In this document: positions 1-27,555 of the stretch, in pieces
Numbering within the stretch: the first letter of the stretch is position 1
Layout of the letters: every line of letters begins with the position of its first letter
DNA from: a virus
Reading direction: 5' to 3' (one strand)
DNA length: 27,555 nucleotides
Virus record (IMG/VR): IMGVR_UViG_3300008116_000213
Span: 1-27,555 of that record
Notes under the pieces: generated by a model
Told to the model about the DNA's origin: nothing
The model's input: only the letters and a program-made list of their open reading frames with translations
Databases searched by the model: none
Translations under genes and position numbers: made by a program

Positions 1-36
1 ACTGGTGGATTAAGAAATAAATTAGATAACTTTTAA
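1..36 (+). other. Upstream piece of tape-measure reading frame ending in in-frame TAA
   Basis: Frame 1 is open from the first base and ends at TAA 34-36. The eleven residues before it and the 69 residues after it (37-243) read as one continuous tape-measure-like stretch in the same frame. The other two frames are closed within the first 18 bases. Most likely this is the upstream part of the tape-measure gene interrupted by a nonsense codon or a base error (AAA, CAA or GAA changed to TAA). Where the gene truly begins lies outside the window. Confidence 0.5.
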
Positions 37-243
37 GACAGTCTTAAATTTGCCCAGGTAGAGTTAGGTAAAGCTATTTTAAAAAATATAGTTTTAGAGG
101 GCGTCCTAAAAAGCATTACAAATAGAATAGAGAACCTTTTAATATTTTGGGGCGGTCTTAGCGAAGGAACAAAAGAATTAATTGTAATAACTGCCAAATA
201 TATAGCTATTGGTGGTGCATTAGCCTGGGTTATAGGTCAAATA

Positions 244-1968
244 ATGAGTGCCGTCGGTACATTAACGATGGCATTTGGTGGACTTATAAGGTTTATGTCA
301 ACGTATGATCAACTTACTGGAATTATTAAAATTACTACGGGCGGTTGGGTAACTATTGCTTTAGCGGCCGCTGCTGCAATTGCTCTTTTTGCTTATAATG
401 TTCACCAAGCAAACAAACCTATAGATGATTTGTCTGGTTATTTGTCAAGTTCTGCAAGAGAAATGCAGAAAGAAATAACACAATTAGAATTTAGTTTTAA
501 ACTTATAAACGATACTAATACAAGTAATAAATTAAGATTAAAATTAATTAATGATATAAAAGATAAATACGGACAATATCTTCCTGATTTAAAAACCGAA
601 CAAGACTATTTAAATAATATGTCTTTAGTAATGAAGGTTTTAAATGTAGAATTAGCGAAGAAGTTTGAAATAATGAAATTACAAGGGGTTGCTGATAAAC
701 AACTTGAAAGATCAGTTCAATTATTAGATAGAGAAAAACAAGCTTATTTTGAAATAGAAAAATTAAGAAAAAGAAATCAGGAAATTAGTAAAATAGGATT
801 AAACCCATTAACGGCAATAGAAGCAGCTTCAAATACTCAAAAAATAAAATCTTTATTTAAAGAGGTAGAAAAAATAAAAAAAGAAAGCCTTGTAATAGAA
901 ACAGCATGGTCAAAAACATCTGAAGAATTAGATAAATTATTAGGAGATGTTCCTCAATTAAATGATGAAATATTTAGTCCTACTACAGGAAGTGGATTAG
1001 ATAAAGCTAAAACTCAATTTGAATTATTAGAAGAAGAATTAAAAAAGACAGAAGAACAATATAAAAATGTTGTTTTGACGCAAGGTGCTTTGTCGGCTGA
1101 TGCAATAAAATTAGAAGCAAGATACTACGAACTGTTAAATACACTACAAGGCGTTAATAGAGAATGGGATAAAATAGAAAATAGAGAATTTGATATTAAA
1201 CCATTACCACAAAGTAATCCAAGAAAAACAGATGAAGAAAATTTTGCCGAAGTAATTACTCCTGATATATCAAAAAAAATACAATTATCTACTGGTTATA
1301 TTAAGGACCAAAGCAAAGCAATGAGGGAGTTAGGTAAGTCCACAAGTGAGGTAGCTAGTATTGTACAAACAACTCAAAACAATGCTTTTATAGATAATTT
1401 TACAAGAAAATACGATAAAGTTAGGAATGCTATTAAAGTAACTGTAGAGGATTTAAAAGAATTTAATGTTACTCTACAAAAATTAGTTGACGATACATTG
1501 GGTGACGTTGCATTTTCGCTTGGTGAACAACTTGGAAATGCTTTGTCAGGTGCTGGTTTTTCTATTAAAAGTATTTTAATGCCTGTTGCAGACGCATTAA
1601 TACAATTTGGAAAGTTAGCAATACAAACTGGTTTTGCTGCTGAAAGTATTAAAGTAGCATTAAAAAGTTTAGGTGGTGTTGGTGCTATTGCTGCTGGTGT
1701 AGCGTTAGTAGCTTTAGGTACAATAGTCAAAAGTAAACTACAGGTGCCAAAACTTGCTAAAGGTGGTTTGGCATTTGGGCCCACAATGGCGGTAGTTGGA
1801 GATAACCGTGGTGCAAGTTATGATCCGGAAGTAATTGCTCCTTTGTCAAAGTTAAAAGGAATGTTAGGAGATACTGGATTTAATGGAGTGCTTGAAACAC
1901 GCATAAGTGGAAACGATTTAATTATTTTATTAAACAGATCTCAAAAAGGATTAAATAGAATAAAATAA
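244..1968 (+). CDS. Phage tail tape-measure protein, C-terminal part
   Basis: Tape-measure proteins set tail length and occupy the tail tube lumen. The first ATG in this frame is at 244 (574 residues), but bases 37-243 are coding-like in the same frame with no ATG, GTG or TTG, so the true protein extends further upstream and 244 is only the first formal start. Seen: a hydrophobic helix at about residues 33-51, long charged helices with coiled-coil character at 70-240 and 260-310, a second Ala/Gly-rich hydrophobic stretch at about 440-490, and the C-terminal motif LAKGGLAFGPTMAVVGDN followed by PEVIAPLSKL, which is typical of Bacteroidota phage tape-measure tails. The stop overlaps the next start as TAATG. 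Family call from motifs; no search was run. Confidence 0.88.
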   Translation: MSAVGTLTMAFGGLIRFMSTYDQLTGIIKITTGGWVTIALAAAAAIALFAYNVHQANKPIDDLSGYLSSSAREMQKEITQLEFSFKLINDTNTSNKLRLKLINDIKDKYGQYLPDLKTEQDYLNNMSLVMKVLNVELAKKFEIMKLQGVADKQLERSVQLLDREKQAYFEIEKLRKRNQEISKIGLNPLTAIEAASNTQKIKSLFKEVEKIKKESLVIETAWSKTSEELDKLLGDVPQLNDEIFSPTTGSGLDKAKTQFELLEEELKKTEEQYKNVVLTQGALSADAIKLEARYYELLNTLQGVNREWDKIENREFDIKPLPQSNPRKTDEENFAEVITPDISKKIQLSTGYIKDQSKAMRELGKSTSEVASIVQTTQNNAFIDNFTRKYDKVRNAIKVTVEDLKEFNVTLQKLVDDTLGDVAFSLGEQLGNALSGAGFSIKSILMPVADALIQFGKLAIQTGFAAESIKVALKSLGGVGAIAAGVALVALGTIVKSKLQVPKLAKGGLAFGPTMAVVGDNRGASYDPEVIAPLSKLKGMLGDTGFNGVLETRISGNDLIILLNRSQKGLNRIK

Positions 1969-4193
1969 TGGCTATAAGGTATCAATCAACAATTTATAGT
2001 GAAAAAGGTAGGAAAGTAACTATTGCTATTAAGGATAAAAACTTTTCTGGTGTATTTGGTTCTTTTGATGTAATTAACTTAAATGTAAAATATGAAAGTG
2101 ATTCTATTCAAGGGCAAGAAAGGTTTACACCGATTGTTGGTTCAAGTTGTGATTTAAGTATTATAATAAATTCATCGGGATTAGTAAATTTGTTAACTGA
2201 TATTGGGTTAGCTATAGAAGGTAGATTTACTTTAGATTTAACGGCTTATGAAAGCGATGATACTACAATTTCGTATAGATGGTACGGTTATATTGTCACA
2301 GATTTAATAGAATTTGAAGATTTACCATTAGCCACAACTTATGAAGCTAAAATATCTGCTATTGATGGGTTAGGTTGGTTAAAAACACTAGATTATAAAA
2401 GTGCAGTTGGCCCCTATTTGGGTCAGGATACTGTAGTCCAACATATTTTAAATTGTCTTAATCAATTAGATTTTGTCCAGGATGATTTAGTAGCAAATAA
2501 TTTACCCGTATTACATACCGTTTTTAATTGGCATGAAAACACTTTGACTTATAGTGCTGATAATGATTTTGCACTTAAAACGGCTATACAGCATAGGGCA
2601 TTTTACCACAGGGATACAAAAAACAATTATATATGGCAAAGTTGCTATGATGTATTAAAAAAGATTTGTCAGGTATTTGGCGCAAGATTAATTTTTAGTG
2701 GCAGTCAATATTGGTTAATACAAATTAATGAATATACCAATACGCCAACATTTCATAGGTACTTTAAATATAGTGCTTATGGTGTTCAGTCTGTAGGTAC
2801 ATTTAATCTTGATTTTACTATAACTAATATCCAAACCAATTTATCTGGTAGCGATTTAATGAGATTAGCCGGTGGTAGATGGACATATTATAGTGCATTA
2901 AAAAATGCAGTAGTAAGGTATAATCATAATGGTAAAAAGAATTTAATGCCTGGTGTAGTTTATAATTACATTACAAATACAGATCCTATTATTGTTAGAA
3001 CGGATGTATTAGATAGTACGATAGATATAGCAAAATTAAGTTATACAGGTATTTTATACCAAAGAAGTATATGGTTAACTGGCGGTGGTTTTATGCCTCA
3101 CATATTTGTTTATGCAGTAAAAGTAGCGTCTATTATTGATTATATTCCATTAATGGGATTTAATGTATTGCAAACATGGTCACTTGGTAGTGGATGGAGT
3201 ATTTTAAATGGTAGTTTATTTGCAACAACTGTAACTGGAATTACTCAATGGACAGGAGATTCTGTTGTAGCTAATAAATATTATTACATTACAATAAAAG
3301 TTTCATTACAATCAGGTACACTACGATTGAGAATTGGTGGAGTTACAAAAACTATAACAGATTCTGGTGATTATGAATATAAAATATATACAATTAACAC
3401 AGACCCATTTAGATTGGATTCAGTATCTAATCCTAAATTTACAGGAGTGGTTGATGCTTTATTGGTAAAAAAAGAAAATAAATTTCTTAAAAGACCAGTC
3501 AATTTTACAAACGGATTTAATTATCAATTAGGTGCGGCAAGTTGGGAAAATAGTTTTTATGAATGGGAATTTGTTACCGATATTATACAATTAGATGGAA
3601 CTGAAATTGTAAATAAAACTATATCATTTGACACATTGGCTATTCCAGAAACTGGAGAGTATGTTTGGGAAATGAGATTAAAAGAAGTAAGAGATGAATT
3701 TGGTACAGATATAAAAGCAGATTATAATATTGAATTTTATTTGACTAACAATTACCTAGAATTTATGCCAGATGGTACAATTCAAGGACAATCTGACTTA
3801 CTTGAATTTGCTAGTGATAATGATGATAAATCATCAGTTGTATCTAATATAGATGTTTATCTTGGTGACGGGCCCTCCGCAACAACTACAGGTGCTTTAA
3901 GGATATTAAATACAAGTGGAATTTATGAACCTTCTGATGGATGGAAGGTAGGTAATACTGGTAGTGCAAAAAATATAAGTCAATTATTAGTAAACGAAGT
4001 TATCAAAGGTCAACTTACGCCTAAAAAAAGAATGATTGATATGCCTTTCCAAAATTTGGTTGTAAACAAACCATTTTTACCTCATAAAATAATAGTTTAC
4101 GAAAATAATTATTATGTATTTGAAAGAGGTGACTTAGATTTGCTAACAGAAATTACAAGAGGTGATTTTTTTAAAATAGAAATTGATGCCTAA
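1968..4193 (+). CDS. Tail/baseplate structural protein with jelly-roll-like insert
   Basis: The product has 741 residues and lies directly after the tape measure, the position of distal tail and tail-hub proteins, so a baseplate or hub role is inferred. The N-terminal 130 residues are beta-rich (YRWYGYIVTDLIEFED and similar), as in tail-tube-terminating proteins. Residues about 396-501 form an independent beta-rich module (TWSLGSGWSILNG ... RLRIGGVTKTI ... VDALLVKK) that resembles a carbohydrate-binding jelly roll; a related module occurs in the fibre gene at residues 444-558 of that protein. The start ATG overlaps the preceding stop, and the end overlaps the next gene by 8 bases, so translation is coupled. 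The exact structural role is not shown by the sequence. Confidence 0.8.
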   Translation: MAIRYQSTIYSEKGRKVTIAIKDKNFSGVFGSFDVINLNVKYESDSIQGQERFTPIVGSSCDLSIIINSSGLVNLLTDIGLAIEGRFTLDLTAYESDDTTISYRWYGYIVTDLIEFEDLPLATTYEAKISAIDGLGWLKTLDYKSAVGPYLGQDTVVQHILNCLNQLDFVQDDLVANNLPVLHTVFNWHENTLTYSADNDFALKTAIQHRAFYHRDTKNNYIWQSCYDVLKKICQVFGARLIFSGSQYWLIQINEYTNTPTFHRYFKYSAYGVQSVGTFNLDFTITNIQTNLSGSDLMRLAGGRWTYYSALKNAVVRYNHNGKKNLMPGVVYNYITNTDPIIVRTDVLDSTIDIAKLSYTGILYQRSIWLTGGGFMPHIFVYAVKVASIIDYIPLMGFNVLQTWSLGSGWSILNGSLFATTVTGITQWTGDSVVANKYYYITIKVSLQSGTLRLRIGGVTKTITDSGDYEYKIYTINTDPFRLDSVSNPKFTGVVDALLVKKENKFLKRPVNFTNGFNYQLGAASWENSFYEWEFVTDIIQLDGTEIVNKTISFDTLAIPETGEYVWEMRLKEVRDEFGTDIKADYNIEFYLTNNYLEFMPDGTIQGQSDLLEFASDNDDKSSVVSNIDVYLGDGPSATTTGALRILNTSGIYEPSDGWKVGNTGSAKNISQLLVNEVIKGQLTPKKRMIDMPFQNLVVNKPFLPHKIIVYENNYYVFERGDLDLLTEITRGDFFKIEIDA

Positions 4194-4557
4194 TTATACT
4201 GAAAGAACTGTATTATCTAAACCACGAGATTACAATGAAGTAGCTAATAATGCTGGAAGTGGTGGAGTGGTAAATAATAATGTCACAGAGACAATAAACA
4301 ATGTGACGGTAAATGGTTCTGTCGTTTCTATTTTCAATCAAGAATTTGTAAATGTTTATTCTAACGTATTAACATGGACACAAAATAACGGTAATTTACC
4401 CTTAACAAATGTAAATGCTTCTATTCATGTATATCAAAATGGACAAAAATTAATAGAAAGTCAGTTTACTATAACGCAACCCAATACAATTACTATTGAT
4501 AGTGCAACACATTACGATGGAAGTAATTATATTATATTTGCATTAAACATAGCCTAA
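4186..4557 (+). CDS. Small beta-rich tail-associated protein
   Basis: The product has 123 residues when started at ATG 4186; the frame also allows TTG at 4183, but ATG is preferred. Residues 25-50 are Asn/Val/Thr-rich with alternating hydrophobicity (VTETINNVTVNGSVVSIF), and the C-terminal half has the pattern LTWTQNNGNLPLTNVNASIH ... VYQNGQKL ... ITIDSATHYDGSNYIIFAL, a short beta-sandwich-like unit often found at ends of phage fibres. It sits between the baseplate-like protein and the fibre, with an 8-base overlap upstream and a TAATG overlap downstream. A role as fibre adaptor or baseplate decoration is inferred only from position. Confidence 0.75.
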   Translation: MPNYTERTVLSKPRDYNEVANNAGSGGVVNNNVTETINNVTVNGSVVSIFNQEFVNVYSNVLTWTQNNGNLPLTNVNASIHVYQNGQKLIESQFTITQPNTITIDSATHYDGSNYIIFALNIA

Positions 4558-7500
4558 TGGAAGAAATAAAAACACCAAAGAAAGAACGTAAGTTTTTAAA
4601 AGCCGTTGGAAATATTGCCAAAGTTTTAGCGAATGAATTAGTCATGGGAATAGCCAGGAAGTTTATTGGTAAAGCTATTGACAAAGTAGGCAATAAACGG
4701 CAAGGTCTATCAATGGCTTTAATTATTATTGCCTCTACTTCTGCTTTTGCCCAATACCCAACAACCTCAAACAAACAAAGATTAGGTTTTCAAACCACGG
4801 GCGACGGGCTTGTTTGGCGAGGGTCATTATCCGACACAGCAACCATACAACCAATAAACAACCAAAACGCATGGGTTATTCTTGATACAATCAACCTTAA
4901 ATTTTATACGTTTGATTTTACTTCCAACGTTTGGAATTTAGTTGGCGGTGGCGGTGCGGCTTTTACGCAGCCCGTGGATTCCTTGTTTTTCAATGTCAAT
5001 GTTCCGACAAATAATGTAGATACGGCAAAGATGCGTTGGGATTCCGATTTGGCAACCGTGGTACTTGGATTAAATGACAATGTACCTAATGAACTTGGAT
5101 TCAAAAACTTTTGGCTTGTTAAGAATCAAACAGGAACAACCATTACCAAAGGTAGCCTTGTTTACGCCAATGGCACGGTTGGTTCAAGTGGCAGAATAAC
5201 GGTTGCGAAATTCATTGCCAACGGCTCAATAGATGCAAAGTATTTACTTGGAATAACGGCACATGATTTAACCGATGGTGAAGATGGGTATGTTATTTCA
5301 TTTGGCAAAATAAGGCAAGTTAATACTGATACCTTTGCGGCTGGCGCAATTCTTTACCCATCGCCAACTGTGGCAGGTGTTTGGACAGATATAGAGCCTG
5401 TTGCACCTAATCTTGATATGCCTATTGGCTTTTGTATCAATTCAGCAATAAACACAGGTACAATAGCCATACGCGTAGCATCGGGATATAAATTATCAGA
5501 GCTTCACGACGTTTCAATAACGTCTCCTGTTGAAAATTCATCTTTGTATTATAAAGGTGGATTATGGAGAGACACAACGGCGGCGTTATTAACAAGTGAC
5601 ACGGCTTCAATGCTATTGCCTTACCTTCGCGATGCCGACACAGTATCTTTGTCAAATAGGATTAATCTTAAATTAAATATTGCTGACACATCAGCCTTCG
5701 CACGGGACAATCAAATCAGCGGAACAAGTGGGCAGGTGGCGTATTTTAATTCAAGTAGCAGCGTTGTTTCCGACACTGCTTTGCGTTGGAGCGCAGCCAA
5801 CAAGTCACTTGGTATCAATATGAAAACCGTACCATCGGGCGCAAACTTGATTCTTAAAAACAGTCAAGAGCCTGTTAGAAGTACGGTTGTGGCAACGCAA
5901 ACATTTGGCGCAGATACAACGAATTGGACACGCGGTGCAGGTTGGACATTTAACGGAACACAGGCGGTGGCAACAGCAGCGACGGGTAATTTGACTTACA
6001 CGCCTTCTTTGACTATTACGGCTGGAAATGCGTATGAAGTTACATATACTTTAAGCGGTTATTCAGCTGGAACATTGACGGCGGCGGTTGGAAATGTTAC
6101 TTATAATCTTCCGTCATATAATATAACGAATGTGGTAGTTTTATTACCAACAAACGCAACAGGCGGTTTTAGGTTTACTACATCTACATTTACTGGTAAC
6201 TTGGATAATATTAGTATAGTGCAAATTTCAAATCCAGCACCTATTTTATTTGCTGGTCAAGATGATGATAATAATACTTTATACAATTCCATAGTAATGC
6301 CAAATTTAACATCATTAAGTTTTGGAGGAGGTGCAAGATATACAACTGGAACTAGTAATTTTTCACATGGATCTGGTTTAGAAAAAAATACAACTGGAAA
6401 TAATAATATTTTTATTGGCATTAATAATGGTTTAAACAATACAACTGGTTCAAATAATGTATTTTTTGGTCAAATATCTGGTCAAAATAATACAATTGGT
6501 AACAATAACTATTTTTTTGGTGAAAGAGCTGGACAGTTTAATACATCTGGTTCGCGTAATTATTTTTTTGGAACTACAACTGGTCAAAATAATACAGTTG
6601 GCAATGATAATGTATTCTTTGGAACAGCAGCTGGATTTTCTAATTTATCTGGAAGTAATAATTTTTTCTTTGGTGTAAATGCAGGTAATAAAAATACTAC
6701 TGGAGCTTCAAATAATTTTATTGGCTTTAGTGCAGGATTTAGCATGATAAATGGTAGTAGTAATAATTTCATAGGCGTTGACGTTGGTAGAAATGCAACA
6801 ACTGGAAATAATAATAATTTTATTGGTGCAGATGCAGGAAATATAAATACTGGAAGTACAAATAATTTTATTGGTTTTCGCGCTGGATATTTTAATACAT
6901 CTGGTGGAAATAATAATTTTATAGGTTCAAACGCTGGATATTTAAATAGAATAGGTAGTTTTAATTCTTTTTTTGGCGGAGATGCTGGTTATGTAAATAA
7001 AAGTGGTTCAAATAACGTATCTATTGGCTATCGTTCAATGTATAATACTGTTACTGCTGATTCGCTTTCAGGCTCAAACAACATTGCACTTGGCACAAAC
7101 GCTGCCGATAACATTGCAGGCGCAGCCGCTGGCAACGTTGCCATTGGCAATGCCGTTGACCTTCCCACCAACAACGGCTCAAATCAAGGCGTTTACCAAA
7201 ACGTTTTATTTTTCACGGGCGCAAGTGGCACAGGAACAACGATTGCAGCAGCCTCAAAAGCAGGAATAAAAACGAATGCTCCAAACCGTGACCTTGAAGT
7301 AGCTGGCGAAGTGCGAATAACGGATTTAACAACCGACGCACCAACGCGCCTTGTTGGTGCAGATGCAGAAGGTGACTTGGGACAGGTGACGTTAGGCGCA
7401 GGGTTAAGCCTTGCATCTTCAAGTTTACTTGCTGATACCAGTTTCCTTGTTACAAGGTTTGACACGGCTTCCATGCTTACGCCGTATTTCAGGGATGCAG

Positions 7501-8642
7501 ATACAACTTCTTTAAACCTTACTTCAAGATTTGCAGCTAAATTAAATATATCTGACACGGCTTCGATGCTGACAAATTACTTGCGCACGGGCACGGCGGC
7601 TTCGACTTATTTACCTTTGACGGGTGGGACTTTGACAGGTGACTTAGGTATTTCTAAAAGTAGTAATTCAATTTTAAGATTATCTTCAGCAGACGTTGGA
7701 AGTTATGGAAAGTTAATATTTTCATCAAATAATGGTGGTTATTTAAATTACGGTGCATCGATAGAATCTTCTGGCGATGGTGTTGGAATAGACGTTGGCA
7801 GCCTAAATTTTCTTACAGGATTTGGAACGGTAAGAACAAATCGAATGACTATAACACCAACAGGTAATTTAACTATTGTAAATAGTGCTACAATCGGTGG
7901 CACGCTCGGCGTCACAGGCGCAACGACATTGACAGGTGGTATAAAAATTATTGGAACAACTGATATTTTTAACGGGCAACCTTTTTCAACGTTACAATTA
8001 ATACCCGCACCAACCATTGGTTCAACAGATAATACTATCCAAACAATAAATACAACAGGGCTATCATTTAAAATCGGATTAACCGAAAGAATGAAAATAA
8101 ATAGTTCAGGATTATTAACCGTTACAGATGCTGCGACTTTTAATAGTGGAGCCGTGTTCAATGAAGCCGCAACTGATTCCGACTTCCGCGTGGAAAGTGA
8201 AGCCAACGCACATATGCTTTTCGTGGATGCCTCAACAAGCAGGGTGGGCATTGGTACAAATAGCCCTACTAAAACGCTTGACGTAAATGGAGAATTAAAC
8301 GTTCTTTCAGCAGGTACATTTGGCGGTAGGTTAAATACAAATTGGCTCGAACGTACATATAGTAATTCAACATCTACATCATTGACAGTTAGCGTAAATA
8401 CAACTTGGTTAAAATTGGAAAATAATTCAACTATTACTTTAACTTTACCCAATGCAGCTACTTATCCTGGCAAAGAATTGCATATAAAAAATGCTGGTAC
8501 AGGTGCGGTAAATTCCTTAAGTAGTAATATTGAACCATTAAATAGCACAACGATAGGTACTGCAATTTTAGCAAGTGGCGGAGGTAAGTGGGCAACTTTA
8601 GTAAGCGATGGTACTTACTGGGTAATAATGGCTGGAAATTAA
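4557..8642 (+). CDS. Large mosaic tail fibre with 17-residue repeat array
   Basis: The product has 1361 residues and is the likely receptor-binding fibre. Order: basic amphipathic N-terminus 1-50; signal-peptide-like segment 53-66 (MALIIIASTSAFAQ, possible cleavage after A65); phage fibre domain about 189-320 (KNQTGTTITKGSLVYANG ... LYPSPTVAGVW); a DTASML-PYLRDADT repeat at 348, recurring at 968 and in part at 1000; jelly-roll-like module 444-558; thirteen repeats of roughly N-T-T-G-S-N-N-x-F-F-G-x-x-A-G at 611-825, resembling the left-handed beta-roll heads of trimeric adhesins; a LPLTGGTLTG motif near 1018; GIGTNSPTKTLDVNG near 1231; and a beta-rich end. The TAATG overlap supports start 4557; ATG 4713 is the alternative. 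No S74 chaperone domain is visible. Base composition switches along the gene, suggesting domain exchange. Confidence 0.88.
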   Translation: MEEIKTPKKERKFLKAVGNIAKVLANELVMGIARKFIGKAIDKVGNKRQGLSMALIIIASTSAFAQYPTTSNKQRLGFQTTGDGLVWRGSLSDTATIQPINNQNAWVILDTINLKFYTFDFTSNVWNLVGGGGAAFTQPVDSLFFNVNVPTNNVDTAKMRWDSDLATVVLGLNDNVPNELGFKNFWLVKNQTGTTITKGSLVYANGTVGSSGRITVAKFIANGSIDAKYLLGITAHDLTDGEDGYVISFGKIRQVNTDTFAAGAILYPSPTVAGVWTDIEPVAPNLDMPIGFCINSAINTGTIAIRVASGYKLSELHDVSITSPVENSSLYYKGGLWRDTTAALLTSDTASMLLPYLRDADTVSLSNRINLKLNIADTSAFARDNQISGTSGQVAYFNSSSSVVSDTALRWSAANKSLGINMKTVPSGANLILKNSQEPVRSTVVATQTFGADTTNWTRGAGWTFNGTQAVATAATGNLTYTPSLTITAGNAYEVTYTLSGYSAGTLTAAVGNVTYNLPSYNITNVVVLLPTNATGGFRFTTSTFTGNLDNISIVQISNPAPILFAGQDDDNNTLYNSIVMPNLTSLSFGGGARYTTGTSNFSHGSGLEKNTTGNNNIFIGINNGLNNTTGSNNVFFGQISGQNNTIGNNNYFFGERAGQFNTSGSRNYFFGTTTGQNNTVGNDNVFFGTAAGFSNLSGSNNFFFGVNAGNKNTTGASNNFIGFSAGFSMINGSSNNFIGVDVGRNATTGNNNNFIGADAGNINTGSTNNFIGFRAGYFNTSGGNNNFIGSNAGYLNRIGSFNSFFGGDAGYVNKSGSNNVSIGYRSMYNTVTADSLSGSNNIALGTNAADNIAGAAAGNVAIGNAVDLPTNNGSNQGVYQNVLFFTGASGTGTTIAAASKAGIKTNAPNRDLEVAGEVRITDLTTDAPTRLVGADAEGDLGQVTLGAGLSLASSSLLADTSFLVTRFDTASMLTPYFRDADTTSLNLTSRFAAKLNISDTASMLTNYLRTGTAASTYLPLTGGTLTGDLGISKSSNSILRLSSADVGSYGKLIFSSNNGGYLNYGASIESSGDGVGIDVGSLNFLTGFGTVRTNRMTITPTGNLTIVNSATIGGTLGVTGATTLTGGIKIIGTTDIFNGQPFSTLQLIPAPTIGSTDNTIQTINTTGLSFKIGLTERMKINSSGLLTVTDAATFNSGAVFNEAATDSDFRVESEANAHMLFVDASTSRVGIGTNSPTKTLDVNGELNVLSAGTFGGRLNTNWLERTYSNSTSTSLTVSVNTTWLKLENNSTITLTLPNAATYPGKELHIKNAGTGAVNSLSSNIEPLNSTTIGTAILASGGGKWATLVSDGTYWVIMAGN

Positions 8643-8659
8643 AAACTAAAAACATAAAC

Positions 8660-9274
8660 ATGAAAAAAATATTTTTCTTCTTATTATTTGCGTCTAAGCT
8701 TCAAGCCCAGACGATTACTTTTGATACATCGTATGTCAAAATTATTGACAATGCTTATTATCTTATTTACCGTGCCGATTATGCGGACGGTGGGTATTAT
8801 GAAAAGGCTTCCATTATTGGGGATACAAGTCAGCTTTATTATGGTGCTTTGTCAAGTTTTGAAAATAATGCAAATAACTTTGCTGACAAGGTTGTAGCTT
8901 ATTATGATTTTGGCAGGAAAATAACAGCAGTCATAAGGGAAAATAACAACCTTTTGACAATGACGGGCAAAAATCCATTGGATACTATTCTTAAAAACAA
9001 TGCAGAATTTTACACGGATAACAAATGGCAGATAACGTCACTTGGAATAACAGCAGCAGTTGACTTTAATTACAATAAAAATACAAGTGCATTCAGGTAC
9101 ATTGTCGAAGGCTCAACGGCAAAAAACGCTATTGTATTTTCAAAGTTTGCGATACGATTAATAAGTTATCCAGTTTTAGGACAATTTCTTGATTTATATT
9201 GGGAGGAGGGCAAAAGTAGGTATATTTCACAGGATGGCAAAGTAATTTTAAGGCAATTAAAAGCTAATCGATGA
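8660..9274 (+). CDS. Secreted protein of unknown function in the tail/lysis region
   Basis: The product has 204 residues from ATG 8660. An earlier in-frame start at 8588 lies inside the fibre gene and would bury the signal peptide, so 8660 is chosen; it is preceded by the A-rich leader AAAAACATAAAC. The N-terminus is a clear Sec signal (MKKIFFFLLFASKLQAQ) with probable cleavage around residue 16-17. The rest is soluble and beta-rich with many Tyr and Asn residues, and no known catalytic motif was recognised. Its 3' end overlaps the holin start (ATGA). It could act in the host envelope during lysis or be exported; neither is shown. Confidence 0.85.
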   Translation: MKKIFFFLLFASKLQAQTITFDTSYVKIIDNAYYLIYRADYADGGYYEKASIIGDTSQLYYGALSSFENNANNFADKVVAYYDFGRKITAVIRENNNLLTMTGKNPLDTILKNNAEFYTDNKWQITSLGITAAVDFNYNKNTSAFRYIVEGSTAKNAIVFSKFAIRLISYPVLGQFLDLYWEEGKSRYISQDGKVILRQLKANR

Positions 9275-9675
9275 AAACAACGTTAATCAACTTTTTGCAT
9301 CTTGGATGGGAGAAAATAACATACGCTATTTGCTGTGGTTATATATTTTCCTTCTTTGTTCCGATTAAAGGATTCCTGATATTTACAATTTTCGTGGTTT
9401 TTGCTGACATGGGAACCGGAATCCTGGCTGCAAAGAAAGAGCAACAAAAGATAAATAGCAAAGGACTTTACAGAACAATGGAAAAGATAGTCGTTTATTT
9501 CTGTGGCATCCTTATTTTTGAAGGTGCAAGAAATACTTTTAGCCTTCCATTCAACATTACGTACATGGCAGCGTTCTTAATTGCAACGGTGGAGCTTTAT
9601 TCTATTTCGGAAAATATTAAACGCATAACAGGCGTAAATCTTGGCGTTTTAATCACACGTTTTTTTAATCGTTAA
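9271..9675 (+). CDS. Phage holin, Phage_holin_4 type
   Basis: The product has 134 residues. Holins form inner-membrane lesions that release or activate the endolysin. Three to four membrane segments are visible at about 16-31, 33-54, 70-86 and 97-112. The stretch FADMGTGILAAKKEQQ followed by INSKGLYRTMEKI matches the signature of the Phage_holin_4/toxin-secretion holin family (D-x-x-T-G-I-x-A-A-K-K, then I-x-S-K). Length fits the family. The ATG overlaps the upstream stop by four bases, and the amidase lies two genes downstream, completing a lysis cassette. Confidence 0.9.
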   Translation: MKTTLINFLHLGWEKITYAICCGYIFSFFVPIKGFLIFTIFVVFADMGTGILAAKKEQQKINSKGLYRTMEKIVVYFCGILIFEGARNTFSLPFNITYMAAFLIATVELYSISENIKRITGVNLGVLITRFFNR

Positions 9676-9685
9676 AATAAATAAC

Positions 9686-9979
9686 ATGGAGACTAATTTA
9701 AAAGAGGCATTGAAAAATGCAGATACAGTAAAAAGTCCATTAGGGGACGTGGCTTGTTATTCTCTTAATTTTGCCCAGTTGGCAGGTGAGATAAACATTT
9801 ACATGGAGGGAAATAAAATTAAGTTCACGTGGAAAAATTACATCCAGTTAGCGCAAATAATTTGGGATAAGATTAAGGAGACATCGAAAGAATGTGCCGG
9901 AAAGGAGATTTCAGTGAGTTTACCTCCTAAGTTATCAATCGTAGGTATGGCTTTTAGCCTTATCGGATTTAAGTTATAG
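9686..9979 (+). CDS. Small unknown protein between holin and endolysin
   Basis: The product has 97 residues and no recognised family. The N-terminal two thirds is mixed helical and strand-forming (LGDVACYSLNFAQLAGEINI, KFTWKNYIQLAQIIWDKIKE). The C-terminus (SIVGMAFSLIGFKL) is hydrophobic but short for a full membrane span. There is no signal peptide or lipobox. Location between holin and amidase suggests a lysis accessory role such as holin modulation, which is only positional inference. It starts 11 bases after the holin stop. Confidence 0.75.
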   Translation: METNLKEALKNADTVKSPLGDVACYSLNFAQLAGEINIYMEGNKIKFTWKNYIQLAQIIWDKIKETSKECAGKEISVSLPPKLSIVGMAFSLIGFKL

Positions 9980-10008
9980 GCGCAGCAGGATTCGCTACCT
10001 TAGTGCCG

Positions 10009-10036
10009 AGGGGAGTAGATTGATTTCTATTCCCCT
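10009..10036 (+). promoter_or_regulatory. Stem-loop in leader of endolysin gene
   Basis: AGGGGAGTAGA (10009-10019) pairs with TCTATTCCCCT (10026-10036), 11 pairs with one G-U, around a six-base loop TTGATT. It ends 14 bases before the amidase ATG and is not followed by a T-run, so it is unlikely to be a terminator. It could limit translation of the endolysin or stabilise a processed transcript. Confidence 0.6.
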
Positions 10037-10050
10037 TAAAAATTAAAATT

Positions 10051-10716
10051 ATGGAAAAAAAAGAATTTTGTATATTTCTGGATGCTGGGCATGGTGGCAT
10101 TAATCCTAAAGTAAAATTACCCAATGGATATACTACATTTCCATCTAAATGTAGCCAACACAATAATGGAACCTTTCATTCTTATGGGTGGTTTTTTGAA
10201 GGCGTGTTTAATCGAGCTGTAACCAATCTCATTGAACAATATTTGAATGATTGGGGAATTACAACTATGAAAGTTTATGATGAAATAATAGATACACCAC
10301 TAAGTAAAAGAGTACAAAAGGCTAACTTTGCAGCTAAAAATTATAGTCGTTCTTTGTATTTAAGTATTCACGGAAATGCAGCCGAAAATAAAAGTGCTAG
10401 GGGATTTGAAGTGTTTACATTTCCAGGACAAAGCGAATCGGATGTTTATGCAGAATTTATATACAAAGAGGTTAAAAAAGCCTATCCTAATTGGGTTTTT
10501 CGTCCTGATAATAGCGACGGGGATCACGACAAAGAAGAAAGGTTTTACGTTTTAAGCAAAACTTTAATGCCTTCGGTTTTATCTGAAAACGGTTTCTTTA
10601 CAAACTTTCAAGATGCTAAAATGATGTTTGACCCAACATTTCAAAACACATTAGCAAGGTGCCATGCTAGAGCGGTTATTGATTATGCAGAATCAATAGG
10701 AGTGGTAATGTTTTAA
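10051..10716 (+). CDS. Endolysin, N-acetylmuramoyl-L-alanine amidase (Amidase_3)
   Basis: The product has 221 residues and is a zinc amidase that cleaves the bond between N-acetylmuramic acid and L-alanine in peptidoglycan. The fold signature is complete: LDAGHGG with zinc ligand H14, FFEGVFN with ligand E50, LSIHGNA with ligand H107, and SENGFFTN with catalytic E179. There is no signal peptide and no separate wall-binding domain, so export would depend on the holin at 9271-9675. The length is typical of a single-domain enzyme. It is the last gene of the rightward operon and is followed by a hairpin terminator. Confidence 0.95.
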   Translation: MEKKEFCIFLDAGHGGINPKVKLPNGYTTFPSKCSQHNNGTFHSYGWFFEGVFNRAVTNLIEQYLNDWGITTMKVYDEIIDTPLSKRVQKANFAAKNYSRSLYLSIHGNAAENKSARGFEVFTFPGQSESDVYAEFIYKEVKKAYPNWVFRPDNSDGDHDKEERFYVLSKTLMPSVLSENGFFTNFQDAKMMFDPTFQNTLARCHARAVIDYAESIGVVMF

Positions 10717-10722
10717 ATGGAA

Positions 10723-10746
10723 AGGGTTAGACGTTTGCCTAACCCT
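10723..10746. terminator. Bidirectional terminator between converging operons
   Basis: AGGGTTAG (10723-10730) and CTAACCCT (10739-10746) form an 8-bp stem with an 8-base loop. It lies seven bases after the endolysin stop and 36 bases before the end of the leftward gene 10782-11069. T-rich sequence follows on the + side (CTTATTT) and more weakly on the - side (TTCCATTT). Confidence 0.65.
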
Positions 10747-10781
10747 CTTATTTACCACTAATTAACAAATTGTATTAAACC

Positions 10782-11069
10782 CTAGTTTATAAATTTCTTT
10801 AACAAAGTTAACGCCAAATCTTTCGTAGCATCACCCATTGATTCCTTATAAATCTTGTACGCTATAGTTATCATTCTCCCGGGTTCCATTCTATACATTG
10901 GAGGATTTTCATCTTTCATTAAAGGCTCCATATAAAATTTCAAAAGAAATAATCTTGCCTGCGTACCTTCAGCATATCTGATAGGTTTCGGATACAATTT
11001 AGAAATTTTTTCAATCTCCTTCCATGTGGAAATTTCAATGCCATCTATTATTTCAACTTTTTGTTTCAT
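10782..11069 (-). CDS. Small unknown phage protein
   Basis: The product has 95 residues, is mostly helical and basic-acidic mixed, and belongs to no recognised family. It contains EISTWKEIEKISKLYPKPIRY and a Pro/Met-rich centre (DENPPMYRMEPGRM). It is the last gene of the leftward unit that begins at 13892, and it starts one base after the stop of the 28-residue gene at 11071-11157. The A-rich leader before its ATG repeats an 18-base stretch found before the start of that small gene. Confidence 0.75.
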   Translation of the reverse strand: MKQKVEIIDGIEISTWKEIEKISKLYPKPIRYAEGTQARLFLLKFYMEPLMKDENPPMYRMEPGRMITIAYKIYKESMGDATKDLALTLLKKFIN

Positions 11070-11070
11070 C

Positions 11071-11157
11071 TTACTTTGTTTTGTTTAGTTCTTTTAAAAT
11101 AGCGCATGAAATAAAAATAGCAATTTCAATAAGAAATGATTTTATATTTTCAATCAT
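11071..11157 (-). CDS. 28-residue single-span membrane peptide
   Basis: ATG 11155-11157 opens a frame MIENIKSFLIEIAIFISCAI ending in LKELNKTK before TAA at 11071-11073. It is too short for normal ORF cut-offs, but it fills the gap between two genes exactly: the start overlaps the upstream stop by 8 bases, and the stop is one base from the next ATG. The central 15 residues are hydrophobic enough for a membrane helix. The last residues (ELNKTK) match the C-terminus of the upstream gene product because of an 18-base DNA repeat. Confidence 0.6.
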   Translation of the reverse strand: MIENIKSFLIEIAIFISCAILKELNKTK

Positions 11158-11392
11158 TTGTCTTTGTTTTGTTTAGTTCCTCAATTAAAGCGTCTGCATA
11201 TTCAACAGCAGATTTTACAGTACTTTGATAAACAATACCTCCTAAACCTAACAACCCTTGCAATGCCATTGCTGCAAAGTATTCGCGTTTGGTTAGACCA
11301 TTACTTTTATAAATATTATCGTCCGAATAATCCTTTTTTGAATTAATAACATTGTGAATTGGATCGTTTGCTTTTGTTTCTTTATTTTCCAT
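11150..11392 (-). CDS. Small conserved-type phage protein, function unknown
   Basis: The product has 80 residues. The segment GLTKREYFAAMALQGLL followed by an amphipathic helix VEYADALIEELNK is a pattern I recognise from many small uncharacterised proteins of Bacteroidota phages; no function is known to me. The N-terminus is polar and probably disordered. The gene overlaps the resolvase gene by 11 bases upstream and the 28-residue peptide gene by 8 bases downstream, so all three are probably translationally coupled. Confidence 0.8.
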   Translation of the reverse strand: MENKETKANDPIHNVINSKKDYSDDNIYKSNGLTKREYFAAMALQGLLGLGGIVYQSTVKSAVEYADALIEELNKTKTND

Positions 11393-11864
11393 TTTTCATA
11401 TAATTTTTAGCCTGAATAGCAAGAGTAAAACAATCAATTTCATCCTGACTTATCTTAGCTGATTTAAAATCTGGTTCAAATTTGTAGCCTTCGCGTTCAA
11501 AGATTTTTAAAAACATTTCTTTACTCCATTTTTTACCCTTTTGTTCGGGAGAAATATTATAAACTTCGCATCCGTTGTCTTTAATCCATTCGTAGGCAAT
11601 TCTGGAAGCACCTTGATTCATGCCTACATTTCGGGACATACGAGACAAAATAGCTCTGTTTGTAGAATTATTAAAGGTAATATTTTGAAGGCTTGAATCT
11701 TCTACCATTACAACAGGATTAAGTAATTTCCACCGAACAGAATCTTTTAAAAAATCTATAAATCTTTTGTATTTTTTAAATACAACTGTTTTGTCATACT
11801 CAATAAAACAGGCAGCCATGCCGTTTAATCTTAATGCTGGGTCAACTCCTATAAAAGTTCTCAT
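11382..11864 (-). CDS. RuvC-like Holliday junction resolvase
   Basis: The product has 160 residues. RuvC-family enzymes cut four-way DNA junctions; phage versions resolve recombination intermediates before packaging. The RNase-H-like acidic residues are visible in order: FIGVDPA with D8, MVEDSSL with E55 and D56, and SQDEIDCFTLAI with D141, E142 and D144. The length fits RuvC. The ATG is one base from the upstream stop (11864). Its products would fit with the annealing protein and exonuclease encoded at 16800-18357. Confidence 0.85.
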   Translation of the reverse strand: MRTFIGVDPALRLNGMAACFIEYDKTVVFKKYKRFIDFLKDSVRWKLLNPVVMVEDSSLQNITFNNSTNRAILSRMSRNVGMNQGASRIAYEWIKDNGCEVYNISPEQKGKKWSKEMFLKIFEREGYKFEPDFKSAKISQDEIDCFTLAIQAKNYMKNGK

Positions 11865-12238
11865 TAATTTTTGGTTATTTCAATCAATTTTAATAAACTA
11901 TTAATTTCAGCATTTTCGTACGTTTCAAACAATTCATGTTTAAAACAATAGGTACTTGTTGCGATGTTAAAAACATGAGAAGCCCATTTAAAATTTAACC
12001 TATAAATTGCGCCTTCCAATCTGTATTTTTCCCTAAAAAATCTAAATGCCTGGGAGAATGTTGGAGCTAAAGTAATTGATTTTTTATTTGGAAAATAAGT
12101 CCAACCATTATATATATCAACCGATATTATTGTCCTTAATTTACCAGAATCATTGTAATAATATGTAAAACAAGGCTCATCGAACCCCAATTCTTTAAGT
12201 GCTAAAGCCATTTCATAAATTACAAATTCCTTTTCCAT
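11864..12238 (-). CDS. Conserved-type small phage protein, function unknown
   Basis: The product has 124 residues. It has the layout of a family I recognise from Bacteroidota phages: an N-terminal MALALKELGFDEPCF motif, a beta-rich middle, APTFSQAFRFFREKY, and a C-terminal FETYENAEINSLLKLIEI helix. No catalytic motif is apparent and the function is unknown. It touches the resolvase gene downstream and starts two bases after the membrane-protein gene at 12241-12777. Confidence 0.8.
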   Translation of the reverse strand: MEKEFVIYEMALALKELGFDEPCFTYYYNDSGKLRTIISVDIYNGWTYFPNKKSITLAPTFSQAFRFFREKYRLEGAIYRLNFKWASHVFNIATSTYCFKHELFETYENAEINSLLKLIEITKN

Positions 12239-12240
12239 AA

Positions 12241-12777
12241 TTAAAATAATGATAATTGAAATGAGGTAATATTGCGTCTAACTACTTTAGGAAGATCTTC
12301 TTGGACATTCTTTATAATTGTTCTCCGTTTCCTCCTTCTTATAATTTTCGTTTCGTTTATGCCATACGCTTCTACGCCTTTATCGACAAAATTTATTTCC
12401 AAAAGATAGCCAAAAACAATAATAGTTCCAACAAATAAAAACATAGTTATAAATTCACCTCCTTCATAGTGTTCTTGTAATCCAAAGAATATTTCTATTA
12501 AAGCCACAATAGTTGCGCCTAATGCTATTTTAGGCGGATAAGTACTTCTACCTTTAGTAGGATTAAGAAAGTCCATGAAAACGACTGCAAAACGCCCTAA
12601 TTGTAAAATACTAGCCGCTATAATAGCTAACCAAAAATCTATTGGCAGAAATATAGCGGTTAGGTAGGCGTTTATGCCATAAGTAAGGATAATCGTAGCC
12701 AGCATAATCGTAGGGATATTATCCGAAATGCTTTCAAAAGTCCACTTAAACTGCAAATTGTTAAAATTCTTTTCCAT
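12241..12777 (-). CDS. Four-helix membrane protein with basic C-terminal tail
   Basis: The product has 178 residues. Hydrophobic segments at about 22-43, 46-67, 82-100 and 110-127 predict four membrane spans; the last 45 residues are soluble and strongly basic (IIRRRKRRTIIKN), probably cytoplasmic by the positive-inside rule. No family was recognised. It sits in the same leftward unit as the glucosaminidase-like protein and the resolvase. Superinfection exclusion or a membrane anchor for another phage protein are possible but unproven. Confidence 0.82.
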   Translation of the reverse strand: MEKNFNNLQFKWTFESISDNIPTIMLATIILTYGINAYLTAIFLPIDFWLAIIAASILQLGRFAVVFMDFLNPTKGRSTYPPKIALGATIVALIEIFFGLQEHYEGGEFITMFLFVGTIIVFGYLLEINFVDKGVEAYGINETKIIRRRKRRTIIKNVQEDLPKVVRRNITSFQLSLF

Positions 12778-12796
12778 TTTGTTCGTTGTTTTTTGT

Positions 12797-13030
12797 TTAT
12801 AATAATTTAAGTTCTTGTTCTAGTTCCCATATTTCTTCTGATAATTCATGAAGAGAATGATCCACAATAGTATCTATAAGTTCTTTGTCAAGAATAATAA
12901 AACTACTTTCATTGATTCTGCCAAATTTTATGTCATGTGTTTTTTTAAATTTTAAATTATTTATAATTTCTTTATTTCTATCTATTTTCTGTAAAATAAC
13001 AGATGCTTGTTTAGCTTGCTCTAAAGTCAT
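12797..13030 (-). CDS. Small helical protein, unknown
   Basis: The product has 77 residues, with two helical parts (EQAKQASVILQKIDRNKEII and LHELSEEIWELEQELKLL) rich in Glu, Lys and Leu in a coiled-coil-like spacing. There is no membrane segment or signal. The leader before the ATG is A-rich (TTAAAAACCAAACATC). It lies 19 bases from each neighbour in the leftward unit. No function is recognised. Confidence 0.75.
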   Translation of the reverse strand: MTLEQAKQASVILQKIDRNKEIINNLKFKKTHDIKFGRINESSFIILDKELIDTIVDHSLHELSEEIWELEQELKLL

Positions 13031-13049
13031 GATGTTTGGTTTTTAATGT

Positions 13050-13892
13050 TTAAAATTCGTTGGTTCTCTTTTTTAACGGAAAATTATCCTTCTTAATCTG
13101 CCAATATTCAGCCATTAAAGAGGCGCGAAATTTGTAATCTCTATCTGTATGGTAGCCACTTTTATAGACACATTTGCAAATAGATTCGTACAATTTGATT
13201 CCTTTAATTTTGTAATTTGCCTTTTTGCAATCAGCGTACCTACCAGAATTTAGAACGCTGGCCCACAACTTCATGCCTTCTTCGGTGTTGGCTGCCTTCA
13301 TAAATTTAGCACGAATATATTTGTCACGTCCTCGAATAACTTCGCGTGTTTTGTAGGTTACAGATTTTTGACCTTTTAAAGCTTTCACGCCTCCAGCATT
13401 GGCGTGTTTGCGCCACAATTCTGTTTCAATTCCCTGTGAAGTTGCCTCAATAATAAAGAAGCTATAAATCATTGAGATAGGAAAGTCAGTCAATAAATGT
13501 ACGTTCATAAGCATTGATTCATAGCAATATGCAATATAGATACGTCTTAATTTTGACTTATCAACTCCTTTTAAATTCCTGAAACCTCTACCTTCTAATG
13601 TTTGGCGTAATTGTTCACCGGATAATTTACGCACCTCCCATCCATAGCTACGAGATCCATAGGCTTCTTCATCTATCTCTTTACTTTCTTCTTTTGCAGG
13701 AAAAGTCAGGGTAGTAATTTTGTGAACATAAACTGTATCACGTTCAATGATTGGCACAAATGAAGTATAATTGTATTGCGTATTTATTGGGCTATAAATC
13801 AAGCCAACAACAAAAGCAACACCAATTCCAGCAGCTACCTGATATGGCAGCCGTTTATTTTGTGGTACGTAATCAATAATCGGGTCTTTCAT
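13050..13892 (-). CDS. Membrane-anchored glucosaminidase-like protein
   Basis: The product has 280 residues. A membrane segment at about 17-35 (YQVAAGIGVAFVVGLIYSPI) follows a short charged N-terminus, giving a type II anchor with the rest outside the cytoplasm. Residues about 138-260 resemble the lysozyme-like fold of FlgJ/endo-beta-N-acetylglucosaminidases: FFIIEATSQGIETELW with candidate catalytic E149, then KHANAGGVKAL in place of the usual N-x-F-G-I-K, and the C-terminal GYHTDRDYKFRASL that recalls Y-A-T-D-x-x-Y. It would act on peptidoglycan. It is the first gene of its unit and is far from the endolysin cassette, so a non-lysis role is possible. The family call is moderate. Confidence 0.72.
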   Translation of the reverse strand: MKDPIIDYVPQNKRLPYQVAAGIGVAFVVGLIYSPINTQYNYTSFVPIIERDTVYVHKITTLTFPAKEESKEIDEEAYGSRSYGWEVRKLSGEQLRQTLEGRGFRNLKGVDKSKLRRIYIAYCYESMLMNVHLLTDFPISMIYSFFIIEATSQGIETELWRKHANAGGVKALKGQKSVTYKTREVIRGRDKYIRAKFMKAANTEEGMKLWASVLNSGRYADCKKANYKIKGIKLYESICKCVYKSGYHTDRDYKFRASLMAEYWQIKKDNFPLKKRTNEF

Positions 13893-13979
13893 TTGGTTGT
13901 TTTTTAATAGTAAATAATCGTTTCAATACGTAAATTTATATATAAATAATTACATAAAAAAATATTTGTGTATTTATTT

Positions 13980-14011
13980 AAAAAAAAATCCCGTACCTAA
14001 ATGATACGGGA
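13980..14011 (-). terminator. Rho-independent terminator of the dCTP deaminase unit
   Basis: On the - strand TCCCGTA (14011-14005) and TACGGGA (13995-13989) form a perfect 7-bp stem with a 9-base loop, followed directly by nine T (13988-13980). It lies 20 bases after the stop of the 45-residue gene at 14032-14169. Confidence 0.9.
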
Positions 14012-14031
14012 CAAAATCAACCTAAATTAAT

Positions 14032-14169
14032 CTACTTACCAAATGATGCAATACTTATTTCTTTGTCTGGCACCTCAATCCTTAACTCCTTAAATTTCTT
14101 AATGGCTTCTTCAATGTTTGGTGCATCGGTTATAACTTTTCCTGTTTTCCATCTAATTTCGTATTTCAT
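14032..14169 (-). CDS. 45-residue small protein
   Basis: ATG 14167-14169 opens a 45-residue frame beginning MKYEIRWKTGKVITDAPNIE and ending ISIASFGK. A short strand is followed by an amphipathic helix (EEAIKKFKELRI), a beta-alpha-like mini-fold. The ATG overlaps the stop of the upstream 42-residue gene as TAATG, and a strong terminator follows the stop, which together support it as real. Function unknown. Confidence 0.7.
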   Translation of the reverse strand: MKYEIRWKTGKVITDAPNIEEAIKKFKELRIEVPDKEISIASFGK

Positions 14170-14297
14170 TAGTACCATTTTTTTACAAGGTCAACAATAA
14201 AGTAAATGGCAAAGGCTAAAGTTACAATGCCTCCAGCTGCAACAATGGTACTGGCAGCATCTTTAATCAATTTTTGCTTTTCGTTTTCAGTTAGCAT
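14169..14297 (-). CDS. 42-residue membrane protein
   Basis: ATG 14295-14297 opens a 42-residue frame MLTENEKQKLIKDAASTIVA continuing through a hydrophobic span AGGIVTLAFAIYFIVDLV to KKWY. It has one membrane helix with a charged N-terminus. The start overlaps the end of the gene at 14287-14541, and the stop overlaps the next start, so it is translationally coupled on both sides. It could be a small holin-like or membrane-modulating peptide; nothing in the sequence decides this. Confidence 0.68.
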   Translation of the reverse strand: MLTENEKQKLIKDAASTIVAAGGIVTLAFAIYFIVDLVKKWY

Positions 14298-14541
14298 AAT
14301 TCTTTTTTTTACTTTCTCGATAAATTGCCATATTGGCTAATAATTTTTCTTTATTTTTTGAGTAATAAATCCTACTTCGTTCCCTCACTTTTTCCAAATA
14401 TTCTAGTGTCCAATTTTCTCGCGCCTTTTTTCGGTATTCATTCATTTGTTTCCGTCGTTTTTCTTTTTGAAAGCGGCTTAAATTTGCCTTCCATTGAACC
14501 ATATAGGCAGCGCGCTTTGCTTTTTTTTCTTCGTCGGTCAT
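14287..14541 (-). CDS. Highly basic helical protein, paralogous to 22650-22874
   Basis: The product has 84 residues, with roughly a third Lys plus Arg, predicted as continuous helix with Y-x-x-x-N-K-E-K repeats (RIYYSKNKEKLLANMAIY). The 74-residue product of 22650-22874 has the same composition and pattern (KRRAYYQANKETRRAYQRM), so the two are probably paralogues. Such basic helices often occur beside HNH nucleases in phages, but no zinc or HNH motif is present here. Nucleic-acid binding is inferred from charge. Confidence 0.75.
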   Translation of the reverse strand: MTDEEKKAKRAAYMVQWKANLSRFQKEKRRKQMNEYRKKARENWTLEYLEKVRERSRIYYSKNKEKLLANMAIYRESKKKNYAN

Positions 14542-14544
14542 AGG

Positions 14545-15078
14545 CTATTTGTTTAAATAGTTTTTAGAGGCTACTGGATCCTTTCCCTGATTTGAATACT
14601 TTGCATCTTCTTTTTTATCATAAGTAACTTTCGGCATCTCGCTAATTTCATGGTAAACAATTTGGGCAATCTTCATTCCTGGATAAATCCTAATTCTTTG
14701 CACTGCAATAAGTTCTAATGTCCAAAATCCTTTAAAGCCAACATCTCCAAAGCCGGCAGTAACATGAACAAATAATCCTAATCTTCCGAGGCTTGATTTC
14801 CCTTGCAAAATTGGCACATGGCGCAGTGTCTCCGTATATTCGACAGTAGAGGCAAGGTAAATAACATTAGGCTGCAATATTAATCCTTCCGGAGGAATCA
14901 CCATCGGTGCGCTAAGATTCTTCTTTCTTACATCTAATACACTTTCAGTATAAAGAACTAAGCTATTTGACAAGGTAAGGTCATAAGAATTACTTCCTAA
15001 ATTGTTAGGGTTAAATGGCTCAATTACGATGTTACCTTCGCTAATTTCGTCGTTAATTGTCTTGTCGGTTAAAATCAT
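14545..15078 (-). CDS. dcd: dCTP deaminase
   Basis: The product has 177 residues. It converts dCTP to dUTP and ammonia, feeding thymidylate synthesis. Visible family landmarks: ILTDKTINDEISEGNIVIEP at the N-terminus, SYDLTLSNSLVLY, the phosphate-binding GKSSLGRLGL at 93-102, and TAGFGDVGFKGFWTLEL with the catalytic glutamate at 122. The length is slightly below bacterial Dcd. The ATG overlaps the upstream stop as ATGA. The neighbour at 15281-15727 also acts on deoxynucleotides by family, so this forms a small nucleotide-pool module. Whether the enzyme is monofunctional or also has dUTPase activity cannot be read by eye. Confidence 0.93.
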   Translation of the reverse strand: MILTDKTINDEISEGNIVIEPFNPNNLGSNSYDLTLSNSLVLYTESVLDVRKKNLSAPMVIPPEGLILQPNVIYLASTVEYTETLRHVPILQGKSSLGRLGLFVHVTAGFGDVGFKGFWTLELIAVQRIRIYPGMKIAQIVYHEISEMPKVTYDKKEDAKYSNQGKDPVASKNYLNK

Positions 15079-15284
15079 TTTATTTTGTTTTTAAAAGTTT
15101 CGTTGTAATATTCTTCACCACATTTAATAATAAAACCATTTGGATTTCCTTCGTCAAAAGCATCTTTTATCTGCTCCTTTTCCATTTCTTTAGCTTGTTC
15201 AATTATATCTGCAGCTAAATCTAAATGACTAAAACCATTGTCATTTAATTCTTCTATTAACCATTCAACTGCCGTTTGTTTCAT
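15075..15284 (-). CDS. Small acidic phage protein of a recurrent unknown type
   Basis: The product has 69 residues. It begins MKQTAVEWLIEELND and contains IIEQAKEMEKEQIKDAFDEG, a pattern I recognise from many uncharacterised Bacteroidota phage proteins. The product of 16565-16789 shares the plan (TSVEYLLDIID, then a charged helix ending FEKGYEEG), so the two look related. ATGA overlaps couple it to both neighbours. Function unknown. Confidence 0.8.
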   Translation of the reverse strand: MKQTAVEWLIEELNDNGFSHLDLAADIIEQAKEMEKEQIKDAFDEGNPNGFIIKCGEEYYNETFKNKIK

Positions 15285-15727
15285 TTGTCGTATTTTTTAC
15301 GGTTATCAAAATCTTGTTTAGTAAAATAATATTCAGTGAGCATTGCGGCATTAGCCTGTAAATGTGCAGCGTGAAGTAACCCTGATTCTAAATCAATATC
15401 TTCTCCCAGTCTTATTGCTTCCAGGTGCCTCATTGCAGAGGATATAACTTCTGTCCAGGGCATTCCTTTTTCCCAATTTCCCTCTGGATATTTTCCTAGT
15501 GCCTGTGTCCATATTTTAGCATATTCACGATTAGCGAGTGCAGGAATAAGGTCGTACCGTAGTTTATCATTATTATACCTTAATCCCCTTACTTCGTCGT
15601 AGTCTGGATTTCTTCCTAAAGTTTTCATTAAGTCATCAACAGTCACTTTTTTATTTTTAAAATATTTGTCGTAAATGTCTTCTTTACTCATTATTTTTAT
15701 CAATTCTTTTTCTATTTCTTCAGTCAT
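15281..15727 (-). CDS. dATP/dGTP diphosphohydrolase-like protein
   Basis: The product has 148 residues. The N-terminal 45 residues are family-poor; residues 48-130 match the dNTP diphosphohydrolase family (dGTP_diPhyd_N, related to MazZ): GLRYNNDKLRYDLIP, KYPEGNWEKGMPW, SSAMRHLEAIRLGEDID, then LESGLLHAAHLQANAAML. The conserved H101, E109, D110, D112, E114, H119 and H122 would form the metal site. By family it would hydrolyse purine dNTPs to the monophosphate. No PurZ or DatZ partner is present in the window, so base substitution in the genome cannot be inferred. Confidence 0.8.
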   Translation of the reverse strand: MTEEIEKELIKIMSKEDIYDKYFKNKKVTVDDLMKTLGRNPDYDEVRGLRYNNDKLRYDLIPALANREYAKIWTQALGKYPEGNWEKGMPWTEVISSAMRHLEAIRLGEDIDLESGLLHAAHLQANAAMLTEYYFTKQDFDNRKKYDK

Positions 15728-15760
15728 AATTTAAGAGAAATTTAAAAGGTTTAAAATTTA

Positions 15761-15791
15761 CACCGTTCCATCCCATTATCAACGCACGGTG
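15761..15791. repeat. Inverted repeat downstream of tRNA-like gene
   Basis: CACCGT (15761-15766) and ACGGTG (15786-15791) are perfect inverted copies around a 19-base loop, in the stretch between the tRNA-like gene and the diphosphohydrolase gene. There is no T-run, so it is not an obvious terminator. It could be a processing site near the tRNA 3' end. Confidence 0.4.
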
Positions 15792-15823
15792 CCAGCATTG
15801 CTCATAACCTTCGGGTGGTAAGT

Positions 15824-15898
15824 AAACAAGGGAGGGATTCGAACCCTCGTCGCACCCAGCGTTACCCAGGCCGTTCTAAACCACTGAACTACCTTGCT
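15824..15898 (-). tRNA. Non-canonical or degenerate tRNA-like gene
   Basis: On the - strand a near-complete cloverleaf can be drawn. The 7-bp acceptor pairs AGCAAGG with CCTTGTT (one G-U); the D arm pairs GTTC with GAAC around AGTGGTTTA; the T arm pairs GAGGG with CCCTC around TTCGAAT, including the canonical B-box. Between GAAC and GAGGG are 24 bases. The best fit is base 26 = G, a five-pair anticodon stem with three G-U pairs, an eight-base loop GGTAACGC and a normal five-base variable loop. The identity cannot be assigned because T33 is not in its usual place. CCA is not encoded. It sits six bases after the stop of 15905-16132, inside the leftward operon. It could be functional, a frameshift-type tRNA, or a decayed copy. 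Confidence 0.6.
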
Positions 15899-15904
15899 AT
15901 TTCT

Positions 15905-16132
15905 TTAATAATCTCCTAAAACTTTATAATCTGACATTATAGGTTGTCCTATATATTCAAAAGTTGGTTTTACTGAAATTATGTTAATATTTCTTGCTTT
16001 AAACAGCCATTTTATAATATCTATTGCGCCATTTTCTGAAATAGCAAGTACATCTCTTGTGCCTTTATAATTTGCGCCAGAATTATAAGTTATATGATAA
16101 TTAACTTTAAAAATTTGTCTTTTTTGTTTCAT
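15905..16132 (-). CDS. Small unknown protein upstream of the tRNA-like gene
   Basis: The product has 75 residues with an alternating strand-helix-strand plan: FKVNYHITYNSG, then DVLAISENGAIDIIKWLF, then NIISVKPTFEYIG. This resembles small alpha-beta proteins, but no family is recognised. It is preceded by the leader AAAATAAACAAAATG typical of this operon. Function unknown. Confidence 0.75.
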   Translation of the reverse strand: MKQKRQIFKVNYHITYNSGANYKGTRDVLAISENGAIDIIKWLFKARNINIISVKPTFEYIGQPIMSDYKVLGDY

Positions 16133-16142
16133 TTTGTTTATT

Positions 16143-16562
16143 TTACGTTGTCATGTGTCCTACCAATATTCTTTCCTGCCTAAAGCTACTTAATAATGTC
16201 CGATAATTATCGGAAGTAACGATTAGTAACTTTTGAACGGCTCTACATTGCTCAAAGATAGCAGTCGCATTTGGATATTTGCCCTTTATGTAATAATCCG
16301 TCAAAGTAGATGAATGCTTTATTTTCTTGTATTCCTCGTCTGGCATATTTTTAATGCAAGTCATAATCAAGTAGGCGTAAATACTTTCATTCATTCCACT
16401 AATCATTGTATAGCGAGAATAGTAAGCAGATAGTTGCCTTAAATACTCGTCGCATGAATCCAAGTCCTCCGCAGATGGAGCCGTAGTAATCCACTGATTT
16501 ATTTCTTCGCAAAATGCTTTAATCTCCAGCATCTTTGCATTATACTCTTTCATTTGGTGCAT
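16143..16562 (-). CDS. Helical protein in recombination operon, unknown
   Basis: The product has 139 residues (M1 at 16562; M4 at 16553 is an alternative start). It is almost wholly alpha-helical, with EIKAFCEEINQWI, DEYLRQLSAYYSRY, ESIYAYLIMTCIKNM and FEQCRAVQKLL. It has four Cys but no zinc-finger spacing. It lies two bases after the small gene at 16565 and downstream of the exonuclease and annealing protein. An accessory recombination role is inferred from position only. Confidence 0.75.
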   Translation of the reverse strand: MHQMKEYNAKMLEIKAFCEEINQWITTAPSAEDLDSCDEYLRQLSAYYSRYTMISGMNESIYAYLIMTCIKNMPDEEYKKIKHSSTLTDYYIKGKYPNATAIFEQCRAVQKLLIVTSDNYRTLLSSFRQERILVGHMTT

Positions 16563-16564
16563 TT

Positions 16565-16789
16565 TTAGAATGGGAATTTTTCATCGCTGATAAGTCCATC
16601 TGTATATTTTACGCCTTCTTCGTATCCTTTTTCAAAGGATTCTTTTAATTCATTTTCATACTTTTCCCTTGCTTCTACGCAAATTTGACTAAATATAAAA
16701 ACATCATAAGCTATTTTATCACCTAATAAATTGTCAATAATATCTAAAAGATATTCTACAGATGTTAATTTTTGTTCTTGCTTTTCCAT
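16565..16789 (-). CDS. Small acidic protein related to 15075-15284
   Basis: The product has 74 residues from ATG 16789, chosen because the leader AAAATAAAACAA precedes it; the longer frame to 16822 would overlap the exonuclease gene. It contains KLTSVEYLLDIIDNLL and a charged helix ending ESFEKGYEEGVKY, the same plan as the 69-residue protein at 15075-15284. It is probably a diverged paralogue. Function unknown. Confidence 0.75.
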   Translation of the reverse strand: MEKQEQKLTSVEYLLDIIDNLLGDKIAYDVFIFSQICVEAREKYENELKESFEKGYEEGVKYTDGLISDEKFPF

Positions 16790-16799
16790 TTGTTTTATT

Positions 16800-17603
16800 T
16801 TAAAAGTCAAAAAATCCTTCACTATCTGCCCAAAATTCGGGACCCATATCCAAACCTTCCATGTTTACCCTGTGGGCTGCAGCTATTAATCTATTCCATT
16901 GAAATTTAGCTTTTTCCCTAGCATCACGGGAAATTCTAAATGGTGTTACATACCCTTCATTATCCACCGCAATAATAAAATAATCTACGGGCTCGTTTAT
17001 TTCATCAAATTTGTGGCAATAAATAGCAGCCTGTAAATCGTATTGATTGTGTCTGATTTGGGCTCTTACAAGTTGTTCACCAGAACGGGCACCCATACGT
17101 TTTAAATCCCAAATAACGCGCTTACCATTCCTATCTATTCCTTCGGCATCTTTAATTCCTTTGTGCTTAAATCCTTTGTAAAAAAAGTCGGTCGTTACTT
17201 GAAATTGAAAGTTATTCATATTCATTAAACCATTAAATGCAACTGTGCTATTATCCATAACCGCACCAGATATATTTAAAGCATCGTCGTATTGTTCTTG
17301 ATTTATAACAATCCTTTTACCAATTCTTGATTGGATTCCATCCCAAACCGCTATTTGTTCTAATGTTTCGGCCGATGGTTTTTTAGCGTTAATTTGTGCA
17401 CTGGTAGGCTTCTTTATATGGTCAGGCATAATAAAAAACTTATCTTGAAAACTTTCGGGTTCAAATAAAATACAATCTAAAAGCGTGCCTTCATCCATCG
17501 CTTTAGTAGATGTACGTGTTTGTTCAATGTACCTTTTTAGGCATAAAGGAGAATGGGAGAGAGCTTTTAGTCTTGAAAAACTAAGATGCGTTATTTCATT
17601 CAT
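16800..17603 (-). CDS. PD-(D/E)XK exonuclease, RecE-like
   Basis: The product has 267 residues from ATG 17603, whose start overlaps the annealing-protein stop; an upstream in-frame ATG at 17615 is less likely. These nucleases digest one strand of double-stranded DNA ends, producing 3' single strands for the partner annealing protein. Seen: an N-terminal helical part (LSFSRLKALSHSPLCLKRYI), a conserved DEGTLLDCILFEP motif, then the catalytic core KHKGIKDAEGID and VIWDLKRM with D157, D166 and K168, followed by QIRHNQYDLQAAIYC, the Q-x-x-x-Y helix of Cas4/RecB-type nucleases. It is most like the PDDEXK_12/DUF3799 group. Adjacency to the RecT-like gene strongly supports the role. Confidence 0.87.
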   Translation of the reverse strand: MNEITHLSFSRLKALSHSPLCLKRYIEQTRTSTKAMDEGTLLDCILFEPESFQDKFFIMPDHIKKPTSAQINAKKPSAETLEQIAVWDGIQSRIGKRIVINQEQYDDALNISGAVMDNSTVAFNGLMNMNNFQFQVTTDFFYKGFKHKGIKDAEGIDRNGKRVIWDLKRMGARSGEQLVRAQIRHNQYDLQAAIYCHKFDEINEPVDYFIIAVDNEGYVTPFRISRDAREKAKFQWNRLIAAAHRVNMEGLDMGPEFWADSEGFFDF

Positions 17604-18357
17604 TTGGCTTAGCATTTAAAGCGTTAGCCATTTCGGTAAATAAAGCAGCGTGTAATTTGTGCCCAGGATTTGAGCCATATAGATTTATTAATTCATCCCT
17701 ATTTTTACAAGAAAGTATTTTTGTCTTTAAATCCTCTACATTTATTTCGACCGCAGGATTAACCTCCGCAGCCTGAATGGTAGCATCTTCAAAAGCGGCT
17801 TTTTCTTCTTCAATGTGTAGTCCGGATAGTTCGTCACTAAATGCAACTTTTAAAGCTTTAGCCCTGGCACATTTGGCTATCATGTTAAACGGCATTGTGG
17901 CGGCTTTTGAATAGCTATCTTTTCCCGAAGAAACGGCTGGATAATATTCTGCAAACAAAACCGTAGCAGTAAACGGGCAACGGATCCCACCAACAATAGC
18001 CCAAACAGTGACGGTGCAAGAAATAGGGCTTTCTTTAGCTGCCTTTAATTCGCTTGCTGTTTTGTAAGTTCCGTTTGATTCCCTGTTATATTGTTCTTCA
18101 TCTATACCGGCAAATCTTCCAGTTCGTGCAGCTTTTTGTTGCAAACCATCTATACCTACAATGGTATGGTACTTCATGCCGTCGCGGCTGTTATATGCCA
18201 CTAAATAGATTTCTTTCTTAAATGGACTTAAACCATGCTGCCTGCAACTTTCTGCAAATACTTCTACCTGTGGCGCGGGTGTTCCAGCAGGAATTACGCC
18301 TGCCTGTGCTAATGTTTCGATTTGTGCGGGTGTTATCCCTATTTTTGCTACTTCCAT
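17596..18357 (-). CDS. Single-strand annealing protein, Redbeta/RecT family
   Basis: The product has 253 residues. It anneals complementary single strands in phage recombination. Landmarks of the Bet/RecT superfamily: FAESCRQHGLSPFKKEIYLV at about 33-52, the IVGIDGLQQKAARTGRFAG block, beta strands ISCTVTVWAIVGG and CPFTATVLFAEYYP, then MPFNMIAKCARAKALKVAFS and SGLHIEEEKAA. The C-terminal third is a separate helical tail. The exonuclease gene overlaps its end by eight bases and SSB is encoded at 22877-23305, giving a complete two-gene recombination pair. Confidence 0.92.
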   Translation of the reverse strand: MEVAKIGITPAQIETLAQAGVIPAGTPAPQVEVFAESCRQHGLSPFKKEIYLVAYNSRDGMKYHTIVGIDGLQQKAARTGRFAGIDEEQYNRESNGTYKTASELKAAKESPISCTVTVWAIVGGIRCPFTATVLFAEYYPAVSSGKDSYSKAATMPFNMIAKCARAKALKVAFSDELSGLHIEEEKAAFEDATIQAAEVNPAVEINVEDLKTKILSCKNRDELINLYGSNPGHKLHAALFTEMANALNAKPNE

Positions 18358-18359
18358 AA

Positions 18360-18590
18360 TTAAAATTGGTCTAATTGGTCTTTCATTTTTTTAAATGTTA
18401 ATCTCTCGCTAATTAACTCAAAGTCTATGGCATCCACCATAATTGAATTAAATAAGCTTCTGTATTGAGGCAAAATATTTTCAAAGTTGAAAATGTCGTC
18501 TATCGCTTTTTCTACTCCTTCCACCGAAGTATCTTTTATGTGGTAAACATCAAGTAAATAGTTTAGCACCATTAGGTTAGTATCGTTCAT
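18360..18590 (-). CDS. Small acidic helical protein
   Basis: The product has 76 residues, acidic and helical (VEGVEKAIDDIFNFENILPQ, IMVDAIDFELISERL). No motif or family is recognised. The start overlaps the upstream stop (ATGA), and the stop is two bases from the annealing-protein start. Its tight coupling suggests an accessory or inhibitory partner of the recombination proteins, but that is inference. Confidence 0.75.
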   Translation of the reverse strand: MNDTNLMVLNYLLDVYHIKDTSVEGVEKAIDDIFNFENILPQYRSLFNSIMVDAIDFELISERLTFKKMKDQLDQF

Positions 18591-18844
18591 TGCAAAGATT
18601 TAAGTTTTAGTTCTTCAATAAATTTGTCATTGTCTTTAATGGCTTGTTCCAAAATATCTATGAAATACCTGTGGTTAAAATTATGGTATTCTACATCGTA
18701 AACTACGGGTATTTCATTAATCATATTTAACATGTATTGCAGTCTGTGTGCACCTTCTTTAGTGCATGTATTAGTCACCATTGCGTAAATGGAAATTCTG
18801 TAAAATGCTTCTGAAATTGCTTTTTGTCTTTCTTTTGGTGTCAT
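18587..18844 (-). CDS. First gene of the recombination operon, unknown
   Basis: The product has 85 residues from ATG 18844. A longer frame would start at TTG 18871, but that codon lies in the -7 promoter element, so 18844 is chosen; the leader AACAAAAACCAAAAAA precedes it. The protein is helical, with TPKERQKAISEAFYRISIYA and a C-terminal ILEQAIKDNDKFIEELKLK helix. No family is recognised. It overlaps the next gene by four bases. Confidence 0.77.
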   Translation of the reverse strand: MTPKERQKAISEAFYRISIYAMVTNTCTKEGAHRLQYMLNMINEIPVVYDVEYHNFNHRYFIDILEQAIKDNDKFIEELKLKSLQ

Positions 18845-18868
18845 TTTTTTGGTTTTTGTTAATAATTT

Positions 18869-18876
18869 CAAAGATA
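18869..18876 (-). promoter_or_regulatory. -7 promoter element of the recombination operon
   Basis: TATCTTTG on the - strand matches the Bacteroidota -7 consensus TAnnTTTG exactly. It lies 24 bases before the ATG at 18844, and the terminator of the upstream unit lies about 55 bases further up. No clear TTTG -33 box is found 19 bases upstream, so this rests on the -7 match and the position. Confidence 0.55.
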
Positions 18877-18929
18877 CAAATAAATTATATCAGTTCTATG
18901 TTTTTTGTATAAAATAATTAAAAAAAATT

Positions 18930-18959
18930 AAAAAAAGTGAGACACAAATTATGCCTCAC
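18930..18959 (-). terminator. Rho-independent terminator of the replication unit
   Basis: On the - strand GTGAG (18959-18955) and CTCAC (18941-18937) form the outer stem, with extra inner pairs, around an A/T-rich loop. It is followed by seven T (18936-18930), AA and a further T-run. It is 36 bases after the stop of 18995-19240. Confidence 0.78.
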
Positions 18960-18994
18960 CCAAAAACCAAATGTATATGACAAAAAACAAACGA

Positions 18995-19240
18995 TTATCG
19001 ATTCTTTAAATAAGCCTTAACCCTATCTAAAAGATATATTCTTTTATCCTGGATTCCCATTTTTTGGGTATAGGTAAAATAATCTTTACCTCTAATAATC
19101 TTCCAATCTTCTATAGTTAAATCTACAGATAATTTATAGAGTTGCTTTTCAATTTTAGTTAATAATAAATTATGTTCCCTAATATCCCTGTCAAAAGCAT
19201 TTAAAACCTTTTCGTAATAATATTTTTGTTCTTCGTTCAT
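18995..19240 (-). CDS. Small helical protein, unknown
   Basis: The product has 81 residues, highly charged and helical (EQKYYYEKVLNAFDRDIREH, LLLTKIEKQLYKLS), with a C-terminal IYLLDRVKAYLKNR helix. It is the last gene of the unit that includes the replisome-organiser-like protein and begins one base after the stop of 19242-19979. No family recognised. Confidence 0.75.
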   Translation of the reverse strand: MNEEQKYYYEKVLNAFDRDIREHNLLLTKIEKQLYKLSVDLTIEDWKIIRGKDYFTYTQKMGIQDKRIYLLDRVKAYLKNR

Positions 19241-19241
19241 G

Positions 19242-19979
19242 TTAATCTCTTAATAAAACCTTTCGCCAAACGGCTAATTTATACGCCAGTGCCCGGGCCC
19301 TGGGCATATTTCCTTCTTCAATTTTCCGTAGATGGTTCTTTCTATCAATCATGCTATCTGATTCTGGTTTTTCATTGCGTGCCATTTCCTGCGCTTCGGC
19401 CCACAAAGCCTCCTTTTCGCCTTCGTTCCATTCATTAATATAACTACGCTTTACACATTCGTCGTACCAAAATATAGGTATTTCTTCTAAAGTCTTATTA
19501 AAATTCTTTAGTTTATTATCAAAATCCTTATCGTAATCCTCCGCAACCTTCCCTAGGCGTTTCATGCGATCTTCTTCATCTTTCTTTGCTTGCAAATCGC
19601 TATCGATCGCATAATATATTTTTTGCCTCCATGTGGTATAAGCTGTAAGGATTCTCCCAATGGCATGAAGATCTATTTTCCCATACAATTTATGATCATT
19701 CAAATTTAGTTCATCCTTTGCAAACTTTTCAAAAGCAAGTTTTATTTCATCAACAGAAAGCAATTTATAAGATGCTATAAAATCAGTGAGCTCGATTAAT
19801 TGTTCTGGTTTTGGCTCGATCCCGTACACTGGGAGGAGTTGCGTTAAAACCTGTGTAATTTTGGGAATAGCTTCTTTAATCCCTGTTTTAAAAATCCTTA
19901 ATTCGCGATTCTGAATTACAAGTTGCACATCTTGTATCTTTTCTTCTACGCGGCTGGCTATCATTGGTAGGTTGTTCAT
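19242..19979 (-). CDS. Possible replication accessory (helicase-loader-like) protein
   Basis: The product has 245 residues. The N-terminal half has LLPVYGIEPKPEQLIELTDF, SVDEIKLAFEKFAK and DLHAIGRILTAYTTWRQKIY, a layout seen in small phage replication proteins that sit beside replisome organisers. The second half is highly charged and helical (DEEDRMKRLGKVAEDYDKDF), ending with a basic helix. There is no Walker A motif, so it is not an ATPase loader of the DnaC type. The role is inferred from position directly downstream of the winged-helix replication protein. Confidence 0.55.
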   Translation of the reverse strand: MNNLPMIASRVEEKIQDVQLVIQNRELRIFKTGIKEAIPKITQVLTQLLPVYGIEPKPEQLIELTDFIASYKLLSVDEIKLAFEKFAKDELNLNDHKLYGKIDLHAIGRILTAYTTWRQKIYYAIDSDLQAKKDEEDRMKRLGKVAEDYDKDFDNKLKNFNKTLEEIPIFWYDECVKRSYINEWNEGEKEALWAEAQEMARNEKPESDSMIDRKNHLRKIEEGNMPRARALAYKLAVWRKVLLRD

Positions 19980-19993
19980 AATTGGTTGGTTTT

Positions 19994-21001
19994 TTAATCT
20001 TCAAATTTTGCCATTCTTTCGGCTAAAAGTTCTGCTAATTTATCATTAAACGCTTTATCTTTCGCGGCTGGGCTACTTGTTTGATAAGCGGTAAATATCT
20101 TTGAGGCTTGTGAATAAAGGTTTGCTATCGTAAAATTAGCTTTTAACCATTTGTCATTTAATGACCATGCGGCTTGCATAAACACTTTTAAAGCTTCAAG
20201 GCTATTTCCACTTCTGTCTATTTTGTCAATATATCGCATTAAATAAACCATGTTTCCTGCATCTTTTGGAAGCATGATATAATGTCCATTTTGGTCGGTT
20301 GGATAATTGGCACCAGAAAGTTGTTCAAAAGTTTGGCAAAAAATGGTAAAGGCTTCGTAAGTAGGATTTGGCTTTCGCTCGGTCGCTTCGCCTTTTTCTT
20401 TTTGCGGCGCAAAAGTTTTTTCTTTTTCTTTTTGTACTTCTGCAACTATGGTAAAAGGATTAATTTTCTCTTTTCCATTTTTTTTAATTTCAATAGATTC
20501 AAAAATTGGAAATTCTTCCAAATCCTCAAAATATATATCTTTTTCATTTTGGCAAAATTCGATAGAATTTTTAGAAGATATATTATTATTATTTGTATTA
20601 TTATTCTTTGTACTATTATATGTCGGATTTAATTCCGTCTTTTCACGGATTTTTTTCCGAGTTAAGTCGGATTTATTTCCGAGGTCTGTTTTAGAGCTAT
20701 TCCAATTCTTACCTTTTTCGGTAATCATTATACAATCTTTTTCACCAAATTTTTCCCATCTGATAATACCTTTTAATTGTAGAGATTTATAAAGCCTGTA
20801 AATTGTGTCGGCTTTATCTGTTATAATAGGCATTTCATCAATGGCTTTATTTCTGCTTGCAAAAAACCATGTTTCGCCTTTAGTATGTATTTGTTCCGCC
20901 CATGCTGGAAGAGAATAAATAAAGCTAAACAAAGCGGCTTCGCTTAGGCTTAATCCCCATTCAATACTATGGGTTTGGTCTATTGATATTGTGTATCTCA
21001 T
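19994..21001 (-). CDS. Replisome organiser-like protein with winged helix
   Basis: The product has 335 residues. The N-terminal 100 residues are like phage and plasmid replication initiators with a winged helix (SLSEAALFSFIYSLPAWAEQ, NKAIDEMPIITDKADTIYRL, LQLKGIIRWEKFG). A polar linker follows with an Asn-rich stretch (KNNNTNNNNISSKN at about 131-144) and a Lys/Glu-rich section. The C-terminal 120 residues form a second helical domain (YEAFTIFCQTFEQLSGANYP, WSLNDKWLKANFTIANLYSQ), similar in plan to DnaD-like tails. Such proteins bind the origin and recruit helicase. Its origin may be in 23722-24720 or inside this gene's own linker region; neither is shown. Confidence 0.68.
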   Translation of the reverse strand: MRYTISIDQTHSIEWGLSLSEAALFSFIYSLPAWAEQIHTKGETWFFASRNKAIDEMPIITDKADTIYRLYKSLQLKGIIRWEKFGEKDCIMITEKGKNWNSSKTDLGNKSDLTRKKIREKTELNPTYNSTKNNNTNNNNISSKNSIEFCQNEKDIYFEDLEEFPIFESIEIKKNGKEKINPFTIVAEVQKEKEKTFAPQKEKGEATERKPNPTYEAFTIFCQTFEQLSGANYPTDQNGHYIMLPKDAGNMVYLMRYIDKIDRSGNSLEALKVFMQAAWSLNDKWLKANFTIANLYSQASKIFTAYQTSSPAAKDKAFNDKLAELLAERMAKFED

Positions 21002-21279
21002 AATTTTTCTATTATTTTTGAATTGATTAAATAAGTATTTGATTTTTGCGCTCCATATTTTTCATCATAGGAGTAATTTACTTTGAGTAAATCTTTTTCC
21101 TTTAGTTCATTTTTTACCCTCAATAGTTTAGATTCTCCAAATCCTGTAATTTTAGTAAGGTCTGCATTACTAATACTTGCTTCTCTTTTGTGGTTCATGT
21201 AGTTTCCTAAATGACATAATAGATAAAATTGGTCAGCAGTTAAATTGCTTTCAAGTTCTAAATTTAGTCTTAATTCCAT
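20998..21279 (-). CDS. Small winged-helix DNA-binding protein
   Basis: The product has 93 residues from ATG 21279; the frame continues upstream to TTG 21303, which would lie within a terminator hairpin, so 21279 is chosen. Helix-turn-helix plan: LTADQFYLLCHLGNYM, then SISNADLTKITGFGESKLLRVKNELKEKDLL with a beta wing NYSYDEKYGAQKSNTYLI. It overlaps the replisome organiser gene by four bases. It is probably a transcription or replication regulator. It starts just after a terminator-like hairpin, suggesting attenuation. Confidence 0.8.
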   Translation of the reverse strand: MELRLNLELESNLTADQFYLLCHLGNYMNHKREASISNADLTKITGFGESKLLRVKNELKEKDLLKVNYSYDEKYGAQKSNTYLINSKIIEKL

Positions 21280-21286
21280 AATTGAT

Positions 21287-21325
21287 AAAATAAAAAAAGC
21301 CAAACAGGTGAAGGACTGTCTGGCT
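21287..21325 (-). terminator. Terminator or attenuator just before 21279
   Basis: On the - strand AGCCAGACAG (21325-21316) pairs with CTGTTTGGCT (21307-21298), 10 pairs with one G-U, around the loop TCCTTCAC, followed by TTTTTTATTTTA. It ends about eight bases before the ATG of the winged-helix gene, so the gene would be expressed only by read-through, or the hairpin ends a short RNA starting near 21390. Confidence 0.8.
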
Positions 21326-21392
21326 TAGGTAAAACAATGTTGAGATTGTTTCATGTTCCTTTAGATGACCTTCACACCGTCTAAAAGAACAT
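21287..21392 (-). ncRNA. Candidate small RNA or attenuator leader with two loop-complementary hairpins
   Basis: It begins just downstream of the -7 element TATCTTTG (21402-21395) and ends in a terminator, giving about 100 nt without a reading frame of note. Hairpin 1: ATGTTCTTTTAGA (21392-21380) pairs with TCTAAAGGAACAT (21365-21353), two 6-bp helices with one internal mismatch and a 14-base loop. Hairpin 2 is the terminator (21325-21298). The loop of hairpin 1 contains GTGAAGG (21375-21369) and the loop of hairpin 2 contains CCTTCAC (21314-21308), which are perfect complements, so the loops could kiss. Whether this is a free RNA or the leader of 20998-21279 is undecided. Confidence 0.55.
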
Positions 21393-21394
21393 CA

Positions 21395-21402
21395 CAAAGA
21401 TA
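21395..21402 (-). promoter_or_regulatory. -7 promoter element before the two-hairpin RNA
   Basis: TATCTTTG on the - strand matches TAnnTTTG exactly and is identical to the element at 18869-18876. It lies just downstream of the stop of 21413-21832. No good TTTG box lies 19 bases upstream. Confidence 0.5.
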
Positions 21403-21412
21403 ACAAATTTAT

Positions 21413-21832
21413 TTACATTTCCTCATCCTCATTAAAAATCCTCATTAAAGGCAAATCGTCAACAAAAGCGAAGGCTAATAATTCTCCTTCAATGGGTGAA
21501 AAGTGGTATTGCTTCGTATCAAAACAGAATTTAAATTGCCAAATGGTATCTTTAGTTTTTTGGTAAAATCCTTTGTCGAACTCCAAACAATAAAAACCCT
21601 CTGTATTTTCGTGCTTTACCAAAATCATTAAATCAATTTGGTCAAAAGCATTTATAATATTTTTAGAATCAATAAACTCAATGGCTTGTAAAACTGTGGT
21701 AGTTTTGGCATCAAACCACGTTAATGAATGATGGAAAATATTATGCTTTGCAACTACTTTTGAATCTAAAGCCGTTTCACCTTCTAAAGTTTGTTCTATA
21801 CCATTCCAAAAGTCATTTATTTCTATTTTCAT
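21413..21832 (-). CDS. Unknown 139-residue protein of the first leftward unit
   Basis: Mixed alpha-beta protein, acidic, with no recognised family. Seen: a Trp-containing N-terminus (IEINDFWNGIEQTLEGE), FDAKTTTVLQAIEFIDSK, then strand-rich DLMILVKHENTEGFYCLEFD and an acidic end (RIFNEDEEM). It is coupled to the 39-residue gene just upstream, whose stop is one base from this ATG. Confidence 0.78.
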   Translation of the reverse strand: MKIEINDFWNGIEQTLEGETALDSKVVAKHNIFHHSLTWFDAKTTTVLQAIEFIDSKNIINAFDQIDLMILVKHENTEGFYCLEFDKGFYQKTKDTIWQFKFCFDTKQYHFSPIEGELLAFAFVDDLPLMRIFNEDEEM

Positions 21833-21833
21833 G

Positions 21834-21953
21834 TTATTTAGTTTTAAAAGGTGGATTCTGAATTAAATAATTTGTTTCTATATACTTTACAACTGGTTTA
21901 GGTGTTGTGTAGGTAAATAGTTTATCGAAGGCTGTTTTTAGGAAGCTGTTCAT
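21834..21953 (-). CDS. 39-residue small protein
   Basis: ATG 21951-21953 opens a 39-residue frame MNSFLKTAFDKLFTYTTPKP ending NYLIQNPPFKTK. It is too short for routine calling, but its TAA is separated from the next ATG by a single base, as for other pairs in this operon. Amphipathic helix first, then a polar, Pro-containing tail. Function unknown. Confidence 0.6.
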   Translation of the reverse strand: MNSFLKTAFDKLFTYTTPKPVVKYIETNYLIQNPPFKTK

Positions 21954-21985
21954 GTGGTTATAATTTAATTGATTTTACTGTTATG

Positions 21986-22258
21986 TTATTCTTTATTAAT
22001 TAAAATCTTTAGCATAATTTCATCATCTGGAAGATTCAGCCATTCGACGGGAAATTCGCAGCAAGGTTTATCAAAACTACCATCTTGCATAGTGACGGTA
22101 ATAGATTTACGACTTACATACGACTTTGTTAAATTGGTATTTAAATCGCCGTACTTTTCAGGATTATAGTTTTTAAGCAAATCCAAAATCTCGATAATAC
22201 GTTTTACTAAATGTTTAGTATCTGCAAAATAAACGGCTCTTTTACTTTCCTCTTTCAT
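21986..22258 (-). CDS. Unknown protein, paralogue of its upstream neighbour
   Basis: The product has 90 residues. Aligned by eye with 22259-22567: LVKRIIEILDLLKNYNPEKY against LKERCVEICRLFHKHDPDLY, SITVTMQDG against TITVINSE, and FPVEWLNLPDDEIMLKILI against IDIEWLDGSNEDIVKEILI. The two genes abut directly, so this is a tandem duplication. The family is not recognised; an alpha-beta fold is likely. Confidence 0.8.
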   Translation of the reverse strand: MKEESKRAVYFADTKHLVKRIIEILDLLKNYNPEKYGDLNTNLTKSYVSRKSITVTMQDGSFDKPCCEFPVEWLNLPDDEIMLKILINKE

Positions 22259-22567
22259 TTATTTTTTTACCAATTTTTGTTTAGCAATATATTCTTCCCT
22301 CGAATTTTTACGAATCAATATTTCTTTTACTATATCTTCATTACTACCATCTAGCCATTCAATGTCAATGTAGCAATAATCATCATTTGTAATCAATTCA
22401 GAATTAATAACAGTAATCGTATTTCTTTCGTCGAAAACAAAAAGTAAATCTTCTTCAAGAATATCCGGATAAAGGTCTGGATCGTGTTTGTGGAATAATC
22501 TGCAAATTTCAACACATCTTTCTTTTAATAAGGCATGGTTGGTAAAAAATTGTTTGTACTTGCTCAT
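22259..22567 (-). CDS. Unknown protein, tandem paralogue of 21986-22258
   Basis: The product has 102 residues, with the same plan as the next gene plus a basic C-terminal extension (NSREEYIAKQKLVKK). Its ATG lies 13 bases after the T-run of the hairpin at 22581-22612, so it is either expressed by read-through or regulated by attenuation; no exact TAnnTTTG box was found between that hairpin and the gene upstream. Confidence 0.8.
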   Translation of the reverse strand: MSKYKQFFTNHALLKERCVEICRLFHKHDPDLYPDILEEDLLFVFDERNTITVINSELITNDDYCYIDIEWLDGSNEDIVKEILIRKNSREEYIAKQKLVKK

Positions 22568-22580
22568 AATTTTGGTTTTT

Positions 22581-22612
22581 AAAAAGTAGCAAGGCTTTTG
22601 TCACCTTGCTAC
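22581..22612 (-). terminator. Terminator-like hairpin before 22567
   Basis: On the - strand GTAGCAAGG (22612-22604) and CCTTGCTAC (22594-22586) form a perfect 9-bp stem with a 9-base loop, followed by five T (22585-22581), AAAAA and the start codon at 22567. It follows the SSB gene and the basic protein gene. Confidence 0.82.
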
Positions 22613-22649
22613 GAAGAACACTATATAACTAATCACTCACTAGAATCAT

Positions 22650-22874
22650 CTATAAATCAATCGATTTCTTTTCCTTTGTTAGGTGGTATCTCATTCTCTG
22701 GTATGCACGTCTTGTTTCTTTGTTCGCTTGGTAATATGCCCTTCTTTTAGCAAACAATTCTTCTTTCTGTTCAAGAGTTAGTGCGCCATATCTTTTTCGG
22801 CAGTATTCTAAATACCTTTTTTTCTGATAATCATTCATACTTTTCCTATATTCTTTTTTTCTTTCAGCATTCAT
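22650..22874 (-). CDS. Highly basic helical protein, paralogous to 14287-14541
   Basis: The product has 74 residues, rich in Lys, Arg and Tyr and predicted all-helical (RKKEYRKSMNDYQKKRYLEY, FAKRRAYYQANKETRRAYQR). It has the composition and repeat pattern of the 84-residue protein 8 kb to the left. It lacks HNH or zinc-finger residues. It starts two bases after the SSB stop, so it may bind nucleic acid during replication; this is inference. Confidence 0.75.
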   Translation of the reverse strand: MNAERKKEYRKSMNDYQKKRYLEYCRKRYGALTLEQKEELFAKRRAYYQANKETRRAYQRMRYHLTKEKKSIDL

Positions 22875-22876
22875 AA

Positions 22877-23305
22877 TTAAAAAGGTAATTCTTCGTCAAA
22901 GTTTAATTTAGTTTTCAATTCCTGTACGGCTGGATTATTAAGTAGCTGTACATTTCCTGTAGATGTTATTGAACTACTTTCTGTAGATGCGTTAGATTTA
23001 CCTCCAAATTCTAATGTAGCAACCCTACAGTTAAGAATAGCAGCAGGTTCACCGTTCTTTTGCATATAAGAATTAACAGTGCCCGATCCTTCCACCACAA
23101 CATAGGTTCCTTTGGTTATATGTGGCTGTAATTTAGGCCCTCGTTCTCCCCAGATATTGCAACTAATCCATATTGTTTTTTCTGAAGGATTTGGGCCATA
23201 TATCTTTTCTGTATGTGCTACACTAAAAGTGCATACAGTCGTATCGCCTACACTTTTTAATTCAGCATCATTGCCTACTCGTCCTGATACAATAACTTTA
23301 ATCAT
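22877..23305 (-). CDS. ssb: Single-stranded DNA-binding protein
   Basis: The product has 142 residues. An OB-fold occupies about residues 1-105 (IKVIVSGRVGNDAELKSVGD, VCTFSVAHTEK, TIWISCNIWGERGPKLQPHI, TKGTYVVVEGSGTVNSYMQK); then a short Ser/Thr/Asn-rich linker; and the C-terminal acidic tip FDEELPF, the usual partner-binding tail. By family it coats single strands and recruits replication and recombination proteins. The start overlaps the stop of the 54-residue gene. Confidence 0.95.
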   Translation of the reverse strand: MIKVIVSGRVGNDAELKSVGDTTVCTFSVAHTEKIYGPNPSEKTIWISCNIWGERGPKLQPHITKGTYVVVEGSGTVNSYMQKNGEPAAILNCRVATLEFGGKSNASTESSSITSTGNVQLLNNPAVQELKTKLNFDEELPF

Positions 23306-23462
23306 TTTCTTTGTTATTTGAATAGTTACTTAATAATGATTCTACTGCTGATATTATTCCAGGTAAGATAAAATAACTAAAATGAATATCAGTAATATTT
23401 GTTGCGTCGGCTAAAAACATTAGCCAAAATACAATTTCTGCAAGACTTGTTCTCTGTAACAT
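23298..23462 (-). CDS. 54-residue membrane protein, first gene of leftward unit
   Basis: ATG 23460-23462 opens a 54-residue frame starting MLQRTSLAEIVFWLMFLADA and ending in YSNNKEND. Hydrophobic segments at about 8-20 and 30-40 suggest one or two short membrane spans. The TAA overlaps the SSB start (ATGATTAA), so it is coupled to SSB. It faces the divergent regulator at 23566, making it the proximal gene of this leftward unit. Function unknown. Confidence 0.65.
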   Translation of the reverse strand: MLQRTSLAEIVFWLMFLADATNITDIHFSYFILPGIISAVESLLSNYSNNKEND

Positions 23463-23547
23463 GACGGGTATAATTGGATGAAAAAATTATTTATTGGTAA
23501 AAATACAAAAAATAATTTAACAAAATAGTTTTTTATAAAAAATAATG

Positions 23548-23555
23548 TATATTTG
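23548..23555 (+). promoter_or_regulatory. -7 promoter element of the regulator gene
   Basis: TATATTTG matches TAnnTTTG. It lies 10 bases before ATG 23566 and 16 before ATG 23572, so the transcript has a very short leader. No clear TTTG box lies 19 bases upstream. The opposite strand of the same 100-bp gap must hold the promoter for the SSB unit. Confidence 0.5.
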
Positions 23556-23565
23556 CATAAAATTA

Positions 23566-23721
23566 ATGAAAATGGCTATTAAGAAAAAGAACGTAATGAT
23601 GTCGGAAGAAACCCATTGTAAACTTATGGAGATAAGAATGAAGGTTTATAAATCAAAGGGCTTATTGCTAACAATGGAGAAAACTATTCTGCATTTAATT
23701 GAAAATCAATCTAAGGATTAA
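23566..23721 (+). CDS. Ribbon-helix-helix-like small DNA-binding regulator
   Basis: The product has 51 residues (49 if started at ATG 23572). Plan: a basic N-terminus and one strand (IKKKNVMM), then SEETHCKLMEIRMKVYKSKG and LLLTMEKTILHLIENQ, matching strand-helix-helix of the Arc/CopG type with the typical S-E-E-T-H helix start. Such dimers bind short palindromic operators. It is a lone gene with its own promoter and terminator, transcribed away from the SSB unit, and next to several palindromic sites at 23722-24200; autoregulation and control of the divergent units are inferred. Confidence 0.65.
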   Translation: MKMAIKKKNVMMSEETHCKLMEIRMKVYKSKGLLLTMEKTILHLIENQSKD

Positions 23722-23731
23722 AAAGATAATT

Positions 23732-23747
23732 GTTTTTTGACTGTATT
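23732..23747 (-). repeat. Reversed near-copy of the right-operon leader element
   Basis: Between the regulator stop and its terminator, the - strand reads CAAATACAGTCAAAAA, like the rightward leader element CAAACAGTCAAAAAC but with a two-base insertion. No start codon follows it on the - strand, so it is more consistent with a protein-binding site than a ribosome site. Confidence 0.4.
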
Positions 23748-23750
23748 TGA

Positions 23751-23779
23751 AGCCGTGGTAATTTGTCACGGCTTTTTTT
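23751..23779 (+). terminator. Rho-independent terminator after the regulator gene
   Basis: AGCCGTG (23751-23757) and CACGGCT (23767-23773) form a perfect 7-bp stem around nine bases, and T continues to 23779. It ends the one-gene transcript of the ribbon-helix-helix-like protein. Confidence 0.9.
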
Positions 23780-23782
23780 ATT

Positions 23783-23837
23783 AGGGGTAGGGTCGAATAG
23801 GGGCTATGTCGAATGAGGCTAGGGGCAATGTCGAATG
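23783..23837. repeat. Three direct repeats GGGG..GTCGAAT
   Basis: Copies start at 23783, 23799 and 23821. Consensus AGGGGCWATGTCGAATGA; the first copy reads GGGTAGGGTCGAAT. Spacing is 16 and 22 bases. They follow the terminator and open the long gene-free region; iteron-like binding sites are the simplest reading. Confidence 0.65.
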
Positions 23838-23842
23838 AAACC

Positions 23843-23909
23843 AAAATCGTTTTTGAAAAAATGGAAAATCGTTTTTGAAAGTTTGATATTTTGACAAAAA
23901 CTGTCAAAA
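23843..23909. repeat. 16-bp direct repeats and an adjacent inverted repeat
   Basis: AAAATCGTTTTTGAAA occurs exactly at 23843-23858 and 23865-23880, 22 bases apart (two helical turns). Immediately after, TTTTGACA (23889-23896) and TGTCAAAA (23902-23909) form a perfect inverted repeat with a five-base spacer. The half-site TGTCAAAA resembles the core of the right-operon leader element. Confidence 0.65.
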
Positions 23910-24165
23910 ATATATAGTCAAATTACCAGATTGTTTGCATATATATATACAAATTACATACATAAGCATATACACATATAAGGCAATGCAAAATGATAAT
24001 AAAATTTACATATAATTCTAACTATATATACCAAAAATACCCAAACAAAAGTCCATTGAATATTATAGGTAAAATCTGGGTTATAGTAGATTATAATCAG
24101 GTAATATAGTTTTTATAGTATAAAGAAAAAACTATGACAAAATGCCAATAAATAAAGTACAAAAC
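23910..24165. other. Very AT-rich gene-free stretch
   Basis: No plausible gene. It holds short alternating AT runs (ATATATATAC near 23940) and an imperfect region with ATAGTTTTT (24106-24114) inverted as AAAAACTAT (24127-24135). Easily melted DNA fits an origin unwinding element, which is only inference. Confidence 0.4.
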
Positions 24166-24189
24166 CATTTTGTTGAAGTCAACAAAATG
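24166..24189. promoter_or_regulatory. 24-bp palindrome, probable operator
   Basis: CATTTTGTTGA (24166-24176) and TCAACAAAATG (24179-24189) are perfect inverted 11-base arms around AG. There is no T-run, so it is unlikely to be a terminator. The symmetry suits a dimeric DNA-binding protein such as the ribbon-helix-helix-like product 450 bases upstream. Confidence 0.65.
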
Positions 24190-24270
24190 ATGACAAAAAA
24201 AACTCAAAAAAAATTTAAAAATAAATTAAATAAATAATTTATCAATCGTGCCTCGGCTCGAACAGACAAT

Positions 24271-24321
24271 CGGTCGGCGGCGGCCGCGGTCGGGTCGGTC
24301 GGCCGAAAAAAAAATTTTTTT
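24271..24321. other. GC island followed by A9T7 tract
   Basis: Bases 24271-24305 contain only G and C apart from four T (31 of 35), built from CGGTCGG-like units with CGGCCG inverted at 24282-24287 and 24300-24305. This is followed by nine A and seven T (24306-24321). The surroundings are among the most AT-rich of the window, so the island stands out sharply. Confidence 0.7.
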
Positions 24322-24430
24322 CTAGGCGATTTCCAATCGGGAATGACGCTTAGTTAACCGGGAACCTGACCAATCTCTGAATTGAGGTCGAAAAATCCCT
24401 TCCAGCCAGATCCCAGCGTTTTTGGGAAAT

Positions 24431-24616
24431 CCTACTAAATTGGTAGGGTTTATTTGTCCTATAGGATTAGTAGGGTTAATTTTGGGCCTTCCCAGATCTT
24501 GAGGATCCAAAAAAAATCCTATCAAAAAGGTAGGGTTTATTTGTCCTACTGAATTGATAGGATTAAAAAAGTTCTATCTAAATTGTAGGATTAATTTATC
24601 CTACTAAAAAAGTAGG
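24431..24616. repeat. Six 17-bp near-palindromes with about 27-bp period
   Basis: Units start at 24431, 24458, 24518, 24545, 24573 and 24600. Consensus CCTACTAAATTGGTAGG, each an inverted CCTAY/RTAGG pair, joined by GTTTATTTGT-like linkers. Spacing is 27, 60, 27, 28 and 27, so one position (near 24488) is missing or decayed. It resembles an iteron array or multi-operator; as RNA, each unit would be a short hairpin. Confidence 0.8.
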
Positions 24617-24722
24617 GTTAATTTTCTTCCCTGGAAACAAATTTTTTAAAATTGATCTGATTAAAATTTTTAGGCCGTCTTTCTGAGTGTAAAAAATAAT
24701 ATCAAAAAAAAATTAAAAAATA

Positions 24723-24753
24723 TTTGCATTTATATAAAGTATGTGTAAATTTG
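24723..24753 (+). promoter_or_regulatory. Consensus Bacteroidota promoter of the rightward early operon
   Basis: TTTG at 24723-24726, exactly 19 bases, then TAAATTTG at 24746-24753, matching both -33 and -7 consensus elements. The expected start near 24758-24760 gives a leader of about 30 bases that contains the first AAACAGTCAAAAAC element. Confidence 0.85.
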
Positions 24754-24767
24754 CCTATCAATTATTT

Positions 24768-24782
24768 CAAACAGTCAAAAAC
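24768..24782 (+). promoter_or_regulatory. Leader element copy 1 (CAAACAGTCAAAAAC)
   Basis: It ends eight bases before ATG 24791. It is identical to copy 2 over 15 bases, and copies 3-5 share at least the last 14. The constant distance to the start codon suggests a role in translation initiation or in binding by a regulator. Confidence 0.75.
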
Positions 24783-24790
24783 AAAACAAA

Positions 24791-25036
24791 ATGACAACAA
24801 CAACAAAACTTACAAAAGAATTTTTTAACACTAATTTAGATCTATTTTTTGATGCCTATTTTGATACAGCATGCAAAGAAAAAAATGTAGAAAGATTAAT
24901 AGTTATCGATTCTAGACTATGGATTAAATTTATGTCTGATTCAAAGAACCTACAGTTAAACTTTGATTTATTACAAGATCTATTTATTAATGAGTTAAAA
25001 ATTTGGCGTAAGGAATTTACTGAGTACTTTGCGTAA
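24791..25036 (+). CDS. Unknown protein, first gene of rightward early operon
   Basis: The product has 81 residues, helical and aromatic-rich (KEFFNTNLDLFFDAYFDTAC, LQDLFINELKIWRKEFTEYF), starting with MTTTTKLT. The first seven residues resemble the start of the next gene (MTTTILTAF), as if the leader and start region had been copied as a block. No family recognised. A small terminator-like hairpin follows. Confidence 0.8.
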   Translation: MTTTTKLTKEFFNTNLDLFFDAYFDTACKEKNVERLIVIDSRLWIKFMSDSKNLQLNFDLLQDLFINELKIWRKEFTEYFA

Positions 25037-25046
25037 AAAATCAAAC

Positions 25047-25073
25047 GGCCGGCCTAAAAAACCGGCCAATTTT
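25047..25073 (+). terminator. Weak GC hairpin between first two genes of rightward operon
   Basis: GGCCGG (25047-25052) and CCGGCC (25062-25067) form a 6-bp stem around CCTAAAAAA, followed by AATTTTC. The loop and the GGCCGGCC core recur in the hairpin at 26338-26363. With a poor T-run, it may reduce rather than stop transcription. Confidence 0.55.
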
Positions 25074-25088
25074 CAAACAGTCAAAAAC
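25074..25088 (+). promoter_or_regulatory. Leader element copy 2 (CAAACAGTCAAAAAC)
   Basis: It ends eight bases before ATG 25097, directly after the GC hairpin. Identical in all 15 bases to copy 1. Confidence 0.75.
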
Positions 25089-25096
25089 AAAAAAAA

Positions 25097-25972
25097 ATGA
25101 CAACAACAATTTTAACCGCATTTAACCCAATTACTGAGGCATTCAGTAAATTAGCTAACAATCTATCTGATAGAAGATCTTTAGATTTTTTAGTAGAAAA
25201 TTTTACAGATGAAGAACTAAAAACAGAACTTATTAAGTTTTCTAAAAATTATTTGCTTTCTACAGTTCAAACCGAAATTGCGGCCCAAAAAAGGTACAAA
25301 AGGAAATTAGGTACATTTGAGGATCTTATTAAATATCTACTTAAAAATGTATGTTCAAAGGATCAATTAAGGCCGCAAATGAATTCAGTATATTATGATA
25401 AAGAGAATAGTAATATAGTAGCTACAGATGCGTATATTTTAACAATTTTACCACTAAAAAAATTACCTATTTCAGATATTGCTGAAAATGTAGCGCGTTT
25501 TTTAAATGATGATTTTTCTCAATTAATAAAATATACTGAAAATAGCTTTAAACTAGATAAGTACGGAGACATTTTAAACGAAGATTTAGGCCGTAAATAT
25601 CCTGATTATAATGCCGTTTACCCGGTAGAAAACTATTTAGATTACCCTTATTTTTCTGTTAATCCTTTGTTATTTAACGGCCTTAAAACTATTAATAGGA
25701 TAGCTAAAAAGTTAAAAATTGTAAGATTTGCTATTAAACTATCTTGTTTAGAGAATAAAGCATTCATAAACCTAGAGCTACTTATTAGAGCTATTGAGGT
25801 ACACCAAAAAATAAAAGGTAATTATAACTATTTAACATTTACGCGCAATGGAAACGAAATAGGCAAAGCTCTATATAATGTAGATTTTTGCAATAATTTT
25901 AAATTTTTGGTTATGCCTATAATAGTAGAAGAAAGTGACGAAAATTTAACCCTGGATTTGAATAATTTATAA
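25097..25972 (+). CDS. Sliding-clamp-like protein (DNA polymerase III beta family)
   Basis: The product has 291 residues. Blocks typical of beta-clamp relatives of Bacteroidota mobile elements: LRPQMNSVYYD at 91-101, VATDAYILTILPL at 108-120, and YPDYNAVYPV at 168-177, with a predicted beta-rich C-terminal half (FTRNGNEIGKALYNVDF, FKFLVMPIIVEE). The N-terminal 80 residues are helical. It is shorter than a full three-domain clamp (about 370), so it may have two domains. By family it would tether a polymerase to DNA. The assignment is moderate; a search against clamp profiles would decide it. Confidence 0.55.
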   Translation: MTTTILTAFNPITEAFSKLANNLSDRRSLDFLVENFTDEELKTELIKFSKNYLLSTVQTEIAAQKRYKRKLGTFEDLIKYLLKNVCSKDQLRPQMNSVYYDKENSNIVATDAYILTILPLKKLPISDIAENVARFLNDDFSQLIKYTENSFKLDKYGDILNEDLGRKYPDYNAVYPVENYLDYPYFSVNPLLFNGLKTINRIAKKLKIVRFAIKLSCLENKAFINLELLIRAIEVHQKIKGNYNYLTFTRNGNEIGKALYNVDFCNNFKFLVMPIIVEESDENLTLDLNNL

Positions 25973-25991
25973 ACAATCAACAAACTTTTTT

Positions 25992-26006
25992 CAAACAGTC
26001 AAAAAC
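25992..26006 (+). promoter_or_regulatory. Leader element copy 3 (CAAACAGTCAAAAAC)
   Basis: It ends ten bases before ATG 26017, preceded by a T-run. Identical to copies 1 and 2. No terminator separates it from the clamp-like gene. Confidence 0.75.
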
Positions 26007-26016
26007 AACAAAAAAA

Positions 26017-26328
26017 ATGGAAACAACAAATTTTATCAATTCTTTAAAATCTGCTGATTTTAAAAGTTTTATTTTGGTTCTAAATGCCTATTCTAGTCAA
26101 TACGAAACAAGAGATTTAGAGATTGAATATTCAGGATTCAATACTAATTCAGGTTATGTCTATTTAGCTTTAGAAAATGGTATATCAATAGTATCTTGTT
26201 TTGGTAATGCTGTAGAGTATTTAGTGGAAAACAATAGAACCGGCGAAGAGTATTTTTTTGATACTTATAAAGAAGCGTTAAATTTTTTAAAGTACGGCGA
26301 AGAAAGCGACGACGAAAGCGAAGATTAA
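26017..26328 (+). CDS. Unknown acidic protein
   Basis: The product has 103 residues. A mixed alpha-beta body (SADFKSFILVLNAYSSQYET, GYVYLALENGISIVSCFG, EEYFFDTYKEALNFLKYG) ends in a strongly acidic tail (EESDDESED), reminiscent of DNA-mimic or partner-binding tails. No family recognised. A strong terminator follows. Confidence 0.78.
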   Translation: METTNFINSLKSADFKSFILVLNAYSSQYETRDLEIEYSGFNTNSGYVYLALENGISIVSCFGNAVEYLVENNRTGEEYFFDTYKEALNFLKYGEESDDESED

Positions 26329-26337
26329 ACCAAAATT

Positions 26338-26372
26338 AGTAGCCGGCCTAAAAACCGGCTACTTTTATTTTT
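26338..26372 (+). terminator. Rho-independent terminator within rightward region
   Basis: AGTAGCCGG (26338-26346) and CCGGCTACT (26355-26363) form a perfect 9-bp stem around CCTAAAAA, followed by TTTTATTTTT. The next gene starts only 19 bases later, so downstream genes need read-through or another promoter. Confidence 0.9.
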
Positions 26373-26390
26373 CAACTTAAAAACAAAAGA

Positions 26391-26516
26391 ATGTTAATTG
26401 AGAAAGTTATATTTTACCTATTAATAGGCTTGCTATTTTACCCTATTATCCTATTTTATGTTTGTGTTCTAGTCGTTCTATACTATGGATTAAAAGGTAA
26501 AATTGAAAAAAAGTAA
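26391..26516 (+). CDS. 41-residue membrane protein
   Basis: ATG 26391 opens a 41-residue frame MLIEKVIFYLLIGLLFYPII continuing through LFYVCVLVVLYYGL to KGKIEKK. It is one long or two short membrane helices with a basic C-terminal end. The leader TCAACTTAAAAACAAAAGA is a decayed form of the element seen before its five neighbours. Function unknown. Confidence 0.65.
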   Translation: MLIEKVIFYLLIGLLFYPIILFYVCVLVVLYYGLKGKIEKK

Positions 26517-26525
26517 ACAAATTTT

Positions 26526-26540
26526 AAAACAGTCAAAAAC
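26526..26540 (+). promoter_or_regulatory. Leader element copy 4 (AAAACAGTCAAAAAC)
   Basis: It ends eight bases before ATG 26549. It differs from copies 1-3 only in its first base. Confidence 0.75.
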
Positions 26541-26548
26541 TAAAGATT

Positions 26549-26767
26549 ATGAAATTTAATGAATGGATTGTAGTATTAAATGGTAAGCGCTTAGATTGTA
26601 ACGGTTTTTATTGTAGTTCTGCATGCGTGACAGCCTACAGTAAAAAAGAGGCATTGCGAATATTAGCTAAGGCAAAATTGTATTATTTTGGATCTTATAG
26701 GCTAAATTCTAGAACTAAAAAAAATACTTACATTAAAATGAATTTTTGTACAAAAATTTATAATTAA
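26549..26767 (+). CDS. Unknown Cys-containing small basic protein
   Basis: The product has 72 residues, beginning MKFNEWIVVLNGKRLDCNGF, with four Cys in CNGFYCSSAC and KMNFCTK and a helix AYSKKEALRILAKAK. The first three Cys are close enough for a metal site, but no standard zinc motif fits. Basic overall. Function unknown. Confidence 0.75.
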   Translation: MKFNEWIVVLNGKRLDCNGFYCSSACVTAYSKKEALRILAKAKLYYFGSYRLNSRTKKNTYIKMNFCTKIYN

Positions 26768-26780
26768 CCAACAATTTTTT

Positions 26781-26795
26781 AAAACAGTCAAAAAC
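26781..26795 (+). promoter_or_regulatory. Leader element copy 5 (AAAACAGTCAAAAAC)
   Basis: It ends seven bases before ATG 26803, preceded by TTTTTT. Identical to copy 4. Confidence 0.75.
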
Positions 26796-26802
26796 AAAAA
26801 AA

Positions 26803-27159
26803 ATGAATGAGATAACAAAAAAAGTTAAATTACCCAAATTTGCAAAAGTATTAACGCATAATCAATTAAGATGTGTCTGTTGTTTTGAGAATGCTAGAAT
26901 AGATAAAAATATTTATAATTACGATTCTGATTTTAATAAGTTTTTAAATGAGATAGTATTGAATATTTTAACCGGCGAAAATATCAGCGAAATTTTAAGC
27001 AATATCAAAAGCGAAAATATATTTTATGAAGCGTTCTATTTTATTTTTCAACTACAATATAAAGAAAAAGATCCTTTTAAATTTGCTACTCAATACTTGC
27101 ATAATGTAGATTTATATGATCATTATTATGTACTCGATTACTTTCTAGAAGTTTATTAA
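26803..27159 (+). CDS. Unknown helical protein, last gene of rightward region
   Basis: The product has 118 residues. The N-terminus is basic with QLRCVCCFENARID (three closely spaced Cys), followed by helices rich in aromatic residues (EAFYFIFQLQYKEKDPFKFA, HYYVLDYFLEVY). No family recognised. A strong terminator follows 23 bases after the stop. Confidence 0.78.
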   Translation: MNEITKKVKLPKFAKVLTHNQLRCVCCFENARIDKNIYNYDSDFNKFLNEIVLNILTGENISEILSNIKSENIFYEAFYFIFQLQYKEKDPFKFATQYLHNVDLYDHYYVLDYFLEVY

Positions 27160-27182
27160 GCAAAGTATAGCAAAGTAGTTTT

Positions 27183-27219
27183 AAGGCCTAATGATTAATT
27201 TCATTAGGCCTTTTTATTT
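27183..27219 (+). terminator. Strong rho-independent terminator
   Basis: AAGGCCTAATGA (27183-27194) and TCATTAGGCCTT (27201-27212) form a perfect 12-bp stem with loop TTAATT, followed by TTTATTT. It ends the rightward early region. Confidence 0.92.
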
Positions 27220-27248
27220 GTTTCCAGATAAATAGGTTAATAAATTTG
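27217..27248 (+). promoter_or_regulatory. Candidate rightward promoter after the terminator
   Basis: TTTG at 27217-27220, 20 bases, then TAAATTTG at 27241-27248, the same -7 box as the promoter at 24723-24753 but with one extra spacer base. It would drive a gene or RNA that continues beyond the window. Confidence 0.45.
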
Positions 27249-27555
27249 TCACATATTTGACATATAACAAACGATAAATAAAATATAAGGTATAGCACTA
27301 CATTAATATAAAAGTAGCTTAAAACTAAAATATAGCGTTTATATCAAATTTATATAAATACTACCCAAACCGGTTAATATATCAGCATAAAGGATTAAAG
27401 AAAGATAAAAGGTATTTATACTAAATATGTCTATTATGTTTTATTATCAGCTGCAAAAGAAAGCATGTAAAGTAAATGTCTGTAGGGTTAATATATTATT
27501 ACTACAAAGGATTAAACAAGTATTTTTTTTATGTCGTTTTACCCTGAAAACAAGC
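27249..27555. other. Gene-free AT-rich end of window with direct repeats
   Basis: I see no gene. GGTTAATATAT followed by AAAGGATTAAA occurs at 27372-27399 and again at 27486-27516, with 6 and 9 bases between the two halves; a partial GGTTAATAAAT is at 27235. The stretch is otherwise AT-rich with many TATA-like runs and may be the leader of the next transcription unit. Confidence 0.5.

Follow-up and report, generated by a model that had tools for sequence, protein, structure and literature searches.

A repeated translation-start leader and a conserved complementary site beside a terminator suggest antisense control of an early-type phage operon

We found that most genes of a rightward, early-type phage operon are preceded by the same short leader and that a conserved complementary site is located in a neighbouring 3'UTR, next to a terminator. 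From these sequence features, we consider it probable that an antisense RNA derived from this 3'UTR represses the leader-bearing translation starts of the operon jointly, so that a single small RNA of the phage may be able to turn down the entire operon in one step. The DNA that was analysed, called the window hereafter, is the whole stretch of 27,555 nucleotides at positions 1 to 27,555 of virus record IMGVR_UViG_3300008116_000213; it carries tailed-phage genes (tape measure, holin, endolysin, RecT, dCTP deaminase and SSB).

On the + strand of the window, exact copies of the 14-mer AAACAGTCAAAAAC start at positions 24769, 25075, 25993, 26527 and 26782, and their distances to the following ATG are 8, 8, 10, 8 and 7 nt, in that order. 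With the bases that precede them, these copies form leaders at 24765-24782 (TTTCAAACAGTCAAAAAC, before the ATG at 24791 of an 81-aa ORF), 25071-25088 (before the ATG at 25097 of a 291-aa ORF with a beta-sliding-clamp-like product), 25989-26006 (before the ATG at 26017 of a 103-aa ORF), 26523-26540 (before the ATG at 26549 of a 72-aa ORF) and 26778-26795 (before the ATG at 26803 of a 118-aa ORF), all on the + strand, so that five of the six operon ORFs of the window carry an exact 14-mer. Counting positions and gaps confirmed what a first-pass annotation of this DNA had described, namely five exact sites located 7-10 nt before an ATG. Contrary to this annotation, the five start codons do not follow one another directly, since the sixth ORF, a 41-aa membrane-type ORF with its ATG at 26391, sits between the third and the fourth. 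The leader of this ORF (CAACTTAAAAAC, 26374-26385, + strand) contains 6 mismatches and is too decayed to be called on the window alone, but the L120 orthologue of the 41-aa ORF (at 8790) has kept its leader with 1 mismatch, which supports the term "decayed"; with such a decayed copy, the proposal that all six genes are controlled was too strong. When up to 3 mismatches were allowed, the 20 matches observed in the window were never attained in window shuffles, and the exact 11-mer ACAGTCAAAAA on the + strand of the window is confined to the five leaders.

Scans of viral contigs provided relatives of the window, giving a family set of eight contigs that consists of the window, L078, L120, L126, L127, L128, L131 and L148 (another contig, L130, is nearly the same as L120). 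The leader was found on 36 of the 43 rightward-operon ORFs of these eight contigs (25 of the 36 being exact), with CAGTC starting at -18 to -21 in every leader. The conserved unit exceeds the 14-mer: a T is present at -26, -25 and -24 in 35, 34 and 32 of the 36 leaders, respectively, while fractions of only 0.26-0.51 were seen at -26 to -24 of control starts. CAGTC itself was not found within -36 to -1 of any of the 43 ORF starts that served as controls in the window; although A-rich, the other starts of these phages lack it (0/43 and 0/57). The 43 operon ORFs belong to 13 families with no detectable similarity to each other, in agreement with the earlier remark that the genes behind the leader are unrelated, and the leader is present in 11 of the 13, a conservative count that becomes 12 if the 41-aa family is counted through its L120 member. 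Among the seven ORFs that lack a leader, four overlap or closely trail the previous gene (gaps of -4, -4, 2 and 9 nt) and three are orthologous to the 41-aa membrane ORF, which has lost the leader. That the start distance is kept across 11 gene families and that the leader is missing at overlapping or close-following ORFs supports the translation-level signal that had been deduced from the spacing, a claim that also survived a look at related genomes, in which the motif does not occupy random positions.

Outside this family, 129 copies of the 14-mer were found in unrelated viral and bacterial contigs, and only 6 of them lie at the right distance before an ORF start, three of these 6 looking like one gene. 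The leader family stood out in a generic scan of 131 loci for repeated start-words, in which no other repeat with an antisense counterpart was convincing. A whole-region blastn search and a tblastn search with the clamp gave no match in a phage collection, and two further scans with alignments detected no more distant relatives. The extended leader had 11 matches in genome contigs, none of which was multi-copy at ORF starts, so that no host or prophage was found. Considering the TAnnTTTG promoter type and the A-rich starts, the hosts of these uncultured phages are probably Bacteroidota. Since a Pfam search detected no integrase in five records, a role in lysogeny is not assumed. One relative, L148 (also G004; 39,243 nt, classed linear), has repeated ends, offset by about 37,840 nt as deduced from duplicate matches, and probably represents a circularly permuted genome in its complete form.

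The operon is preceded by a sequence at 24723-24753 (+ strand; TTTG-N19-TAAATTTG), which was read from the sequence and which we take to be a putative Flavobacteria-type promoter on the basis of the Bacteroidota sigma factor consensus. The same promoter arrangement is found ahead of the operon in relatives, and no promoter of this type is visible at genes 2-6 of the window operon. A GC-rich hairpin is located in the gap between genes 1 and 2 (25046-25068, listed on the + strand, scored on the - strand and near-symmetrical), just upstream of the second leader, and terminator-like hairpins lie on the + strand between genes 3 and 4 (26338-26363) and at the rightward operon end (27183-27212). The clamp-like assignment of the 25097-25972 product comes from a profile match to 8dt6 (E 4e-7). 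A profile search of 397 Flavobacteriaceae genomes detected no phage relative; the matches that it did give look like chromosomal DnaN, with open frames of mostly ~370-400 aa, and were set aside. Before the operon promoter, a 53-nt repeat is found in three copies at 24427-24621, with hairpins of the type TCCTACTAAATTGGTAGGGTT, and also in relatives; these repeats are possibly a replication origin or attenuators. An Rfam search over the window detected no known RNA family besides one tRNA at 15824-15898 (- strand, 44 bits), whose anticodon was not assignable by ARAGORN and which was not found in the scanned stretches of the relatives.

The complementary site, or anti-leader (TTTTTTGACTGTAT, 23733-23746, + strand), lies on the same strand as its targets and ~1 kb upstream of the first of them, in the 3'UTR that follows a conserved ORF of 49 aa (23572-23721, + strand). 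It is complementary to the leader over 11 contiguous pairs and is immediately followed by an intrinsic terminator (23749-23779, + strand). A reversed near-copy of the motif had been noticed at this place and taken as a hint of DNA binding; the copy is real, with 2 mismatches, and it is conserved. The anti-leader is kept in all seven contigs that contain the site, L126 beginning past it. Over these seven contigs, the mean pairwise identity is 0.97 in the 11-nt core (TTTTTGACTGT columns) and 0.93 in the 30-nt UTR. In the adjoining 49-aa ORF, it is 0.91 for codon positions 1+2 and 0.77 for position 3, and it drops to 0.57 past the terminator. In the window, ACAGTCAAAAA occurs in the five leaders and once reversed at the anti-leader, and nowhere else; in the 39-kb relative L148, it occurs only in three leaders and once reversed at the anti-leader, and the same exclusivity holds in L120, L127, L131 and L128, the latter with one orphan leader in addition. 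The anti-leader of L078 has one altered base (GACTATAT) with no matching change in the leaders, and its shorter U-run still leaves 12 contiguous pairs. Since no promoter was seen directly ahead of the anti-leader, we assume that it originates from a 3'UTR. We also considered whether the reversed copy may be the leader of a leftward gene, but no ATG follows it on the - strand.

The AF2 model of the 49-aa protein (pLDDT 84, pTM 0.47) has an extended segment at residues 1-11 and helices at 12-29 and 32-46, a predicted ribbon-helix-helix (RHH)-like topology, and no match to this protein was found in Pfam, among PDB sequences or with Foldseek. About 110 nt past the terminator of this ORF, a palindrome, TTTTGACAAAAACTGTCAAAA, lies at ~23885-23911, with similar sequences in L078, L127 and partly L148; it is a candidate operator for the RHH-like protein. 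The half-site at 23902 that had been related to the leader belongs to this separate palindrome. The 1-kb non-coding region also contains, at 23782-23841, three tandem TAGGGGcTATGTCGAATGA-type repeats beside two copies of AAAATCGTTTTTGAAA, which are lost in L128 and L148.

Predicted duplex energies between the anti-leader and the five window leaders are -16.1 to -16.5 kcal/mol, while the 43 other starts of the window average -8.3 kcal/mol with a minimum of -13.3 kcal/mol, and none of 500 shuffled seeds equalled the observed mean. A contiguous complement of at least 11 was rare in shuffled UTRs (P = 0.0022). The leader-bearing starts of relatives that have the seed reach -12.0 to -17.0, and pairing stays at -13.4 or better for the divergent leaders of L148, L131 and L120. 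With opening costs included, the window leaders are at -12.7 to -14.8 kcal/mol and the 43 window control starts have a mean of -5.0 and a minimum of -10.8 kcal/mol; in G004, the leaders are at -9.4 to -14.3, one of them (31950, -9.4) within the range of the controls, which average -5.3 with a minimum of -10.8. Some coding positions elsewhere in the genome attain similar energies through long imperfect duplexes, so that energy alone is not unique to the leaders. Substituted leaders pair better than random substitutions as a trend only, and no clear case of a compensatory double change between leaders and anti-leader was seen in the relatives. On the side of the anti-leader, a weakness is that its U-run is predicted to be partly paired, both in the full mRNA and in a 3' fragment. 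The leaders themselves are predicted to be 58-96% unpaired; with no strong structure to be opened, repression is likelier than activation.

In the model that we favour, the 14-mer would be the core of a common translation-initiation leader, TTTNAAACAGTCAAAAAC, extending from about -26 to -9 and present on almost all genes of the operon that are started independently. Its A-run would supply, at -14 to -11, the A-rich stretch favoured by Flavobacterium ribosomes, while its CAGTC part would mark the gene as a target. The partner RNA may be the ~215-nt mRNA of the 23572-23721 ORF or a 3' piece processed from it, with its end at the terminator; in either case, the anti-leader (UUGUUUUUUGACUGU) would pair with the leader through 11 contiguous pairs and flanking pairs. 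By covering -19 to -10, such a duplex would mask the A-run and block ribosome loading, resulting in joint repression. That this RNA is transcribed and processed, acts in trans and represses is inferred, as would be any timing of its action; the clamp-like gene among its targets suggests a timing related to replication. It is also conceivable, if somewhat more doubtful than the repression itself, that the operon forms a post-transcriptional regulon in which the duplicated leader serves as a portable "address tag" taken on by new cassettes. RNase III processing of the leader duplex was discarded, as a helix of 11-14 pairs was considered too short for it.

Several other explanations were weighed against this model. 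The leader may be nothing else than a strong translation-initiation signal for ribosomes that do not use Shine-Dalgarno sequences, the antisense site being unrelated. Adenines at -14 to -11, -6 and -3 accompany efficient initiation in F. johnsoniae (PMC6847099), and the leaders show this pattern, being A-rich from -14 to -9 with A at -3 and -6. The absence of the leader from ORFs placed for translational coupling would also fit, but this explanation accounts neither for CAGTC, which the A-rich control starts of the same phages lack, nor for the strictly conserved antisense partner before a terminator, and we find it unlikely. The leader was rejected as a Shine-Dalgarno sequence, since the 14-mer matches a Flavobacterium 16S locus by complementarity over 6 nt at most (AACAGT) and contains no GGAGG. 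Proteins of the T4 RegA type are translational repressors, and a phage or host RNA-binding protein could similarly recognise the leader RNA and control all the genes. The fixed start distance, the predicted single-strandedness and the sequence-specific core would suit such a protein, but it would not need an antisense copy elsewhere and no candidate for it was identified, making this explanation quite unlikely. A small-RNA target is the best supported among the options raised by the first-pass annotation, with a conserved complementary site beside a terminator.

DNA-level explanations appear weaker still. If the RHH-like protein or some other repressor bound the leader as DNA, further sites could be provided by the reversed copy and by the palindrome (at 23891-23911), and the predicted extended-helix-helix topology of the 49-aa protein, the GTCAAAAA that the palindrome has in common with the leader and the existence of a reversed copy would all be in line with this. 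However, genes 2-6 have no visible promoter, so that initiation of transcription would not be controlled there, and all 36 leaders point the same way and keep their distance to the start codon; furthermore, no copy is found at the 49-aa ORF's own promoter and the model of the protein has no Foldseek match. The DNA-binding role that had been left open for the motif thus fits less well with its spacing, its orientation and the lack of promoters, and we regard it as very unlikely. Finally, the leader could mainly be a recombination joint for swapping gene cassettes. Cassettes are indeed swapped and reordered among relatives behind unchanged leaders: gene 3 encodes a different protein in L078 and gene 5 in L126, gene 6 has been lost by deletion from L078, where the junction falls within the leader, and survives as a mere remnant in L126, and the gene order differs in L128. 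Leader copies with no ORF after them (L128 6839 and L078 ~4903; orphan, truncated or cut by a deletion) suggest gene loss at the leader, and the first codons METTNF, common to the window 26017 and L078 4038 proteins that otherwise have no detectable similarity, may reflect cassette junctions a few codons inside genes. Recombination at the leaders clearly occurs, but it can be a consequence, possibly a side effect, and a joint would leave the conserved start distance and the antisense partner unexplained, making this explanation highly improbable as the main one.

If antisense repression by the 3'UTR-derived RNA is confirmed, one RNA would suffice to set a whole early-type operon, which would be a compact solution, and swapped-in cassettes would fall under control on arrival. 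It would also reveal translation control in phages of bacteria that do not use Shine-Dalgarno sequences and probably lack Hfq, and the leader and its anti-leader offer a concrete and cheaply testable handle on such control where ribosomes ignore these sequences. The base-pairing phage RNAs known so far come for the most part from Proteobacteria phages, and their usual targets are either a single phage gene or genes of the host. In a limited search of the literature, we found no base-pairing phage RNA in Bacteroidota phages, and no case of the same leader on nearly every separately started cistron together with one neighbouring 3'UTR.

Phage RNAs that pair at translation starts and 3'UTR-derived sRNAs are each already known kinds (PMC12197685). 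Lambda OOP, P22 sar and P1/P7 c4 are phage RNAs acting on phage genes, sar at a translation start (PMC12197685), as is proposed here. OOP and sar are transcribed opposite a single target (PMC12197685), whereas the anti-leader shares the strand of its proposed targets, at a distance of ~1 kb, and is complementary to many genes because the leader is duplicated. As in 3'UTR-derived sRNAs such as SdhX, the predicted pairing region lies at an mRNA 3' end, which in this case finishes with an intrinsic terminator, but SdhX is Hfq-dependent, is processed by RNase E and regulates scattered host mRNAs (PMC6393394). Lambda PreS, a phage sRNA, is also tied to a sliding clamp gene; it targets the host dnaN with Hfq (PMC12197685), while here the clamp-like gene that would be targeted belongs to the phage itself and is one among several with the leader. 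In Bacteroides, where no obvious Hfq or ProQ is found, GibS pairs with translation-start regions and represses (PMC7366714). The system described here resembles GibS and other trans-encoded sRNAs of Bacteroidota in its predicted pairing at the start region of more than one mRNA, in its conserved seed and in its low GC content (PMC7366714). Unlike GibS, which is intergenic in the host, has its seed in its 5' part and acts on a few metabolic targets (PMC7366714), the phage system would have a candidate seed adjoining a phage terminator and, as targets, repeated identical leaders in one operon.
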